From Saliphagus infecundisoli (lineage in GTDB: Archaea > Halobacteriota > Halobacteria > Halobacteriales > Natrialbaceae): a DNA stretch of 64,000 nucleotides. Of this stretch, positions 1-64,000 are shown piece by piece. Positions within the stretch are counted from its first letter, which is position 1, and each line of letters opens with the position of its first letter. The DNA lies in NCBI RefSeq assembly GCF_020177375.1, contig NZ_JAIWHV010000006.1, forward strand, positions 62,001 to 126,000, in the 5' to 3' direction. The notes below the pieces were generated by a model. The model saw nothing but the letters and a program-made list of their open reading frames with translations, was not told the origin of the DNA and searched no databases. The translations under genes and the position numbers were made by a program.

Positions 1-2
1 CG

Positions 3-761
3 GCCCGCGTCGCGACCGTAGCGGAGGTAAGCGACGGCCGCGCGCTGCTCGGCCTCGGCGCGGGCGACCGCTCGGCGCTCGCCGCTCTGGGAATCGACCG
101 CGACCGGCCGCTCCGGCGCGTGTTGGAGACGATGGACGTCGTCCGGGACCTCTGGCAGGGAAAGACGGTCTCGCGCGAGGGGACCTTCGAGGTCCGCGAA
201 GCGTCGCTCAACACGCCCTCGGCGGCGATCCCGGTCTACGTCGGCGCCCAGGGGCCCGACATGCTCCGGATGGCCGCCAAACACGCCGACGGCGTCCTGG
301 TCAACGCCTCCCACCCCGACGACCTCGCGTGGGCCGAAGAACGGCTCGAGGAGGGGAGAGCCGAGCGCGGTCGGGACGGCGAGTTCGAAGCGCTGTCGTG
401 GGCCTCCGTCAGCGTCGCCGAGGACCGCGACGACGCACGGGAGGCCGCCCGGCCGCCGGTCGCGTTCATCGCGGCCGACGTCGCAGAGCCCGTCCTGGAG
501 CGCCACGGGATCGCCGGCGAGGACGCCCGCTCGGTCGGCGAGGCCCTCGAGGCCGGCGAGTTCTCGACGGCGTTCGAGCGGGTCACGCCCGCGATGCTCG
601 ACGCCTTTTCGATCGCGGGGACCCCGAGAGAGGTCGAGGAGCGGTTCGAGGCCGTCCTCGAACACGTCGACGGGATCGTCGTCGGCTCGCCGCTGGGGCC
701 CGACCTCGGTCGGGGGGTAGAGCTCGCCGGCGAGGCTCTGGCGCGGGCTACTCGAGACTGA
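3..761 (+). CDS. LLM-class flavin/F420-dependent oxidoreductase, 5' end cut by window
   Basis: This is the C-terminal ~252 residues of a luciferase-like monooxygenase-fold protein; the start lies outside the window and the frame is open from base 3. The segment LLGLGAGD near the start and the block VYVGAQGPDMLRMAAKHADG (about residues 77-96 of the visible part) are typical of the methylene-tetrahydromethanopterin reductase (Mer)-like branch of the family. Family knowledge: such enzymes reduce or oxidise small substrates with F420H2 or FMN in the cytoplasm. Haloarchaea carry many paralogues, so the substrate cannot be named; a Mer-like role is only one option. It ends by overlapping the convergent small membrane gene by 14 bases. 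Confidence 0.8.
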   Translation, partial: ARVATVAEVSDGRALLGLGAGDRSALAALGIDRDRPLRRVLETMDVVRDLWQGKTVSREGTFEVREASLNTPSAAIPVYVGAQGPDMLRMAAKHADGVLVNASHPDDLAWAEERLEEGRAERGRDGEFEALSWASVSVAEDRDDAREAARPPVAFIAADVAEPVLERHGIAGEDARSVGEALEAGEFSTAFERVTPAMLDAFSIAGTPREVEERFEAVLEHVDGIVVGSPLGPDLGRGVELAGEALARATRD

Positions 762-939
762 ACAGCGAGCCGACCGCACCGAGGGTGAGGCCGCCGAAGA
801 CGGCGAGGCTGAAGGCGACCAGCAGGGCGCCAACGAGGAACAGAAGCGGCGCGAGAAGCTCGCCGGTCGCGACCTCGGCGAACAGTTCGGTCATCTCGGT
901 GACGTTCTCGACGATGACGTTCAGCGGGACGGGGTCCAT
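748..939 (-). CDS. small membrane protein (63 aa), function unknown
   Basis: A short protein with one amphipathic N-terminal stretch and a hydrophobic C-terminal half (LLAPLLFLVGALLVAFSLAV, then a glycine-rich second hydrophobic stretch), suggesting one or two membrane helices. I chose the ATG at 939 over an upstream GTG at 963. It is convergent with the oxidoreductase gene and overlaps its last 14 bases. Codon pattern and placement are consistent with a real gene, but I do not recognise the family. Confidence 0.55.
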   Translation of the reverse strand: MDPVPLNVIVENVTEMTELFAEVATGELLAPLLFLVGALLVAFSLAVFGGLTLGAVGSLFSLE

Positions 940-1040
940 ACCGGGAGTTTTCGCCCGGCGCACTTGGCCATGCCGGTCTACGGTGCCGCTGGTGCGGTGC
1001 GGGCCCGGGGATTAAGGCGCCCGCCGCCCGACGTCCGGTC

Positions 1041-1301
1041 GTGACCAGGGAGCCGACGATCGCCGACTGCACGAGCGGGGGCGACGGCGACGAGGAGTCC
1101 AGGACCGATACGGAAGGGGACGAATCCCGACGGCGGGCATCGACGACGGGCGGCCGGGAGGGGAGCGATCCGGATGCCGCCGAGCCCGCGCGAGCGACGT
1201 ACGGATGGGGCTCGTACGACTGTGCCCGCTGTGGGTCGGCGACCGAGCGAGTTTGGAGGGGCGAGGAGGGAGTCGTCTGCTCGGACTGCAAGGAGTGGTA
1301 A
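1041..1301 (+). CDS. small acidic protein with C-terminal zinc ribbon (DUF7573-like)
   Basis: 86-residue protein starting at GTG 1041. The first ~55 residues are charged and low in complexity. The C-terminal ~30 residues hold two CxxC knuckles, CARCG and CSDCKEW, which should bind one zinc ion. This layout (disordered acidic front, CPxCG-like ribbon at the very end) is a common haloarchaeal small zinc-finger protein; I associate it with DUF7573, an assignment made from memory. The stop codon at 1299-1301 lies only a few bases from the end of the TnpB-type remnant, which appears to have landed immediately after the gene without damaging it. Binding partner unknown. Confidence 0.7.
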   Translation: MTREPTIADCTSGGDGDEESRTDTEGDESRRRASTTGGREGSDPDAAEPARATYGWGSYDCARCGSATERVWRGEEGVVCSDCKEW

Positions 1302-1304
1302 ACT

Positions 1305-1327
1305 GCCTCGGGGTCAAGCCCCGAGGC
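1305..1327. repeat. right-end hairpin of the TnpB element
   Basis: A perfect 9-bp inverted repeat, GCCTCGGGG / CCCCGAGGC, separated by a 5-nt loop (TCAAG). It sits just 3' of the tnpB stop on the minus strand, where IS200/IS605 elements carry the transposase-recognised right-end hairpin and where the TnpB-associated omega RNA ends. Confidence 0.7.
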
Positions 1328-1353
1328 TTTCGCGTGGGCTCCCGTTCTATGCC

Positions 1354-1755
1354 TCAACAGAGGTAGGGGGGGACGTACTCCCCACTCACGTTCAACGTCC
1401 CGCGATTCAAGCGCACGTCTACGGGTGCGCCTCCGTCGGCTGCGTTTTGCCGCCGGCGGAGATACCGGAAACCGATGTTCTTCGCCGCATTGTAATCCGC
1501 GTGGTTCTGATACCCGCACTTTAAGCACTCGAAGTGCTCGCTATCACGGTTGTCCTCGTGGGTCCAGCCGCACGTCGAGCACCGTTGGGACGTATGGTTT
1601 GGCGGGACTTGGGCAGCTTCGACGCCGTGCTCTGCCGCCTTGTACTCGACATATTGGAACAATCGACGGAACGCCCACACGTGTTGCCACGTCGCCTGCG
1701 GGATGTTCTCGCGGATGTGTGTTAGGTCCACGTTCGGGAGTGTGATAGTCTGAGA
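1354..1755 (-). pseudogene. tnpB: tnpB remnant: RuvC-II tail, zinc finger and RuvC-III only
   Basis: The readable protein homologous to TnpB begins around 1731 with [18 protein letters not shown], the segment directly after the RuvC-II catalytic glutamate. In intact TnpB that segment is preceded by Glu; here the junction reads LPNVD, so the glutamate and everything N-terminal (wedge, REC, RuvC-I) are gone. The zinc finger (CSTCG ... CLKCG) and the RuvC-III aspartate motif ([10 protein letters not shown]) remain. The open frame extends upstream into the left-end region, but that part is not TnpB-like. It cannot be an active RNA-guided nuclease. Confidence 0.8.
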
Positions 1756-1789
1756 ACGGAGGTTTGTGTCGAGTATCGACGCGCTTCCT

Positions 1790-1810
1790 CCCCGAGGTCG
1801 AGCCTCGGGG
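1790..1810. repeat. left-end hairpin of the TnpB element
   Basis: An 8-bp perfect inverted repeat CCCCGAGG / CCTCGGGG with a 5-nt loop (TCGAG). It is almost the same stem as the right-end hairpin, as expected for paired subterminal hairpins of a Y1-transposase element. Confidence 0.65.
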
Positions 1811-1884
1811 CATCCGCGCTGTGTTTTCTGTGAACCCCCGAAAACCGGCAAGTGCAGGCAGTTTCGCGGCGATACCCCCAGAAC

Positions 1885-1891
1885 ATTTATG
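1885..1891 (+). promoter_or_regulatory. TATA box of the cold-shock gene
   Basis: ATTTATG centred about 30 bases before the ATG at 1919, giving a predicted leaderless transcript. Confidence 0.5.
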
Positions 1892-1918
1892 AGGTTGTCC
1901 GGAGTTTATGCGGACGCA

Positions 1919-2113
1919 ATGGCGCAAGGTACGGTCGCGTTCTTCAACGACACGGGCGGTTACGGGTTCATCGAGACGGACGACGCGGACGACGACGTCT
2001 TCTTTCACATGGAAGACGTCGGCGGCCCGGACCTAGAGGAGGGACAGGAAGTCGAATTCGACATCGTCGAGGCCGAGAAGGGGCCACGGGCGTCGAATGT
2101 AGAACGGCTCTAA
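1919..2113 (+). CDS. cspA: cold-shock domain protein CspA family
   Basis: A 64-residue single OB-fold protein. The opening MAQGTVAFFNDTGGYGFIET and the later DVFFHMEDV correspond to the RNP-1 and RNP-2 nucleic-acid-binding motifs of cold-shock proteins, with the Lys/Trp of bacterial forms replaced as usual in haloarchaea. Length is typical for the family. Expected role: single-strand RNA/DNA chaperone in the cytoplasm. I use the ATG at 1919 because the conserved fold starts there and a TATA box lies ~27 bases upstream; the frame is open further upstream but not CspA-like. Confidence 0.93.
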   Translation: MAQGTVAFFNDTGGYGFIETDDADDDVFFHMEDVGGPDLEEGQEVEFDIVEAEKGPRASNVERL

Positions 2114-2180
2114 GGGGCCGACCGTCGGGGCATCGTTCTTCGACCGTCACACCGAAAGCGGCTGCATCGTTCGGTCCGAG

Positions 2181-2188
2181 TTATATTA
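2181..2188 (+). promoter_or_regulatory. candidate TATA box for the moxR operon
   Basis: TTATATTA in an otherwise GC-rich 203-base gap. It would place transcription start near 2210, leaving a ~105-base leader with a purine-rich GGGAG just before the ATG at 2317. This is one of few leadered genes in the window. Confidence 0.4.
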
Positions 2189-2316
2189 GTGGGGAGTGCG
2201 TACACCCGCCAACCGCAGGCAGTTCGAGAGTCGACGGAACACATATCACCGTCACGACCCCAACGAGGGGTAAGAAGACCACGCCACGTACCCGCCGTGG
2301 CGCCGGGAGAGAACAG

Positions 2317-3315
2317 ATGACCGACGCCAACACGAGGGACCGCCCTCACGATCCGATCCAGGAGGACCGCCCGACAGCCGTCGAGCCGCTACCGACCGAG
2401 GAGGCCGCCGACCTCTGTCGGGCCGTCACCGACAACGTCGCCGGCGTCATCGTCGGCCACGACGAGGCGGTCGAACACGTCGTCACGGCGATCCTCGCGC
2501 GGGGCCACGTCCTGCTCGACGACGTCCCCGGGGTCGGCAAGACGATGCTCGCCCGCTCGCTTGCACGCTCGATCGACTGCCGGTTCCGCCGGGTGCAGTT
2601 CACCCCCGATCTCCTCCCGTCGGACGTCACCGGCGTCAACGTCTTCAACCAGAAGACCCGCGAGTTCGAGTTCCAGCCCGGTCCCGTCTTCGCCAACGTC
2701 GTCCTGGGCGACGAGATCAACCGGGCGCCGCCCAAGACCCAGTCGGCCCTGCTCGAGGCGATGGAGGAGGCCCAGGTGACCGTCGACGGCGAGACCAGGG
2801 CCCTCCCGCGGCCGTTTACGGTCATCGCGACCCAGAACGCGGTCGAGCCCGATCGCACCTACGAGTTGCCGTTCGCGGAGGTCGACCGGTTCGTCAAGAA
2901 ACTCCGGCTCGGCTATCCCGACCCCGACGAGGAGTCCGAGATGCTCGCCCGGACCGTCGGCCACCACCCCATCGAGGACTTAGAGCCGGTGACCGACCTC
3001 GAGTCGGTCCGGCGGGCCCGCGAGACGGCGACCCGGGTCCGCGTCGAGGCCCCGGTCCGTGAGTACGCGACCCGGCTTGCGGGCTACACCCGCGACCACG
3101 CTCGTCTCGGGGTCAGTCCCCGAGGAACGATCTCCTTGCTGCGGGCCGCCCAGGCCCGGGCGGTGCTCTCGGGGCGGGACTACGTCATCCCCGACGACGT
3201 CCAGTACGAGGCCCCAGTCGTTCTCCCCCACCGGATCAGGGCCGGCTCCGACGACCCCGAGGTCGACGGGACGGCCATCGTCGAGCGGGCCCTGGAGCGG
3301 GTAGCGGTGGAATAG
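2317..3315 (+). CDS. MoxR-family AAA+ ATPase
   Basis: A 332-residue AAA+ protein. Walker A is GVGKTMLARS (about residues 73-82), Walker B and the following helix are VVLGDEINRAPPKTQSALLE (about 129-148), and sensor-1 is in VIATQNAVEPDRTYELPFAE. MoxR ATPases act as chaperones that mature or activate partners, usually VWA-domain and DUF58 proteins. The stop codon is followed directly by the ATG of a DUF58 gene, then by a transglutaminase gene, the classic MoxR-DUF58-TgpA arrangement. Start chosen at ATG 2317, preceded by a Shine-Dalgarno-like GGGAG; the longer frame upstream runs through the promoter. Client unknown. Confidence 0.93.
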   Translation: MTDANTRDRPHDPIQEDRPTAVEPLPTEEAADLCRAVTDNVAGVIVGHDEAVEHVVTAILARGHVLLDDVPGVGKTMLARSLARSIDCRFRRVQFTPDLLPSDVTGVNVFNQKTREFEFQPGPVFANVVLGDEINRAPPKTQSALLEAMEEAQVTVDGETRALPRPFTVIATQNAVEPDRTYELPFAEVDRFVKKLRLGYPDPDEESEMLARTVGHHPIEDLEPVTDLESVRRARETATRVRVEAPVREYATRLAGYTRDHARLGVSPRGTISLLRAAQARAVLSGRDYVIPDDVQYEAPVVLPHRIRAGSDDPEVDGTAIVERALERVAVE

Positions 3316-4404
3316 ATGAAGCTCACCCGCCGTGGCTACGCCGTCGTCGCCGTCGTCGCCGGCTGTCTCGTGATGGCCTGGCTCTACGGCGCCCGGTCGC
3401 TGAACGCGCTCGTCGCTCCCCTCTTGCTCGCCCTGTTGGCGGCGGTCGTGGCGGTCTCCCGTGCGGAGACGCCGACGGTAGAGCGGGCCGCCGTCGAGGA
3501 CGGGTTCGTCGGCGAGCGCCGGACCGTCTCGCTGTCGCTCACTGCCGGGAACCCGATCGCCGCGACCGTCGAGGACGAGGTCGGCGACGGGCTGGCGACG
3601 ATCCGGGAGGCACCGAGCGAGTCCTGGCGCGAGGGAATCGTTGCCGACCCCGAGGCCGACGCCGTCGCCGAGCTCACCATCGCCGAGGGAAGCGAGGTCA
3701 CGTACGACGTCCGGCTGACCGCCCGCGGCGAGCGGACGGTCGGTCCCGTCACCGTGACCGTCCGGGACGTCCTCGGGCTCGTCTCCCGAGAGTTCTCGGT
3801 GGCCGCGACCGGCCGGGTCCTCGTCTACCCCGAGGTATACGACCTGCGGGGGGCCTCGCGGCGGGACCTGCGGACGCTCGCGCTGGCGATCCGCGAGGGG
3901 AGCCGCGAGGAGTTCGATCACCTCCGGGAGTACGACCGGGGCGACTCGCTGCGGGACGTCCACTGGAAGTCGACCGCGAAACGTGCCGACGGCGAACTCG
4001 TCGTCAAAGAGTTCGTCGCCGACGACGACGTCGGGGAGGTCGCCCTCCTCGCGGAGGCGGGTCGCGACCGCGCCGACCAGATGGCGACGGCGACCGCGAG
4101 CGTCGCGACCTACCTCCTCGAGTCTGGCGTCCGCGTCTCGGTCGCCACGCCCGCGGGCTCACTGCCATCGCGGGCGGGCCACGACCACCACCTCGAGGCG
4201 CTTCGCTTGCTCGCCCGGACCGGCGACGGGATCGCCACCGACCGGGCGAGACGCGAGGCCGACGTGGTGGTCCGTGCCGACGAAACGGGAACGGTCGTCG
4301 CGGTCGGCGAGGAGACGATCCCCTTCGACCGGTTCCGGGAGGGCGATCTCCGGACCGGAATCGCCCCGGATTCGAAGGATGAGGGCCGGGAGGTGGTCGC
4401 GTGA
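3316..4404 (+). CDS. DUF58 domain membrane protein
   Basis: A 362-residue protein with two closely spaced membrane helices in the first ~50 residues, a middle beta-rich region, and the DUF58 signature YDRGDSLRDVHWKSTAKR (about residues 205-222), followed by a VWA-like fold. It starts on the base after the moxR stop and its own stop overlaps the next GTG (GTGA). The tight coupling suggests it is co-produced with the ATPase. DUF58 proteins are believed to be MoxR clients at the membrane; the biochemical role here is not known. Confidence 0.9.
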   Translation: MKLTRRGYAVVAVVAGCLVMAWLYGARSLNALVAPLLLALLAAVVAVSRAETPTVERAAVEDGFVGERRTVSLSLTAGNPIAATVEDEVGDGLATIREAPSESWREGIVADPEADAVAELTIAEGSEVTYDVRLTARGERTVGPVTVTVRDVLGLVSREFSVAATGRVLVYPEVYDLRGASRRDLRTLALAIREGSREEFDHLREYDRGDSLRDVHWKSTAKRADGELVVKEFVADDDVGEVALLAEAGRDRADQMATATASVATYLLESGVRVSVATPAGSLPSRAGHDHHLEALRLLARTGDGIATDRARREADVVVRADETGTVVAVGEETIPFDRFREGDLRTGIAPDSKDEGREVVA

Positions 4405-6758
4405 GCACGACCGATGCGACCGCGAGCCGGTCGGTCGACGTCGACCGGGCGATCCCCGACCGGGCGTTCCGGACCGGGGCGCTCGCGGGCGTGCTCGTGC
4501 TCACGGCGTCGTACGTCTCGGTGTTGCTGGAGGTGACGGGGGTCGTCGGCGGGACGGCCCGACTGCTGGCCGTCGTCGCGGTCGTGTTCGCGGCCGCGAC
4601 GCTGCTCGCCCGGGCGATCGCCGTCCGGACCGCGGTGGGAACGGCCCTCCTCTTCGGTGCCGTCGGCTTCGGCTACTACTTCACCGTCACCGGGGTCGGG
4701 GTCGGGACCGCTCTCGGCTCGTTGGACAGACTGGCCTCGGATACGATCGCGATCACAACGGGGATGCCGCTGCTGCGGATGATGGCGGTTGACAGCTGGG
4801 CGCTGGCGTTCGCACCCGGACCGGTCTTTCTCTCGTGGTATCTCGCCGTCCGCCGCCGGTACGTCCTCGGCGTCCTCGCGGGCGGGATCGCGCTTGCCTT
4901 CCTCGTGCTCTCGGGGGACGCCGGCGTCGCGACCACGCTCGCGGGGACCGTCGGCGGGATCGCCGCCGTCGGCTTCGGCGAGCTCGAGCTCCGCCGGGGG
5001 ACGATCGCCCAGGCGGACGTGCTCGCCGTCCTGTTCGCGGCGATGGTCGTCCTCTCGCTTTCGGTCTCGCTGGTCCCCGGCGGGACGCCCGGGCCGACGG
5101 TGCTGATCGAGGGCCAGGGCACCGACGGGAGCCTCGAGGCCAACTCCGCGACGGCGCCCGAGGAGACGACGATCGCGGGCAACGTCTCGCTGTCGCCGGA
5201 GGTCCGCTTTACCGTCCGCAGCGAGCGCGAATCGTACTGGCGCACCGGCGTCTACGACCGCTTCACCGGCGAGGGGTGGGTGCGGACCGGCCAGCAGGAG
5301 GCCTTCGACGGCCGCCTCGAGGCGCCCCCAGGAGAGACCGAGACGGTGAACCAGACGGTGACCGTCGAGGACGACGCCCGCGTGCTGCCGGCGGCGGCCT
5401 CCCCGGTCGAGATCGAGGGCGACGTCCGGGAGATCACCGAACGGACGGACCACGGCCAGTTCCACCCGAGCGAGGCGCTGATCGAAGGCGACAGGTACAA
5501 CGTCGAGAGCGCCGTGCTCAACGCCTCGAGCGAGGAGCTGGCGAACGCGAGCACCGACTACCCCGAGGAGGTCACGGCACAGTACCTCCAACAGCCCGAA
5601 GGGGTGTCCGCAGAGTTCGAGGACGCGACCGCGGAGGTCGTCGCCGACGCCGACGACCCCCACGAGGCCGCGAGCGCGATAGAGGAGCACCTCCGGACCG
5701 AGAAGGGCTACTCGCTGAACGTCACCCGACCCGACGGCAACGTCGCCGAGGGGTTCCTCCTCGAGATGGAGGAGGGCTACTGCGTCTACTTCGCGACGAC
5801 GATGACCCAGATGCTCCGGACCGAAGGGATCCCGGCGCGCTACGTCACCGGCTACACGAGCGGCCAGCAGGTCGACGACAACGAGTGGGTCGTCCGCGGA
5901 CTCAACGCCCACGCCTGGGTCGAGGCCTACTTCCCCGGACACGGCTGGGTCGCCTTCGACCCCACGCCCGGCGGCGACCGCGACGACGTCCACTACGACC
6001 GGCTCGAGGACGCCCGCGAGAACAATGAATCAGGCGTCGACACCGGGGCGAGCGAGGACGTCGCCGCCGGGCCCGAGGGCAACACCTCAGACGGCCCCGA
6101 CCTCGACCGCGTCGAGGTCGAAAACGCCCCGATCAACGTCTCCGAGCCCGCCGGAGGCGGCGTCGGACCGACCGAGCCGCCGTCGGAGATTCCCGACGGG
6201 GCGCTTCCCAACGATCGCGGGCCCAACGGCAGCGCCGAGCCCGGGATCGACAGTCTCGACCCCGAGGGAGGAAACGGCAGTGCGAACGCGACCGACGGTG
6301 ATGACGGCGAGGGCGACGGCGAGCGGGAGTTCCCGCCCTCCTCGCCCGAAACCGCCATCGTCGGGATCGCCGTCCTCGTCGGCCTGGCCGCCGGCGCCCA
6401 CCGGACGGGCGCCACTGCCCGGGTGAGCCGGAGCGCCCGCCTCCAGTACCAGGGCCGGACGGCGGGCCCCGACGCGGACGTCGAACGGGCCTACCGCCGC
6501 CTCGAGATCCTCCTCGAACGCCGTCACAGGCCCCGCGAGGCAGGGGAGTCGACCCGCCAGTACGTCGAGGCGCTCTCGGGGACGCCCTCGTTCGATCCGC
6601 GCGCCCGCCGGGTCGAGGAACTGTACGAACGGTCGACCTACGGCGGGGGCATCGACCGGGCGGCGGCCAACGAGGCGATCGACCTCGTCGACCGGATGGC
6701 CCGGGAGGAACTGCCGGCGATCGGCCGGCTCTATACGGCCGGACGTAACGGTCGATAG
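4401..6758 (+). CDS. TgpA-like transglutaminase membrane protein (DUF3488 + TGc + DUF4129)
   Basis: A 785-residue protein starting with GTG inside the previous stop. Several membrane helices occupy the first ~230 residues, then an extracytoplasmic region with a transglutaminase-like catalytic core: Cys in EEGYCVYFATTMTQMLR (~residue 458), His in RGLNAHAWVEAYFPG and Asp in VAFDPTPGG. A long Asn/Gly/Asp-rich linker follows, then one more membrane helix (ETAIVGIAVLVGLAAGA) and a helical C-terminal DUF4129-like region. The Cys-His-Asp triad is intact, so protease or cross-linking activity on surface proteins is possible. Third gene of the MoxR operon. Confidence 0.9.
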   Translation: MSTTDATASRSVDVDRAIPDRAFRTGALAGVLVLTASYVSVLLEVTGVVGGTARLLAVVAVVFAAATLLARAIAVRTAVGTALLFGAVGFGYYFTVTGVGVGTALGSLDRLASDTIAITTGMPLLRMMAVDSWALAFAPGPVFLSWYLAVRRRYVLGVLAGGIALAFLVLSGDAGVATTLAGTVGGIAAVGFGELELRRGTIAQADVLAVLFAAMVVLSLSVSLVPGGTPGPTVLIEGQGTDGSLEANSATAPEETTIAGNVSLSPEVRFTVRSERESYWRTGVYDRFTGEGWVRTGQQEAFDGRLEAPPGETETVNQTVTVEDDARVLPAAASPVEIEGDVREITERTDHGQFHPSEALIEGDRYNVESAVLNASSEELANASTDYPEEVTAQYLQQPEGVSAEFEDATAEVVADADDPHEAASAIEEHLRTEKGYSLNVTRPDGNVAEGFLLEMEEGYCVYFATTMTQMLRTEGIPARYVTGYTSGQQVDDNEWVVRGLNAHAWVEAYFPGHGWVAFDPTPGGDRDDVHYDRLEDARENNESGVDTGASEDVAAGPEGNTSDGPDLDRVEVENAPINVSEPAGGGVGPTEPPSEIPDGALPNDRGPNGSAEPGIDSLDPEGGNGSANATDGDDGEGDGEREFPPSSPETAIVGIAVLVGLAAGAHRTGATARVSRSARLQYQGRTAGPDADVERAYRRLEILLERRHRPREAGESTRQYVEALSGTPSFDPRARRVEELYERSTYGGGIDRAAANEAIDLVDRMAREELPAIGRLYTAGRNGR

Positions 6759-6784
6759 TTTTTCGCCGAGTCGATGGGCGAAAA
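6759..6784. terminator. candidate bidirectional hairpin terminator
   Basis: TTTTCGCC / GGCGAAAA (8 bp) around a 9-nt loop, directly after the transglutaminase stop. It ends in an A/T tract on both strands. Archaeal termination mainly needs T tracts, so its role is uncertain. Confidence 0.35.
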
Positions 6785-6864
6785 CCGTCCACGGCTTACG
6801 CCCGACCGTATACCGGGCATCGACGTAAAAAGGATCACGGGCGGGGATCGGGGTCCCGACAGTG

Positions 6865-6871
6865 TTTAATA
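6865..6871 (+). promoter_or_regulatory. TATA box of eIF1 gene
   Basis: TTTAATA centred 29 bases upstream of the ATG at 6897, indicating a leaderless transcript. Confidence 0.5.
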
Positions 6872-6896
6872 TGGTCGTTTCCTACCGTCGAGCGTA

Positions 6897-7190
6897 ATGT
6901 CGGAAGTCTGCTCGACGTGCGGGCTGCCCGAGGAGCTCTGCGTCTGCGAGGACGTCGCCAAGGGCCAACAACAGCTCACCATCCGCATTGACGAGCGCAG
7001 ATACGGCAAGGAAGTAACGATCATTGAAGGGTTCGATCCGAAAGACGTCGATCTAGACAGCCTCTCCTCGGACCTCAAATCGAAGTTCGCCTGCGGGGGG
7101 ACAGTCGAGGACAGCCAGATCGAGCTCCAGGGCAACCACACCGGCCGCATCGAGGACTTCCTCCGGGACCGCGGCTTCAACGTCGCCTGA
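6897..7190 (+). CDS. translation initiation factor aIF1 (SUI1 family)
   Basis: A 97-residue SUI1 protein that monitors start-codon selection on the small ribosomal subunit. The N-terminal [15 protein letters not shown] gives four cysteines (a zinc knuckle seen in archaeal aIF1). The SUI1 fold follows with [10 protein letters not shown] and the hallmark [18 protein letters not shown] near residues 65-82. Length and motifs are canonical. It is a stand-alone transcription unit with a clear TATA box. Confidence 0.95.
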
Positions 7191-7241
7191 CTCCGACAGC
7201 CGACCTCGTTTTCGATCGCTCGACCGCCGAGCGACCGCTCC

Positions 7242-7607
7242 TCAGAACGGCGCGTCGGGCCCCTCGGCTCCGCCGGAGTCGGCGGTGGCGGCCGACTCCA
7301 GTTCGTACCGGTCGGCCCACGCCTCGAGCCCGCCGGTCATGCTCTCGACGCGGGCGTCGGTCGCCCCCTCGTAGGAGCCGATGAGACGGGCGGCCTGGAC
7401 GCTGGCCTTCCCGTGGGGACAGACCGTCACGATCCGGTCGGCACCGTCTAGCTCCTCGACCCGACCGGGCAGTTCGGGGAAGGGAAGGTTCTCGCTGCCG
7501 GGGATCCGCTCCCGGCGAAAACTGTGTTCGTCGCGGATATCGACGATCCGAACGCCGTCGCTCTCGAGGAGATCGCGGACGTCCTCGACGGTGATCTCGC
7601 CGTCCAT
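7242..7607 (-). CDS. rhodanese-like domain protein
   Basis: A 121-residue single rhodanese domain. The opening segment contains VRIVDIRDEHSFRRERIPGS, the typical rhodanese start, and the active-site loop is CPHGKAS (Cys ~residue 63), followed by a helix AARLIGS. The six-residue active loop starting with Cys fits a sulfurtransferase; single-domain proteins of this kind usually carry persulfide sulfur in the cytoplasm. The physiological donor and acceptor are not evident from context. It lies 39 bases downstream of the Nudix gene on the same strand, so the two may be co-transcribed. Confidence 0.88.
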   Translation of the reverse strand: MDGEITVEDVRDLLESDGVRIVDIRDEHSFRRERIPGSENLPFPELPGRVEELDGADRIVTVCPHGKASVQAARLIGSYEGATDARVESMTGGLEAWADRYELESAATADSGGAEGPDAPF

Positions 7608-7645
7608 CGCCGGCCTGTTAGGTCGGCCGGCGAATAAGCGCTCCG

Positions 7646-8215
7646 CTACAGGAAGCCGTCGGCTTTGGCCAACAGGAGTCCGTCGATCGTCGCGTCGTTC
7701 GCCGGTGCCTCGCGGGCGCGATCCAGAGCGTCCTCGACGGGCACCCGCCGGAGCTCGAGGAACTCGTTCGTGTCGAGGGCGCGCTCTCCCGGCACCAGCC
7801 CGTCGGCGTAGACGACCGCCCGATCGTGTCTGAGGAGGCCGGTCGCGACCGCGTACTCCTCCAGAAGAACCGTCGTCTCCGGCCGAAAGCCGGTCTCCTC
7901 CTCGAGTTCGCGGGCCGCGGCCGCGGTGTAGGACTCGCCGTCCTCGACGATGCCCGCGGGGAGTTCGAGGTGGTGCTCGCCGACCGTCGGCCGATACTGC
8001 TCGACGAAGAGCAGTTCGTCGCCGGCGGGTCCCTCGGGGCCGTCAGTGCGGGCGACGACCACGACCGCCGGCGGAAGCGAAGCCCAGTAGTAGCGCTTTT
8101 CCGTGCCGTCGGGCTGGCGGACGAGGTCGTAGCCGCCGTCGTACCACGGGGTCTCGTACTCGGTCACCGACTCGATCACGGTCCACTCCTCGGGCTCGCC
8201 GGCGTCGTCGGTCAT
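7646..8215 (-). CDS. Nudix hydrolase (ADP-ribose pyrophosphatase-like)
   Basis: A 189-residue protein whose Nudix box, GIVEDGESYTAAAARELEEE plus TGF (about residues 85-107), fits Gx5Ex7REUxEExGU with all metal-binding glutamates present. The proline-rich LELPAG before the box and the overall length resemble ADP-ribose/ADP-sugar pyrophosphatases. Expected reaction: hydrolysis of a nucleoside diphosphate linked to another group, Mg-dependent, cytoplasmic. Its ATG overlaps the stop of the upstream membrane-anchored gene (ATGA), so translation is coupled. Confidence 0.9.
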   Translation of the reverse strand: MTDDAGEPEEWTVIESVTEYETPWYDGGYDLVRQPDGTEKRYYWASLPPAVVVVARTDGPEGPAGDELLFVEQYRPTVGEHHLELPAGIVEDGESYTAAAARELEEETGFRPETTVLLEEYAVATGLLRHDRAVVYADGLVPGERALDTNEFLELRRVPVEDALDRAREAPANDATIDGLLLAKADGFL

Positions 8216-8616
8216 TCTCCTGGGTCGGTTGTGATCTCCAGGTGGTAGTAACTGCCGTTTTCGACGACCAGGACGCCTTCCTCGTCCCCGGGGGTCGCCG
8301 CCCCCTCACGGACCCGGAGTTCGCCGAACTCGTCGCTCGGCGTGTGGGTGAACGACTCCTTGATCCCGAACCGCCCCTCCTCGTAGGCGTCGGAGATCCC
8401 CTCCTCGATCGCCTGGTGAGTGTACGGAAACCGGTTCTCCGAGAGGTTCTCCGCCCGTATCGGTTCCCCGTTTCCGTTCTCGCTCTCGACGGACGTCGCG
8501 GTGACGTAGTAGACCTCGCCGCCGCCGCCCAGCAGGGAGGGGAGGGCCCCGAGCGCCAGGAGCGCGAGGAGAGCGAAGAGAACGGTTGCAACCGCGAGCA
8601 GGTAGCGCCGGCGCAT
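8212..8616 (-). CDS. membrane-anchored protein of unknown function (134 aa)
   Basis: Begins MRRRYLLAVATVLFALLALL, a positively charged start plus one hydrophobic helix, i.e. a signal anchor. The remainder is an acidic soluble domain predicted to be outside. No conserved catalytic motif recognised. Its stop overlaps the start codon of the Nudix gene by four bases; hisH lies 40 bases upstream on the same strand, so it may belong to a hisH-led transcript. Confidence 0.75.
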   Translation of the reverse strand: MRRRYLLAVATVLFALLALLALGALPSLLGGGGEVYYVTATSVESENGNGEPIRAENLSENRFPYTHQAIEEGISDAYEEGRFGIKESFTHTPSDEFGELRVREGAATPGDEEGVLVVENGSYYHLEITTDPGE

Positions 8617-8656
8617 CGGTGGGGATCGGGCCCGGGAGCCAATACGCGTTTCCCTC

Positions 8657-9325
8657 TCACTCCCCGCAGAGACCGACGAAGTTCCGGAGGATCGTCAACC
8701 CGGTCTCGCCGCTCTTCTCGGGATGAAACTGGGTGCCGAAGACGGTTCCGGAGTCGTCGGCGATTATCGCGGGGAACTCGAGGCCGTAGTCGGTCGTCGC
8801 GACGACCGCCCCTTCGTCGTCGGGCACCGCGTAGTAGGAGTGGACGAAGTACGCGTACTCGCCACTAACGCCCTCGACGAGCGGGTGGTCGCGCTCGACG
8901 CTGAGCTCGTTCCAGCCCATGTGTGGCACCTTCTGGCCCTGGTCGAACCGGAGGTTCGTCCCGGGGATCAGGCCGAGGCCGGCGCTCGCGGCGCCCTCGG
9001 CGTCGTCCTCGCCTTCCTCGCTGCCCGACAGCAGCATCTGCATCCCCAGACAGATGCCAAAGAGAGGCGTGTCGCTTTCGGCGACCGCGAGCAGGTGCTC
9101 CCGGATCGGGTCGGCGTTCTCGACGCCCTCCCGGAAGGCGCCGACGCCGGGGAGGACGACGCCGTCGGCCTCGCCGAAGGCGTCCGGATCGTCGGTGATC
9201 TCCACTTCGGCGCCCGCCCGCTCCAACCCGCGGGTGACGCTCCGGAGGTTCCCCAGGCCGTAGTCGACGACGACCACCGAGGCCGCCGCCTCGCCCTCCC
9301 GCCGGGCGTCCGTCTGCATGCTCAT
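8657..9325 (-). CDS. hisH: imidazole glycerol phosphate synthase, glutaminase subunit HisH
   Basis: A 222-residue class-I glutamine amidotransferase. VVVVDYGLGNLRSV is the HisH N-terminus; the nucleophile elbow is GICLGMQML (Cys ~residue 96), and the His-Glu part of the triad lies in FGTQFHPEKSGETG. It supplies ammonia to HisF in step five of histidine synthesis. Start chosen at ATG 9325 (MSMQTDARR); the frame extends to a TTG at 9352 but that lacks family similarity. The other his genes in the window (hisG, hisA) lie 13-15 kb away, so the pathway is dispersed as usual in haloarchaea. Confidence 0.93.
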   Translation of the reverse strand: MSMQTDARREGEAAASVVVVDYGLGNLRSVTRGLERAGAEVEITDDPDAFGEADGVVLPGVGAFREGVENADPIREHLLAVAESDTPLFGICLGMQMLLSGSEEGEDDAEGAASAGLGLIPGTNLRFDQGQKVPHMGWNELSVERDHPLVEGVSGEYAYFVHSYYAVPDDEGAVVATTDYGLEFPAIIADDSGTVFGTQFHPEKSGETGLTILRNFVGLCGE

Positions 9326-9368
9326 GGCGGAGGCTACTCCCCGGGCCGGCAAGTGCCTTCCGCTCCCG

Positions 9369-9977
9369 TTAATACTCCCCTAAACGGGACTGACCGCCCG
9401 AGGAACCGCCGCCCACGAGGTCGGCCGCCGTTTCGATTGCCTCCGCAAAGGTCTCCTCCTGGCTCCGGTCGTACAGCGTCGCCGCGGGATGCAGGCAGAT
9501 CAGTACGCGCCGGGGGCGGTCCCCGATCCGGACCTCCTCGACGCTTCCCGACTCGTTCGTGACCGACACCGACCGGCCGAGCAGGTGCTCGCCGGGCACC
9601 TTCCCGAGCGTGACGATCACCTCGGGGTCGACGCGTTCGATCTCGACTTCGAGGTAGCCCCGACAGTGCTCGAGTTCCTCGGCCGTCGGATCGCGGTTCT
9701 CGGGCGGTCGACACCGCACGCAGTTCGTGATCCGAACCGACTCGCGCTCGAGCCCGACGCTCCGGAGTTCGTCGTCGAGTACCGACCCGCTCCGGCCGAC
9801 GAACGGCTCTCCGCGCTCGTCCTCTCGCTGGCCGGGACCCTCGCCGACGAACAGCAGGTCCGCGTCGTCCGGTCCCGTTCCGTCGACGATCCGGCTTCGC
9901 GACTCGACCAGTTCGGGACAGCGCTCGCAGGCGGGCACCGTGAGGCCGTCCATCCGCTCGCGGTCGTCTGCGTCCAT
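9369..9977 (-). CDS. uracil-DNA glycosylase, family 4/5 (Fe-S)
   Basis: A 202-residue UDG-superfamily protein. Cluster cysteines are visible as CERCPELV near the N-terminus, NCVRCRPPENR (~residues 88-98) and the later ICLHPAATLYD. Motif I reads FVGEGPGQREDERGEPFVGR (about 48-67), as in family-4 enzymes, and the CLHPAA block is the second active-site motif. It removes uracil from DNA to start base-excision repair. It follows the DUF99 gene by 24 bases on the same strand and precedes hisH by 43 bases. Confidence 0.9.
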   Translation of the reverse strand: MDADDRERMDGLTVPACERCPELVESRSRIVDGTGPDDADLLFVGEGPGQREDERGEPFVGRSGSVLDDELRSVGLERESVRITNCVRCRPPENRDPTAEELEHCRGYLEVEIERVDPEVIVTLGKVPGEHLLGRSVSVTNESGSVEEVRIGDRPRRVLICLHPAATLYDRSQEETFAEAIETAADLVGGGSSGGQSRLGEY

Positions 9978-10001
9978 ACCTCGCGTTCCGGCGCCGTCCT
10001 A

Positions 10002-10574
10002 CTACCCGTTTTCCTTCCCTCGCAGCCGGTAGGCGTCGCCGGCCCGCGCGGCAAGCCGGGCCACCCGAAGGGGTTCCGGTCGCCCGCCGGTCGGGGTGTA
10101 GGCCTCGACGACTCCACCGGCCTCCTCGTCGTCGATCCCGACCGACCGAACGTACACCCGCTCGCCGTTGACCCGCCGCTCGTGCCGGGGCGGCAGCGAC
10201 CGGTAGGCGTCGAGGCGCTCCTCGAGTTCCGCGCCCGAAAACGCCTCCCGGAGCGAGGGCTCGAGCCCCTCGCTTTCCTCGAACGTGACCGCGATCGTCG
10301 GGCGATCGGCGGTCGAGGTGATCGCCTCGAGATCGAGGAAATCGTACCAGGCGGGTGCGATCGCGCCCAGAAACAGATAACGGACGTCCTCGCGGGCGAG
10401 GTCGTCGACGAGTGCCCCGACGGCGTCGGTCGCGTGGCGGCCGCCGACCGGACACGACCGGAAGGCGAACCCGTCGACGACCCGGTCGGCTCGGACCACC
10501 GCTCCGGCAAAGGTGCTCCGGTCCCCGCGGGCCGATTCAGCGATCCCCAGCGCTCGCGCGCCGGGTTTCACCAT
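10002..10574 (-). CDS. DUF99 family protein (UPF0215, endonuclease V-like fold)
   Basis: A 190-residue protein with the DUF99 opening KPGARALGIAESA, the motif ADRVVDGFAF and YLFLGAIAPAWYDFLDL. The family has an endonuclease V-like RNase H fold, but its activity is not established. Its ATG overlaps the TGA of the upstream DUF5786 gene (ATGA) and it is followed 24 bases later by the uracil-DNA glycosylase gene, a neighbourhood consistent with, but not proving, a DNA or RNA maintenance role. Confidence 0.85.
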   Translation of the reverse strand: MVKPGARALGIAESARGDRSTFAGAVVRADRVVDGFAFRSCPVGGRHATDAVGALVDDLAREDVRYLFLGAIAPAWYDFLDLEAITSTADRPTIAVTFEESEGLEPSLREAFSGAELEERLDAYRSLPPRHERRVNGERVYVRSVGIDDEEAGGVVEAYTPTGGRPEPLRVARLAARAGDAYRLRGKENG

Positions 10575-10747
10575 CAGTCCTCGTCTTTGATGCTCTCTAG
10601 CTTGTCGAGCAGTTCGTCGTTCGAGGCCCCGTTATCGAACTCCAACGAGCCTGTGTGGCCGTTTTCCTCGGACTCGACGGCGTCCTCGTCGTCGAAGTCT
10701 GCGTCGATGTCCTGTTGTTCGGACTCGTCGTAGCTTCCAAATCCCAT
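10574..10747 (-). CDS. DUF5786 small acidic protein (57 aa)
   Basis: Translates as MGFGSYDESEQQDIDADFDD... ending LLDKLESIKDED, a very acidic 57-residue haloarchaeal protein that matches the DUF5786 pattern (MGFGSYDESEQ opening). The stop TGA overlaps the ATG of the DUF99 gene, which supports translation and places the two in one transcript. No function is known for the family. The small, acidic sequence is predicted to be partly disordered with a short C-terminal helix. Confidence 0.8.
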   Translation of the reverse strand: MGFGSYDESEQQDIDADFDDEDAVESEENGHTGSLEFDNGASNDELLDKLESIKDED

Positions 10748-10851
10748 ACGGGCCCGTGTACGCCCTCCAGCGGAAAAAAGGCTGTGGCGGCTATGTTTCA
10801 GTTGACACGAGCCGCGACACCGTTTTGTCGTCGGCCCGAGAGGGGGTCCGT

Positions 10852-11463
10852 ATGGCGGTCTACAACGTCACCGAGGGCGCCGAGACGTTCACCTGCAACG
10901 CCTATCTCGCGACCGGCGGGCGGCCGACGCTCGTCGACGCCGGCTCGATGGCGGGCGTCGAGGAGGTGATCGCCGGCCGGGTGGACGACCTCGCGGCCGT
11001 CGTCCTCACCCACCAGCACGGCGACCACGTCGCGGAACTCGACGCGGTCTGCGAGGCGTTCGACCCGGTGGAGGTCGTCGCCTACGCCGACCATCCCCGA
11101 CGGACGCGAGCGATCGACGACGGGGACCGCATCGAGATCGGCGACGAGACCTTCGAAGTCGTCTACACCCCTGGCCACGCCGACGACCACGTCTCCCTCG
11201 TTTCGGAGATGACGCTGTACAGCGGGGACGTCGTCGTCCACGACGACGGCGCCTTCGACTACGGGAGCTTCGGACGGACGGACATGGAGGGCCAGTCCCG
11301 GGAGACGCTTATCGAGAGCATCGAGCGCCTCCTCGAGCGGATGCCACCGGGCGTCGAACACATGTACGCCGGCCACGGCGGCGCCTTCCACGGCGACGTC
11401 CGTGGCGTCGTCGAGACGGCGCTGGGGCGGGCGGAAAAACGGGAGCCGAAATACGACGACTGA
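10852..11463 (+). CDS. MBL-fold metallo-hydrolase
   Basis: A 203-residue metallo-beta-lactamase-fold protein. The metal-binding motif HQHGDHVAELD (about residues 54-64) is the HxHxDH signature, and further ligands sit in TPGHADDHVSL, LYSGDVVV and MYAGHGGAF. All positions of a two-metal site appear intact. These enzymes hydrolyse esters, thioesters or phosphodiesters; a glyoxalase-II or quorum-lactonase-like role is possible but the substrate is not shown by context. Start chosen at ATG 10852, where family similarity begins. It is convergent with the L40e gene, six bases apart. Confidence 0.88.
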   Translation: MAVYNVTEGAETFTCNAYLATGGRPTLVDAGSMAGVEEVIAGRVDDLAAVVLTHQHGDHVAELDAVCEAFDPVEVVAYADHPRRTRAIDDGDRIEIGDETFEVVYTPGHADDHVSLVSEMTLYSGDVVVHDDGAFDYGSFGRTDMEGQSRETLIESIERLLERMPPGVEHMYAGHGGAFHGDVRGVVETALGRAEKREPKYDD

Positions 11464-11469
11464 GAGAGG

Positions 11470-11619
11470 TCAGGCGTTGCGGGGCTCTTTGGCCTTCACA
11501 CGGAGGTTGCCGTAGCCACACTTCCGGCAGCTTTCCGCTCGCTGTGGATTTCGGGCGTTACACCGCATACAGATCTGCTTCTCTAAGTTCCGTTCCTCGG
11601 CGGCGTCGAACTTGGCCAT
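11470..11619 (-). CDS. rpl40e: 50S ribosomal protein L40e
   Basis: A 49-residue zinc-ribbon ribosomal protein: [20 protein letters not shown] then [17 protein letters not shown]. Four cysteines as CxxC...CxxC bind zinc, and the basic C-terminus ([12 protein letters not shown]) contacts rRNA. Length and sequence are characteristic of archaeal L40e (eL40). Start is the ATG at 11619; an in-frame extension upstream is not conserved. It lies 43 bases downstream of the Tsr3 gene, both on the minus strand, a translation-linked pair. Confidence 0.95.
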
Positions 11620-11662
11620 GTCCCGATGTCGGCGCTCGCGTACGTAACGCTTGTGATTCGGG

Positions 11663-12148
11663 CTACTCCAAATACTCGGACTGGACGGCGACGACCTCCG
11701 TCGAGTCCGCACACGCGGCGTACCGATCCAGGGGTTCCTCGTTGAGTTCGAGGAACGTCTCCCCCCACCGGAACGGCTCGAGCACTCGCGTCGCGTGGTC
11801 GTCCTCGCCGAGGATCCTGAGAGCGCCCGCCAGCGCCTCGACGGTCGTCAGTCGGAACGGCCGGCCGAAGTTGATCGGGTTCGCCGCGACCAGGAAGGGA
11901 AGCGCCCGATGAACGCCGTCCATCGCGAAGGCGGCTTCCCCGGCGGACTCCCACGAGCAGTCCAGGGCGACGAGCCGATCTGCGGCGTCGGCCGGCGACA
12001 GCGCCCGCTCGGCGTGGGGGTTCAGGACGACGCCGTAGGGCACCCGACCCATCGACCGATGGAGGGTAACGAGCTCGAAGCGCTCGAGGCGACGCGCCGT
12101 ACACTTCTCGGGGTCGTCGTCGCCCTCGTAGTAGGCGTGACACTCCAC
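11663..12148 (-). CDS. tsr3: Tsr3-type rRNA aminocarboxypropyltransferase (DUF367)
   Basis: A 161-residue SPOUT-fold protein. [13 protein letters not shown] near the start, [25 protein letters not shown] and [20 protein letters not shown] (about residues 84-103) are the conserved DUF367/Tsr3 blocks. Tsr3 transfers the 3-amino-3-carboxypropyl group of SAM to a hypermodified pseudouridine in helix 31 of small-subunit rRNA, a late ribosome maturation step. It precedes the L40e gene in the same direction by 43 bases, supporting the ribosomal role. Confidence 0.9.
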
Positions 12149-12209
12149 GCTATCGGTCGGCGGCGTCGAAAGAAAAGTCTCGTGGTCGTCGGGTCGCGTT
12201 CAGCGGCGT

Positions 12210-13337
12210 CTACAGGACGCCCTCGCCGATGACGCAGCTCCCGCCGGTTTCGGCGTCGTCGGTGTCGCTCGTCTGTTCGGGCTCCTCCTCTTCTTCGGGT
12301 TCCGGCTCGGGTTCGGGTTCCGGCTCGGGTTCGGGTTCCGGCTCGGGTTCGGACTCTTCTTCGGGTTCGCTTTCGGAGTCGTCGGAACCGCTCGAGCCGT
12401 CCGAGCTACCGGAGTCGTCCGAACTACCGTCCGAACCGCTCTCGGAGTCGTCACCGGACGTGTCCTCGGAGCCGGTCTCCTCGGCGGGTTCCTCGGTGTC
12501 GCCGGAACTGCCGGAGTCGTCGGATCCGTCGCTCGATTCGCTGCCGGAGTCGTCGGTGTTCTCGTCAGTCGACTCCGACTCGTCGGATTGATCCGGCTCG
12601 TCGGACGTGTCCTCCTGGTTGGCCTCGTCGGACGTGTCCGCTTCTTCGGCCGGCTCTTCGTCCGTCGTCCCCGAGGGAGCCTCGTCGACGCGCGCGTCGA
12701 TCCAGTTGATGACTCCCTCAGTGCTGTGGTGGGGCGAGGTAATGTCGCCGGCAAGCTCCATCGTCGGGATCCACGAGACGCCGTCGGAAGCGGCAGCCGA
12801 GGAGACGGCATCGGGTGCCGACTCGTACTGGCTGGCGCCGTTTGCGATGGCGTCGGCGTTCGAGACGCCCCGGGCGCTGGCCTCGTCGGCGATGTCGTCG
12901 TACGTGAGGTATCCGGAGACCGGATCGATGAACATCTCGTCGAAGAACGGCCAGTAGGCACCGGGTTGTTCGTTCCAGAGGGCGCGGCCGAACGCGGCCA
13001 GCCGCGGATCGCTGCTGGAGATGTAGTACGACGACGTGCTGCCGGGATTGTAGGCCAGGTTCGCGAACTCGATGTTGAGCTGGCCGGTCCTGACGAACTC
13101 ATCGATGATGGTCTGGAAGTTCTCCAGGACGAACCCGCGCGTGACCGGACACTTGAAGTTGCCGTAGACGGTCGCGGTCGGGTTGGAGCTGTCGGTCCCC
13201 ATCGTGGGTCGATCCGCGCTCGCGACGACGGGTACGTCCGAGACCGTCGTGTCAGCCTGTGCCATTCCGGCGAAGCCGAGAAGTGATGCGCTGCCCGCTG
13301 CGGTAAGCCACTCACGTCGCGTTAGGTTGCGTCGCAT
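12210..13337 (-). CDS. Tat-exported DsbA/thioredoxin-fold protein with acidic repeat tail
   Basis: 375 residues. N-terminus NLTRREWLTAAGSASLLGFA carries a twin-arginine signal. The next ~190 residues are DsbA/thioredoxin-like: YGNFKCPVTRGFVLENF holds the active-site region with a single cysteine instead of CxxC, and SWIPTMELAG contains the cis-proline. From about residue 235 it is low-complexity acidic sequence, first Ser/Asp-rich, then a run of ~10 Glu-Pro dipeptides encoded by an 18-base repeat, ending GGSCVIGEGVL with a terminal-region cysteine. Start chosen at ATG 13337, 27 bases after a TATA box. It is probably surface-located, with the acidic tail acting as a spacer or wall-interacting segment. 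A true dithiol oxidoreductase role is doubtful with one cysteine. Confidence 0.8.
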   Translation of the reverse strand: MRRNLTRREWLTAAGSASLLGFAGMAQADTTVSDVPVVASADRPTMGTDSSNPTATVYGNFKCPVTRGFVLENFQTIIDEFVRTGQLNIEFANLAYNPGSTSSYYISSSDPRLAAFGRALWNEQPGAYWPFFDEMFIDPVSGYLTYDDIADEASARGVSNADAIANGASQYESAPDAVSSAAASDGVSWIPTMELAGDITSPHHSTEGVINWIDARVDEAPSGTTDEEPAEEADTSDEANQEDTSDEPDQSDESESTDENTDDSGSESSDGSDDSGSSGDTEEPAEETGSEDTSGDDSESGSDGSSDDSGSSDGSSGSDDSESEPEEESEPEPEPEPEPEPEPEPEPEEEEEPEQTSDTDDAETGGSCVIGEGVL

Positions 13338-13363
13338 TCGGTCACCGCTACGAAGGGGGATGG

Positions 13364-13370
13364 TTATAAA
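13364..13370 (-). promoter_or_regulatory. TATA box of the Tat-exported DsbA-like gene
   Basis: On the minus strand TTTATAA centred 30 bases upstream of the ATG at 13337; predicted leaderless start and the reason for rejecting the longer N-terminus. Confidence 0.6.
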
Positions 13371-13617
13371 CGGTCTCGACGCTCCAGCTAATTCGATCGA
13401 TTTCACCGCCTTCGATGCCTCTACTCCGATTATTGCCCGTTTAAACACGGAAATGAACAGCGGTTAATTCGGCTGAAGGTAAATTAAGCATGACGTTCGC
13501 ACCGTCGAGACCGTCTATACGGGTTCCATAATCCATACCGCATCCCTTGCGACTGTCGGGGGCTCGTTTAATACCGTGCGGCCCGGTCGGGCGCTCGCAC
13601 GGCACGAACCGCGTAAT
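13371..13617. other. AT-richer intergenic region, no gene seen
   Basis: About 250 bases upstream of the DsbA-like promoter and downstream of the Rieske gene. It is clearly more AT-rich than its surroundings and contains stop codons in all frames. No hairpin or repeat stands out. Confidence 0.5.
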
Positions 13618-15387
13618 TCAGCCGTCGTGGATGTTCTCGCCGCGGTTCAGTCGACTCGCGATCGTGAACGTCTGCTCGGCCTCCCGGCGAGTCGGGAAGT
13701 GTGCTGCCATGTATCGTGCCGTCGCAACCAGCGGAACGCGCTCGCGGTCCCCGTCCGCGCGGTCGGCGGTCGCGAACGCGGCCTCGACGTTCTGGATCGT
13801 GTGAAAGCCGGCGTCCTCCCGGAGGAGCGCTCCCCCGAGGCTCCGCCGCAGGTCGGCGGGATCCCCCCCACAGTCCTCGAACTCACAGACGAGCCTGCCG
13901 GCCTCGTTGACCTCCCCCTCCCGATCGAACGTCTCCTCGAGATCCGAAAGCACCGCTTCGGGATCTCGCCCGGTGTCGTTCTCCCCGGGTTCGGGGATCG
14001 GCGCGGGCGGAGTGTTCAGGAAGCGATCGAGGTAGACGTTGATCGCGGCGTCGAACACCCCTCTGTAGGTTTCGATCGCGTCGGTCCGGCCGGCAAAGCC
14101 ACGGACGGCGTTCGCGTAGGTGAACGTGTGGTGGACGGTGTTCCAGTCGGAGAACTCGTTTGCCGTCCCAAACTGCGCGACCCGCTTTGTGGCCGCATCG
14201 ACGACCGCGTCCGCGAGGGCCGTACTCGAGGCGCCCCCGCGGACGGCGCCGGCGAGCGCGTCGACGATCGCGTCCGGGTCCTCTCCCAGGAGCGTCTCCC
14301 GGAACTCGGCAGTCGGCTCCCACACCTCGCCCTCGCCCGCGGCGACGAGTTCGTCGAGCCCGTCCGTCGCGCCGACGTCCCCCCCGTAGACGTCCTCCAG
14401 AAGGGCGACGAGGTCGACCGGACGGCGCCACGCCGAGCGCTCGTCGCTTCGGTCGGCGGTCGCGAGCGGGGGAACGAGACTCGCCAGCGCGTCCGCGGCG
14501 TGCTCGTCACCGACGCGTTCGATGGACTCGAAGGCCTTGTTCGCGAAGTCGAGGACGTGGCCGGTGCTGAGATAGGGGTGGTCGGTCGCGGCGGCGACGA
14601 CGAGTTCCGCGAGCCGGTCGGTCCCGTAGCCCGCCGCGACCGCCGTCCGTAGACAGCGTTCGGCGCCGTCCCGATCGCGAACCTCGATACAGTCCCGGAA
14701 CCAGGTCTTCAGCCGGTCGAACCCGGTCTCGGTCGTCCGTAGCGCGGGCTGGTCGAAGTTCGGCGCCTCGCCCGCACAGTCGCTCGCAACGTGGCGCGCG
14801 CCCGTGTAGAGGGCGCGTTTGCGGTCCTCGAGGGTTAGGTCCCCCATTACGTTCCCGAGACAGCCGAGGATCGTGAGCCCGGAACTCCATCCCGGTTCCC
14901 GGTAGCGGGTGCCAAAGCGGAGAGTCGTGGCCATCGGATCGCGGTAGTCGACGCCCGCATCGAGCAGCCCGATCGACGACTTCGCGATCACGAGCCGGAG
15001 GTTCTCCTCCAGGCCGGTTTCGAGGCGGTCGGCCCACCGCTTGGCCGGCGGGCGCTCGCGGGGCGGGTTCGGATCGACGTACACCATCCCCTCGCGGCGT
15101 TCGACGGGGTAGGTCGGGACGTCGTCGGCCCAGGGGTCGAACGTGTCGCCACAGGCGAGTTCGAACCGCGCGTGGTGCCAGTGACAGGTCAGTAAGCCGT
15201 CCTCGACGCTGCCCTCCGAGAGGGGAAATCCCATGTGCGGACAGCGGTTGTCGACCGCCCGGAACTCCCCCTCGTGGTGGAAGACGGCGATGGCGGTTCC
15301 TCCCGCCGAGACGAGTTCCCGGCCCGAGTCCGCGAGGTCGTCGGCCGGACCGACCTCGACGAGCCGGCCCGTGTCATCGACTGCCAT
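13618..15387 (-). CDS. Rieske [2Fe-2S] protein with large helical C-terminal domain
   Basis: 589 residues. Residues ~1-105 form a Rieske domain: cluster ligands are in CPHMGFPLSEG and, sixteen residues after CPH, CHWHHARFEL, fitting CxH-x16-CxxH. The remaining ~480 residues are helix-rich, without a recognised oxygenase catalytic domain: the 2-His-1-carboxylate motif of Rieske oxygenases is not apparent. Repeated HH and HTF segments (NTVHHTFTYANAVRGF) could still bind a metal. Start chosen at ATG 15387, ~27 bases past a TATA-like TTTAG; upstream residues are not conserved. Likely a cytoplasmic redox enzyme, substrate unknown. Confidence 0.8.
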   Translation of the reverse strand: MAVDDTGRLVEVGPADDLADSGRELVSAGGTAIAVFHHEGEFRAVDNRCPHMGFPLSEGSVEDGLLTCHWHHARFELACGDTFDPWADDVPTYPVERREGMVYVDPNPPRERPPAKRWADRLETGLEENLRLVIAKSSIGLLDAGVDYRDPMATTLRFGTRYREPGWSSGLTILGCLGNVMGDLTLEDRKRALYTGARHVASDCAGEAPNFDQPALRTTETGFDRLKTWFRDCIEVRDRDGAERCLRTAVAAGYGTDRLAELVVAAATDHPYLSTGHVLDFANKAFESIERVGDEHAADALASLVPPLATADRSDERSAWRRPVDLVALLEDVYGGDVGATDGLDELVAAGEGEVWEPTAEFRETLLGEDPDAIVDALAGAVRGGASSTALADAVVDAATKRVAQFGTANEFSDWNTVHHTFTYANAVRGFAGRTDAIETYRGVFDAAINVYLDRFLNTPPAPIPEPGENDTGRDPEAVLSDLEETFDREGEVNEAGRLVCEFEDCGGDPADLRRSLGGALLREDAGFHTIQNVEAAFATADRADGDRERVPLVATARYMAAHFPTRREAEQTFTIASRLNRGENIHDG

Positions 15388-15493
15388 AGAAGGGGTTCGA
15401 CGCAGGGCTACTAAACGGTTCGCCGAAACGGGTTTTTGTACCCGGCCTGACACCGGCCACAGCCCTTCTGTACCCCGACGACCAAGCAGGGCT

Positions 15494-15859
15494 ATGACCG
15501 GGTCGGCGGACGAGACGGACGGGGCGGCCGGCGAAAGGGTCGAATCGGCGGTTCGAGAGTACTACCGCGCGATCGACGCAGGAGCGTACGGCGATCTCGA
15601 GGCGCTGCTCGCGCCCGGGTTCGTCCAGCGCCGCCCCGACCGCACGATCGAGGGCCGGGAGTCGTTCGTCCGGTTCATGCGCGAGGACCGCCCGATGACC
15701 GACACGAGCCACCGGCTCGAGGAGGTGATCGTCGCCGACGGCCAGGCGGTCGTCCGCGGCGAACTCCTCGACGGCGACGGCGAGTCCGTCTTCGGGTTCG
15801 CCGACGTCTTCTCGGCTCGGGGGGGGCGGCTCGTGGCGCTCGAGACCTACACCCGATAG
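15494..15859 (+). CDS. SnoaL/NTF2-like protein
   Basis: A 121-residue protein with an NTF2-like cone fold: the opening helix VREYYRAIDAGAYGDLEALL, then FVQRRPDRTIEGRESFVRFM, and a closing beta-strand region FADVFSARGGRLVALETYTR. This family includes isomerases, hydrolases and ligand-binding proteins. The typical conserved aspartate/histidine pair is not certain, so no activity is claimed. It is transcribed divergently from the Rieske gene; the 106-base gap would hold both promoters. Start ATG 15494. Confidence 0.8.
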   Translation: MTGSADETDGAAGERVESAVREYYRAIDAGAYGDLEALLAPGFVQRRPDRTIEGRESFVRFMREDRPMTDTSHRLEEVIVADGQAVVRGELLDGDGESVFGFADVFSARGGRLVALETYTR

Positions 15860-15886
15860 CGGGTCACCGAAGACCCGTCGTCGGGT

Positions 15887-17257
15887 TCATTCGCCCTCGC
15901 CGAGTGCACTCTCGCCGACGGCCTCGTGGCCCTCGATCCGGTCGGTGCCCATGTACTCCCGCAGGGGGTCGGGAACCGTCACGGTGCCATCCGGGTTCTG
16001 GTAGTACTCGAGGATCGCCACCACCACGCGCGGGAGCGCGAGCCCCGACGCATTGAGAGTGTGGAGGTAGTCAGCCGACTCGTGGTGTTCCGGCCGATAC
16101 CGAATTCCCGCCCGCCGGGCCTGGAACGCCTCGAAGTTCGACGCCGAGGAGACTTCGAGCCACCGGCCGCCTTCGTCGGGACCGTCCTCGAGATCGTCGC
16201 CGGGGGCCCAGACCTCGATGTCGTATGTCTTCGCGCTCGCAAAGGTGAGGTCGCCGGTACAGAGCTCGAGAATCCGGTAGGGAAGCCCCAGCCGCCGGAG
16301 GACCTCCTCGGCTTCTCCCAGAAGTCCCTCGAGACGGTCGTAGCTCTCATCCGGTTCGACGAAGTTCACCAGTTCGACCTTGTTGAACTGGTGAACCCGG
16401 ACGATTCCCCGCGTTTCGGTGCCGTGTTCGCCGGCCTCCCGGCGAAAGTTCGGCGAGTACGCCTGGTGTTTCAGCGGGAGGTCCTCGCCCAGGAGGATGT
16501 CGTCGGCGTACATATTGGTGACGGGGACCTCGGCGGTCGGACACAGCCAGAGGTCGTCGTCGTCGTACGGTTCGTCGTTCGCCCCGCCGAGCCGGTAGGC
16601 GTCCTCGACGAACTTCGGGAACTGGCCGGTGCCTCGCATCGACTCGCTGTTGACCGGGACTGGCGGGACGACGTCGAGATAGCCCTGCTCGCGGTGGACC
16701 GAGAGCATGAACTGGATCAGGGCGTGTTCCAGTCGTGCGCCCTCGCCCTTCATGAAGTAAAAGCCCGCCCCGCTCGTCTTCGCACCCCGGGCCTCGTCGA
16801 TGATATCCAACTCTTCGCCGAGGTCGTAGTGGGGGACGACTTCCTCGGGGAGTTTTCGGAGATCGTCGAACCCCCACCGGCGGCGCTCGACGTTTTCGTC
16901 CTCGCTCTCGCCGACGGGAACGCTCTCGTCGGGGATCTGGGGGAGTTCGAGCATCGCCTCCTCTAACTCCTCGGCGAGTTCGGCGGCCTCTCGCTCGACC
17001 GTCTCGATCTCGGCTTTCAGCGACTGCGAGCGTTCGATCGCCTCCTCGGCCTCCTCCTCGCGGCCCTCGCCTTTCAGCCGGCCGATCCGGGAGCTCACCT
17101 CGTTTCGGTCGTGTCGCAGGCTGTCCCCCCGCGCCTTCCGGTCGCGCCACTGCTCGTCCAGTTCGAGGATCGCCTCGAGATCGACGTCGGCCCCGCGGTT
17201 TGCGATGGCCTCGGCGACGGCCTCGGGGCGTTCGCGAAGGGAGCTCCGGTCCAGCAT
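15887..17257 (-). CDS. serS: seryl-tRNA synthetase
   Basis: 456 residues, class II aminoacyl-tRNA synthetase of the common bacterial/eukaryal type. The N-terminal ~110 residues form the long antiparallel coiled-coil that contacts the tRNA variable arm. The catalytic core shows motif 2 (PNFRREAGEHGTETRGIVRV, about 264-283) and motif 3 (ALPRVVVAILEYYQNPDG near residue 415). It charges tRNA-Ser (and tRNA-Sec where present). The gene is complete with a normal length. It lies downstream of the fluC pair by 60 bases in the same direction, possibly in readthrough. Confidence 0.97.
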   Translation of the reverse strand: MLDRSSLRERPEAVAEAIANRGADVDLEAILELDEQWRDRKARGDSLRHDRNEVSSRIGRLKGEGREEEAEEAIERSQSLKAEIETVEREAAELAEELEEAMLELPQIPDESVPVGESEDENVERRRWGFDDLRKLPEEVVPHYDLGEELDIIDEARGAKTSGAGFYFMKGEGARLEHALIQFMLSVHREQGYLDVVPPVPVNSESMRGTGQFPKFVEDAYRLGGANDEPYDDDDLWLCPTAEVPVTNMYADDILLGEDLPLKHQAYSPNFRREAGEHGTETRGIVRVHQFNKVELVNFVEPDESYDRLEGLLGEAEEVLRRLGLPYRILELCTGDLTFASAKTYDIEVWAPGDDLEDGPDEGGRWLEVSSASNFEAFQARRAGIRYRPEHHESADYLHTLNASGLALPRVVVAILEYYQNPDGTVTVPDPLREYMGTDRIEGHEAVGESALGEGE

Positions 17258-17317
17258 CGCTATCTCCTTCCCCGCGACCCGGCAAAGTCGTGTCGGATGT
17301 GTGTCGGCGGGTGACGG

Positions 17318-17689
17318 TCAGAACAGCGCGGTCGCGACCAGCCGGGCGAGACCGATCGCCGAAAGCGCACACACCAGGTTCCCGGCCGCCGAGACGAGCG
17401 CGAGGCGTCGCTCGCTCGCTTCCCAGAGCCGGACGGTTTCGACGGAAAACGACGAGAACGTCGTGAACGAGCCACAGACGCCGATCCCGAGGAACTGCAT
17501 CGCCGACTCCCCCGCGCCAGCGAACGCGACGAGCCCGAGGACGAAGCTGCCGGCGACGTTGACCGCGAGCGTCGAGAGCGGGAGTCCGTCGTCGGGATCG
17601 CTCGCCAGGCGGAGATAGACGGCGTGGCGAGCGACGGCGCCGACGGCGCCACCGATCCCGACGAGGTGGGCTGGCCCGAGCCCGATCAC
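17318..17689 (-). CDS. crcB: fluoride channel subunit FluC/CrcB (second copy)
   Basis: 123 residues with four predicted membrane helices. Family motifs: GIGGAVGAVARHAVY in helix 1, NVAGSFVLGL in helix 2, and GVCGSFTTFSSFSVETV, holding the TTFSSF break that forms the fluoride path. FluC proteins are small dual-topology channels that export fluoride. Here two non-identical copies overlap by four bases, so the functional unit is probably a heterodimer with opposite fixed orientations. Located downstream of the riboswitch-like leader. Confidence 0.92.
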   Translation of the reverse strand: MIGLGPAHLVGIGGAVGAVARHAVYLRLASDPDDGLPLSTLAVNVAGSFVLGLVAFAGAGESAMQFLGIGVCGSFTTFSSFSVETVRLWEASERRLALVSAAGNLVCALSAIGLARLVATALF

Positions 17690-18078
17690 GCTCTCGCCCT
17701 CCGATTGCGAACGGCGGCGGCGACGGTTCGGCCGACGAGGACCCCCGCGAAGCCGAGGCCGTAGTTGCCGGTGACGACGGCGGCGACTCCGAGCGGGCGC
17801 GCCGCGAGGGCGGCCTGGAGCGCGAACGTGCTGTAGGTCGTCAGCGACGAGAGTACCCCCGTCGTGAAGACGACGCGAGCGGTTGGATCGACGATCCCCG
17901 TGTACCGGGCCTCGTAGACGAGGAATCCCAGCAGGAAGCTCCCGACGACGTTGACCACGAGGACCGTCACGGTTTCGGGGAGGAAGCCGGCGACCAGAAA
18001 ACGGAGGTTCGCCCCGGCGAACCCGCCGATGGCGACCAGGGCGACCGTCTCGAGTCGGGCGAGAGGGTGACGGGCCAT
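17686..18078 (-). CDS. crcB: fluoride channel subunit FluC/CrcB (first copy)
   Basis: 130 residues, four membrane helices. Motifs: AIGGFAGANLRFLVAG, NVVGSFLLGFLVY and TTGVLSSLTTYSTFALQA, the last with the TTYSTF element of fluoride channels. The stop overlaps the ATG of the second copy. The ATG at 18078 lies 12 bases after the end of a predicted fluoride-riboswitch pseudoknot, giving a direct reason to expect fluoride-responsive expression of the pair. Confidence 0.92.
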   Translation of the reverse strand: MARHPLARLETVALVAIGGFAGANLRFLVAGFLPETVTVLVVNVVGSFLLGFLVYEARYTGIVDPTARVVFTTGVLSSLTTYSTFALQAALAARPLGVAAVVTGNYGLGFAGVLVGRTVAAAVRNRRARA

Positions 18079-18087
18079 CCGAGTGAT

Positions 18088-18136
18088 ACGGGGGCCGTCA
18101 GCCGTTGGCGGTTGCGTCGGGCGGGCCCCATCGCCC
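18088..18136 (-). promoter_or_regulatory. fluoride riboswitch-like leader (crcB motif)
   Basis: Read on the minus strand from 18136 toward the ATG. It opens GGGCGATGGGGCCCGCCC: stem P1 pairs GGGCG (18136-18132) with CGCCC (18123-18119). The P1 loop GGGGCC (18129-18124) can pair with GGCCCC (18096-18091) as the six-base-pair pseudoknot, and a short P3 around CGCCAACGG lies between. The first 18 bases differ from the Thermotoga petrophila fluoride aptamer (recalled from memory) at one position, and the partner base in the pseudoknot changes with it (A-U becomes G-C). CTGA before the 3' pseudoknot arm also matches. Deviations: the bases corresponding to U41 and U48 of the Thermotoga aptamer are C, and P3 is only ~3 bp. 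Position directly before fluC strongly supports the call. Confidence 0.62.
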
Positions 18137-18275
18137 GGTCGTAGCGCCGGCTACTCGCGAACCCACATTGAGCGTTGCGGTTCCGGACGGGCGTCGTGGG
18201 TCGGTTACGGGTCAGTGCACTATCGGCGGCAACACGCTGGTGCGACCGAACGAGAAATCCGTGTAACCGACCCCA

Positions 18276-18977
18276 TCAGTCGTTTTCGACACGATCCGCC
18301 GCCACTTCGCCGCTCCCCTCGCCATCTGCCTCGGGCTCGAGCTCGAAGGGCATGTCGAGTTCGGCCCGCGCGAGGGTGCCGTAGGCCCGCCGGAGCCGCT
18401 CGGAGAGCGCCTGGTGGGAGATCTCGAGCTCCTCGGCGAGCTCCTGCATCGAGACCTTCCGGGGGATCTCGAAGTAGCCGCGTCTGATCGCGGCGACCAG
18501 CGAGTCGTACTGCTGGGCGGTCAGCCCGATCTCCTCCCAGGAGGAGTCGGTGAGCTCCGAGAGGTGGCCGATCTCGACGTCGACCCCGTGCTCGCGGAGG
18601 CGTTCGTAGGCCGTCCGGAGCTGCTCGCGGTCCCGAAACCGCATCCGGACCGCCCACCGGCCGTTCGCCGCCTTCGCACTGACGAGCGTCCCGCCCTCGT
18701 CGAGCACCATCTCGACGACCGAACAGACCGCCTCGGCGAACTCGAGTTCGTACAGCGTCCGGTCGTCGTCGCCCGAGACCCGTTCGAACTCCTCGACGGT
18801 CGGGTCCGCCTCGAGGGCGGCCGCGATCTCGTCGTCGTCGGCGCCGGCGAGCCAGACGCCCGGCCAGGCCGATTCGACGACGCGCTCGAGCTCGCACGTG
18901 AGGTCGGGACACCGCTCGAAGGACTCCGCCAGGGCAGTATCCTCCGCGCTCACGTGGAACTCCGCGATCGTAGCCAT
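18276..18977 (-). CDS. bacterio-opsin activator-type HTH regulator
   Basis: 233 residues. The C-terminal ~55 residues are the HTH_10 (Bat) domain: LTAQQYDSLVAAIRRGYFEI followed by MQELAEELEISHQALSERLR. The N-terminal ~170 residues form the sensory region found in stand-alone haloarchaeal Bat-type regulators; no PAS or GAF motif is obvious. Start chosen at ATG 18977, 27 bases after a clear TATA box. It is divergent from the universal stress protein gene, a possible target. The signal sensed is unknown. Confidence 0.85.
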   Translation of the reverse strand: MATIAEFHVSAEDTALAESFERCPDLTCELERVVESAWPGVWLAGADDDEIAAALEADPTVEEFERVSGDDDRTLYELEFAEAVCSVVEMVLDEGGTLVSAKAANGRWAVRMRFRDREQLRTAYERLREHGVDVEIGHLSELTDSSWEEIGLTAQQYDSLVAAIRRGYFEIPRKVSMQELAEELEISHQALSERLRRAYGTLARAELDMPFELEPEADGEGSGEVAADRVEND

Positions 18978-19000
18978 CGACCTCCGTACGACGGGCACCG

Positions 19001-19007
19001 TATAAAT
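19001..19007 (-). promoter_or_regulatory. TATA box of the HTH_10 regulator
   Basis: Minus-strand ATTTATA centred 27 bases before ATG 18977; leaderless. Divergent to the stress-protein promoter at 19071. Confidence 0.6.
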
Positions 19008-19070
19008 TTCATCGGTTCGAGAGCTTGTGGGGACCGCCTCCGGCGACTCCGGCGGCGGGACGGGTCAACG

Positions 19071-19076
19071 TTTATA
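19071..19076 (+). promoter_or_regulatory. TATA box of the universal stress protein gene
   Basis: TTTATA centred 28 bases before ATG 19101; leaderless transcript predicted. Confidence 0.6.
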
Positions 19077-19100
19077 CACTGAACCCCCGAACGTCCGGCG

Positions 19101-19514
19101 ATGCGCATCCTTCTGGCGTACGACGGATCGCCCGCGGCGGAGACGGCCCTCGGTCTGGCCATCTCCCGCTACGGCGACGACGAGCTGGTCGCACTGTACG
19201 TCGCCGAGGTCGATCCGACCACCTACGACGCGAGCGCCTTCGGCGGCGGGACCGACGACGTCCCCGACTCCGACGAGGCCGAGGCGGTCCTCGAAGAGGC
19301 AAGAGAGCGGGCGGTCCAGGAGGGCTACGAGCTCGAGACGGCCGTGGAACAGGGCTCGCCCAGCGACGTGATCGCGGAGTACGCCGACGAACACGGGTTC
19401 GACCAGATCGTGATGGGGACCCACGGCCGCCAGTCGATATCGGAGGTGATCGTCGGCTCGACGGCCGAACAGGTCGTCCGGAACTCGCCGGTGCCGGTGC
19501 TGACGGTGCGCTGA
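19101..19514 (+). CDS. universal stress protein (UspA family)
   Basis: 137 residues, single Usp domain. It opens MRILLAYDGSPAAETAL and ends with the ATP-binding motif GTHGRQSISEVIVGSTAEQV plus VLTVR; the G-2x-G-9x-G(S/T) pattern is present, so nucleotide binding is likely. Family role: stress-responsive cytoplasmic protein, often ATP-binding, with unclear chemistry. Own leaderless promoter, divergent from a Bat-type regulator. Confidence 0.92.
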   Translation: MRILLAYDGSPAAETALGLAISRYGDDELVALYVAEVDPTTYDASAFGGGTDDVPDSDEAEAVLEEARERAVQEGYELETAVEQGSPSDVIAEYADEHGFDQIVMGTHGRQSISEVIVGSTAEQVVRNSPVPVLTVR

Positions 19515-19581
19515 CCGTCGGCCTCGACACCGTTTCGAACGCGAGCGGGAGCGTTATGGCCCTCGCCCGTCCAGGGAGTCC

Positions 19582-20019
19582 ATGCCCACGCTCGAAGAGA
19601 CCCGCATCCGAAACCGGTTTCGCGTCCAACCCCACCACGCGAACAACTACGAGACCCTCCACGGCGGGAACCTGATGAAGTGGCTCGACGAGGTGTCGGC
19701 GATGTCGGCGATGCGCTTTGCCGGCGAGACCTGCGTGACCGCCCGCGTCAACGAACTCGACTTCGAGCAGCCGATCCTCATCGGCGACACCGCCCTCGTC
19801 GAGGGCTACGTCTACGAGGCCGGCCGGACGAGCGTCCATGTTGCCCTCAGAGCCTGGCGCGAGGAGCCCACCACCGGCGAGACCGAGCTCACGACCCGCT
19901 CGTCGTTCGTCTTCGTCGCCATCGACGCCGAGGGCTCGCCCGTCCCGGTTCCCGACCTCGCCATCGAGAGCGAGGAGGGCGAGCGGCTGCGAGAACGGGC
20001 CTACGAGACCCTCGAGTAA
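19582..20019 (+). CDS. acyl-CoA thioesterase, hotdog fold
   Basis: 145 residues. HANNYETLHGGNLMKWLDEV (about residues 17-36) is the hotdog thioesterase signature with the catalytic-helix glycine and the Asp/Glu general-base region, and DFEQPILIGDTALVEGYV follows. Resembles the BACH/YciA group that hydrolyses medium- to long-chain acyl-CoA. Cytoplasmic. A TATA-like GTTATGG near 19552 suggests its own leaderless transcript. Convergent with Trm-G10; stop codons are adjacent. Confidence 0.9.
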   Translation: MPTLEETRIRNRFRVQPHHANNYETLHGGNLMKWLDEVSAMSAMRFAGETCVTARVNELDFEQPILIGDTALVEGYVYEAGRTSVHVALRAWREEPTTGETELTTRSSFVFVAIDAEGSPVPVPDLAIESEEGERLRERAYETLE

Positions 20020-21021
20020 TCACTCCAGAACGAGCACGTGCCGGTCCAGCGATCGGTGGACCCGCCGCTCGAACGTCGACTCGACTGCCCATCCGGCCTC
20101 CCTCGCCGCGTCCGCCCACGAGCGGTCGCCGACGACGACCGCCCGGTCGGCGACGCGCCGGGCCTCCGCCAGCGCGCCCGCCACGAGGTCCGCCAATCGG
20201 TGGCGCTCTATTTTCGACTGGCGACCGTATGGCGCGTCGAAGACGACGCCGTCTGCGGCGCCGTCCGCCAGCGGAAGCCGAGTCGCGTCGCCGCGGGCGA
20301 CGGCGAACGTACCCGGACCGCCGAGTGGCGATCCGTCCGCGACCCCCCTCGCGAGGTAGTGTGCGAGGTTCTCCCTCGAACCGCGGACCATCTTCGCCTG
20401 GGCATCGATCCCGACGACGTCGCTGCCGATGAGGCCGGCCTCCACGAGGATCCCGCCGGTACCGCACATTGGGTCCACCACGATAGCGCCCGGACCCGCG
20501 CCCGCGACGTTCGCGACCGCCCGCGCGAGCAGGGGGTCCATGCTTCCGGGCTGGAAAAAGGGCTTCCCCGTAGGTGCCCGCGAGCCGAAGTCCCGGACGC
20601 TCTCGCCCGCGAGCCATCCGAGCGCACAGACCTCGCCCGAAAAGACCGCCCGGAGGACGTGGTCCGGATCGTCGAGATCGACCGCGAACCCCCGATCGAC
20701 GAGGCAGGTTCCGAGCACCCGCTCGGCCTCCTCCGTGCTGATCCCGGCCGTCCCCCGGACGTCCCGCGCGCGGACCGCGACGCTTCCCTCCCGGTCGGGC
20801 GCGCCCGCTGCGAGCAGCGCCCGCGCGCTCTCGACGTTGGCATCGGTGTGTCCGATCAGCTCGCTCGCCCGTCGGGTGTAGGCGAGCCCGGCGATTCGGT
20901 CGGGTGCGAGCCCGCCCGCGATCGCAAGTCCCGGGGCGAACTCCTCGACACCGGCGGCGGCGCTTTCGGCCTCCCTGCGGGCGAAGCCGTCGTCCTCGCC
21001 GGCGAGCTCGAGGAGGTACAC
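20020..21021 (-). CDS. trmG10: tRNA (guanine-10-N2)-methyltransferase Trm-G10
   Basis: 333 residues. An N-terminal THUMP RNA-binding region (~1-150) is followed by a Rossmann methyltransferase: SAM motif I is VDPMCGTGGILVEAGLIGSD (about residues 181-200) and the catalytic motif is DAPYGRQSK (the D/N-PPY type with Ala in position two, normal in this family). It methylates G10 of tRNA to m2G/m2,2G. Complete length. It is divergent from the TBP gene, with an AT-rich TATA region between them. Confidence 0.92.
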   Translation of the reverse strand: MYLLELAGEDDGFARREAESAAAGVEEFAPGLAIAGGLAPDRIAGLAYTRRASELIGHTDANVESARALLAAGAPDREGSVAVRARDVRGTAGISTEEAERVLGTCLVDRGFAVDLDDPDHVLRAVFSGEVCALGWLAGESVRDFGSRAPTGKPFFQPGSMDPLLARAVANVAGAGPGAIVVDPMCGTGGILVEAGLIGSDVVGIDAQAKMVRGSRENLAHYLARGVADGSPLGGPGTFAVARGDATRLPLADGAADGVVFDAPYGRQSKIERHRLADLVAGALAEARRVADRAVVVGDRSWADAAREAGWAVESTFERRVHRSLDRHVLVLE

Positions 21022-21078
21022 GGCCTCCCTCGGCCGTCTACGGCCCTATCGGTTTCGCATCGGGCCGCGGCACCAACC

Positions 21079-21086
21079 TTTATAAA
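21079..21086 (+). promoter_or_regulatory. TATA box of the TBP gene
   Basis: TTTATAAA, a consensus archaeal TATA box, 28-35 bases upstream of ATG 21114. TBP would bind its own promoter, allowing autoregulation. Confidence 0.65.
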
Positions 21087-21113
21087 CCTTAAATACGTCC
21101 TTTTAAGCGACTG

Positions 21114-21674
21114 ATGACGGATCCGAAGGACACCATCAACATCGAGAACGTGGTCGCGTCGACGGGAATCGGGCAGGAACTCGACCTCCAGAGCGTCGCG
21201 ATGGACCTCGAGGGGGCCGACTACGACCCCGAACAGTTCCCCGGCCTCGTCTACCGAACCCAAGAACCGAAATCCGCCGCCCTGATCTTCCGGTCGGGGA
21301 AGATCGTCTGTACCGGCGCGAAATCGACCGACGACGTCCACGAGAGCCTCCGGATCGTCTTCGACAAGCTCCGTGACCTCCAGATTCAGGTCAACGACGA
21401 TCCCGAGATCGTCGTCCAGAACATCGTCACCTCGGCCGACCTCGGTCGGAACCTCAACCTGAACGCGATCGCGATCGGCCTCGGGCTCGAAAACATCGAG
21501 TACGAGCCAGAACAGTTCCCCGGCCTCGTCTACCGCCTCGACGACCCCGAGGTCGTCGCCCTCCTCTTTGGCTCGGGCAAGCTCGTCATCACCGGCGGCA
21601 AGAAGCCCGTCGACGCCGAACACGCCGTCGACAAGATCGTCTCCCGGCTCGAGGACCTCGGACTGCTCGAGTAA
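21114..21674 (+). CDS. tbp: TATA-box binding protein
   Basis: 186 residues made of two imperfect repeats of ~90 residues. Each repeat ends in the hallmark segment: EQFPGLVYRTQEPKSAALIF then KIVCTGAK in repeat one, EQFPGLVYRLDDPEVVALLF then KLVITGGK in repeat two. These form the saddle that bends the TATA DNA. General transcription factor recruiting TFB and RNA polymerase. Haloarchaea often carry several TBPs; this one ends LGLLE like the main TbpE type. Full length. Confidence 0.96.
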   Translation: MTDPKDTINIENVVASTGIGQELDLQSVAMDLEGADYDPEQFPGLVYRTQEPKSAALIFRSGKIVCTGAKSTDDVHESLRIVFDKLRDLQIQVNDDPEIVVQNIVTSADLGRNLNLNAIAIGLGLENIEYEPEQFPGLVYRLDDPEVVALLFGSGKLVITGGKKPVDAEHAVDKIVSRLEDLGLLE

Positions 21675-21718
21675 TCGGACTCCGGCAGGCACAAAGCCGG
21701 GGAGGTCGAACGCCGAGC

Positions 21719-22087
21719 ATGGTCGTCGCACAGATAGATCCCGCGGCCGGCGGGCCGATCGCCTACCTCGGGACCGTCCTCCTCGCGACGCTGTTCTACG
21801 GCGTCACCCTCCACATCGCGGCGCGGTACGTCCTCGGGGACGTCCCCGTGCGCCGGGCGTTTACGGTCGCGCCGCTGCTGGGCGTCTTCTCGCTTGCCCT
21901 CCAGCGGGCCGGCCCGGCGATCACCGCGGCGGTCACGGTCGCCGTCGCCTACGTCGCGATCCACGTCGTCTACGACCTGAGCCACAGGCTGACCGCCCTC
22001 GTCGCGGTGATCTACTACACGGTCGCCTTTCTCGTCGGACTGGTCGTCGTCAACGTCCTCACCCTGCTCGGGGGCGCCCCGACCTGA
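21719..22087 (+). CDS. multi-pass membrane protein (DUF7473-like), 122 aa
   Basis: Four hydrophobic stretches: AYLGTVLLATLFYGVTLHIA, then FTVAPLLGVFSLAL, ITAAVTVAVAYVAIHVVYDL and LVAVIYYTVAFLVGLVVVNV. No soluble domain and no catalytic residue pattern. It seems a conserved haloarchaeal membrane family (DUF7473 by my recollection). It follows tbp by 44 bases and is convergent with hisG, whose stop is adjacent. Confidence 0.75.
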   Translation: MVVAQIDPAAGGPIAYLGTVLLATLFYGVTLHIAARYVLGDVPVRRAFTVAPLLGVFSLALQRAGPAITAAVTVAVAYVAIHVVYDLSHRLTALVAVIYYTVAFLVGLVVVNVLTLLGGAPT

Positions 22088-22936
22088 TCACTTGACGAGC
22101 CGTTCGATCTCGGTCACGAGGATCCCGCTCGCCCCACGCTTTTTGACCTCGGTGATCGTCTCGAAGACGTCCCGCTCGGAGACGACGGCGTGGACCGCGA
22201 CCGTTCCGTCCCCGTCGGCGATGTCCATTACTGTGGGACCACCGAGACCCGGAATCACCTCGCGGACGTCCTCAAGGCGGTCCTCGGGCACGTTCATCAT
22301 CAGATAGCGTTTGCCGTCCGCAGAAAGCACCGAGGAGAGCGCGGTTCTGATCTCTCGCACCTTCGGCTCCTCTCGGACGTCCTCGCGGGCGAACAGCCGG
22401 ACCGAACTCGAGAGCACTTCCTCGATCACTTGCAGTCGGTTGACCTTCAGCGTCGTCCCCGTGCTCGTGATGTCGACGATCGCGTCGGCCATCTCGACGT
22501 GGGGGGTGAGCTCGGTCGCGCCCGTCACCTCGACGATCGAGGGGTCCACGCCGGTCTCGGCGAAGAACTCCCGCGTGATCGTCGGGAACTCCGTCGCGAC
22601 GGTCTTCCCGGCGAGATCCTCCACAGAGGCGACGTCGCCGTCCTCGGGAACCGCAAGCACCAGCCGGCAGCGCCCGAACTCGAGGTCGAGCAGGTCGGCG
22701 AGATCGTGGCCCGACTCCCGGACCTGATCCAGACCCGTGATCCCGAGATCCGCGGCGCCGTCGGCGAGGTACTCGGGGATGTCGGCGGCCCGGACGAACA
22801 GCAGGGTGACGTCGGGATCGACGGTCTCGGCGTAGAGCTTCCGGTCGGCGCCGTTCTCGACGTGGAGGCCCGCCCGCTCGAGGAGGTCGATCGTCGGCTC
22901 GTGGAGGCGACCCTTGTTGGGGACGGCGAGGCGCAT
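22088..22936 (-). CDS. hisG: ATP phosphoribosyltransferase HisG, long form
   Basis: 282 residues, the long HisG form with a C-terminal regulatory domain. [20 protein letters not shown] is the HisG start, and the PRPP-binding loop lies around [20 protein letters not shown]. The last ~70 residues (from ~210) form the ACT-like domain that mediates histidine feedback inhibition; [15 protein letters not shown] lies there. Catalyses the first step of histidine synthesis. A minus-strand AT-rich GATGAAAAGAC ~35 bases upstream may be its promoter. Confidence 0.95.
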
Positions 22937-23286
22937 TTGTGCCGTGTTGGCGACGAGGTGGCAACTGTCTTTTCATCCCGACGGCTCGCGGTCGGCGCTC
23001 GAACCACGCCGACCCGACCGCTCACGACGACCGGCTTGCCGGTGAGTCGACCGCTCACGACGACTGATCTGCTGGTGATTCGACCGCTAACAGCGACCAC
23101 CCGCCCTCGAACGGGCATCTAAGGGGACCCACGGCCTCCCCAGCCGACTCGCTCGCTCCGCGGTCGCTCACTCGCCCCTCGCACGGGATCGCGCCGCGTC
23201 TCGCCGCCGGCTCGTCGCGACGCCGCACGCGTCACCCCACGGTTGCCGGTCGGGCCCGGTGGTCGGCGCGACGACGGAGGCGACGG
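22937..23286. other. 350-base intergenic region between hisA and hisG
   Basis: Holds the hisG promoter side, a 33-base tandem repeat (23015-23098) and a stretch of CTCGCTC/GCTCACTCG low-complexity sequence near 23145-23175 of the kind scattered between haloarchaeal genes. Open frames here are arginine-rich and look non-coding. Confidence 0.6.
23015..23098. repeat. 33-bp tandem repeat, ~2.5 copies
   Basis: Each unit starts CGACCGCTCACGACGAC; copies begin at 23015, 23048 and 23081, exactly 33 bases apart. The second copy diverges in the centre and the third is partial (CGACCGCTAACAGCGAC). Confidence 0.75.
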
Positions 23287-24024
23287 TCACTCGAGCACAG
23301 CGGCGGCCTCCGCGAGCGTAAAGCGACCCTCGTAGAGGGCGCTCCCGACGACGACCGCGGCGGCGCCGGCCTTCCGGAGCGCGCGGACGTCCTCGACCGT
23401 CGCGACGCCGCCGCTCGCGATCACCGGAATTCCGACCGCGTCGGCCAGCTCGGCGACGGGATCGGTCCTGACGCCCTCGAGGCGGCCCTCGACGTCGACG
23501 TTCGTAAAGAGGATCGCGCCCGCGCCGAGGTCCTCGTACCGGCCGGCGGCGTCGGCCGGCTCGAGCCCGGTTCCCTCGGTCCAGCCGTCGACGACGACCT
23601 CGCCCTCTTTCGCGTCGAGGCTCACGACGACGCTCCCTGGGTGGACCTCGCTTATCTCCCGAACGATCTCGGGGTTCTCGACCGCGGCGGTCCCGAGAAT
23701 CACCCGATCGACTCCCGCTTCCAGCAGGCCGATCGCCTCCTCGGCCGTCCGGATGCCGCCGCCCAGTTGGACCGGGACGTCCACGCTCTCGACGATCGCC
23801 TCGATCGCTCCGGCGTTCCCGCGTTCGCCCTCGAATGCGCCGTCGAGATCGACCAGGTGAAGCGTCGAGGCGCCGGCCTCGACCCACTTCCGCGCGGCCT
23901 CGACGGGCTCTCCGTACCGTTTCCCGGTGTCGCGCTCGCCACCCACTAACTGGACGACCTCGCCGCCCTCGACGTCGACCGCGGGGATCACCTCGAACTC
24001 CGGGAACGCCTCGCTGTCGGTCAT
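23287..24024 (-). CDS. hisA: phosphoribosylformimino-AICAR isomerase HisA
   Basis: 245 residues, (beta-alpha)8 barrel. FEVIPAVDVEGGEVVQLVGG carries the first catalytic Asp (AVD), and the second-half phosphate site and Asp are in ILFTNVDVEGRLEG; the VIASGGVATVEDV segment is the C-terminal phosphate-binding loop. Fourth step of histidine synthesis. Start chosen at ATG 24024 because similarity begins there; the frame runs on upstream into trpS. Next to hisG but separated by a repeat-bearing gap. Confidence 0.94.
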   Translation of the reverse strand: MTDSEAFPEFEVIPAVDVEGGEVVQLVGGERDTGKRYGEPVEAARKWVEAGASTLHLVDLDGAFEGERGNAGAIEAIVESVDVPVQLGGGIRTAEEAIGLLEAGVDRVILGTAAVENPEIVREISEVHPGSVVVSLDAKEGEVVVDGWTEGTGLEPADAAGRYEDLGAGAILFTNVDVEGRLEGVRTDPVAELADAVGIPVIASGGVATVEDVRALRKAGAAAVVVGSALYEGRFTLAEAAAVLE

Positions 24025-24070
24025 GGCCGACCCTCCGGGAAGGTCGCGAGTAAAGGCGACGGTTCCGGCG

Positions 24071-25636
24071 TCATCGACGGGACGACTCGAGTTCGATCTC
24101 TGCCTCCTCGAGTAGCCCCTCGACTTCATCGCGTTTCTCCTGGTGCTCTTCGAGGAACTCCTCCATGAGTCGGGCGGCCTGTTCCTTGCAGTCGCCACAG
24201 AGGCGCTCGCCGCCGACGCACTCCTCGTAGACCTCGGTGGCGAACTCGTCGTCGTCGCCCGCGAGCAGATACGCGTAGAGTTCGTAGACGGGACACTCGT
24301 CGGCTCTCCCGCCGAGTTCGCGCTGGAGGTCGGCGGTCTCGCGCCCGCCGGTCGTCGCCGACTTCACCTTCTCGTAGCCCTCCTCGGGGTCGTCGAGCAG
24401 GGAGATGTGGGAGGCCGGGATCGACGACGACATCTTCCCGCCCGTGAGGCCGGTCATGAACCGGTGGTAGATCGACGACGGCGGGAGAAAGCCGTGGCCG
24501 CCGTGGGCGACCTCGACCTCCCGGGCGAGTTCCTCGGCTTCCGCCAGGTTCACCTCGAAGGCGTCGACGTGGGCCTCGAACACCCGCTTTTCGCCGTCGA
24601 CGGCCTCGATCAGGGCCTCGAAGGCGTCGTCGGTCGCCCGCCGATCGACGAACCGGGTGCGCGGACGCAGGGGCTCCATCCCGGCGTTCTCGAGCTTCTC
24701 GATCGCTCCCTCGGCAGCGGTCTCCTCGCTTGCGAGCCACTCGGCGGCCTCCTCACAGCGGGGCTGGTCTGCGTCCTCGGCGTAGGCCTCGCGGGCCTCG
24801 TAGGCCTCCCGAAGGGAGGCGAGTTCGTCGTCGGTCGCCTCGAAGCTCGCGTACGCCGTCCGAACCCCGAAATACCGCGTTCGGGCGGCCAGATCGCGCG
24901 CGAGTCGGACGTGGGGGTCCTGGTCGGGGCCGACCGGGATCACGGTGGGTTTTGGTTCCTCGAGTTGGGGGTAGAGGATGTCGGCCATCTGGGTGACGAC
25001 CGACTGCATGTGCGAGACGTCGGTCTCGCCGTCGAAGCCGTAGATCGACTGGAACTCCGAGAAGTTGGCCTCCGCGCCGAGTTCGAACGCAAGGTCCTGG
25101 ACCTCGCGGTTTTCCGATTGGCGGTAGAGGGTGCCCTCCTCGGGATCGAACCCGAGCGCGAGCAAGGAGAGCAAGTAGTTCCGGGCGTGTTCGTCGATCT
25201 CGTCCCAGGACATCCCCCGCGCGGAGTTCGCTTCCAGATCGGCGATCAGCGCGTAGGCGTCCCCGCCCTGGGCCTGGTGCCAGATGATCTCGTCGAACAC
25301 GAGCTTGTGACCGATGTGGGGATCCCCGGTCGGCATGAAACCAGAGAGCACGGCGAAGGGGTCGCCCTCGTCCATCGCTCGGGCGACCGGGCGGTAGTCG
25401 CGATGGCCGAAGATCACGCCCCGGCGCATCAGGTAGTGAGGGTCCGGCACCCGGGGAAGGATCCCCTCGAACTCCTCGATGCCGAACTCGGAGAATAGTT
25501 CGCGGTAGTCGCCGACCGCCGAGGAGCCCCACGGATCGAGCGCCACCTCGTCGGCCCCCTCGGCTCCGTCGGCACCGTCGGCATCGCCGGCCACACCGCC
25601 GTCGCCCCCCCGCCCGCCTTCGGTATCGCCCGTCAT
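24071..25636 (-). CDS. trpS: tryptophanyl-tRNA synthetase
   Basis: 521 residues, class I synthetase. An acidic Gly/Asp-rich leader of ~30 residues precedes the core. The HIGH-type motif is GFMPTGDPHIGHKLVFDEI (~residues 98-116) and the KMSKS motif is TGGKMSSSIPASHI (~402-415). A long insertion and a C-terminal Cys pair (ECVGGERLCGDCKEQ) are typical of archaeal/eukaryal-type TrpRS. It activates Trp and charges tRNA-Trp. A second, bacterial-like TrpRS is common in haloarchaea but is not in this window. Confidence 0.95.
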   Translation of the reverse strand: MTGDTEGGRGGDGGVAGDADGADGAEGADEVALDPWGSSAVGDYRELFSEFGIEEFEGILPRVPDPHYLMRRGVIFGHRDYRPVARAMDEGDPFAVLSGFMPTGDPHIGHKLVFDEIIWHQAQGGDAYALIADLEANSARGMSWDEIDEHARNYLLSLLALGFDPEEGTLYRQSENREVQDLAFELGAEANFSEFQSIYGFDGETDVSHMQSVVTQMADILYPQLEEPKPTVIPVGPDQDPHVRLARDLAARTRYFGVRTAYASFEATDDELASLREAYEAREAYAEDADQPRCEEAAEWLASEETAAEGAIEKLENAGMEPLRPRTRFVDRRATDDAFEALIEAVDGEKRVFEAHVDAFEVNLAEAEELAREVEVAHGGHGFLPPSSIYHRFMTGLTGGKMSSSIPASHISLLDDPEEGYEKVKSATTGGRETADLQRELGGRADECPVYELYAYLLAGDDDEFATEVYEECVGGERLCGDCKEQAARLMEEFLEEHQEKRDEVEGLLEEAEIELESSRR

Positions 25637-25691
25637 TGATTGTCGGTACTGGCGCCGTGAGCCGCAAAAACCTTCGTTTTCCGCCCCGAGC

Positions 25692-26723
25692 TCAGGGCGT
25701 CAGCCGCTCGAGCGACCACCAGTCGATTCCCTCCCCGACGAGCGCGAACGACATCGTCTTCCGGACGCCGTGGGCCAGCCGAACGTCGAGCGCGAGGTCC
25801 CTGGGTTCGAAGACGTGGTCGGCGGGCAGCACCCGGACGAGCAGCTCGGAGTGGCCCAACTCCTCGACGCTCTCGACGTCCGCATAGGTCCGGAAGTCCG
25901 CACCGAACTTGTAGCCCGTCTTCGGGACGGTCCCCGCCTCGCGGAGCGCGCCGTAGACTGCGAGCCGGCGGTCGAAGCGCTCGCCCTCGACGGCCCGCCC
26001 GCGATCGACCACCGCCTCCGTCGAGAGATCGATCGTCCCCCGATCGGCGAGGAAGGCGGCCTCGACGAGCGAACACTGCAACGTCGGCCGGTCGTAGTCC
26101 CGCCCCTCAAGGGGCTGGCCATAAAAGCCGCGTTCGTACAGCTCTCGGGGCGGGTTCCAGACGACGACGCGGTCCTCCAGAAGGTCGGCCTCGACTCCCC
26201 GAGGGAGGTCGATCCCGCTCGTTCCCGAGGGCTCGAGCCGGGCGCGCTCGAAGTAGGTGATCTCGCTTTCCTCGTCGACAACCGCGAGCACGCCCTCGGC
26301 GAGTTCCCCGGCAGGGAGAGAAGCACGCTCGCCGACCGCCCGGACGGCGTACTCGACCTCGCCGTCGTCGGGACCGTTCCCGCGGGGAAAGACCGCGAAG
26401 TCGGCGTCGGGCGGCTCCTCGATCCAGGGTTCGCGGGCGGGCGAGAGATAGAAGCCCCGCGAGCGGAGGTCGGCGTAGACGAGATAGCGGACGACGAAGT
26501 CCTCGGCGGGTTCGCGGGCCAGAAACGACCGGAAGTCGAGGCGTTCGCCGTCGGCGACGACCCCGATCCGCTCGCGAAAGAGGAGGTGGGCGGCCTCGAC
26601 GGGCGCGAGGGCGATCTCGTTGCCCTCGAGGGGGTAGCCGTAGCCGCTGGCGTCGTGAAACCGCTGGCGGGCGTCGCCAGCGACCCGGACGACCTCCCCG
26701 TCGAAGCGACCCTCGAGTTCCAT
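25692..26723 (-). CDS. endA: tRNA-splicing endonuclease EndA (fused two-unit form)
   Basis: 343 residues containing two tandem endonuclease-like units, the form that dimerises. The catalytic unit is C-terminal: Tyr in VPKTGYKFGADFRTYAD (about residues 251-267), His in ELGHSELLVRVLPAD and Lys in AHGVRKTMSFAL, so the Tyr-His-Lys triad is intact. The N-terminal unit is degenerate. It cleaves bulge-helix-bulge introns in pre-tRNA and pre-rRNA. Start chosen at ATG 26723 rather than a GTG eight codons upstream. Confidence 0.94.
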   Translation of the reverse strand: MELEGRFDGEVVRVAGDARQRFHDASGYGYPLEGNEIALAPVEAAHLLFRERIGVVADGERLDFRSFLAREPAEDFVVRYLVYADLRSRGFYLSPAREPWIEEPPDADFAVFPRGNGPDDGEVEYAVRAVGERASLPAGELAEGVLAVVDEESEITYFERARLEPSGTSGIDLPRGVEADLLEDRVVVWNPPRELYERGFYGQPLEGRDYDRPTLQCSLVEAAFLADRGTIDLSTEAVVDRGRAVEGERFDRRLAVYGALREAGTVPKTGYKFGADFRTYADVESVEELGHSELLVRVLPADHVFEPRDLALDVRLAHGVRKTMSFALVGEGIDWWSLERLTP

Positions 26724-26843
26724 ACTCCCGAGTGATTCGCTCGCCACAAAGGGACTGCGATCATAGGGTCGGATGTGAGTCAGTGCACCGGCGATCGCAA
26801 CCCGGCCGTTCGATCGATCGCGACACAGTCACATCCGTCCCTA

Positions 26844-27596
26844 TCAGTCGCCGGCTGCGGGGGCCGCCACCCGCTCGCAGGTCGAGTCGAGACAGCGCCG
26901 CCCGCTCTCGGTCTCGAACGCCGGCAGGCCACACGGGCACTCCCCGTCTACGACGCCCGCTGGGACGACGAAGCCGGTTTCGCAGTCGGCATACCGTTCA
27001 CAGCCCGCGAGCAAGCCGCCCCGGCGGAGGATCCGGAGGTCGCCCCCGCAGTCGGGACAGTCCCACTCGCGGTCGAACGCCCGCCGGACGGCCGCGTCGA
27101 GGGACTCACAGTCGCGGTCGAGACAGACGTCAAAGGCGTACCCCCGTTCGACGCGCATCCGGGGCAGGCCACACGAACAGCGGTCGTCGCGGACGGTCGC
27201 GTCGTCGGGGACGCCGTAGCGCTCGCCACAGCCGACACAGGAAACGCCGTCAACGCGGACGAGCGCGCCGGCGCAGTCGGGACAGCGCCCGACCGGCGTC
27301 CCGGCGGTCGAGACGGGATACTGGCCGAAGCCGTCGCGCTCGTGGGCCGCGAGTCGCAGGGTCATCTCGTCCTTGTGGGCGACCAGCGTGAACCCCTCGG
27401 GCGGGCCGCTCGTCGTCGAGACGCTGTCGGCCCGCGTGAGCCACGCGACGGGCTGGTAGCTCTCGCCGTCGTGGACGAGCACGGTGTTGTCGGGTTTGAC
27501 GACGGCGGTCATCCGCCCGCGGTGTTCCTCGCGGTCGGCGCCGTCGGCGACGACGGTACAGTCGCCCGCGAGCACCTGGATCGTCTCCTCGAGCAT
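26844..27596 (-). CDS. NucS N-domain-like (DUF91) protein fused to C4 zinc fingers
   Basis: 250 residues. Residues ~1-90 resemble the N-terminal domain of NucS/EndoMS: LEETIQVLAGDCTVVADGAD then TAVVKPDNTVLVHDGESYQP, matching the KPDGxxLVH strand. The nuclease domain of NucS is absent; instead residues ~100-250 carry repeated Cys pairs (CPDC, CVGCG, CSCG, CPDCG, CPCG and others), resembling topoisomerase-type C4 fingers. That predicts a single-strand or branched-DNA binding protein without catalysis. Start chosen at ATG 27596. Neighbour of endA but separated by 120 bases. Confidence 0.7.
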   Translation of the reverse strand: MLEETIQVLAGDCTVVADGADREEHRGRMTAVVKPDNTVLVHDGESYQPVAWLTRADSVSTTSGPPEGFTLVAHKDEMTLRLAAHERDGFGQYPVSTAGTPVGRCPDCAGALVRVDGVSCVGCGERYGVPDDATVRDDRCSCGLPRMRVERGYAFDVCLDRDCESLDAAVRRAFDREWDCPDCGGDLRILRRGGLLAGCERYADCETGFVVPAGVVDGECPCGLPAFETESGRRCLDSTCERVAAPAAGD

Positions 27597-27693
27597 GGGC
27601 CCGCTGGTCCCCTCTTCGTACTTAAACCCGCGGCGCCGGGTCGGCACCCAGTGGCGCCCGAAGAATCTCCCTCGTCCGCCGAACGCCCCGGCG

Positions 27694-28713
27694 TCACTTC
27701 AGCAGGGCATCGGCCATCCGCTGGGGGAAGCCGGTGATGAGTTCCCACAGCCCCATCGGCTCGTCGTCCGCGCGCAGATACGAGCGAAGCCGCTGGGAGA
27801 ACATCTCGACGGAGACGATGAGGACCAGGATGACGAGGATGGTCGCCATCATGTTGGTGAATGCGAACAGCCCCTGCTGGACGCTGAGGATCCGTCCGAG
27901 TCCGCCGCCGCCGATGATACCGAGGGTCACCGCGATGCGGACGTTGATCTCGAAGATGTAGAGCGTCCAGGCGATAAACGGGGTCGTCACCTGCGAGAGC
28001 ATCCCGAACGTGATCGTCTGGGGCTTGTTCGCGCCGGTCGTGCGCATCGCCTCGATCGGACCGTCCTCGACTTCTTCTAACTCGTCGGTGAACAGACGTC
28101 CGAGGTTCCCGACGGTGTCGGTGGCGATCGCAAGCGTTGCCGTCGCCGGCCCGAGTCCGCCGAGCGGGACGTAGATCAGTGCCCAGACGAGCGCCGGGAT
28201 CGCGCGGATCGCGCTCATCGTCCCGCGGAAGATGAAGTTGAACGGAAACGGCGTCACGCGACCGGAACCGAGCACGCCGAACAGCAAGGCGAGCGGAAAG
28301 CCGAGGATCGTACCGGCGAACCCCATCGAGAGCGTGAGGCCAGCCTGGCCGAACAGCCCAAGCGGACCGCCGGTGCTCGGATCGGTCAGCGACGCCTCGG
28401 GGTCGTAGATGAGGTTCCGTTCCTGGATGAACGCCCAGTAGTCACCGAACCCCGAGGGGTCGAACGTGATCCAGGGGAACCCCTCGACGGGGACGAGAAA
28501 CGGGAAGTAGTCCTGAAGCGCCCCGATGAAGTCCCCGACGTACTGGGGCAGGTTCGCCTGTGGCAACTCGGCTGCGTACAGCGCGTTCGCAAAGAAGTAG
28601 CCGATGACGATAACGAGCAGCCCCGCAAGCACCGCACGCACTCGCCGACCGCGAACGATCCGGTCGTACTGGCGTTCGACCTCGGTCGACGCCGTCCCTT
28701 CCTCTCCGCTCAT
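27694..28713 (-). CDS. phnE: phosphonate/phosphite-type ABC transporter permease
   Basis: 339 residues. Six or so membrane helices: one near residues 28-50, the rest from ~125. FRGTMSAIRAIPALVWALIY followed by VPLGGLGPATATLAIATDT is the EAA-type cytoplasmic loop that contacts the ATPase. The ATG overlaps the phnC stop (ATGA), so translation is coupled. Imports phosphonate, phosphite or phosphate esters together with PhnC and PhnD. No C-P lyase or phosphite dehydrogenase gene is in the window. Confidence 0.9.
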   Translation of the reverse strand: MSGEEGTASTEVERQYDRIVRGRRVRAVLAGLLVIVIGYFFANALYAAELPQANLPQYVGDFIGALQDYFPFLVPVEGFPWITFDPSGFGDYWAFIQERNLIYDPEASLTDPSTGGPLGLFGQAGLTLSMGFAGTILGFPLALLFGVLGSGRVTPFPFNFIFRGTMSAIRAIPALVWALIYVPLGGLGPATATLAIATDTVGNLGRLFTDELEEVEDGPIEAMRTTGANKPQTITFGMLSQVTTPFIAWTLYIFEINVRIAVTLGIIGGGGLGRILSVQQGLFAFTNMMATILVILVLIVSVEMFSQRLRSYLRADDEPMGLWELITGFPQRMADALLK

Positions 28714-29477
28714 GCGGTCGCCTCCCTGTCGGCGTCGGTCCGAGCGAACAGTCCCTCGGTGTCGATGTCGCCGTAGATCTCGTCGATGACGTCCATCGTG
28801 ACGTCCTCGCGGTAGCCGTCGAACACCTTCCGGCCGTCCCGGAGGCCGATGAACCGCTCGCCGAACTTCCGGGCGAGGTTCACCTGGTGGAGGCTGCTGA
28901 TTGCGGTGAGGTCGCGGCGCTCGGCGGCGGTCCGGAGATAGCCCATCACCTGCTGGGCGCTTCCCGGATCGAGGCTGGCGACGGGCTCGTCGGCCAGCAG
29001 GATGTCCGGGTTCTGGACGAGCGCGCGGGCGATCCCGACGCGCTGTTGTTGGCCGCCGGACATCCGGCTGGCGCGCTGGCGGGCCTCGTCGAGGAGGCCG
29101 ACGGTCTCTAAGGCCTCCAGAGCCTGGTATTTGTCCTCACGGGGCTGAAACTGGAGGACGCTCCGGAGGTATCCGTTCCGGTTGAGCGAGCCGGTCAACG
29201 CGTTACCGTACGCGCTGAGCTGGCCGATGATGTTGTGTTGCTGGAAGATCATCGCCGTGTCCTCTCGGGGCTGGGTCACGGGCGTGCCGTCGATGCGGAC
29301 CTCGCCGCCGGTAATCGGGGTCAGCCCATTCATACACCGCAAGAGCGTCGACTTCCCCGATCCCGAGACACCGAGGACGATGACGAACTCGCCCTCGGGG
29401 ATCTCGAAGGAGACCTCGTTCAACGCGACGGTCTCGCCGTAGTGCTTGGTGAGCCCGTCGACCGTAATGCGACTCAT
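28710..29477 (-). CDS. phnC: phosphonate/phosphite-type ABC transporter ATPase
   Basis: 255 residues. Walker A GVSGSGKSTLLR (~37-48), signature SRMSGGQQQRVGIARALVQ, Walker B ILLADEPVASLDPG and switch His in SSLHQVNLA. PhnC-type features such as NALTGSLNRNGYLRSV are clear. Start chosen at ATG 29477, where MSRITVDGLTKHYGE begins; the longer frame overlaps the phnD end. It drives uptake through PhnE at the inner face of the membrane. Confidence 0.93.
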   Translation of the reverse strand: MSRITVDGLTKHYGETVALNEVSFEIPEGEFVIVLGVSGSGKSTLLRCMNGLTPITGGEVRIDGTPVTQPREDTAMIFQQHNIIGQLSAYGNALTGSLNRNGYLRSVLQFQPREDKYQALEALETVGLLDEARQRASRMSGGQQQRVGIARALVQNPDILLADEPVASLDPGSAQQVMGYLRTAAERRDLTAISSLHQVNLARKFGERFIGLRDGRKVFDGYREDVTMDVIDEIYGDIDTEGLFARTDADREATA

Positions 29478-29506
29478 GAGGGGGTAGGAGAGGATACTGT
29501 GGGGGC

Positions 29507-30736
29507 TCAGGAAAGGTCTTCGAACTCCAGCCCGAGCTGGTCCATCACGTCGGATATCATCTGGTAGTCGTCGACGTTCCCTTCCTCGACGCCGGTGAAC
29601 CACAGCGGCTCGCCGTCGTAGTCGTCGCCGTGGCTCAGGTCCTCCTCGGTGACGTTGAGGATCGCCTCCTCAATCTCGGCTTTGGCGGGGTGATCCCAGT
29701 TGCTGCGGGTCACCAACGGCGCGCGCGGGATCGGGTCCGAGACCGCGAGCAGTTGGAGCTCGACGCCCTCTTCCTCGATTGCGTCGCCGGCACCCTCATA
29801 CTCCGCGGAGATGTCGACGAAGTCCTGGGAGACCTCGTCGAACTGCTCCTGGGGCACGTACGGCGCCGAGGAGAAGGCACCCGTACACGCGGCCGCCACG
29901 TCGTCGCGGTTGACCATCTGCTCGCGGGCGGTCGTGTGATCGGAGTACGCCGCCTCGAAGCCGGCCGCGTCGCCGTCGGGGGCGTTCCCGATATCCAGTC
30001 CCGCGTCCTGGAGCATCGTCAGCGGAACGAGCGTACCTGAAACCGAGAGGATGTCGCCGAGATTGACCTGCTCGCCCTCGAGGTCGGCCAGCTCGCTGAT
30101 TCCCCGGTCGGGCATCGTCGTGATCGTCGAGAAGTACTGGGAGGCGCCGTAGGCGATCCGGATGCCGACGACGTCGACGACCCCCTCGCCCGCGATGACC
30201 GCCGAGGGGGAGATGTCGGCGATCTCTCCCCGGTCGTTGCGCATCGCCTGGAGCGTCGCCGTGTACGACTCGGCGCGTGTCGACTCGATCTCGACGTTGA
30301 CCTCACTCTCGAGGTACTCGAACATCGGCTGGTACTGCTCTTCGATCGCGACGTCGGCCTCCGCGGGGTTCAGGATGAACTGCGCCGTCGTACTCTCGAC
30401 CTCGCCCGTCGTCTCTCCGTCGCTTTCGTTCCCACTCTCGTTCCCGCTTTCATTGCCCGTCTCGTTGTCGCTCTCGTTGCCGTCCGTGCCGGTCGCGTTG
30501 TCCTCGCTCTCGTTCACCTCGGTCGCGTTGTCCTCCGTTTCCGTCTCTTCTTCAGTCTCGGTCTCCTCGGTCTCGTTTTCGTTCCCGCCGTTTCCGTTTC
30601 CGTTTCCGTTTCCGTTCCCGTTCCCACTGTCGTCGCCCAAACAGCCGGCCAGCAGGCCCGTCAACGCCGCGCCGCCAGATGCCTTGAGAAACGCTCGTCG
30701 CCGGGTGTCGTCGCCACCGTCTGGCGTCAGTGCCAT
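29507..30736 (-). CDS. phnD: phosphonate/phosphite-type substrate-binding lipoprotein
   Basis: 409 residues. Signal: RRRAFLKASGGAALTGLLAG then Cys, i.e. a twin-arginine signal with a LAGC lipobox. A ~75-residue linker follows, beginning with Gly-Asn repeats encoded by a GTTTCC hexamer and continuing Glu/Thr/Asn-rich. The periplasmic-binding fold starts near QFILNPAEADVAIEEQYQPM, and the PhnD-type ligand loop is at GRGISEL/SGTLVPL. First gene of the phnDCE operon, with a leaderless promoter. Confidence 0.92.
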   Translation of the reverse strand: MALTPDGGDDTRRRAFLKASGGAALTGLLAGCLGDDSGNGNGNGNGNGNGGNENETEETETEEETETEDNATEVNESEDNATGTDGNESDNETGNESGNESGNESDGETTGEVESTTAQFILNPAEADVAIEEQYQPMFEYLESEVNVEIESTRAESYTATLQAMRNDRGEIADISPSAVIAGEGVVDVVGIRIAYGASQYFSTITTMPDRGISELADLEGEQVNLGDILSVSGTLVPLTMLQDAGLDIGNAPDGDAAGFEAAYSDHTTAREQMVNRDDVAAACTGAFSSAPYVPQEQFDEVSQDFVDISAEYEGAGDAIEEEGVELQLLAVSDPIPRAPLVTRSNWDHPAKAEIEEAILNVTEEDLSHGDDYDGEPLWFTGVEEGNVDDYQMISDVMDQLGLEFEDLS

Positions 30737-30760
30737 ATCTCCTTACCGTTACCCCACCGT

Positions 30761-30767
30761 TATAAAC
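30761..30767 (-). promoter_or_regulatory. TATA box of the phnDCE operon
   Basis: Minus-strand GTTTATA centred 28 bases upstream of ATG 30736; leaderless. Confidence 0.6.
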
Positions 30768-30859
30768 GCACTGTAATTCGGCTATTGATTCCTCCATAGA
30801 GATGGTATTACATCCCCGTATCGACCGTTCGTCCATCGATCCCAACCCGATCCGACTAA

Positions 30860-31381
30860 GTGGGCGTACCCGAATCCCCGGACGTGGCCCGTCCAAGGCT
30901 GATCGTCTTCTGTGGGTTGCCGGGGGTCGGAAAGTCGACGGCCTCGGCGTACGCCGCCGAGGAGAGCGGGGCGACCCGGTACCGGAGCGACGAGATCCGC
31001 AAGGAACTGTTCGACGAGCCGACGTACTCCGCCGAGGAGAGCGCGGCGACCTACGACGAACTGTTCGCGCGCGTGCGATCCGACCTCGAGGCCGGCCGGG
31101 ACGTCGTCGCCGACGCCACCTTCGGCTCGCGGGAGGCCAGAGAGCGCGTGGCCGACGTCGCGTCGGGGACCGGCGCCGACCTCGCGTTCGTCCACGTCAC
31201 CTGTCCGGCCGAGATCGTTCGGGAACGCATCGCCGAGCGCGAGGACGTAAGCGACGCCGACTTCGAGGTCCACCTCGCCCTCCGGGAGGCGTTCGCGCCG
31301 TTCGAACGCGACCACGTCGCGGTCGACAACTCGGGAGGCCTCGAGGCGACCTACCGGCAGATCGACCGGGACGTGCTATGA
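30860..31381 (+). CDS. P-loop kinase (AAA_33-type, zeta-toxin/gluconokinase-like)
   Basis: 173 residues. VFCGLPGVGKSTASAYAAEE is the Walker A loop, RSDEIRKELF the substrate-side helix, VVADATFGSREARERV the second conserved block and VHVTCPAEIVRERI the LID entry. Family members phosphorylate small molecules or nucleosides/tRNA. Substrate unknown. Starts with GTG at 30860; a later GTG at 30884 is possible. The gene ends exactly where the decayed transposon region begins, and the last codons run into an IS-end-like sequence, so the natural C-terminus may have been altered. Confidence 0.8.
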   Translation: MGVPESPDVARPRLIVFCGLPGVGKSTASAYAAEESGATRYRSDEIRKELFDEPTYSAEESAATYDELFARVRSDLEAGRDVVADATFGSREARERVADVASGTGADLAFVHVTCPAEIVRERIAEREDVSDADFEVHLALREAFAPFERDHVAVDNSGGLEATYRQIDRDVL

Positions 31382-31400
31382 CATCCTCCCCGGCGTTGAG
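31379..31400. mobile_element. possible scar of an IS200/IS605-type element end
   Basis: From memory of haloarchaeal genomes, ACATCCTCCCCGGCGTTGA resembles the hairpin end of IS1341-type elements (first arm CCCCGGCGTT), but the second arm is missing and other sequence follows. Weak evidence. Confidence 0.3.
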
Positions 31401-31542
31401 TGGTCACTGCAACACTTGAATATTCAGAAGGAACGTGGCGATCTAGTTCTCAGCGACGCTCGGAGGCTTGTTTAATCGGGAAATCCACTCGTGGTGAGAA
31501 GCGCTTTGAGCTGGAGCCTGTGATGCGTATTCATCCATTGCG

Positions 31543-32502
31543 CTAATCACTCGACGACGTTCTCGCCAAGAAATCACCGATCTGGCGATACGACGTTTCG
31601 ATGCCCCAGCGGCGGCCGAACGCCGCCGCGTACGCTCTTGCTGTCTCAGGTTCTACGTCGAGGTTTGTGACGAACCAGACGTGATCGTCCTCGTTCGTGC
31701 GATGTGGCACAGCGAATACGGTGACATCGGCTACAGCTGTCGGTGGCCGGTTTCGCTGCATCCGGTAGGCATCGACGACCGTCTCAGCGCCGGCGCTGAG
31801 ACGGTCTTTCATTCCCTTACTTGGCCGTGCACGGACGATGTAGTCGATCTCTAACTGTTCCAGTTCTGTAACGACATGCACCTGGTAGAAGCCTCGATCG
31901 AGATAGACGTGTCTGATCGAGACGTACTGGCGCGCTTTGACGATGAGTGAGCGAACGGCTTCCTGCTTCGCACGGAAGCCGTTCGCGTCCAACGGGATCA
32001 CAGCGAGAGTAAATCGAACACTGGAAGCAACGATACACAGCGTCGCAAAACAGTACGCTCGGGTCGTTTCAAGATCAGGATAGGTAGTGAGAACGTGATC
32101 AGTATCGGCTGAGCCGTAGAACCGCCACTCGTGAAGGTCGATCGCGACGTCAACACGAGAGGGAAGCAACCGACGTGAGCGAAGAATCTCAAAGAGACGA
32201 TCGCGGACGCTATCGAACTGAGCGTCGATGGCGTCCGCGGTGAGGTGTCGAAGATGATAGAGCAACGGTTTCGCGAGCAGGTTCCGAGCCGTCGACGTGA
32301 CGTCGACCGGCTCGGATCAATCCAACTGGACAGTCTTGCCACCCGTGTTAGCGAACTCTTGAGTGAAGGCGATCCAAGAGAGGACTTCGAGCAAGTCCTC
32401 TCTCGGGTAGGATCCACAGGGTTTGATACCAAAATCCAGTTCCGGATAGACGACGCTTGAGGCGGCACGACAGACCTGTTTTGCCTCGTCGGTGTCGACC
32501 AT
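31543..32502 (-). pseudogene. DDE transposase (ISH3-like/IS4-superfamily), interrupted and truncated
   Basis: Two open stretches lie in the same frame, separated by one TGA at 32317-32319: an N-terminal part from ATG 32502 (MVDTDEAKQVCRAASSVVYP) and a part from 32316 down to a stop at 31543. DDE residues are visible as VAIDLHEWRFYGS, HVYLDRGFYQVH and RRWGIETSYRQIGDFLART. The protein stops ten residues after the catalytic Glu, where relatives continue for tens of residues. GC content is visibly lower than that of the neighbours. Family name is uncertain. Inactive. Confidence 0.75.
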
Positions 32503-32624
32503 GCCGACGACTACGAACTGAGCCGCCAGTTAGGTTCGGCAACTACTGTTTACGGCGGGACTCTCTCGCTGAACCAGGTAGCCCGCCGCGCCCTCGACTC
32601 CGACGACGGGCGCGCATCCGACAG

Positions 32625-32630
32625 TATAAG
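32625..32630 (+). promoter_or_regulatory. TATA box of the HD-domain gene
   Basis: TATAAG about 30 bases before ATG 32658; supports that start and shows that the transposon region did not remove the promoter. Confidence 0.45.
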
Positions 32631-32657
32631 TCCGCGCTCCCGCGAGTCTCAGGTCCG

Positions 32658-33833
32658 ATGACCCCGGTCAAGGACGGCGTTCACGGCTACATCGAACTCG
32701 GCTCCCTGGCCGAGGCACTCGTCGATACGCCCGCGATGCAACGGCTGCGGTACGTCCGCCAGCTCTCGACGGTCCAACTCGTCTACCCCTCGGCGAACCA
32801 CACACGTTTCGAGCACAGCCTGGGCGTCTACCACCTCGCCTCGCGGGCGACCGACCGCCTCGACGTCGCCGACGACCTCGCCGCCCGCCTGCGGGCCGCC
32901 GCCCTCGTCCACGACGTCGGCCACGGTCCCTTCGGCCACCAGACCGAGGCCGCCATCGAGCGCCACCTCGGGCGCCACCACGACGAGATCGGCTGGCTTC
33001 TCGCGGAGACGGAGCTCGGAGGAGTTCTCGAGGAACAGGGCCTCGATCCCGACGCCGTCGCCGAAAGCGTCGACGGCCGGGGCCCGCTCGGGGAACTCGT
33101 CTCCGGCGCGCTCGACGTCGACCGGATGGACTACCTCGTCCGGGACGCCCACCACACGGGGGTCCCCTACGGCACCATCGACCACGACCGGCTGGTCTAC
33201 GCCCTCCGGACCGTCGACGGCGAGCTCGCGATCGCCGACGGCGACGTCGCGACCGCCGAGAGCGCGCTGATCGCCCGGACGCTGATGAACGCGACGGTCT
33301 ACCGCCACCACGTCTCCCGGATCGCGGGCGCCATGCTCGACCGGGCCAGCGAGACCCTGCTGGCCGACGGCGCCGTCGCCCCCGAGCGCTTCGCCCGCCT
33401 CACCGACGCCGAACTGCTCGCCGCCCTCGAGGAGTACGGCCCGACGGCTGACCTCGCGGCCCGGATCCGCGACCGCGACCTCTACAAGCGCGCGGTCTGG
33501 ATCGACCGCGAAGCGGTCCCCGACGACCTCGTCGGGATCGACTACGGCCGGACGGGGGCGCTGGAACGCGAGATCGCAGCCGGCGCGGAGGTCGAACCGG
33601 CGGCCGTGATCGTGGACAGCCCCACGGAGCCGAATTCCCCCGAGTCCCGCGCCCGGATCGCCGCCGACGGCGACCTCGCCCGCCTCGAGGAGCGCTCCTC
33701 GCTGGTCGCCGGCCTCGACGCCTGCGCCCGCGAGATCTGGCGGCTGGGCGTCTACGCTCCCGCCGACGACCTCGCGGCGGTCCGGGAGGCGACGGAGTCG
33801 GTCCTCGGGCTCGCAGCCGACGTGGCGCCGTAA
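32658..33833 (+). CDS. HD-domain phosphohydrolase (SAMHD1/dGTPase-like)
   Basis: 391 residues. The metal site is H...HD...D: RFEHSLGVYHLA (about residues 54-65), ALVHDVGHGPFGHQTE (~88-103) and LDVDRMDYLVRDAHH (~153-167). The surrounding MQRLRYVRQLSTVQLVYPSA is the start typical of SAMHD1-type nucleotide triphosphohydrolases. Likely hydrolyses dNTPs or related nucleotides in the cytoplasm. Full-length. Start ATG 32658 with a TATA box. Confidence 0.9.
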   Translation: MTPVKDGVHGYIELGSLAEALVDTPAMQRLRYVRQLSTVQLVYPSANHTRFEHSLGVYHLASRATDRLDVADDLAARLRAAALVHDVGHGPFGHQTEAAIERHLGRHHDEIGWLLAETELGGVLEEQGLDPDAVAESVDGRGPLGELVSGALDVDRMDYLVRDAHHTGVPYGTIDHDRLVYALRTVDGELAIADGDVATAESALIARTLMNATVYRHHVSRIAGAMLDRASETLLADGAVAPERFARLTDAELLAALEEYGPTADLAARIRDRDLYKRAVWIDREAVPDDLVGIDYGRTGALEREIAAGAEVEPAAVIVDSPTEPNSPESRARIAADGDLARLEERSSLVAGLDACAREIWRLGVYAPADDLAAVREATESVLGLAADVAP

Positions 33834-34031
33834 GTCGAGGGATCGAACCGAACACCGGCCCCGCTGTACGGTGGCCCACGCTGGCGACGCTACGCGAGGA
33901 AAGAGCGAGCAGTTGCGAGCGAGCGAATCGGCTGGGAGGGCGTGGCGATCCCTCGTGTCCACGAAGCAGGGCGCCAGTGTTCGTCGGTATCCCCGTCAAC
34001 AGCCCGGTTCGCCCCTTTCCGCCCCTGTTCG

Positions 34032-34334
34032 CTACGCACCCGATCCCGGCGTCTCCCTCTCCTCCAGGCGCCGCTCGTACTTCTCCATCGCTTCCTCGAG
34101 GGCCTCCCCGGCGTCGATATCGGCCGACTCGGCGAGCGCGAGCAGCGCGAAGACGGCGTCGCCGATCTCGTCGCTTGCGATCTCGACCTCCCCTCCTGTG
34201 CCGTAGCCGGTCGACTCGTTGACCTCCTTTGCGAGCTCGCCGACCTCGCTCGCGAGGTCGAGCAGTCGGTACTCCGGCGGGCTCTCGAGACCGTTCTGGG
34301 CGACGAACGCCGCGACCTCCCGTTGTGCGTCCAT
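34032..34334 (-). CDS. MazG-like nucleotide pyrophosphohydrolase
   Basis: 100 residues, all helical. LLDLASEVGELAKEVNES provides the ExxE half and IASDEIGDAVFALLALA the ExxD half of the Mg site (about residues 24-65). Single-domain MazG/iMazG proteins cleave NTPs or dNTPs to the monophosphate, a house-cleaning function. Start chosen at ATG 34334, where MDAQREVAAFV begins; the frame upstream overlaps the CHRD gene region. Confidence 0.85.
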   Translation of the reverse strand: MDAQREVAAFVAQNGLESPPEYRLLDLASEVGELAKEVNESTGYGTGGEVEIASDEIGDAVFALLALAESADIDAGEALEEAMEKYERRLEERETPGSGA

Positions 34335-34469
34335 GTCCTGGCGTGGGGATTCCGGGCCAAAAGCCCCCGGGATCGCTCGCCGTCGGGACCTACACTGGCA
34401 GCGCCAAAGACTATCCGCAAGAACGTAGACGACCGTCTGTCTCCGCGCGTTCGTGGGGACGATACCACC

Positions 34470-35297
34470 ATGGCAGACACACACAACACGCGGCGGCGGT
34501 TCCTACAAACCGCCGGCATTGCCGTCGGGAGCACAGTCCTGTTGGGGACCGCGAGCGCGTCCCACGAGGAGACCTGGACGTTCCACGCCGAGTTGACCGG
34601 CGAGGACCACGGGGTCGAGACGCCCGCGAGCGGGCACGCGACCTTCGAGATCCCGCCCGACTCCCACGAGATCCAGTACACGATCGACGTGAGCCACCTC
34701 TGTCATACGACCCAGGCCCACGTCCACCTCGGCGAGGAGACCGAGGACGGCCCGGTCGTCTCCTGGCTCTACCCCGAGGACGGGACCGAACCCGAACTCC
34801 TCGAGGGCCGGTTCGACGGCACCCTCGCCAAGGGCACCATCTCGCTTTCGGACCTCGTCGGTCCCCTGGAGGGCGCCGACTCGAACGAGGTCGCGACGAC
34901 GCTGATGGAGGAAGACGCCTACGTCAACGTCCACACCGAAACCCACCCCGCAGGCGAGATCCGCGGCCAGATCCGCCCCGACGCCGACACGGAGGAGGCC
35001 ATCACCGAGGCGATGGACGACGACGAGGACGACGCCCCGATGGAGGGCGGAGAGGGGTCCGAGGAGGGAGACGACGGGAACGACACGGACGACGACCAGG
35101 ACGACGCCTCGGGCGACGACGAAGCGGAAACCGACGACGGAGAGAGCGACGACGGGACGATGAACGGGACGGACAGCGACGACGGGATGATGAACGAGAC
35201 GAACGGGACAAACGAGACCGGGAACGGTAGTGACGATGGCGACGACACGTCGTCGATCCGCGGGTTCTTCGGCAGCATCCGCGCGCTGTTCGCGTAG
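34470..35297 (+). CDS. Tat-exported CHRD-domain protein with acidic C-terminal tail
   Basis: 275 residues. TRRRFLQTAGIAVGSTVLLG is a twin-arginine signal; no lipobox follows, so the protein is released or retained otherwise. Residues ~35-165 form a CHRD domain: AELTGEDHGVETPASGHATF, LCHTTQAHVHLGEE, and the signature VNVHTETHPAGEIRGQI. The tail from ~175 is Asp/Glu/Asn/Met-rich with several N-G-T/S sites for possible N-glycosylation. CHRD domains are extracellular beta modules of unclear function. It is divergent from mazG. Confidence 0.88.
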   Translation: MADTHNTRRRFLQTAGIAVGSTVLLGTASASHEETWTFHAELTGEDHGVETPASGHATFEIPPDSHEIQYTIDVSHLCHTTQAHVHLGEETEDGPVVSWLYPEDGTEPELLEGRFDGTLAKGTISLSDLVGPLEGADSNEVATTLMEEDAYVNVHTETHPAGEIRGQIRPDADTEEAITEAMDDDEDDAPMEGGEGSEEGDDGNDTDDDQDDASGDDEAETDDGESDDGTMNGTDSDDGMMNETNGTNETGNGSDDGDDTSSIRGFFGSIRALFA

Positions 35298-35432
35298 AAC
35301 ACCCGGGGGCGCTGGCCGACCGTCGGGCTTTTTCTCCGTCCCGAACCCTCCACGGCCCGTGCGCCCCGAGATCCGGGGAGTCGGATCGCGGAGCCGAACG
35401 GCTATAGGGCTCGGCCGTCGAGGACCCGACGA

Positions 35433-36107
35433 ATGAGCCAGCGTGCCGTGTTGTTCGACATGGACGGCGTGATCGTCGACTCGGAGGACTACTGGGTCGC
35501 GGCCGAACGCGAGGAACTGCTCCCCGCGGTCGTTCCCGACCACGACGTCGCGGTCTCGGAGGTCACCGGCCTGAACTACCGCGAGATCTACGACTACCTC
35601 GAACGCGAGTACGGCACCGCGGTCACCCGCGAGGAGTTCATAGAGCGCTTCGAGGCGGTCGCCCGCGGGATCTACGCCGATCGGGTCGCCCTGTTGGAGG
35701 GGTTTCATGGGATCCTCGCCGACCTGGAGGAGCGGGAGGTTCCGGTCGCCATCGTCTCCTCGTCGCCCCACGACTGGATCGACGTCGTCCGCGAGCGCTT
35801 CGACCTCACCGACGCCTTCGACGCCGTCGTTAGCGCCGAGGGGATCGACGGGCCGGGCAAGCCCGACCCCTACATCTACGAGCACGCCGCCGAACTCGTC
35901 GGCGTCGCCCCCGAGGACGCCCTCGCTGTCGAGGACTCGGGCCACGGCGTCGCCGCCGCCGCGGCCGCGGGCGTCCACACGGTCGCCTACCGGATCGCCG
36001 CCCACGACAACCCCGACCTCTCGCCGGCCGACGCCGTCGTCGACTCGCCCGAAGAACTCCGGAAGACGGTGCTCGCGTACGCCGATCGGGGCGCCCTCGA
36101 GAACTGA
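35433..36107 (+). CDS. HAD-superfamily phosphatase/phosphoglucomutase-like
   Basis: 224 residues. Motif I is FDMDGVIVDSEDYW (nucleophile Asp ~residue 10), motif II VAIVSSSPHDW, motif III lysine in GPGKPDPYIYEHAAEL and motif IV VEDSGHGVAAA. The helical cap lies between residues ~17 and 85. This is the beta-phosphoglucomutase/phosphoglycolate phosphatase subgroup; the substrate is not fixed by sequence. TATA-like GCTATAGGG near 35401 gives a leaderless start at ATG 35433. Convergent with the helicase gene, eight bases apart. Confidence 0.9.
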   Translation: MSQRAVLFDMDGVIVDSEDYWVAAEREELLPAVVPDHDVAVSEVTGLNYREIYDYLEREYGTAVTREEFIERFEAVARGIYADRVALLEGFHGILADLEEREVPVAIVSSSPHDWIDVVRERFDLTDAFDAVVSAEGIDGPGKPDPYIYEHAAELVGVAPEDALAVEDSGHGVAAAAAAGVHTVAYRIAAHDNPDLSPADAVVDSPEELRKTVLAYADRGALEN

Positions 36108-36114
36108 CCGGGTT

Positions 36115-38457
36115 TCAGACGACCGCCACGGTTCGAGTCTCGGAAATCGGGAGCAAGGGCAGTTCTGGGAACGCGACCCGAACGGTGTAGGCGAGTTCGT
36201 CCTCGTCGGCGCCGAAGACCCCTACCGGAACCGCCTCCTCGCTCCGGAGGTAGGTCCCGCTCTCGGTCATTTCGACGTCGTTTACCGTCACCGAGATCCC
36301 GGCCCGGGCGGGTCCACCCTCGTTTCGGACCGTCACGTCCCGGACGTCGTTTTTCTTCACCTCGATCCGGTCGGGAAACTCGCCCCACTCGATCTCGATG
36401 GCGGGCAACGACCGGGCGCCCTCGAGGACCCGCTCGGCGACCGACTCCGAGAGTCCAGCCTCCACGAGGCCGGAGACCCCCGCGTCCGCCACGTCCCCCG
36501 GCGTCGCGATCCCCTCCTTGGCGAGCTTGCTCGCCCGGCCGGGGCCGACGCCGTCGATGGCGGTCAGCCCGACCGCGTCGCCCGCGACCCCGTTCTCGAC
36601 TCTGGCCTCGAGGCGTCGGGCGCGGTTGGCCGCAAGCGGGGAAGCGAACCGATCGAGGAAGGCCCGAAGTGCCGACAAAAGCCGGGTGGCGTTTCGGCGG
36701 ATCGCCCAGGCGTCGCTCCTGAGTTCGGCGGGGACCGAGCCGCTCGCGGCACCCGAAAGGACCGCGAGCACCTTCCGGCCGCCGGCGTCGAGGTCGCCGG
36801 TGTCGCGGCCGACGAGCACGGCATTGATCGAATCGCGTTCGGACTGGCGTGCGGAGACGGAATCGAACTCCGCCGCGGCCGCGACCGCCCGGAGGAGGGC
36901 CTCCTCGTCGGGCTCTTCCGGCCCGCAGACCGCGTGAAACCGGGCGGCGGTCTCGAGTCTGAGGTAGTACTTCGACGCGAGCACTCCCAGGGGAGTGGCT
37001 TCGATCGAGAGGTCATCGCCGGTCTCGACGAACCCCTGCTCGACCAGCCCCTCGAGACAGTCCCGGACCCGTCCCCGGAGATCGGGAAAGCCGTAGGCCT
37101 CGGGATCGGACTGGCCCCGGACGTAGTAGAAGGTCGTTTCGAGCCACGCCATCACCTCCTCGAGGTCGGTCAGGGTTCCCATAGCGATCTCGGCGTTCAG
37201 ATGCGAATCGAGGCTCTCGGCGAGACGGGACTCGATCTCTTTCCCCTCTCGGAGCAGCCGTCGATACTTGTCGGCCTCCTGACTGTCGGCGACGACCCAG
37301 CCGTAGCCGACGTCGTCGTAGCCCGGTCGTCCGGCCCGCCCGAGCATCTGGAGGACGTCGAGGGGGCTCATGTCGACCTCGCCCTCGAGCGGATCGTGGT
37401 ACTTCGTGTCTCTGATCACCACGCACCGGGCTGGGAGGTTCACGCCCCAGGCGAGCGTCGAGGTCGAAAAGAGGAGTTCGATCTTGCCCTCCTTGAACCA
37501 CTGCTCGGTCAGATCCCGGTCGTTCTTCGAGAGACCGGCGTGGTGGAAGGCCACTCCATCCAGCGCCGAGTTCCTGAGGGTCTCGTTCTCGAGGCGTTCG
37601 CTCTCGGTATGAAACTCGTAGTCGCCGCGGGCGCCCATCGGGACGTCGCGTTCGGCGATCTCGTCTCTGGCTTTCTCGGCCGCCCGGACGGTGTCCTGGC
37701 GCGAGGCGACGAAGACGAGCGCCTGGCCGTCCTCCCGGAGGTGGGGTTCGGCCAGGTCGAGCGCCCGATACAGGCGGCGGTACTTGTCGGCGAAGGCGTT
37801 CTCGCCGTGGGTGTAGGTCTTGACGCCGGTCTCTAAATCGACCGGGCGGTAGTCGTCGCCGAACTCGAAGGTACACTCCGGCGGGGCGTCGAGCCAGGCC
37901 GCGACGTCGTCGACGTTCTTCATCGTCGCCGACAGCGCGACGATCCGGGGGCTACAGAGCCGCCGGAGCCGCGAGATGGTGACCTCGAGGACCGACCCGC
38001 GGCGGTCGGCGTCGAGCAGGTGGACCTCGTCGATCACGCAACACGTGACGTCGGTGACGAAGTCGTACCTGCGCGAATCGTGTTTTCGAGTGGCCGAATC
38101 GACCTTCTCGGGGGTCATCACGAGGATGTCCGCGCGGCGCGCGCGGCGGGGGTTGAGTTCGCGCTCGCCGGTGACGACGTACACCGAGTAGCCAAGGTCC
38201 TCGAAACGATCCCACTCGCCTTCCTTCTCGTTGGTCAGCGCCCGCATCGGGGCGATGAAGAGGGCGGTCCCGCCGTCGTCCAGACATTTACAGATCGCCA
38301 GCTCCGCGATCGCCGTTTTCCCCGAGGCCGTCGGCGCGGAGGCGACGACGTTCCCCTCCTGCTCGAGGATCGCGGGCACCGTCTCCCGTTGCATCCGGTT
38401 GAACTCCTCGAAGGCGAAGGCGTCGGCAAAGTCGGGGAGCACCTCGGCGACTTCCAT
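36115..38457 (-). CDS. Hel308/Ski2-like DEAD/DEAH helicase with C-terminal extension
   Basis: 780 residues. Walker A ASAPTASGKTAIAEL (~38-52), motif II IDEVHLLDADRRG, motif III ALSATMKNV, motif VI LQMLGRAGRPGYDDVGYG. A winged-helix and ratchet region follow, then helix-hairpin-helix (VGLTAIDGVGPGRASKLAKE, ~ residues 620-640). These are Hel308 features: 3'-5' unwinding at stalled forks. The last ~85 residues (from about IEWGEFPDRIEV) form an additional beta-rich region not part of the usual Hel308 core. DEVH is intact. Haloarchaea may have more than one such helicase, so it may be a paralogue rather than the main Hel308. Confidence 0.9.
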   Translation of the reverse strand: MEVAEVLPDFADAFAFEEFNRMQRETVPAILEQEGNVVASAPTASGKTAIAELAICKCLDDGGTALFIAPMRALTNEKEGEWDRFEDLGYSVYVVTGERELNPRRARRADILVMTPEKVDSATRKHDSRRYDFVTDVTCCVIDEVHLLDADRRGSVLEVTISRLRRLCSPRIVALSATMKNVDDVAAWLDAPPECTFEFGDDYRPVDLETGVKTYTHGENAFADKYRRLYRALDLAEPHLREDGQALVFVASRQDTVRAAEKARDEIAERDVPMGARGDYEFHTESERLENETLRNSALDGVAFHHAGLSKNDRDLTEQWFKEGKIELLFSTSTLAWGVNLPARCVVIRDTKYHDPLEGEVDMSPLDVLQMLGRAGRPGYDDVGYGWVVADSQEADKYRRLLREGKEIESRLAESLDSHLNAEIAMGTLTDLEEVMAWLETTFYYVRGQSDPEAYGFPDLRGRVRDCLEGLVEQGFVETGDDLSIEATPLGVLASKYYLRLETAARFHAVCGPEEPDEEALLRAVAAAAEFDSVSARQSERDSINAVLVGRDTGDLDAGGRKVLAVLSGAASGSVPAELRSDAWAIRRNATRLLSALRAFLDRFASPLAANRARRLEARVENGVAGDAVGLTAIDGVGPGRASKLAKEGIATPGDVADAGVSGLVEAGLSESVAERVLEGARSLPAIEIEWGEFPDRIEVKKNDVRDVTVRNEGGPARAGISVTVNDVEMTESGTYLRSEEAVPVGVFGADEDELAYTVRVAFPELPLLPISETRTVAVV

Positions 38458-38557
38458 CGAGCGGAGAGGGGGGTCGGCGAGCCAAAGGGGTTTCTGTCTC
38501 CGATCAGGGTCCTCTTTCGCCCGAACGGATATGTCATTCAGTGGTTATCATCATATC

Positions 38558-39022
38558 ATGAACACGGCACGGATGTTGCTCGTCAACGCGACCGACGAGC
38601 GGTTCCGGACGGCGGTCCTCCTGGGACTCGCTTCGATCCCGTTTACCGTCGGCGCGAACTGGCTGTTGACGCCCGACTCCGTCGAGGCCACCTCCCTGTT
38701 GGCCGCGTGCGTGATCTCGGGGTATCTGTACGGGATCCGGGGAGAATCCCCCGTCCATGCCGGAACGCTCACCGGGCTCGTCGGTGGGGCGCCGATCCTC
38801 GTCTGGGGGAGCGCGACGACGCTCGTCGAGTGGTGGGGCTATCCTCCCCTGACGGAGGTCGCCGGAAACTCGATCGCCGCAGTCGCCGCAGTCCTCGCGG
38901 CCCTGCTGTCCACCCTCATCGTAGTGGTTATATTGCTCGTCATCGGCTGGATCGGAGGGAGCATCGGCGGCTGGGCGAGCAAGCGGATCGATCCGCCACG
39001 GCGGCTCCGGTCGGGCAGTTAA
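38558..39022 (+). CDS. four-helix membrane protein (DUF5518-like)
   Basis: 154 residues. Hydrophobic stretches near residues 18-37, 44-60 (SLLAACVISGYLYGIRG), 67-90 and a long one LAALLSTLIVVVILLVIGWI, then a basic tail. The glycine-rich helix pairs with a GYxxG turn resemble the haloarchaeal DUF5518 family. Function unknown. TATA-like ATATG at ~38530 and ATG 38558. It is divergent from the helicase gene and convergent with the MATE gene. Confidence 0.7.
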   Translation: MNTARMLLVNATDERFRTAVLLGLASIPFTVGANWLLTPDSVEATSLLAACVISGYLYGIRGESPVHAGTLTGLVGGAPILVWGSATTLVEWWGYPPLTEVAGNSIAAVAAVLAALLSTLIVVVILLVIGWIGGSIGGWASKRIDPPRRLRSGS

Positions 39023-39054
39023 CTCCCCTCCAGTTTCCCGAGGAACCGACGGAC

Positions 39055-40542
39055 TCAGCCCGCCCCGGAGCCGTCGGTCGCCGCCGCGGCGCTCGTTCCT
39101 TCGTCGCCGTTCCCGTCGGTTTCCGCGTCCGGTCTCTCCCCGTCGTCCCCTTCCTCGCCCGAGGCGACCTCCGCGGCTCGTTCGTACATCCCGTCCGCGA
39201 CCTCGTGGCGGTAGTAGAGCCCGAGCCCGATCGCCGCGACGATATTCGAGAGCGTCACCGCCCAAAAGACCCCGACGACGCCCGCCCCGAGGACGTAGAC
39301 GCCGACGGCGGCGATCGGCAGCCGGGCGGCCCAGTACTGGAGGAGGGTCGCGACCAGGCTCGTCCGGGTCCGGCGGGCGCCGTTGAACCCACCTCTGAGA
39401 AGGTAGGTCGCGCCGATCGCCCAGTAGCCGTAGGCTAAGATCTGGAGGTAGTCGGCGGTGAGCTCGAGTTCCGTGCCGGTCGCGTCGGGGACGAACACGA
39501 GCGTCAGCGTCTCGGGGACGAACCACTGGACGGCGCCGACGAGGACGAGAGTGCCCGCGGCGAGTGCGACCCCGATCCAGGTGGTCCGGCTCGCCCGATC
39601 GGGGCGTTCGGCCCCGAGGTTCTGGCCGATGACGCTCTGGGCGGCGTGCTGGAGGCCGGTCGCGGGGACGAACGAGACGGTCGCGACCTGGGCGCCGATC
39701 GTGTAGGCGGCGACCCCGGCGGTCCCGCCGGCGACGGTGACGATGGCGATCATCACGACCCGGACCGCCTGGCTCGCGGCCGACTGGGCGGCGTTGGGCC
39801 AGCCGATCGAGACGATCTCGCGGAGGTCCTTCGTGTGGAAGACGAGGACCGAGCGGTCGATCAGGAGGCCGCTGCGCCCGCGGAGGGCCATCCCGATCCC
39901 CAGAAGCAAGCCGCCGGTGTAGCCGATCCCGGTCGCGAGCGCGGCGCCGGCGACGCCGAGTTCGGGAAAGAGCCACCAGCCGAAGATCAGGAACGGGTCG
40001 AGGACGGCGTTCGTACCGATCGCGAGGACGTTGATGTAGAGGGCGGCCCGGGTGTCACCCCAGCCGACGAAGCCGCTCTCTAAGGTGTCGCTGGCCGAGA
40101 ATATCGGCATCGCGAGCGCGTAGACCGTGAGGTAGGTCGCGGCCATCTCGCCGACGCGGGGAGTCGTATCGAAGAGGCCGATGACCTCACCGGCGAAGAC
40201 CGCGGTGACGAGGCCGACGACGAGTCCGAGGACGAATCCCAGTATCGTGCCGTTGACCGCCGCCCGCCGGCCGGCGACGAGGTCGTCGGCACCCACCCGC
40301 TGGGAGACGAGGATCTGGGTGCCGACGAGGGTCCCGATCGCGACGACGCCGAGCAGGGCGACCAGCGGGAAGTTGAGTCCGACCGCGGCGACGGCGTCGG
40401 CGCCCAGCCGGCCCAGCCAGAAGAGATCGATTACCTGCTGGGCCACCTGCACCAGGTTCTGGACGAGCAGCGGTGCCGCGAGGACCAGCAGTGCCCGCGC
40501 GAGCGAGCCCTCGACTATCTCCTCGCGGGATACGTCCAACAT
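39055..40542 (-). CDS. MATE-family multidrug/cation efflux transporter
   Basis: 495 residues with twelve predicted membrane helices in two homologous halves. The N-half opens APLLVQNLVQVAQQVIDLFW and contains GTQILVSQRVGADD; the C-half repeats GWPNAAQSAASQAVRVVMIA and SVIGQNLGAERPDRASR. These are MATE (NorM-like) features. Uses Na+ or H+ gradient to export drugs or metabolites. The soluble acidic tail of ~50 residues is a haloarchaeal trait. Promoter GGATATACTG lies 20-28 bases before the ATG at 40542; divergent from lipA. Confidence 0.92.
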   Translation of the reverse strand: MLDVSREEIVEGSLARALLVLAAPLLVQNLVQVAQQVIDLFWLGRLGADAVAAVGLNFPLVALLGVVAIGTLVGTQILVSQRVGADDLVAGRRAAVNGTILGFVLGLVVGLVTAVFAGEVIGLFDTTPRVGEMAATYLTVYALAMPIFSASDTLESGFVGWGDTRAALYINVLAIGTNAVLDPFLIFGWWLFPELGVAGAALATGIGYTGGLLLGIGMALRGRSGLLIDRSVLVFHTKDLREIVSIGWPNAAQSAASQAVRVVMIAIVTVAGGTAGVAAYTIGAQVATVSFVPATGLQHAAQSVIGQNLGAERPDRASRTTWIGVALAAGTLVLVGAVQWFVPETLTLVFVPDATGTELELTADYLQILAYGYWAIGATYLLRGGFNGARRTRTSLVATLLQYWAARLPIAAVGVYVLGAGVVGVFWAVTLSNIVAAIGLGLYYRHEVADGMYERAAEVASGEEGDDGERPDAETDGNGDEGTSAAAATDGSGAG

Positions 40543-40560
40543 CTGTTCGGGAAGGTTCCT

Positions 40561-40570
40561 CAGTATATCC
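40561..40570 (-). promoter_or_regulatory. TATA box of the MATE gene
   Basis: Minus-strand GGATATACTG, 19-28 bases upstream of ATG 40542. A second AT-rich CATATATACG at 40581-40590 lies between it and lipA. Confidence 0.5.
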
Positions 40571-40669
40571 CGCGAATCCGCATATATACGTTTGGATATT
40601 TCCTTTACAAACAGGAGTCGTGGCGGGTCACGGAGGTGGGTTTTTCACCACCGAGACACCAGTGACGGT

Positions 40670-41611
40670 ATGAGCCGCTCGCGAAAGCCCGGCTGGCTGA
40701 AGACGCGACCGCCCTCGGGCCGGGAGTTCGCCGACATCCGGGAGACGCTTCGCGACCACGACCTCCATACGGTCTGTGAGGAAGCCAACTGTCCGAACTT
40801 GGGCGAGTGCTGGAGCGGGGGCGAGGGAGGAAGCGAGGGCGGCACGGCGACGTTCATGCTGATGGGCGATCGCTGCTCGCGGGGCTGTAACTTCTGTGAC
40901 GTCGAGACCGGGGGAATGGAAGCACTCGATCCCGACGAACCCGAAAACGTCGCCGAGGCCGTCGCCGAGATCGGCCTGGACTACGTCGTCCTCACGAGCG
41001 TGGACCGCGACGACCTGCCCGACCAGGGCGCGGGCCACTTCGCCGAGACGATCCGCGAGATCAAAGCGCGCCATCCCGGCATCCTCGTGGAGGTCCTAAT
41101 CCCCGACTTCCGGGGCGAGGAGGAGTTGGTCGAAAAGATCGTCGAAGCAGACCCGGACGTGATCGCCCACAACGTCGAGACCGTCTCCCGGCTCCAGACC
41201 CCCGTTCGGGACCGGCGAGCGGGCTACGAGCAGAGCCTCTCGGTACTGGAGTACGTCGATCGCGTCTCCGAGATCTACACCAAGACCTCGATCATGCTCG
41301 GCCACGGCGAGTACGACCACGAGGTCTATCGCACCCTCGCCGACTGCCGGGAGGCCGGCGTCGACGTCGTCACCCTGGGCCAGTACCTCCGGCCCTCGGA
41401 GTCCCATCTCCCCGTGCGCCGGTACGACCACCCCGGGAAGTACGAGACCTGGCGCCGGGTCGCCGAGGAGGAACTGGGCTTTCTGTACTGTGCCAGCGGC
41501 CCCATGGTCCGATCGTCGTACCGTGCCGGCGAGCTGTTCGTCGAGGCCGTCCTCCGGGAGGGAGAGAGCGTCGAGCGGGCCCGCGAGCGAGCCCACGCGG
41601 TCGGAAACTGA
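40670..41611 (+). CDS. lipA: lipoyl synthase LipA
   Basis: 313 residues, radical SAM enzyme. Two Fe-S clusters: the auxiliary set CEEANCPNLGECW (~residues 35-47) and the SAM set CSRGCNFCDVE (~68-78). The C-terminal RSSYRAGE element that completes the auxiliary cluster is present. It inserts two sulfurs into octanoyl groups on lipoyl domains. A matching acceptor, the lipoyl domain of PdhC, is encoded 6 kb downstream. No lipB/lplA is visible nearby. Complete length. Confidence 0.95.
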   Translation: MSRSRKPGWLKTRPPSGREFADIRETLRDHDLHTVCEEANCPNLGECWSGGEGGSEGGTATFMLMGDRCSRGCNFCDVETGGMEALDPDEPENVAEAVAEIGLDYVVLTSVDRDDLPDQGAGHFAETIREIKARHPGILVEVLIPDFRGEEELVEKIVEADPDVIAHNVETVSRLQTPVRDRRAGYEQSLSVLEYVDRVSEIYTKTSIMLGHGEYDHEVYRTLADCREAGVDVVTLGQYLRPSESHLPVRRYDHPGKYETWRRVAEEELGFLYCASGPMVRSSYRAGELFVEAVLREGESVERARERAHAVGN

Positions 41612-41613
41612 CG

Positions 41614-43812
41614 TTATCGGAGCGGACGTGCGGGGCTCGTTCTCGATGGCACCGCTGGCCCGACTCCGCGTCTGGCGTCCTGGTCGTCGTTCCCATCGTC
41701 TCCGTCGTCAGCCTCGTCATCATCGCCGTCCGCCGCTCCGGCGTCGCTTCCGGTCCCGTTACCACGACCCTCCTCGGGCGTGTAGACGTAGAGGCAGTCG
41801 TTCGAGTACGACCGCCCGAGCTGGGCGGCGTCCTCACAACAGAGAACCCGCCCGTCGTCCATCACGTAGACGTTGTCGACGTTAATCAGCGCGTCGTCGG
41901 CGACGTCGGCTGGATCGGTGGCGTCGGGGCCGACGATGACGGGCTCGAGCGTCGAGACGTCGTACTCCTCGTCGAGTCGCCCCCGGTAGACGATACCGCC
42001 GTCGACGCGGTCGAGCCGGATTTCGCCGTCGTCGTCCGCCATCCCCTCGTTGAGCTCCGAGATGCCGAAGTAGACGTAGTCGCCGGGACCGGCGCCGTCG
42101 ACGCTGTCGACGCCTTCGGCCTTCCGGAACTCGATCGTCGCGCCGATCTCCTTTGCGGCCGCGCGGGTCTCGAGGAACGGCACTTTCCGGAGCTCGTCGT
42201 CGACGCCGTCGTAGCCCTCGCTCTCGTACTGGCTCGCCCACTCGACGATCTCCTCGTTCGTGACGTAGTTTCGGTTCCCGTTCTCGATCACCTCCCGGTC
42301 GGCTTCCTCCATGATCTCCTCGGTGACCTCGTCGCCCTCGTTCCAGTCGGAGTGGGCCTCGAGGTAGTTGGCCTGGGTGACGTCGTCGTACGTCTCGATC
42401 CAGCCGGCGATCTCCGCGTTCGAGCCGTGGGCCATCGGGATCCATTCGATCTCGAGGGGGACGTCCGCGGGCGACCCGCCCCGTGCAGCGGCCGCGTTGG
42501 TCACGAGCGGGGCATAGAGGGTTCCCGAGAGCGCCATCGGGTCGTCGTAGCAGGTGATCTTCCGGTCGGCGACGAACTTATAGATGCCCTTGTTCACGCC
42601 GTCCGAACAGCCATAGACCGTCTTCAGGTCCGACTGGACGTCGGGTGCCTCCCAGGAGGCCCGTCCCATCACGTAGTACTTGACCGGCTCCGGGGTGTCG
42701 GCCGTTGGCTCGCGGATGTCGACGTGGTAGCCGTAGTCGTAGGGGTTGGGGTAGACGTCAGCGATCGGGGTTGTGGCGCTCTCGTCGCCGCCCTGATCGA
42801 CCGGGTCGGCTCCGAGGTAGTACGCGAGGAACTCGACGCCGGTCAGCGCCCACGAACCCTGGACGCTCCAGGCGTCGTCGCCGTAGTAGCCGTCGACGGC
42901 CTCCTGGATCGCACTCGGGTTCGGCCGGTTCCAGAACTGGGCGGCGCCGGTCAGCCCCTCGCCCGAGCCGGTCTCGACGATCTCGCCGGCGGTCGCCATC
43001 GGCGTGACTCGCGGATGGGCGTAGTTCTCCTCGGAGGAGAGCATCGTGTTCCACGGGCTCAAGTCGCCGTAGCAGTTGATTCGGGTGCCGCCGATCTCGC
43101 GGAACGCCTCGGTGTTCGCGATGTTGATCGCGTGCTCCAGGTCGGCCTCCCACTCGCCGTCCACACAGGAGATCGGGATCCGCGAGACGTTTCCCGGGCT
43201 GTTCTCCCAGTTGGTGAAGAGATAGCCCTCGGTTCCGTCGTCGTCAGTGGCGACGAACTGGTTGCAGTCGGGGTTGTACGCCGCGTCGCCGTACTGGGTC
43301 CCCGCGAAGTTCACGGCCTCGCCGTCGGGCGTCGAGCCGGTCGCCGACGTGATGTTCACGCCGTCGGGCGTCTGGACGACGCCGAGTTCCTCGCTCCCGC
43401 CGTTGATCGGATCGTGGCCGTGTGCGAGATACGTGAATCCGCCGCCACCGCCGCGGACGACCCCCCGTTCCTCGTTGGTCTGCGGGGTCGAGAGCTCGTC
43501 GAACTCGTCGCTCTCCCCGTTCATCGTGAACCGAAAGCCGCTGAAGTAGCCGATCCCGGCCTCGGCGTAGGGACCGGGGTTCTCGCGGCTCGGATGCTGG
43601 ACGCTGTACAGCGGCGTCCCGTCCTCGAAGACGAACGGTCCCGTCACTTCGGCGCCGAGCGCCGTCGAGGAGAAGCGTTTGAGCTCGCCCCGCACGTGCG
43701 GTGCGTGCGGCGTGTCCCCGTCTTCCTGGGCGCTCGCCGTGGTTGCCACGCTCGCGCCGAGCGAGGCCGCCACCGACGTCGCCATCAGCTTCCGCCTGGT
43801 GAACTCGACCAT
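41614..43812 (-). CDS. PhoX-like (DUF839) Tat-exported phosphatase
   Basis: 732 residues. N-terminal FTRRKLMATSVAASLGASVA is a twin-arginine signal. The mature part is a long beta-propeller-type DUF839 protein: NRDSEH-type loops are absent, but PVFVFEDGTPL-like start, GTRINCYGDLSPWNTMLSSE and the Ca/Fe-site region EWIPMAHGSNAEIAGW are typical of PhoX. The C-terminal ~40 residues are acidic then basic. PhoX enzymes release phosphate from monoesters outside the cell and need Ca and Fe. An inverted repeat spans the start codon. Confidence 0.85.
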   Translation of the reverse strand: MVEFTRRKLMATSVAASLGASVATTASAQEDGDTPHAPHVRGELKRFSSTALGAEVTGPFVFEDGTPLYSVQHPSRENPGPYAEAGIGYFSGFRFTMNGESDEFDELSTPQTNEERGVVRGGGGGFTYLAHGHDPINGGSEELGVVQTPDGVNITSATGSTPDGEAVNFAGTQYGDAAYNPDCNQFVATDDDGTEGYLFTNWENSPGNVSRIPISCVDGEWEADLEHAINIANTEAFREIGGTRINCYGDLSPWNTMLSSEENYAHPRVTPMATAGEIVETGSGEGLTGAAQFWNRPNPSAIQEAVDGYYGDDAWSVQGSWALTGVEFLAYYLGADPVDQGGDESATTPIADVYPNPYDYGYHVDIREPTADTPEPVKYYVMGRASWEAPDVQSDLKTVYGCSDGVNKGIYKFVADRKITCYDDPMALSGTLYAPLVTNAAAARGGSPADVPLEIEWIPMAHGSNAEIAGWIETYDDVTQANYLEAHSDWNEGDEVTEEIMEEADREVIENGNRNYVTNEEIVEWASQYESEGYDGVDDELRKVPFLETRAAAKEIGATIEFRKAEGVDSVDGAGPGDYVYFGISELNEGMADDDGEIRLDRVDGGIVYRGRLDEEYDVSTLEPVIVGPDATDPADVADDALINVDNVYVMDDGRVLCCEDAAQLGRSYSNDCLYVYTPEEGRGNGTGSDAGAADGDDDEADDGDDGNDDQDARRGVGPAVPSRTSPARPLR

Positions 43813-43831
43813 GCGGTCGATTCCACCGCAT
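43811..43831. promoter_or_regulatory. inverted repeat covering the phoX start codon
   Basis: ATGCGGT (43811-43817) and ACCGCAT (43825-43831), perfect 7-base arms separated by 7 bases, lying at the transcription/translation start predicted from the TATA box at 43835. A repressor site or an mRNA hairpin would both fit. Confidence 0.45.
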
Positions 43832-43834
43832 CTA

Positions 43835-43841
43835 TTTTAAA
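43835..43841 (-). promoter_or_regulatory. TATA box of the phoX-like gene
   Basis: Minus-strand TTTAAAA centred 26 bases before ATG 43812. A second AT-rich block (ATTATAAAA) lies a few bases further upstream, at about 43845-43855. Confidence 0.55.
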
Positions 43842-44048
43842 GACGTTTTATAATATCACTCCGTACGAATCCGACCCATCGGTGGGTATCGGGACCGATA
43901 TATAGCGGTCCGTTCGGGACGTACTCCGCGGGGGACTCCCGATAACAGGTCCGAGAACTGCCGGGATCGGTGAACGGAAAACCCGGTCGACGTGACTATC
44001 GCCGGTTTCGTCGCCGTAGCCGTTTCGTGCGCCGGATCCGGCTGCGAG

Positions 44049-44468
44049 TCACTCCATCCCCCGCTCTCTCGCTCCGTTCCGGATCTCCTCGGCGCGTTGG
44101 CGGACCCAGGAGACGTACCGGTCGACCTGGGCCGTCTTCACGCCGTAGAAGGAAGCGACCCAGTTCTCGTCGGTGAAGGGCTGAGTCAGGAAGTACGCCG
44201 CGAGGGTGTCCCGTCCGGCCTGGATGATCTCCGGCGGGACGCCCCGTTCGCCGGTGCCGGCCTCCTCGAAGCCGTTGACGTCGAAGTAGACGTCCACGTA
44301 CAGCTCGGCGAGGTCGGGATCGTCGAACTCGAGTCCCTCGTGGCCCGGCGCCTCGAACCGGTAGCTGGGGCCGTCCCGGGAACGGGTTTCGACGATGCGG
44401 ACGTCGAGAACGTACGCCGCGTGGATCGACTCCTCCTCCATCGTGGCCGGGTCGTCGGTTCGTGACAT
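44049..44468 (-). CDS. small DNA-binding-like protein, RosR-type candidate
   Basis: 139 residues, start at ATG 44468. The N-half has an antiparallel beta look (YVLDVRIVETRSRDGPSYRF then LAELYVDVYFDVNGFEEAGT). The C-half is helical, with ASFYGVKTAQVDRYVSWVRQ reading like a helix-turn-helix recognition segment. I recall haloarchaeal proteins of this type annotated as RosR-like regulators (oxidative-stress response), but that is from memory and not certain. A minus-strand TATATA region near 44544 may be its promoter. No operon partner. Confidence 0.5.
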   Translation of the reverse strand: MSRTDDPATMEEESIHAAYVLDVRIVETRSRDGPSYRFEAPGHEGLEFDDPDLAELYVDVYFDVNGFEEAGTGERGVPPEIIQAGRDTLAAYFLTQPFTDENWVASFYGVKTAQVDRYVSWVRQRAEEIRNGARERGME

Positions 44469-44840
44469 GGGTAGGGTCGTCGGTCGGGTTCCGCCCGGAA
44501 AGCGGGTCGACACACGTCAACGTCCCCGAACGGGCGCTTAAACGTATATAATTCGGCTATGAGCGCCCTCGAGCCCCCAGTATCCCTATATAGGATCAGG
44601 GAGGTTCCGGAGGGTGGTTCCACCGCTCGCGAACCGGGTCCCGGAATCGGTCGCCAGCATCTCGCGTCGGATGTGGGACGGCCCGAAACGGGACCCGTTC
44701 GAGGGATCGGTAGCCTGGCCGGGACGGTGGACCGTTCGACCCCCGGCCCGTATTCTGCGGATCGGGTACCGACCGGCGGTTTCGGTGGTCGATAGGTCGG
44801 TATCCGGCGGTTGCTGGCAAGAATCGTACCGAGAGCAAGC

Positions 44841-44847
44841 TATTTAC
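44841..44847 (+). promoter_or_regulatory. candidate TATA box of the pdh operon
   Basis: TATTTAC predicts transcription from about 44870 with a ~33-base leader ending in GGAGGG nine bases before the GTG at 44904. Confidence 0.4.
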
Positions 44848-44890
44848 GAAATGCCTTTAACGCGAGCGATAGAAGATGAAGATATGTGCC

Positions 44891-44896
44891 GGAGGG
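44891..44896 (+). promoter_or_regulatory. Shine-Dalgarno-like site deciding the pdhA start
   Basis: GGAGGG about 8 bases before GTG 44904, which favours that start over the GTG at 44886. Confidence 0.5.
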
Positions 44897-44903
44897 CTTC
44901 GCC

Positions 44904-46013
44904 GTGAGTACGCTACAGTCCGATCCCCGAGAGCGCGTACAGGTGTTAGACGAGTCGGGCGAGGTCGTCGAGGGGGCTCGAGTCCCCGACCTCTCCGAGG
45001 AGGAGTTCCTCGAGATCTACGAGGACATGCGTCTGGCTCGCCGGTTCGACGAGCGGGCCGTGAGCCTCCAGCGCCAGGGCCGGATGGGGACGTACCCGCC
45101 GCTGTCGGGCCAGGAGGCCGCCCAGATCGGGAGTGCCTACGCCCTCGCCGACGACGACTGGATGTTTCCGAGCTACCGGGAACACGGCGCCTCGCTCGTG
45201 CGCGGTCTCTCCCTGAAACGCACCCTGCTGTACTGGATGGGCCACGAGACGGGCAACTACATTCCCGAGGACGTCAACATCTTCTCGGTGGCGGTACCGA
45301 TCGCGACCCAGATCCCCCACGCGACCGGCGCGGCGTGGGCGTCGAAGCTGAAAGGCGAGGAGAGGGCCTTTCTCTGTTACTTCGGCGACGGCGCCACCAG
45401 CGAGGGCGACTTCCACGAGGGACTGAACTTCGCGGGCGTCTTCGACACCCCCACCGTCTTCTTCTGTAACAACAACCAGTGGGCGATCTCGGTCCCCCGC
45501 GAGCGCCAGACCGCGAGCGCGACGCTCGCCCAGAAGGCAGAAGCCTACGGCTTCGAGGGCGTCCAGGTCGACGGGATGGACCCGCTCGCGGTGTACAACG
45601 TCACCCGAGACGCCATCCGAAAGGCGAAGGATCCCGCCGAGGACGAACTCCGGCCGACGATGATCGAGGCCGTCCAGTACCGCTTTGGCGCCCACACCAC
45701 CGCCGACGACCCCTCCGCGTACCGCGACGACGACGAAGTCGAGGAGTGGAAGGCAAAGGACCCGATCCCCCGTCTCGAGACGTTCCTGCGGGACAACGGG
45801 ATGTTGGACGACGACCGCGTCGAGACGATCGGGGAGCGCATCGAGGACGAGGTGGCCGACGCGATCGAGGCCGCCGAGGAGGTCGAACGGCCCGAACCCG
45901 AGGAGATCTTCGCACACGTCTACGAGGGGATGCCCAAACGGCTCCAGCGCCAGATGGAGTGGTTCGACTCGATCCGCGAGAAACACGGCGACGACGCGCT
46001 TCTGGAGGAGTAA
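44904..46013 (+). CDS. pdhA: 2-oxoacid dehydrogenase E1 alpha subunit
   Basis: 369 residues. The thiamine-diphosphate motif is [20 protein letters not shown] (about residues 161-180) closing with [28 protein letters not shown] is the E1alpha start region, and the phosphorylation-loop equivalent is [16 protein letters not shown]. It decarboxylates a 2-oxoacid and, with E1beta, transfers the acyl group to E2. Whether the substrate is pyruvate or branched-chain 2-oxoacids cannot be told. Start chosen at GTG 44904. First gene of a three-gene operon. Confidence 0.94.
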
Positions 46014-46014
46014 G

Positions 46015-47004
46015 ATGGGCGAAACCGAAACCGAATCACGCACGCTAGTCGAATCGGTCCGCGACGGCCTCGCCGGCGAGCTAGAGCGCGACGAGGACGT
46101 CCTGGTGATGGGCGAGGACGTCGGCGAGAACGGCGGGGTCTTCCGGGCGACGGAGGGCCTCCACGCCGAGTTCGGCGACGACCGGGTGATCGACACCCCC
46201 CTCGCCGAATCCGGAATCGTCGGCACCGCCATCGGGATGGCCGCCTACGGACTGAAGCCGGTCGCCGAGATCCAGTTCCTCGGGTTCATCTACCCCGGAT
46301 TCGACCAGATCGTCTCCCACGCTGCACGCCTGCGAACGCGCTCGCGCGGGCGATTCACGTGTCCGATGGTCGTTCGTGCCCCCTACGGCGGGGGAATCAG
46401 GGCGCCCGAACACCACTCCGAATCGAGCGAGGCCTTCTTCGCCCACCAGCCCGGGCTCACCGTCGTCGTCCCGAGTACCCCACACGACGCTAAGGGGCTG
46501 CTCGCGAGCGCGATCCGCAGCCCCGATCCGGTGATCTTTCTCGAACCGAAGCTGATCTACCGGGCGTTCCGCGAGGACGTTCCGACCGAGCCCTACGAGG
46601 TGCCGATCGGCGAGGCCGCCGTCCGCCGCGAGGGAACGGATATTTCGGTCTACACCTGGGGCGCGATGGCCCGGCCGACGATGGAGGCTGCCGAGGAACT
46701 CGCTGGCGAGATCGACGTCGAGGTGGTCGATCTCCGGACGCTCTCGCCGCTCGATGAAGAAACGATCGTGGAGTCCTTCGAGAAGACCGGGCGGGCGGCG
46801 ATCGTCCACGAGGCGCCCAAGACGGGCGGCTTTGGGGCCGAAATCGTCGCGACCCTCCAGGAGCACTCGCTGCTCTACCAGGAGGCACCCATCGAGCGCA
46901 TCGCAGGGTTCGACGCGCCGTTCCCGCTGTATAGCCTGGAGGACTACTACCTGCCCGAACCGGCACGGATCACGGAGGGCATCAGGGAGGCGGTGGAGTT
47001 CTGA
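46015..47004 (+). CDS. pdhB: 2-oxoacid dehydrogenase E1 beta subunit
   Basis: 329 residues. EDVLVMGEDVGENGGVF contains the conserved Glu near the thiamine cofactor; PYGGGIRAPEHHSESSEAFF and PSTPHDAKGLLASAIRSPDP are characteristic blocks, and the C-terminal transketolase domain includes DLRTLSPLDEETI and EAPKTGGFGAEI. Starts one base after the pdhA stop and its stop overlaps the pdhC start (TGATG), so the three are co-translated. Confidence 0.94.
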   Translation: MGETETESRTLVESVRDGLAGELERDEDVLVMGEDVGENGGVFRATEGLHAEFGDDRVIDTPLAESGIVGTAIGMAAYGLKPVAEIQFLGFIYPGFDQIVSHAARLRTRSRGRFTCPMVVRAPYGGGIRAPEHHSESSEAFFAHQPGLTVVVPSTPHDAKGLLASAIRSPDPVIFLEPKLIYRAFREDVPTEPYEVPIGEAAVRREGTDISVYTWGAMARPTMEAAEELAGEIDVEVVDLRTLSPLDEETIVESFEKTGRAAIVHEAPKTGGFGAEIVATLQEHSLLYQEAPIERIAGFDAPFPLYSLEDYYLPEPARITEGIREAVEF

Positions 47005-48581
47005 TGGTCCGGGAGTTCACACTCCCCGACGTCGGGGAGGGAGTCGCGGAGGGCGAACTGGTCTCCTGGTTCGTCGAGGAAGGCGACGCCGTGAGCGAGG
47101 ACCAGCCCGTCGCCGAGGTCGAGACCGACAAGGCCCTCGTCGAGGTCCCCTCGCCCGTAAACGGCACCGTCCGAACGCTCCACGCAGAGCCGGGCGAGGT
47201 CGTCCCCGTCGGGGACGTGATCGTCACGTTCGACGTCGAGGGCGAGTCCGCCGCGGAAACCGAAGCACCGACGACTGAAAACGGCGAACACCGCGACGAA
47301 TCGACCGACGACGAGAGCGAGGAAACCGCGAGGGTCGAATCGAAATCCGAGGGGGAGCCCGAGACGCCCGACGACCGGGTGTTCGTCCCGCCACGGCTCC
47401 GCCGGCGCGCCCGCGAGGAGGGGGTAGACCTCGGCTCGATCGCGGGAAGCGGTCCCGGCGGCCGGGTGACGGAGGCCGACGTATACGTCGCCCTCCGTGA
47501 CGACTTCGAGGCCCGTGAGACGACTCCCGCGACCGACGAGGGCGGTTCGGAGACGACCGAAGCGACGGCGACGGGCGCGGTCGCCGAGGCCGACACCGAG
47601 CCCGCAGCCGGAACGGCACCGACGACGGCCGCCGGGAGGGCGGGTGGAGAGGGTGCCGACCGCGACCGCACCCTCGCGGCGCCGGCGACCCGCCGGGTCG
47701 CCCGCGAGGAGGGCGTAGATCTGAATCGGGTGCCGGCGAGCGACCGGCGCGACGGCGAGGCGTTCGTCACGCCCGAGGCCGTCCAGGAGTACGCTGCGGC
47801 CCAGAGGGAGGCCCAGGAGGCCGACGCCCGGGCCGTCGCCGGCGGTCCGGCGAGTGACGAGGCGGGCGCCCGCGAGACCCGCACGCCGTTCTCGGGGGTC
47901 CGGAAACGGATCGCGGAGGCGATGGTCGAGTCGAAGTACTCCGCACCCCACGTCACCCACCACGACGCAGTCGACGTCACCGAACTCGTCGCCACGCGCG
48001 AGCGGCTCAAACCCGTCGCCGAGGAGCGGGGCATCTCCCTGACCTACATGCCGTTCGTGATGAAGGCGGTCGTCGCCGCCCTCGAGGCATTCCCCGAGAT
48101 GAACGCGATGATCGACGAAGAGACGGACGAGATCGTCGAGAAGCACTACTACAACGTCGGCGTGGCGACGGCGACCGACGTCGGCCTGATGGTTCCAGTC
48201 ATAGAGGACGTAGACCGGAAGGGACTGCTCCAGCTCTCCTCGGAGATGAACGAACTGGTCTCCCGGGCCCGCGAGCGCTCGATCAGCCCCGACGAACTCC
48301 GGGGGTCGACCTTTACCGTGACGAACGTCGGCGGCATCGGCGGCGAGTACGCCACCCCGATCATCAACTACCCCGAGGCCGCGATCCTCGCGATGGGCGA
48401 GATCAAACGCAAGCCCCGCGTGGTCGAAGGTGAGGACGGCGAGGAGACGATCGAACCACGGTCGGTGATGACCCTGTCGCTGTCGTTCGACCACCGGCTG
48501 ATCGACGGCGCGACCGGCGCGCGCTTTACCAACGAGGTCATGCGGTATCTAGAGAACCCAGACCTGCTCCTGCTGGAGTAG
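47004..48581 (+). CDS. pdhC: dihydrolipoamide acyltransferase E2
   Basis: 525 residues. Lipoyl domain at ~1-78 with the lipoylated Lys in VETDKALVEVPSPVNG. Two peripheral-subunit-binding domains follow, separated by Thr/Ala/Glu-rich linkers: VPPRLRRRAREEGVDLGSIA (~residues 130-149) and LAAPATRRVAREEGVDLNRV. The catalytic domain has TPFSGVRKRIAEAMVESKYS and the active-site SFDHRLIDGATGARF. Two E3/E1-binding domains in one E2 is unusual. It is the core of the complex and the expected target of LipA. Confidence 0.93.
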   Translation: MVREFTLPDVGEGVAEGELVSWFVEEGDAVSEDQPVAEVETDKALVEVPSPVNGTVRTLHAEPGEVVPVGDVIVTFDVEGESAAETEAPTTENGEHRDESTDDESEETARVESKSEGEPETPDDRVFVPPRLRRRAREEGVDLGSIAGSGPGGRVTEADVYVALRDDFEARETTPATDEGGSETTEATATGAVAEADTEPAAGTAPTTAAGRAGGEGADRDRTLAAPATRRVAREEGVDLNRVPASDRRDGEAFVTPEAVQEYAAAQREAQEADARAVAGGPASDEAGARETRTPFSGVRKRIAEAMVESKYSAPHVTHHDAVDVTELVATRERLKPVAEERGISLTYMPFVMKAVVAALEAFPEMNAMIDEETDEIVEKHYYNVGVATATDVGLMVPVIEDVDRKGLLQLSSEMNELVSRARERSISPDELRGSTFTVTNVGGIGGEYATPIINYPEAAILAMGEIKRKPRVVEGEDGEETIEPRSVMTLSLSFDHRLIDGATGARFTNEVMRYLENPDLLLLE

Positions 48582-48606
48582 GGGAAACTCGCGGCAATTC
48601 CTGCGA

Positions 48607-48613
48607 TTTTATA
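48607..48613 (+). promoter_or_regulatory. TATA box of the E3 gene
   Basis: TTTTATA centred 29 bases before ATG 48639 in the 57-base gap after pdhC. E3 can therefore be expressed apart from the E1-E2 operon. Confidence 0.6.
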
Positions 48614-48638
48614 CGGTCGGCGGGCGAGGAAGGAACCA

Positions 48639-50114
48639 ATGGTCGTCGGAGACGTCACAACCGGAACGGACGTGTTGGTGATCGGCGGCGGGCCCGCGGG
48701 GTATACGGCCGCGATACGGGCCGGACAGCTTGATCTGGACGTGACCCTGGTCGAGCGGGAGGCCTACGGCGGCACCTGCCTCAATCACGGCTGCATCCCC
48801 TCGAAGGCGCTCATCACGGCGAGCGACCTCGCCTACGAGGCGGGCCACGCCGAGGAGATGGGGATCCACGCCGACCCCGCGATAGACCTCTCGGGGATGG
48901 TCAACTGGAAGGACGGGGTCGTCGATCAGCTGACGGGCGGCGTCGAGAAGCTCTGCAAAGCAAACGGCGTCGATCTGATGGAGGGCACTGCCCGGTTCGC
49001 CGACGAGGGAACGGTCCGGGTCTCTCACGACGGCGACGGCCAGGGCTCGGAGTCGGTGTCCTTCGAACACGCCATCGTCGCGACGGGCTCCCGACCGGTC
49101 GAAATCCCGAACTTCGCGTTCGACGACGAGCCCGTCCTCGACTCGCGGCAGGCGCTCGCGCTCGATTCAGTCCCCGACTCGCTGGTCGTCGTCGGCGCGG
49201 GCTACATCGGGATGGAACTCGCGGGCGTCTTCGCGAAACTCGGGACCGATGTGACGGTCGTCGAGATGCTCGCGGGGATCATGCCGGGCTACGAACGCGA
49301 CCTCGTCCGTCCGGTGAAATCGCGTGCCGAGGACCTCGGGATCGACTTTCACTTCGAACGGACCGCGACGGAGTGGGAGGACGCGAAGGACGGAATCCGG
49401 ATCCACACCGAGCCCGCGGGCCAGGCGGCCGCCGATGGGGGTGGCCCGGCGGAGACAGCGGACGAATCCGACGCCGAGGACGAACTCGCGTTCGAAGCCG
49501 ACCACGTCCTCGTCGCGGTCGGGCGTGCGCCGGTCACGGACACGCTCGACCTCGAAAACGCCGGAATCGAGACCGACGAGCGGGGCTTTATCCCGACCGA
49601 CGACCGCGCCCGGACGGAGGTCGATGGGATCCTCGCCGTCGGCGACGTCGCCGGCGAGCCGATGCTCGCCCACAAGGGCAGTGCCGAAGGGAAGGTCGCC
49701 GCCGAAGTCGCGGCCGGGGAGCCAGAGGCGATCGACTATCAGGCGATGCCCGCGGCCGTCTTCACCGACCCCGAGATCGCGACCGTCGGCCTCACCGAGG
49801 CCAAAGCCGAGGATGCAGGCTACGACCCTCTGATAGGAAAATTCCCGTTCCGGGCAAGCGGCCGGGCGCTGACGGTCGGCGAGACCGACGGCTTCGTCCG
49901 GATCGTCGCCGACGACGAGGGCTACCTGCTCGGTGCGGCGATCGTCGGCCCCGAGGCCTCCGAGCTGATCGCCGAACTCGGCCTCGCGATCGAACTCGGC
50001 GCGACCCTAGAGGACGTCGCGTCGACGGTCCACACCCATCCCACCCTCGCCGAGGCGACGATGGAGGCCGCCGAGAACGCGCTGGGTCAGGCGATCCACA
50101 CGCTGAATCGCTGA
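48639..50114 (+). CDS. lpdA: dihydrolipoyl dehydrogenase E3
   Basis: 491 residues. FAD-binding GGGPAGYTAAIRAGQ, redox-active disulfide GGTCLNHGCIPSK (~residues 45-57), NAD-binding GAGYIGMELAGVFAKLGTDV, and the C-terminal catalytic HTHPTLAEA. A ~25-residue Ala/Glu/Asp/Gly-rich insertion around residue 265 in the NAD domain is a haloarchaeal-looking surface loop. Reoxidises the E2 lipoyl group with NAD+. Its own leaderless promoter suggests use by other lipoyl systems too (e.g. glycine cleavage). Confidence 0.95.
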   Translation: MVVGDVTTGTDVLVIGGGPAGYTAAIRAGQLDLDVTLVEREAYGGTCLNHGCIPSKALITASDLAYEAGHAEEMGIHADPAIDLSGMVNWKDGVVDQLTGGVEKLCKANGVDLMEGTARFADEGTVRVSHDGDGQGSESVSFEHAIVATGSRPVEIPNFAFDDEPVLDSRQALALDSVPDSLVVVGAGYIGMELAGVFAKLGTDVTVVEMLAGIMPGYERDLVRPVKSRAEDLGIDFHFERTATEWEDAKDGIRIHTEPAGQAAADGGGPAETADESDAEDELAFEADHVLVAVGRAPVTDTLDLENAGIETDERGFIPTDDRARTEVDGILAVGDVAGEPMLAHKGSAEGKVAAEVAAGEPEAIDYQAMPAAVFTDPEIATVGLTEAKAEDAGYDPLIGKFPFRASGRALTVGETDGFVRIVADDEGYLLGAAIVGPEASELIAELGLAIELGATLEDVASTVHTHPTLAEATMEAAENALGQAIHTLNR

Positions 50115-50152
50115 CGGTAACCGTTTTCACTCCGCTGGCAGTTTCTCCGATA

Positions 50153-50995
50153 ATGCCGGAACGAACGCTCGTCGTCGGTACGAGCGGTTTCCTGGGGTCC
50201 GAAGTGACCCGTCAGCTCCGGGACGCCGACACTGACGTGGTCGGCACCGTTCACGAAGGGAAGGTCCCGATATCCGGGGTCGAGACGGTCGGGTACGACT
50301 TCTGGAACGACGATCTCGGGACGATACTCGACACGGAGGGGATCGAACGGGTCATCTTCGTAGCGACCGTCGAGCGGGGGGACGGCCGGAATCGGGGGCT
50401 CTTCGACCGATCTCTCGATCGGTTCGTGGACGCCTGTCGCGACCGGCGGGTCGTCTACGTCTCGACGGACGCCGTTTTCGACGGTGCTGACGGCCCGTAC
50501 GACGAGGGTAGCGATCCGTCTCCGGCGAGCGAGTACGGACGGCGCGTCCGGGCGTTCGAACGGGTCCTCGAAGATCACTGTCCCGACCACTGTATCGTCC
50601 GGCCGAGTTACCTCTATGGCTTCTCCGGGGGAACGCTCGATCCTCGACTCGCGGCTACGCGTGAGCGGATCCGTGACGGCGAGACGGTCGCGTACTTCGA
50701 GGACGCCTACAAGAGCCCGATCTCGATCGGCGACGCGGCCGAAATCGTCACCGACCTCACCCGCCACGAGGTGACTGGCGTCGTTCACGCCGCCGCCCCC
50801 AGAACGAGCATCCACGAGTTCCATCGGGCGGCGATGGACGCGCTCGACGAGCCCGCAGGACGGGTCGTCCCGGAATCGGTTCCTCCCGAGTCCGACTACC
50901 CGCGCGATACGTCGCTCGTCTCGGGCCGGCTCGAGTCGGTCCTTGGAGCCGACCCGGGACCGGTTTCGGAGGCTCTCGAACGGTCGAGGCCCTGA
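50153..50995 (+). CDS. RmlD-like NAD-dependent sugar-nucleotide reductase/epimerase
   Basis: 280 residues, extended SDR fold. TLVVGTSGFLGSEVTRQLRD holds the GxxGxxG dinucleotide loop; VVYVSTDAVFDGADGPYDEG is the RmlD/GME-type active block with the catalytic Ser/Thr, SEYGRRVRAFERVL carries the YxxxK-like site with Tyr but Arg at the Lys position, and IVRPSYLYGFSGG follows. The Lys replacement makes ordinary reductase chemistry doubtful. It sits 38 bases after lpdA, probably as a separate function. Confidence 0.8.
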   Translation: MPERTLVVGTSGFLGSEVTRQLRDADTDVVGTVHEGKVPISGVETVGYDFWNDDLGTILDTEGIERVIFVATVERGDGRNRGLFDRSLDRFVDACRDRRVVYVSTDAVFDGADGPYDEGSDPSPASEYGRRVRAFERVLEDHCPDHCIVRPSYLYGFSGGTLDPRLAATRERIRDGETVAYFEDAYKSPISIGDAAEIVTDLTRHEVTGVVHAAAPRTSIHEFHRAAMDALDEPAGRVVPESVPPESDYPRDTSLVSGRLESVLGADPGPVSEALERSRP

Positions 50996-51079
50996 TTCGG
51001 ACGATCGGTTACAGGTCATTGCACCGCCGGTCGAAACACGGCACTTCGATCGACCGGTACATCGTTGTCACCGACCGTA

Positions 51080-51523
51080 TCAGACGACGTCGACGGCGCC
51101 TTTCATCCCCTGGCGTTCGTGAGGCGTACAGATGTAGGCGTACCTACCCTCCGCCTCGAACTTGTGTTCGAACGTGTGACCCGCCTCCCCGGTCTGGTCG
51201 CTCTCGAAGGTGCCCTCGCGTTCGACGACGTTGTGGCGGCCGCCCGCCCCGGTCCACTCCCAGACGACGGTCGTTCCCCGGTCGACCCGGATCGCTGTCG
51301 GGAAAAAGGCGAGGCCGTCCCTGCCGGCACCGACCTCGACGCCCGTCTCTCCCTCCCCGGTCCGGTCGACCGTCCCGGGATGGTCGGCGTTTCCGAGCCA
51401 GCCGCCGTAGTCGGGTTCGTTCTCGACCATCTCCTCGTCGGCGTAGGGGTCGTCCTCGCCGAGACAGCCCGCGAGCGCGAACGCGCAGGCGACGAGGAGG
51501 GGGCGTCGCGAGGTCGATCGCAT
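51080..51523 (-). CDS. halocyanin (blue copper lipoprotein)
   Basis: 147 residues. Signal TSRRPLLVACAFALAG then Cys is a lipobox (LAGC), so the protein is a membrane-anchored lipoprotein. The cupredoxin domain shows copper ligands His in GAGGRHNVV, then Cys-His-Met in YICTPHERQGMKGAVDVV. DPYADEEMVENEPDYGGWLG is the halocyanin N-terminal signature. Small electron carrier on the outer face of the membrane. Start chosen at ATG 51523. Confidence 0.92.
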   Translation of the reverse strand: MRSTSRRPLLVACAFALAGCLGEDDPYADEEMVENEPDYGGWLGNADHPGTVDRTGEGETGVEVGAGRDGLAFFPTAIRVDRGTTVVWEWTGAGGRHNVVEREGTFESDQTGEAGHTFEHKFEAEGRYAYICTPHERQGMKGAVDVV

Positions 51524-51593
51524 ATCCCCGTTTTCGGGGCCGGCGCCATCACGGTTTCGAGCCCGCCCGGCGTACCCGACCCGCCGGGGCCGG

Positions 51594-52286
51594 TCAGCCG
51601 AGACCGAGCAGCGACCGCACCGTCCGGGTGCGGACGCCACACTCGTCGGCGTACTCGTAGTGCTCGCACTTCGAGCGGTTGGTGGTCCGCTCGGGCAACC
51701 CCTCCATCCCGCGGACGGTCGAGAGCGTCTGGCGGTACTCGGCCTTCCGGCGGGTCGAGAGCGTGATCCGACGGATCACGCCGTAGCGAGGGTACTCTAC
51801 GCAGGCGGTCTCGATCCGTTGCTGGCGGTCCCAGGCCAGGGCCTTCGCCGCCGCGACGGCGTGGACCGACTGGGCGTGCCAGACACCCTGTTCGGGTGGC
51901 TCCCCGACCGAGACTATCGAGGGCTCGAGGGGCTCCTCGAGCACCTTGTGGACGATCCCGTGGCAGTCCTTGCCCGCGACGTAGACGTCCCGCGCCGCGG
52001 GGTCGCGGATCGCCTCCCACCGACCGCTCTCCTCGAGCCGGTTCCGGGTGGCCTCGAGGGTCCGGCGGTACGCCGGGGGATCGACCGCGACCGGTTCGGC
52101 CGCGAGGTCGGCGTCGTCGGCCGCCAGCAGGTCCGAATACCGGACGGCGAGCGACCGCCGGTCGCCCACCTCGGGAGGCGGTTCGCGGTCGTCCTCCCGA
52201 TCCCGGTAGTAGTACTTTCGGGGGCAGTAGGCGGCCGTGCCGAGGTCACTGAGCGCGACCAGCGAACCGTCGTCCGCGGGAGTCAC
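51594..52286 (-). CDS. Cas4-like protein with degenerate nuclease and iron-sulfur sites
   Basis: 230 residues from GTG 52286. The N-terminal AYCPRKYYYRDREDD keeps the first Fe-S cysteine and the Cas4 start. C-terminally the usual CxxCx5C cluster reads CEHYEYADEC: the middle cysteine is Tyr. The nuclease region YVAGKDCHGIVHKVL lacks the expected catalytic Asp, and VSVGEPPEQGVWHAQSVHAV lacks the E-x-K motif although the Gln-x-x-Ala helix remains. So it is probably non-catalytic. No cas genes or CRISPR repeats are in the window; stand-alone forms of this type occur in haloarchaea. Confidence 0.75.
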   Translation of the reverse strand: MTPADDGSLVALSDLGTAAYCPRKYYYRDREDDREPPPEVGDRRSLAVRYSDLLAADDADLAAEPVAVDPPAYRRTLEATRNRLEESGRWEAIRDPAARDVYVAGKDCHGIVHKVLEEPLEPSIVSVGEPPEQGVWHAQSVHAVAAAKALAWDRQQRIETACVEYPRYGVIRRITLSTRRKAEYRQTLSTVRGMEGLPERTTNRSKCEHYEYADECGVRTRTVRSLLGLG

Positions 52287-52308
52287 GGGGCGTCTGGCCA
52301 CCCGATCG

Positions 52309-52317
52309 TATAAAACC
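52309..52317 (-). promoter_or_regulatory. TATA box of the Cas4-like gene; decides start
   Basis: Minus-strand GTTTTATAC centred 27 bases before the GTG at 52286. This favours a leaderless start there over the upstream GTG at 52301, which would lie ahead of the transcription start. Confidence 0.5.
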
Positions 52318-52404
52318 CGCGGACGGAGTGGATCGGTCGCGGACTCCCGCTCGTGGCGGTCCGTCAGGGGGATCGGCCCGCGGCCGGAACCATCGTCGAC
52401 AGGT

Positions 52405-52418
52405 TTACCAGTCGGTAC
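52405..52418. promoter_or_regulatory. putative operator upstream of the CoA transferase (TTACCAGTCGGTAC)
   Basis: Inverted half-sites TACC/GGTA, identical at 11 of 14 positions to the element between tetR and the amidohydrolase gene (54422-54435). Overlaps a TTTACC TATA-like sequence. Confidence 0.5.
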
Positions 52419-52440
52419 TCCGACTCCCTACAGGAGCGTG

Positions 52441-52465
52441 CGGTACGGTTCCATCCATCGTACCG
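52441..52465. repeat. inverted repeat in the CoA-transferase leader
   Basis: Perfect 7-base arms CGGTACG (52441-52447) and CGTACCG (52459-52465) around an 11-base loop; shares the CGGTA/TACCG core of the operator at 52405. Confidence 0.5.
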
Positions 52466-52532
52466 TGGGCGGCCCGGCGGGAATCATGACATTCGAACGC
52501 ATGCGGCGACTCGGCGACGCCGGAGAGGGGCC

Positions 52533-53741
52533 ATGAGCAGACGGATACTCGAGGGCGTGACCGTTCTGGATCTCTCGACGTTCGTCACCGGTGGCTTCTG
52601 CTCGGCGATGCTCGCCAACCAGGGCGCGGAGGTCCTCAAGGTCGAACAACCCGGCTACGGCGACGCCATCCGCCACTCCGGACCGCCCTTCGTCGAGGGC
52701 GAATCGCCGTACTACTGGACGCTGAACTACGGGAAGAAGAGCCTCGAACTCGACCTGAAGGAGCCCCGGGCACGGGAGGCGCTGTACGAGTTGGTCGAGG
52801 AAACCGATGTTTTCGTCCAGAACTTCCGGCCGGGCACCGCAGAACGTCTGGAGGTCGATTACGACACGATCGCCGAGCACAACGAGGACGTGATCTACCT
52901 CGCCATATCGGCGTTCGGCCAGACGGGTCCCTGGCGCAAACGCTCGGGGTACGACCTGCTGATCCAGGGGATGAGCGGGATCATGAGCGTCACCGGCGAG
53001 GCCGAGCGCCAGCCGGTGAAAGTCGGCCTGCCGATGACGGACCTGATCACCGCGATGTGGGCCGCCTTCGGCGCGACGACCGCGCTCTACCGCCGCGAGC
53101 GCACCGGCGAGGGCGAGTACGTCGATCTCGGGATGCTCGAGGCGACGCTGCCCTGGCTCACCAAACAGGCCGGGATGGCCTTCGCCGGCGAGAAGACCGG
53201 ACGGATGGGGACGAAAGATCCCGTTCTCGCGCCCTACCAGACCTACGAAACCGCGGACGGCTACCTCAACGTCTGTGTCCTCAACGAGAAGCTCTGGGCC
53301 GAACTCTGTGGGGCCATCGACCGCCCCGACCTCCCCGAGGACGACCGCTTCGAGACGAACGCAGACCGGGTCGAACACGTCGAGGAACTCGAAGCCGAGC
53401 TGGAGGCGACCCTCCGTGAACGGACGACCGAGGAGTGGATCGAGGTCATCGCCGAGGACGCCGGAGTTCCGGCCGGGCCGGTCTACGACGTCGAGGAGGC
53501 TCTGAACAATCCCCAGATCGAGGCCCGGGGGACGATCACCGAACTCGAGCATCCCGAACTCGGGACGATCCCGGTGATCGAACACCCGCTGAAGTTCGAG
53601 GGCGCCGACAGCGGCTTCGAACTCCCGCCGCCGCTGTTAGGCGAGCACAACCGCGAGGTGTTCCGGGAACTTGGCTACTCCGAAGGAGAGATCGACGAAC
53701 TGGCCGAGGCGGGCGTTTTCGGGGACGACGGCGGGGAGTGA
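52533..53741 (+). CDS. CaiB/BaiF family III CoA-transferase
   Basis: 402 residues. EGVTVLDLSTFVTGGFCSAM, GAEVLKVEQPGYGDAIR and FVQNFRPGTAERLEVDY are the family-III blocks; the catalytic Asp is expected in VGLPMTDLITAM (~residue 170). The C-terminal region contains GVPAGPVYDVEEALNNPQIE. It moves CoA between a donor acyl-CoA and an organic acid, cytoplasmic. Start ATG 52533 preceded by GGAGAGGGG. Convergent with tetR, ten bases apart, and apparently sharing an operator with it. Likely part of a carboxylic-acid degradation group. Confidence 0.92.
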   Translation: MSRRILEGVTVLDLSTFVTGGFCSAMLANQGAEVLKVEQPGYGDAIRHSGPPFVEGESPYYWTLNYGKKSLELDLKEPRAREALYELVEETDVFVQNFRPGTAERLEVDYDTIAEHNEDVIYLAISAFGQTGPWRKRSGYDLLIQGMSGIMSVTGEAERQPVKVGLPMTDLITAMWAAFGATTALYRRERTGEGEYVDLGMLEATLPWLTKQAGMAFAGEKTGRMGTKDPVLAPYQTYETADGYLNVCVLNEKLWAELCGAIDRPDLPEDDRFETNADRVEHVEELEAELEATLRERTTEEWIEVIAEDAGVPAGPVYDVEEALNNPQIEARGTITELEHPELGTIPVIEHPLKFEGADSGFELPPPLLGEHNREVFRELGYSEGEIDELAEAGVFGDDGGE

Positions 53742-53751
53742 AGTTCACCAG

Positions 53752-54366
53752 TCAGTCGTCGGCGGACAGCGAGTCGAGGACGAACTCGTCGATGGCCCGG
53801 CGGGCCTGTTCGGGGGCGTCCTCGTGGCCCAGCGCGATCCGGCGCCCGCGGGCGGCGTGGATGACGTCCGTGAGGAGTTGGCCCATCAGTTCGGCGTCGA
53901 CGGCGCGGAACTCCCCCTCTTCTATTCCCCGCTCGACGACCTCGACAACGCTGCCCCGGATCCGGTCGTAGTGGTCGTCGAACAGCGCCCGGTGGTCGTC
54001 GTCGTTCTGGGCGTAGGTGTAGAGTTCGTGGTAGACCTTCATCCGGTCCCAGTGGCCGAACTCCTCGAACTCCGGGCCGAACAGACACTGGTCGATCCGG
54101 GCGTCGAGTTCCGTCCTCGGGTCGGCGTCCTCCTCGACCTCGACGCTTCCCTCGTACTGGTCGATGACGTACTCGAGAAACGAAGACATCAGGTCGTGCT
54201 TGCCGTCGAAGTGGTAGTGGATGACCTGTCTCGTGAGATCCATCTCCTCGCCGATGTCGCGCATCCGGAAGTCCGTATAGCCGTGCTCGCTCAGCGCGCG
54301 GAAGGTCGCCTCCATGATCACGTCCTCGGTGTCCTTCGCCGAGACCGTCTCGCCGGGGTCGCTCAT
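53752..54366 (-). CDS. TetR/AcrR-family regulator
   Basis: 204 residues. The N-terminal helix-turn-helix is EATFRALSEHGYTDFRMRDI then GEEMDLTRQVIHYHFDGKHD (~residues 20-58), the TetR signature ending in YHF. The all-helical ligand-binding part follows and is acidic. Start chosen at ATG 54366 (MSDPGETV), with GTGTTATG about 27 bases upstream as TATA. Divergent from the amidohydrolase gene; two overlapping palindromes lie between them. Ligand could be an acyl-CoA or the acid handled by the neighbouring enzymes. Confidence 0.9.
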   Translation of the reverse strand: MSDPGETVSAKDTEDVIMEATFRALSEHGYTDFRMRDIGEEMDLTRQVIHYHFDGKHDLMSSFLEYVIDQYEGSVEVEEDADPRTELDARIDQCLFGPEFEEFGHWDRMKVYHELYTYAQNDDDHRALFDDHYDRIRGSVVEVVERGIEEGEFRAVDAELMGQLLTDVIHAARGRRIALGHEDAPEQARRAIDEFVLDSLSADD

Positions 54367-54421
54367 ACCGACTCTCGTAGAGAGACCCACATAACACGAA
54401 CGTTCCGATCCATCGCGTCCC

Positions 54422-54444
54422 TTACCGGGCGGTAAAGTTTTACC
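54422..54444. promoter_or_regulatory. overlapping palindromes between tetR and the amidohydrolase gene
   Basis: TTACCGGGCGGTAA (54422-54435, 6-base arms) overlaps GGTAAAGTTTTACC (54431-54444, 6-base arms). The second contains the TATA box (GTTTTACC) of the amidohydrolase gene, 27 bases before its ATG, so binding here would block that promoter. Confidence 0.6.
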
Positions 54445-54470
54445 CTCGCGGTCAGATTACCGTACCGCCC

Positions 54471-55826
54471 ATGACACGAACGATCGTGAAGAACGGAACC
54501 GTCGTCTCCCTCGATCCGGAGATCGGCCAACTCGAGGAGGGGGACGTCCTGATCGAGGAGGGAGAGATCGTCGAGGTCGGACGCGGGCTCTCGACGGACA
54601 ACGCCGAGGTCATCGACGCCGAGGGCCGGATCGTCCTGCCGGGGTTCGTGGATTCACACGTTCACCTCGCACAGACCCAGGTCCGGGGGATTGCGGGCGA
54701 CTGGTCGCTCATGGGCGAGTACTTCGAGCACATGCTCGGTAACGTCACCGGACTCTACCGGCCGGAGGACATGTATCTCGGCGGCCTCTTCGGCGCCTTC
54801 GAGAAGCTCCATACGGGGACGACGACGGCCCTGGACTGGTCGTACCCGAACACGCTCGAACACGGCGAGAGAGCGGTCGACGCGCTCCGGGACGCCGGAC
54901 TGCGTGCGGTGTACACCTACGGCCCGCCGGGCGACGACGCCGCCAAGTGGTGGTTCGAGAGCGACGTCGGCCTGCCCGAGGAGAACGTTCGTGACCTCTA
55001 CGAGGAACGGATCCGCGACGACGACCTGCTCGGTCTGGCGCTCGGGCTCCGGGGACCGGATTTCTGTACCGACGACATCGCCCGGGGCGATCTGGAACTG
55101 GCCCGCGACCTCGGCGTCCCCGCGACGGTCCACATGGGTGCGGCGTGTTGGCCCTCGTCGGTTTACGGCGACGACTACCAGGGCTTTGGCTGTCTCGAGG
55201 ACATGCTCGATTCCGACGTCAACGTCGCCCACGGGAACCACTTCTCCCAGGAGGACGTAGACCACGCCGTCTCCCAGGGAGTCTCCTTCTCCTCGACCCC
55301 CGAGGTCGAGATGCAGATGGGCCACGGCATTCCGGTCACCGGGAAGGTTCTCGAAGCCGGCGGCCGGCCGGCCTGGGGCGTCGACGTCTGTTCGGACGTC
55401 AGCGGCGACGTGACTTCCCAGATGCGGATCGGGCTCCAGGTCCAGCGAATGTTCGAGAACCAGGCGATTCTGAAGGGTCACGAGGAGGTCACCAAGGTCG
55501 GGATCACCGCGCGGGACACCCTCGAGATGGCGACGATCGAGGGCGCGAAGGCCCTGGGGTTAGAGGATGATATCGGGACGCTCACGCCGGGCAAACGCGC
55601 CGATCTGATCACGGTACGAGCCCACGACTTCATGACGGCACCCTCGCACTCGCCGATCCAGACCGTCGTCTTCCAGTCCGATCCCTCCCACATCGAGACG
55701 GTGCTCGTAGACGGCGAGGCGGTCAAACGCGACGGCAAACTCCTGAACCCCAAAGTCGAGGGGGAGTTCGACCGGTTCGTCGAGTCGGGCCGGCGCCTGA
55801 TGGACGAAGCCGGGATCGATCTCTGA
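54471..55826 (+). CDS. amidohydrolase (cytosine/methylthioadenosine-deaminase-like)
   Basis: 451 residues, TIM-barrel metal-dependent hydrolase. The metal-binding HxH is in VLPGFVDSHVHLAQTQVRG (~residues 56-74), further ligands in ATVHMGAACWPSSVYG, VAHGNHFSQEDVDHAV and the Asp of WGVDVCSDVSGDVTSQ. It is related to the SsnA/TrzA/MtaD group (deaminases and dechlorinases). The exact substrate is open. Leaderless promoter overlapped by the putative operator. Followed by an FAH-family gene 46 bases later, probably co-transcribed. Confidence 0.88.
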   Translation: MTRTIVKNGTVVSLDPEIGQLEEGDVLIEEGEIVEVGRGLSTDNAEVIDAEGRIVLPGFVDSHVHLAQTQVRGIAGDWSLMGEYFEHMLGNVTGLYRPEDMYLGGLFGAFEKLHTGTTTALDWSYPNTLEHGERAVDALRDAGLRAVYTYGPPGDDAAKWWFESDVGLPEENVRDLYEERIRDDDLLGLALGLRGPDFCTDDIARGDLELARDLGVPATVHMGAACWPSSVYGDDYQGFGCLEDMLDSDVNVAHGNHFSQEDVDHAVSQGVSFSSTPEVEMQMGHGIPVTGKVLEAGGRPAWGVDVCSDVSGDVTSQMRIGLQVQRMFENQAILKGHEEVTKVGITARDTLEMATIEGAKALGLEDDIGTLTPGKRADLITVRAHDFMTAPSHSPIQTVVFQSDPSHIETVLVDGEAVKRDGKLLNPKVEGEFDRFVESGRRLMDEAGIDL

Positions 55827-55872
55827 GTACGGACCAAAGTACCTACCACGACACCCATCCACGTATCCACCC

Positions 55873-56757
55873 ATGAGACTCGGACAATACCGAACGGAAG
55901 ACGCGGACCGACAGTGGTGTGGCGTCTCGACCGACGACGGCGTCGTCTCGCTCCCGGAAGCCGGCGAGAGCGCCGGAATCGAGATTGGCCCGGGAACGAC
56001 TGACCTGCTCGCCGGCTGGGAGTGGCAGCGAAAGGCCGAGTTGGCCGTCGAGTACGCCGCCGAGACAGGGATCGGCCTCCACGACCACGAAGCGGTCGAA
56101 CGGGCCGCCCCCGTTACCGACCCCGGGAAGATCGTCTGCGTCGGGCTCAACTACCGGGACCACGCCGAGGAGGGCGACAACCCGATCCCCGAGGAACCCG
56201 TCCTCTTCTCGAAGTTCCCGACGTGCGTGACGGGGCCCGAAAGTTCGATCGCGTGGGACCCCGAGCTCACCGAGAAGGTCGATTACGAGGCCGAACTCGT
56301 CGCCGTCATTGGCCGGGAAGCCCGCCGGGTCGATCCCGAGGAGGCCATGGAGTACGTCGCCGGCTTCACCGTCGGCAACGACGTCTCCGCGCGGGACCTC
56401 CAGCACGGCGACGGCCAGTGGGTTCGGGGCAAGAGCCTCGATACGTTCGCGCCGATCGGCCCCGACCTCGTGACGACCGACGAGATTGAGGACCCCCACG
56501 ACCTCGAGATCTGGACCGAGGTGAACGGCGAGCGCCTCCAGGAATCGACGACCGACCAGCTGATCTTCGGGATCGACGACCTCGTCGCCTTCTGCAGTCG
56601 GGCGTTTACCCTCCGACCGGGGGACCTGCTCTTTACGGGAACGCCCCCCGGCGTCGGCGTCTACCGGGAGCCGCCCGTGCTCCTGGAGGACGGCGACAGC
56701 GTGACGGTGGGGGTCGAGGACGTCGGCGAGTTGACCAATTCCTGTCGGTACGGGTAG
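55873..56757 (+). CDS. fumarylacetoacetate hydrolase (FAH) family protein
   Basis: 294 residues. An N-terminal small domain is followed by the FAH fold: GKIVCVGLNYRDHAEEGDNP (~residues 90-109), EKVDYEAELVAVIGREARR with the ExE metal site, GFTVGNDVSARDLQ with the third acidic ligand, and LLFTGTPPGVGVYREPP. This group includes 2-hydroxyhepta-dienedioate isomerases, acylpyruvases and oxaloacetate decarboxylases. Substrate not determined. Next to an amidohydrolase and a CoA transferase, suggesting a catabolic route for a ring- or amide-containing acid. Confidence 0.92.
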   Translation: MRLGQYRTEDADRQWCGVSTDDGVVSLPEAGESAGIEIGPGTTDLLAGWEWQRKAELAVEYAAETGIGLHDHEAVERAAPVTDPGKIVCVGLNYRDHAEEGDNPIPEEPVLFSKFPTCVTGPESSIAWDPELTEKVDYEAELVAVIGREARRVDPEEAMEYVAGFTVGNDVSARDLQHGDGQWVRGKSLDTFAPIGPDLVTTDEIEDPHDLEIWTEVNGERLQESTTDQLIFGIDDLVAFCSRAFTLRPGDLLFTGTPPGVGVYREPPVLLEDGDSVTVGVEDVGELTNSCRYG

Positions 56758-56876
56758 TCGGCCGGGAGACGGGCGGAACCGCTCGGATACGGGTCGACTC
56801 CCTCCCGCCTCCGGGACCGGAGCCGAACCCCCTCCCGTGGCAGACGCGGCGGGCCTCGACGGGTGTTTCACCCCCC

Positions 56877-56908
56877 GAGACGATCCCACCTCGTGAGACA
56901 ATCCCACC
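56877..56908. repeat. 14-bp direct repeat at the DUF4870 promoter
   Basis: GAGACGATCCCACC (56877-56890) and GAGACAATCCCACC (56895-56908), 13 of 14 identical, 18 bases apart and ending two bases before the TATA region at 56911. Suitable position for an activator or TFB-assisting protein. Confidence 0.55.
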
Positions 56909-56910
56909 CA

Positions 56911-56920
56911 ATTAATATAT
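56911..56920 (+). promoter_or_regulatory. TATA box upstream of the DUF4870 gene
   Basis: ATTAATATAT; would start a transcript near 56943 with a ~48-base leader to ATG 56991. Confidence 0.5.
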
Positions 56921-56990
56921 CTGACTATCACCCCTGTTGACTGGTAGGAGAGGAACCGCCACGGGACGGCTATCCTCACCGAGACAACAA

Positions 56991-57437
56991 ATGGCAAGCA
57001 AGACATCAGACGTGGATATCGAGGCGGAGACTGCGGCGGAACCAACGGAGCCGACCGAAACCGGATCGGGGCTGGACGAGAACGTCGCGGGGGCGCTCTC
57101 GTATCTGTTCGGGTTCGTCACAGGACTGATCTTCTTCCTGATCGAAAAGGAGAACCGGTTCGTGCGGTTTCACGCCGCCCAGAGCATGGTCGTTACCGGC
57201 CTGCTCTTCCTGGCGTACGTCGCTCTCAGCATCGTCGGAACCGTCATTTCGACGGTGCTGTTCGCGAGCACGAGCACGTTCCTCGTCGGCAGCATCGTCT
57301 CGCTGGTCCTCGGACTGGTCTGGCTGGCGCTCATCGTCGGCGGGTTCGCGCTCTGGGTCTACCTCATGGTCAACGCCTACCGGGGCGAGACCACCCGACT
57401 ACCGGTGGCCGCGGGGATCGCCGACAAACTGGTCTGA
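56991..57437 (+). CDS. DUF4870 membrane protein
   Basis: 148 residues. After a ~30-residue acidic start come LDENVAGALSYLFGFVTGLI and FLIEKENRFVRFHAAQSMVV, the DUF4870 signature (helix, KE(N/S)xFVRFHAxQ loop, helix), then two further hydrophobic segments. Function unknown. First gene of an apparent cluster (56991-60907) all on the plus strand; the next gene begins three bases after its stop. Confidence 0.85.
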   Translation: MASKTSDVDIEAETAAEPTEPTETGSGLDENVAGALSYLFGFVTGLIFFLIEKENRFVRFHAAQSMVVTGLLFLAYVALSIVGTVISTVLFASTSTFLVGSIVSLVLGLVWLALIVGGFALWVYLMVNAYRGETTRLPVAAGIADKLV

Positions 57438-57440
57438 GCG

Positions 57441-57914
57441 GTGGTTCCCACGAACCGGGGGGAGAAACCGACGGCAAGGGTCGAGACCTACGTCGACGAC
57501 GAGTACGGCTACCGGCTCGTGTACCCCGCCGACTGGCGCGTCGAGGCCGAGCCGGCGGGCGGGGCGTCGTTCGACGACCCGCGGGGATCGGCCGGCGCGA
57601 CCGTCACCGTCGACGACGGCGTCGACTGCACGCTGACGGCATACGTCGCGGCCTTCCTCGACGCCCTCGAGGCCGACGACCACATCGGATCCCTCGAGGC
57701 CCTCGACCGCCGGGACGTCGCCCTCGAGGGCGGACGAACGGCGAGCGTGGTCGAGTACGCCTACCGCTCGGACGGCGAACGCTGGCGGCTCACCTACCTC
57801 TTCGCGCTCGCGGAGGGGACCGGCTACGTCCTCGGGGTGGACTGGAACGACGAGGACGACCTCGACGAACTCGCGACGCGGGTCGCCGAGTCGTTCGCCC
57901 TCGAGACGGACTGA
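57441..57914 (+). CDS. PsbP-like small protein
   Basis: 157 residues from GTG 57441. No signal peptide. The block ETYVDDEYGYRLVYPADWRV is typical of PsbP/Mog1-like domains (YGFSI-type YPxxW), with YVLGVDWNDEDDLDELATRV near the end. It may fold as that beta-alpha-beta module; in haloarchaea its role is unknown. The absence of a signal while the neighbours are secreted is notable. Starts three bases after DUF4870, so it is likely co-transcribed. Confidence 0.7.
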   Translation: MVPTNRGEKPTARVETYVDDEYGYRLVYPADWRVEAEPAGGASFDDPRGSAGATVTVDDGVDCTLTAYVAAFLDALEADDHIGSLEALDRRDVALEGGRTASVVEYAYRSDGERWRLTYLFALAEGTGYVLGVDWNDEDDLDELATRVAESFALETD

Positions 57915-57953
57915 AAACGGACCGGAACCCGAAAACGACACGGACGATACATC

Positions 57954-58835
57954 ATGCACGAACCACGCGGACGAACCGGACTGGATCGCCTCTTGAACAT
58001 TCGGCTCACTGCCCACACCCTCGTGGTGGTGGCGGTCGTCCTCTCGGTCGCCCTCGCCGGGTGTACCGGGATGGGCGGGCTCGGCGACCTCGGCGGCGAG
58101 GACGACGGCGTCGCGGAGGCAGACTCCGCCGACGACGGCGAGAGCGACGGGAACAGCGGCGACGATGCGGCGGACGACGGCGCCAGTTCGGACGGTGCCG
58201 GGGATAGCGACGACGCGGGCGATGGCTCGTCGGGAGCGGGCGCCGACGATAGCGACGGCGACGTCGGCCTCGACTCGATGGTCGGCGACGGCGCGGACGG
58301 CGAGTGGTTCAACCTGAGCGCTCCCGGCCACTATGCGTTCGATCTCGCCGGAATGGACGAGGAGACGGGTGAACAGGTCACCGGCCGGCTGGTCTACGAC
58401 ATCGAGGACGCGGGCAACGAGGAGGTTACGACGAGCATCGACTACGAGTTCGGTACCGAACAGTACCAGTCGACGACGACCGGGCCCGCCGACGAAGTGA
58501 TGGGCCAGCTGTTCCTCACCCAGGCCCACGCGCCCGTGCTCGCCCTCCAGAGCGCTTCCCTGCTCTACTACTTCGAGATGGGCTTTACGGACCCCTCGGT
58601 CGGCAACCGCAAGCAGACCACGGTCGACGGCCAGACCCAGGTCACCGAAGTAGTCGAGGAACGCTCCTACGCGGGCGTCGACTGCTACTTCGTCGAGACG
58701 ACCGTCGACGGCGAACTCTCCCAGCAGAGCTGCCTCCGCGGCGCCGACGGCGGGATCGCCCCCTACGTCGCGACCTACACCGAGGACGGCGACCTCGAGC
58801 TCGAGGTCGAACTCGCCAACTACGAGTCGCGATGA
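57954..58835 (+). CDS. secreted lipoprotein with acidic linker (paralogue A)
   Basis: 293 residues. TLVVVAVVLSVALAG then Cys is a Sec lipobox (ALAGC). A ~75-residue Asp/Ser/Gly-rich linker follows, and then a ~190-residue domain with WFNLSAPGHYAFDLAGMDEE, TSIDYEFGTEQYQSTTTGPA, YAGVDCYFVETTVDGELSQQ and SCLRGADGGIAPYVATYTED. The last two blocks are shared with the next gene, so the two are paralogues. Its stop overlaps the next start (ATGA). Function unknown; no enzyme motif. Confidence 0.75.
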   Translation: MHEPRGRTGLDRLLNIRLTAHTLVVVAVVLSVALAGCTGMGGLGDLGGEDDGVAEADSADDGESDGNSGDDAADDGASSDGAGDSDDAGDGSSGAGADDSDGDVGLDSMVGDGADGEWFNLSAPGHYAFDLAGMDEETGEQVTGRLVYDIEDAGNEEVTTSIDYEFGTEQYQSTTTGPADEVMGQLFLTQAHAPVLALQSASLLYYFEMGFTDPSVGNRKQTTVDGQTQVTEVVEERSYAGVDCYFVETTVDGELSQQSCLRGADGGIAPYVATYTEDGDLELEVELANYESR

Positions 58836-59620
58836 CGAGGGAGTTCACCATGACGTCTGAACCATCCAACTCGGGTGGCACATCCGAAGGGTCTCGAGCA
58901 CGTCCGATGGGAGTGCACCGCCGATCGATCGTGGGCGCTCTCGTTGGGTGCGTTACTCTGAGCCTGAGTGGCTGTCTCAGCACGGAGGCCATTACCGATC
59001 GGGTCAAAGCCGAAGCCACGGATCGCGCGGGTGACGAACTCGGCGAACGGGTTGGTATCGATATCGAGATTCCCGACGATCCACCCGAAACCAACGACGA
59101 CGAGTGGCGACTGTACGAGTTCGGAGCCGGCGAACACTACGAGTACCGTGTCGAGAGCGAGGAAGACGGGGCTGGCGTCTTTCTCTGGACCGTCGAAGAC
59201 GCCGGTGACGACCGTCTGACCGTCGAAACCGAGCTGACATACGAAGAGGGTGAAGAGTTCGCCCGGACGGTGACCGGAACCGAGGACGAGATCTTCTCGC
59301 AGCTGATGACGACTCCGGCTGCGATCTTCATCGGCTCGGGATTGTACTCGCCCCACGTCGCGGCCAACGAAGGCGTGTACGTCGGGTACGAGTGGCGCTT
59401 CGGCACTGAGGAGGGCAGCCTGCGGTACGCAGTCGAGGATACTGCCTCCTACGTCGGAACGGAGTGTTACGTGGCCGTAACGGAGATCAACGACACGGTC
59501 GTCCACGAGAGCTGTCTCGCACCCGAGCTCGCGTTTCCGGCATACGTCGCGTACTATGACGACGAGACGGGTGAGACGCTTCTCGAAATGGAGCTGGTCG
59601 AGTATAGCGGAAGCGAATAA
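58832..59620 (+). CDS. secreted lipoprotein (paralogue B)
   Basis: 262 residues. SIVGALVGCVTLSLSG then Cys is a lipobox preceded by a basic HRR; an alternative start is ATG 58850. The globular part aligns with the previous protein: EFGAGEHYEYRVESEEDGAG, TGTEDEIFSQLM, YVGTECYVAVTEINDTVVHE then SCLAPELAFPAYVAYYDDET. It lacks the long acidic linker. The shared pair of cysteines (ECY... ESCLAP) suggests a disulfide. GC content drops here compared with upstream genes. Function unknown. Confidence 0.75.
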   Translation: MTREFTMTSEPSNSGGTSEGSRARPMGVHRRSIVGALVGCVTLSLSGCLSTEAITDRVKAEATDRAGDELGERVGIDIEIPDDPPETNDDEWRLYEFGAGEHYEYRVESEEDGAGVFLWTVEDAGDDRLTVETELTYEEGEEFARTVTGTEDEIFSQLMTTPAAIFIGSGLYSPHVAANEGVYVGYEWRFGTEEGSLRYAVEDTASYVGTECYVAVTEINDTVVHESCLAPELAFPAYVAYYDDETGETLLEMELVEYSGSE

Positions 59621-59639
59621 CACCCACTGAGACGGACCA

Positions 59640-59918
59640 ATGAGAACGGAAGACACCGAAACCAACGGAGAACCGACCGACGAACGGGCCGAAGAAAGAA
59701 CAACCGCGGATCCAATTGGCGTGGAGACACCCGATTGGGGACTCACAGAGCGCGGAGCATCAAGGATGATCGGAGCGGCCAGCGACCGTACAACCCGAGC
59801 CGATCAGCAAAGAGGGATTCGGGAGATGGGTCCTGTTGGAATCGCGCATGTGACTGGCAGTCTTGGTCGCAGCGAGACGTGGGCCGCCACGGTGAGTGAC
59901 GACTTAGAACACCAATGA
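59640..59918 (+). CDS. small hypothetical protein (92 aa)
   Basis: Starts at ATG 59640 and its stop overlaps the next gene's ATG (ATGA), which supports translation coupling and therefore a real gene. Sequence is polar and charged (MRTEDTETNGEPTDERAEER) with no signal, membrane segment or motif. No relatives recognised. GC lower than average for the window. Confidence 0.45.
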   Translation: MRTEDTETNGEPTDERAEERTTADPIGVETPDWGLTERGASRMIGAASDRTTRADQQRGIREMGPVGIAHVTGSLGRSETWAATVSDDLEHQ

Positions 59919-60907
59919 AACTACACTTCATCAAAGCGACCGGCGTCTTCTTTCGGACGTTGCCGTTCGTCGCACTACGACTCGCCGTCGGAGGGCTGTT
60001 CGGTCTCCTGACGGTCCTCTACTTCGGGGTCATTGGGTGGCTAGTACTTACGCTGCTGGACGCGGGGACCCTCTCTGGACCGATCGCCGGGATCGGGCTG
60101 TTCATTGCGACGCTTATCTTCCTCGGTGTGATGCGACTCGCAAGGCGATACGTCCTGTATCTGGTTGCCGCGGGCCACATCGCCGTCATCGCCCATATCG
60201 TCGACACGGGTGAGACTCCATCGAATCAGATCGCGTTCGGGACGAGCAAAGTAAAGGAGAACTTCGCGGGGGCGAGCGCACTGTTCGTCGTCGATCAGCT
60301 GGTGAAATCGGTCATCAGGCAGTTCAACAATACGGTGATCTCGCTGTCGAATCTCCTGAGTTTCGTCCCGACGCTCGGCAACATTCTTGCGGTGCTTCGC
60401 CGAGGGATCGCACTCGCCGCTTCCTACATCGACGAGGCAATCCTCGCACACGTCTTCCTCAACGAGGACCAGAACAACTGGCGGGCCGCTCGCGACGGGG
60501 TAGTGCTCTACGGCAAGACCTGGAAGCCGGTGTTAGCGTCGACGCTCATCATCGTCCTCGGAATGTATGCGGTTGCGTTCGGCGTTTTGTTAGGCTTGAC
60601 CCCGTTGGCGGCCGTCTTCGGTGGCCTCTCGCCGACGTATGAGATCCTCGGCTGGGTCGTCGTCGGTGGAATTGCGCTGACGGTCTACCTCGGCGTGCTC
60701 CGCCCCTGGGTCAAGACGGTCGTGATTACGACGTTCCTCGTCGAATCCCGAGAGCTGACACCGGACAGCGACACGATGGACTTCATCGCGACTCGTTCGC
60801 AGAAGTTCAACGAACTCGTGGCCAACGCGGAAGCCGAAGCATCCGATGACCCATCACCTGGTGACGTCCCGGGTAATGAATTACCCCGCGACGAAAAACC
60901 AACATGA
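59915..60907 (+). CDS. multi-pass membrane protein (330 aa), function unknown
   Basis: Six or so membrane helices: VALRLAVGGLFGLLTVLYFG, GPIAGIGLFIATLIFLGVMR, YLVAAGHIAVIAHI, LASTLIIVLGMYAVAFGVLL and ILGWVVVGGIALTVYLGVLR among them. A conserved-looking central loop QIAFGTSKVKENFAGASALF with amphipathic helices and the segment VFLNEDQNNWRAARDGVVLY suggest a membrane channel or scaffold. I recognise no family. Ends with a soluble acidic tail. Overlaps the 92-residue gene by four bases. Last gene of the cluster. Confidence 0.7.
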   Translation: MKLHFIKATGVFFRTLPFVALRLAVGGLFGLLTVLYFGVIGWLVLTLLDAGTLSGPIAGIGLFIATLIFLGVMRLARRYVLYLVAAGHIAVIAHIVDTGETPSNQIAFGTSKVKENFAGASALFVVDQLVKSVIRQFNNTVISLSNLLSFVPTLGNILAVLRRGIALAASYIDEAILAHVFLNEDQNNWRAARDGVVLYGKTWKPVLASTLIIVLGMYAVAFGVLLGLTPLAAVFGGLSPTYEILGWVVVGGIALTVYLGVLRPWVKTVVITTFLVESRELTPDSDTMDFIATRSQKFNELVANAEAEASDDPSPGDVPGNELPRDEKPT

Positions 60908-61047
60908 GGAGTTCGGCACCGTTCGGCCGGACTATTCGAGATCGATAGTTCTGATACGCAACCTGTGACTACAGTTCACATGGACATCGATTCGCTCCGG
61001 CCGGACCACGTCGGGGCCACCAGGAGATCCGACCCTCGACCCCGGAG

Positions 61048-61833
61048 CTATCGCCCGAGCCACGCGTTCAGCGGCGTCGCCCGTTTCTGAAGCGATCGGA
61101 ACCGGCCGTCGAGCCACGCCCACGCCGCCGGCGAGTCGGACTCGACGATCACCGTCGGCAGGCCGCTGGTCGGGTCGTGGCCCGACACCGAGACGTCGTC
61201 GCGGTCGACCGAGAACGTAAAGGGGACGGCCTCGTCGGGGACGACTCCGATCGAGAGGTGGGGCGCCTCGAGCGCGTCGAGGAACGCCTCGCCGCCGACG
61301 GCGTCGTGGGCCGCAAGCGCGCGCTCGGCGAACAGCCACTCGATGCGGTCTTTGGTGTCGACGATCTCCCGGGCGTCCTCGAGCAGTCCCGTCGGACTCG
61401 CGCTCGAGACGACGCCGCGGGGGTCGTGGGCGGCCTCGAAGCGTTCGATCGCGCGGTCGGCGACGCGGTAGGGGTCGGTCGCGTCGACGGTCGTCACCGT
61501 CGGATCGGTCAGCGTGTGGGCGTGGTCGAGCAGGTCGGGGTGGGAGATGACCTCGAACAGCGGGTCAAGGCGGTCGATCGCCTCGATGCCCTCGAGAAAG
61601 GTTTCCGCCAGCCGGCCGAAGGCCTCGCCCCGTGTGGTCGTCCGGTAGCCGTCCGCGGTCCGCTCTACGTACTCCTGGTCGGCGAGAGCGACCGTCATCC
61701 GGTAGACCGTCGTGCGCGAGACGTCGGTCGCCTCGGCGAGTTCCCGTCTCGTCCGCGGGGCATTCCGGCACGCCTCGAGGATCGGGGCGTACCGGAGGCG
61801 GTCCATCGCGTCCGCCCGTCGATCTCCGGCCAT
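61048..61833 (-). CDS. winged-helix regulator with FilR1-type (DUF1724) domain
   Basis: 261 residues. N-terminal HTH: LEACRNAPRTRRELAEATDV then SRTTVYRMTVALADQEYVER (~residues 18-58), an ArsR/IclR-like winged helix. The C-terminal ~140 residues (RIEWLFAERALAAHDAVGGE, LEAPHLSIGVVPDEAVPFTF) match the DUF1724/FilR1 regulator domain. Ligand unknown. Leaderless: minus-strand GTTATACC ~28 bases before ATG 61833. The upstream region is rich in GTTC/GAAC inverted repeats, probably its own operator. Confidence 0.88.
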   Translation of the reverse strand: MAGDRRADAMDRLRYAPILEACRNAPRTRRELAEATDVSRTTVYRMTVALADQEYVERTADGYRTTTRGEAFGRLAETFLEGIEAIDRLDPLFEVISHPDLLDHAHTLTDPTVTTVDATDPYRVADRAIERFEAAHDPRGVVSSASPTGLLEDAREIVDTKDRIEWLFAERALAAHDAVGGEAFLDALEAPHLSIGVVPDEAVPFTFSVDRDDVSVSGHDPTSGLPTVIVESDSPAAWAWLDGRFRSLQKRATPLNAWLGR

Positions 61834-61900
61834 GCTCGCGTGGTTCGAGGAGCGCCGGTATAACGGTTCACTGACGAACGGGCTGTTCGCGGGTGAACAA

Positions 61901-61912
61901 CCGTTCGAACGG
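61901..61912. promoter_or_regulatory. perfect palindrome CCGTTCGAACGG
   Basis: 12-base palindrome flanked by two more GTTC/GAAC half-sites; between the divergent TATA boxes at 61857 (regulator) and 61914 (plus strand). Confidence 0.5.
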
Positions 61913-62167
61913 TGGGTATATTTCTCCGTTCGTCAACCGATAGACGATGTCTGGCGGGCGGTCTGTCGGTGGTGGGGGAAGGCAGTGGCGGTCGTCGCAC
62001 CGACGATACGCCACTCGGTCGCCGACGACGGGCCCGCTCGGACATCGATCGCGGAGATTGGAGAGGACGGTCCGAACGGGCCGGTTCTCCCGGGGCTCTC
62101 GATGTCGACGCCGGGGACCCCGATTCGCCGACACCGAAAACCGGACCGGGAGAGGAGCGTCGCCGGG

Positions 62168-62174
62168 GTTTAAG
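62168..62174 (+). promoter_or_regulatory. TATA box of the oxidoreductase remnant
   Basis: GTTTAAG centred 27 bases upstream of ATG 62198; intact promoter before a truncated gene. Confidence 0.5.
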
Positions 62175-62197
62175 CGAAGGAGGGTCGAGAAGCCGGC

Positions 62198-62389
62198 ATG
62201 GACGAGCTTGCTGTCGGGGTGATCGGTGGTGGCTGGATGGCGAGCGACTACCACCTCCCGACGTACGACGAGCACCCGGCGACCCGGGTCGTCGATCGGG
62301 AACCCGTGGATGGAATCGCGCTGGCACCGAATCGTAACCGACAGTTCGGTTCGACAGACTGTCGTTCGTCCCGAATTCAACCCGCTTGA
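62198..62389 (+). pseudogene. N-terminal remnant of a Gfo/Idh/MocA oxidoreductase
   Basis: The first ~32 residues, MDELAVGVIGGGWMASDYHL then PTYDEHPATRVV, match the NAD-binding start of Gfo/Idh/MocA proteins (GxGxMAxxxHLPxYxxHP). After about 62293 the similarity stops and the frame continues as unrelated sequence to a stop at 62389. The rest of the ~330-residue protein is missing, so this is a deletion remnant. The TATA box is still in place. Confidence 0.75.
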
Positions 62390-62465
62390 TCGCCATCCAC
62401 TCCGATTGATCCACGAACGGTATCCGGGGTTCATGGACCCGTCCGTCCCAGTAGGGAGCACGCCC

Positions 62466-62651
62466 ATGACCCACATCACGGAGAACGACCGGGCGGCCGG
62501 GCGGTGTGACGGCTGCGGGAACATCTACACCGTTCGGCTCTCCCCCGACGGGGAAATCGAGCCGATCGGGGTCCCCGCAGGATGTACGCAGTGTGGCGGC
62601 ACCGAGTTCACCGTCCTCGGACGGGCCGACGGGTCGCCGTCGGCGCCGTAA
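62466..62651 (+). CDS. small zinc-ribbon protein (61 aa)
   Basis: CDGCGNIYTVRLSPDGE and CTQCGGTEFTVLGR give two CxxC pairs that should bind one zinc. Start chosen at ATG 62466 (MTHITENDRAAGR); an ATG at 62433 in frame is possible. Resembles the short haloarchaeal ribbon proteins that may contact nucleic acids or other proteins. Function unknown. Confidence 0.7.
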   Translation: MTHITENDRAAGRCDGCGNIYTVRLSPDGEIEPIGVPAGCTQCGGTEFTVLGRADGSPSAP

Positions 62652-62698
62652 CCTACGTCGACCGCCGAGCCGTCGGGTCCAAACCCCGGCGGCGGGAG

Positions 62699-63895
62699 TC
62701 ACCGTCCAGTCGGCAACCGCCCGGAACGAGCGAGAACGGCCATCCCGACGGCGATGGCGGCGACCGCGACGGCGTACCCCCGAAAGACCTCCGAGTAGGC
62801 GATCCCGCCCTGGGCGAACAGCCCGACCGCGACGCTTCCCGGCGCCTGGATGAGCATCATCGTCGCGCTGAATCCCGAGTAGGCGCTGGCACGGTTCTCG
62901 TCGGGCAGGGTCTCGAGGAGGTAGGCGTCGCCGACGGGGAACAGGCCGTGGATGACGACGCCCATCACGATCGAGACGGCGGCGATCCCGGCGACCCCGG
63001 AGACGACGGTAAAGGCGAGCAGGCAGGCGACGAATCCCCCGAGGACGGCGAGCAGGACGGGGAGATACGAAAACCGGTCCGCGAGGCGGCCGGCCACCAG
63101 AAACGAGGGGATGCCGGCGGCGAACATCACGGTCAGGAGGGTGTTGGCCGTTCCCGACCCGATCCCCTTGGCGGCGCCCAGGTAGGTGACGTAGAAGTTA
63201 AACACGCCCTGCCAGACGAACCCCGTGAAGCCGACGAAGACGATGCCGGCGGCGACCAGGCGCCACTGGGCGGCGATTCCCGCCAGCAGGTCGCGGTCCT
63301 CGCGGCCGGCGTCGGGGAGGTCGGCCCGGCGGACGGCGACGGCGAGGACGGCGGTCGCGACGACCGCGAGGGCGGCGAGCGCGCCGAAGCCGAGCCGCCA
63401 GGAGCCGAGTGCGATCGTCGCGGTCACCAGGAACGGCGCGCCGACGGCGGCGACCTGAGAGGACATCCCGCGGATTCCGACCGCGAGCCCGATCCGCTCG
63501 GGGTAGAGTTCGCTCACGAGCGGGTTGGCCGCGATGAAGAAGACGCCGGTCGCCAGGCCGATCAGCAGGGCACCGAGGACGGTCAGTCCGATCGTCGGCG
63601 AGAGGGCGGTAAACGCCGCCGCACTCGCGAGAAAGGCGCCCATCCCCAGCAGGACGCGGTGGCGGGAAACGAACGTGAGCAGGTAGCCCGTCGGGAGCCG
63701 GGTGAGCGCGCTCCCGATCCAGACGGCCGTCGCCGCAAGCCCCGCAGTCGCCGGACTCACGCCCGACTCGATGAAGAAGTCCACGAGGGGTGCAAACGCC
63801 ATCCGGCCGTAGTTCACCAGAAAGGAGAGCAGACAGATCGTCCCGAACAGGCCCGCCCGCCCCGACGGTTTCGGCCGCGTCACGGCTGCGACCAC
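62699..63895 (-). CDS. major facilitator superfamily transporter
   Basis: 398 residues, twelve membrane helices. The first half includes FLVNYGRMAFAPLVDFFIES and AVWIGSALTRLPTGYLLTF, the loop 2-3 region with the R-x-P-x-G-Y pattern, and the second half FLVAGRLADRFSYLPVLLAV. Likely proton-coupled transport of a small molecule; substrate unknown. The start is a GTG at 63895 or another at 63883; neither is clearly favoured. Convergent with the zinc-ribbon gene. Confidence 0.88.
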   Translation of the reverse strand: MVAAVTRPKPSGRAGLFGTICLLSFLVNYGRMAFAPLVDFFIESGVSPATAGLAATAVWIGSALTRLPTGYLLTFVSRHRVLLGMGAFLASAAAFTALSPTIGLTVLGALLIGLATGVFFIAANPLVSELYPERIGLAVGIRGMSSQVAAVGAPFLVTATIALGSWRLGFGALAALAVVATAVLAVAVRRADLPDAGREDRDLLAGIAAQWRLVAAGIVFVGFTGFVWQGVFNFYVTYLGAAKGIGSGTANTLLTVMFAAGIPSFLVAGRLADRFSYLPVLLAVLGGFVACLLAFTVVSGVAGIAAVSIVMGVVIHGLFPVGDAYLLETLPDENRASAYSGFSATMMLIQAPGSVAVGLFAQGGIAYSEVFRGYAVAVAAIAVGMAVLARSGRLPTGR

Positions 63896-64000
63896 CCACG
63901 CGGCTCCGGCGGTTCGGCCGACCCGCTCGCGGCGCGGGCGCCGACGGACGTCGCTCGATCCACGTTCGACACGTCCGGCGGTCTCTCCCTCGTGGAGTTG
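63896..64000. other. window end, possible partial gene not resolved
   Basis: About 100 bases upstream of the MFS gene. One frame on the plus strand (GSGGSADPLAARAPTDVARS) reads like protein, but it is too short to call. Confidence 0.3.

Follow-up and report, generated by a model that had tools for sequence, protein, structure and literature searches.

A Natrialbaceae-type fluoride-riboswitch aptamer precedes the fluC1-fluC2 genes of Saliphagus infecundisoli

Judged from its sequence and conservation, the minus-strand segment 18136-18090 of the Saliphagus infecundisoli DNA analysed here (the window, a stretch of 64,000 nucleotides) is a genuine, conserved fluoride-riboswitch aptamer, located ahead of fluC1-fluC2 and belonging to a Natrialbaceae subtype with C at position 41. 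We consider it probable that this aptamer acts in the fluC1-fluC2 leader as a translational ON switch whose AUG partner has moved in this species, and which is possibly weaker for having A40-C48.

Results

The fluC1-fluC2 locus

The window carries on its minus strand two genes of the CrcB family, fluC1 (17686-18078, 130 aa) and fluC2 (17318-17689, 123 aa), the start of the latter overlapping the stop of the former by 4 nt. Both products matched Pfam CRCB (E 6e-16 for FluC1 and 1e-23 for FluC2); the PDB relatives of FluC1 were Fluc channels, and FluC2 matched TIGR00494 over its cut-off and Fluc in PDB with E 2e-6. With the NCBI fluoride efflux models, FluC2 scored above the curated cut-offs and FluC1 below them. 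A seryl-tRNA synthetase gene lies downstream of the pair, and a gene for an HTH_10 regulator (18998-18276) ends upstream of the leader, which comprises the interval from 18276 to 18078. The aptamer is placed directly upstream of fluC1-fluC2, as expected for an RF01734 member in the leader of a fluoride-resistance gene. Close relatives of fluC1 were present in named records of Halovivax, Halopiger, Natronococcus, Natrialba, Natrinema and others.

Structure of the aptamer in the window

The fluoride riboswitch (crcB) aptamer, positions 1 to 48 in Thermotoga petrophila numbering, was located at 18090-18136 (minus strand) with RF01734, a profile of relatives and the haloarchaeal model R1. Sequence and alignment place the 5′ strand of P1, GGGC, at 18133-18136 and its 3′ strand, GCCC, at 18119-18122, and a fifth pair is possible between C18137 and G18118. 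The pseudoknot strand GGGGCC (18129-18124) forms six Watson-Crick pairs with GGCCCC (18096-18091; GGUCCC or GACUCC in relatives), with 27 bases between them; the P1 stem and this loop pairing had been described beforehand, and the coordinates agree. P3 (GCC-AAC-GGC, 18109-18101), with 3 bp and a 3-nt loop, is the shortest among 75 parsed aptamers (median total length 50). Every pair of P1, the six-pair pseudoknot and P3 is formed, and the core bases A6, U7, G8, U38 and A40, invariant across a 48-row alignment, are present. Two features of RF01734 are missing: position 41 (18097) is C instead of U, and in the linchpin A40-U48 the A is kept and its partner (18090) is C. These two substitutions and the very short P3 had likewise been read correctly in the preliminary description. 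Eleven bases separate C48 from the fluC1 ATG (18078).

The Rfam model RF01734, whose use had been proposed as a check on the element, matched positions 18135-18098 with 21.3 bits (E 0.0013, 501 nt searched). This score is under the gathering cut-off of 34 bits, at which the search returned nothing; in a whole-genome search with the same model the window aptamer ranked first (E 0.0029), the runner-up reaching 12.7 bits. Since position 41 is C, the match extends no further than position 40. The rest of the pseudoknot strand, GGCCCC, lies past the model match and was found by eye, being fully complementary to the loop. A sequence profile built from 47 relatives, with the window sequence left out, detected the aptamer with E 2e-9, the next match in the window having 0.15. 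Model R1, whose training set included the window sequence, scored it at 61.2 bits. R1 also matched elsewhere in the genome (C66:10817, E 0.003); this match was discarded, its level being the same as that of chance matches in other genomes.

Conservation in haloarchaea

Relatives of fluC1 were found in 119 of 125 Natrialbaceae genomes. Analysis of 110 fluC1 leaders of this family, with a parser that allowed C or U at position 41 and any base at 48, revealed an intact aptamer in 79: 75 by strict parse and four by eye, namely L048, L051, L055 (5′ half further away) and L056 (one core change). The remaining 31 leaders consisted of 11 that look degraded and 20 without aptamer, and a fluC2 relative lay downstream in 109 of the 110 loci. 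On a FastTree tree of FluC1, built on few columns and with many forks unresolved, the presence or absence of the aptamer needed 12 changes vs 27 with shuffled labels, and therefore it appears to have been inherited with the gene and lost several times. Visibly decaying aptamers before an intact fluC1 were seen in L102, L106, L110, L111, L112 and others, with several independent losses.

Across haloarchaea, RF01734 matched at E ≤ 0.1 in 124 of 392 genomes, 34 of which pass its cut-off. Only five Natrialbaceae genomes pass it, vs about 65 detected with the haloarchaeal model at E ≤ 1e-5, so the RF01734 cut-off misses most of the clade. These low scores are probably explained by C41 and by long inserts in P3, which reach about 100 nt. 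At two loci of the survey, G297:C2:46753-47236 (L013) and G360:C36:89233-89716 (L011), a pair of RF01734 matches with the same orientation and a spacing of about 415 nt was found, both near fluC genes. One Natrialbaceae genome (G255, locus L014) carries an aptamer of the non-Natrialbaceae type, with U41; this locus gave no fluC match, and the resemblance of its first codons to the L012 fluC breaks off sharply, as would be seen in an interrupted gene.

Pairing was analysed in a structure alignment of 48 distinct aptamers (32 from Natrialbaceae and 16 from other families) with P3 loops trimmed. P1, pseudoknot and P3 were paired in 99.4% of cells, and the pseudoknot in 99.7%; pairing fell to 33-66% when the partners were slid. 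Changes on both sides were observed in five pairs (2.5 in shuffled alignments) and 29 cells (7.8 in shuffled), two of these pairs being in the pseudoknot, where the strongest covariation was found: pair 10-45 (G-C/A-U/G-U) and pair 12-43 (C-G/U-A) in T. petrophila numbering, corresponding to alignment columns 10-43 and 12-41. The compensated A-to-G and U-to-C change originally put forward as covariation does exist with respect to T. petrophila, at pair 9-46, but this pair is an invariant G-C in the haloarchaeal alignment, and the covariation resides in the two pairs above. The conservation of P1 and pseudoknot in relatives, which had been named as a further check, was thus found. Altogether, the Rfam match, the 79 of 110 leaders, the covariation and the two CrcB-family genes bear out the original proposal of a fluoride riboswitch-like leader before tandem fluC genes in a haloarchaeon.

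Core positions 41, 44 and 48

Position 41 was C in all 75 parsed Natrialbaceae aptamers, and U throughout the loci inspected in other haloarchaeal families; outside the class Halobacteria, U41 and U48 were present in 22 of 22 parsed archaeal aptamers of the phylum. Being fixed in Natrialbaceae, C41 is therefore a clade trait that cannot count as decay, and the earlier suggestion of a diverged archaeal variant was right for this position, a divergence common to the whole clade. Position 48 was U in 73 of the 75, with C in the window only and A in L068. From this comparison, which included one species of the genus, C48 is a private change of this genome; it may also be a sequencing or assembly error. 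The other suggestion made beforehand, a loss of sensing, is possible on account of C48 only. Position 44 was also U in 73 of the 75, with C in the window and L068, and in the window C44 makes the pseudoknot fully Watson-Crick again. Among the Natrialbaceae aptamers that look intact, only L068 (G397) lacks U48 besides the window, and it has in addition a broken pseudoknot pair 12-43 (G-G).

Between the window FluC1 and the relatives with which it was compared, identity was 63-74% and agreement at 4-fold sites 47-66%. Despite this low agreement, the window aptamer has kept nearly all conserved positions, which indicates constraint until recently at least.

Putative promoter

A promoter-like block, CCGCAACGCTCAA, conserved in relatives, was found at 18170-18182 (minus strand), about 35-45 nt upstream of P1. 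When the leaders of relatives were anchored on P1, TTYGCAAYCCTCAT appeared at about −43 to −30, with CC just before P1; the window counterpart of this block is CGCAACGCTCAAT, offset by about 2 nt. The block is also kept in relatives without aptamer, e.g. L119. From its position and conservation this block is probably the promoter and, lying about 30-43 nt upstream of P1, it suggests that the transcript begins at the aptamer, probably a few nt ahead of P1. This predicted block does not indicate a transcription start downstream of 18119, which had been raised as a point that would speak against the aptamer.

Putative expression platform

The motif YAGYY (CAGYY) was found as the last five bases before AUG in 57 of 75 aptamer leaders vs 12 of 31 other leaders, counts to be read with the common descent of Natrialbaceae leaders, which makes them non-independent, and with the presence of some decayed or far-split aptamers among the 31. 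In most Natrialbaceae relatives this CAGYY beside AUG can pair with the aptamer GGCUG. A duplex between G35-G43 and the start region beat shuffles at p ≤ 0.05 in 31 of the 75 vs three of the 31, and in folding predictions formation of the aptamer made the start region more open in 38 of the 75 and less open in two. In other haloarchaeal families, complementarity to the start codon was not enriched (1 of 26, duplex energy vs shuffles); a translational platform is therefore claimed for Natrialbaceae only, and in this clade the modelled pairings make translational ON control probable.

The window leader has no CAGCC before AUG. It contains a candidate alternative hairpin (18068-18100, minus strand, −13.9 kcal/mol) in which UGACGG (18100-18095) would pair with CCGUCA (18073-18068, codons 2-4), with the AUG inside; this duplex had p = 0.037 vs shuffles in one test. 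Folding predicted no gain in accessibility of the window start, with values of 0.60 without aptamer and 0.52 with aptamer. According to these models, the AUG-enclosing hairpin may replace the CAGYY pairing in this species.

Discussion

From the anatomy of the leader, a mechanism can be proposed in which the fluC1-fluC2 mRNA, with transcription starting a few bases before P1, would hold in its 5′ leader the Natrialbaceae-subtype aptamer with C41. With no fluoride, the stretch G36-U38-A40-G43 would pair at the start codon and lower translation. With fluoride, the pseudoknotted aptamer would hold this same stretch, so that the AUG would be freed and both overlapping exporter genes would be made. 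In this species the start-codon partner would have moved into the first codons, and A40-C48 instead of A40-U48 may weaken the switch without necessarily abolishing it.

The most serious alternative to the proposed switch is that the aptamer is genuine by descent and this copy no longer senses fluoride or is on the way to losing that ability, fluC being expressed constitutively. Against it, stereochemistry would allow A and C to form a reverse Hoogsteen pair with two hydrogen bonds. We regard such a loss as unlikely, although several observations speak for it: C48 is private to this genome, P3 is the shortest of the 75, CAGYY is absent before AUG, and the aptamer has decayed or is absent in 31 of 110 leaders, with 12 changes on the gene tree. 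Furthermore, mutants at positions 41 and 48 fail in Bacillus cereus, where U41A gave no response (PMC11077080) and U48A abolished the fluoride-locked state (PMC8752731); no test of C at 41 or 48 was found in these two papers. On the other hand, the window shows no damage at the remaining core positions or in any pair of P1 and the pseudoknot, C44 completes its Watson-Crick pseudoknot, C41 is fixed in relatives and hence is not decay, and decayed relatives (L102, L106, L110) carry many lesions at once.

That the fluoride switch acts on transcription rather than translation is quite improbable. Bacterial fluoride switches commonly use terminators (PMC2864571, PMC13273304), but a terminator platform was rejected because no U-run is present in the 11-nt spacer after the aptamer, nor in the leaders of relatives inspected, and the AUG is too near for a terminator hairpin plus U-tract. 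As for a chance pseudoknot unrelated to fluoride riboswitches, the G+C-rich sequence and the Rfam score under the gathering cut-off might suggest it, yet its probability is negligible: it is refuted by the conservation of the aptamer at the orthologous position in 79 of 110 relatives, the covariation and the independent profile match, and the gene downstream is the correct one.

The original description of the crcB motif gave it a wide distribution among both bacteria and archaea (PMC2864571). In comparison with the RF01734 aptamers of T. petrophila and B. cereus, the window element has in common P1, the six-pair pseudoknot, P3, the core GAUG, AAC and CUGA, and the location before fluC. It differs from them in C41 and C48 in place of U, in the 3-bp P3, in a GA(C/U)C-type insertion before AAC, in a platform that is probably translational instead of a terminator, and in an Rfam score under the cut-off. 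The other haloarchaeal families (L009-L038) share with it the position before fluC and the secondary structure; unlike the window, they show U41, a GGAGUC/GACUCC pseudoknot, many scores above the Rfam cut-off, and no enrichment of start-codon complementarity. As of 2021, the fluoride riboswitch of Thermococcus kodakarensis was described as the one natural riboswitch of archaea with an experimental determination (PMC8241225, citing Speed et al. 2018). As far as the description in that citing paper goes, it resembles the window element in being archaeal, in regulating a fluoride exporter and in its presumed translational control, and belongs to a different archaeal lineage. A literature search combining fluoride riboswitch and haloarchaea, with subscription journals mostly outside its reach, found no dedicated study of natural ones.

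In B. cereus, position 41 and the A40-U48 linchpin are considered essential; Natrialbaceae nevertheless fixed C41, and this genome changed position 48 too, in a clade most of whose members the Rfam cut-off was shown to miss. A tentative reading, possible rather than probable, is that Natrialbaceae C41 variants sense fluoride with a rebuilt site, and that this species also uses A40-C48 and a start codon inside an alternative hairpin. These natural sequences make the core contacts needed for fluoride sensing directly testable, in a molar-KCl cytoplasm.
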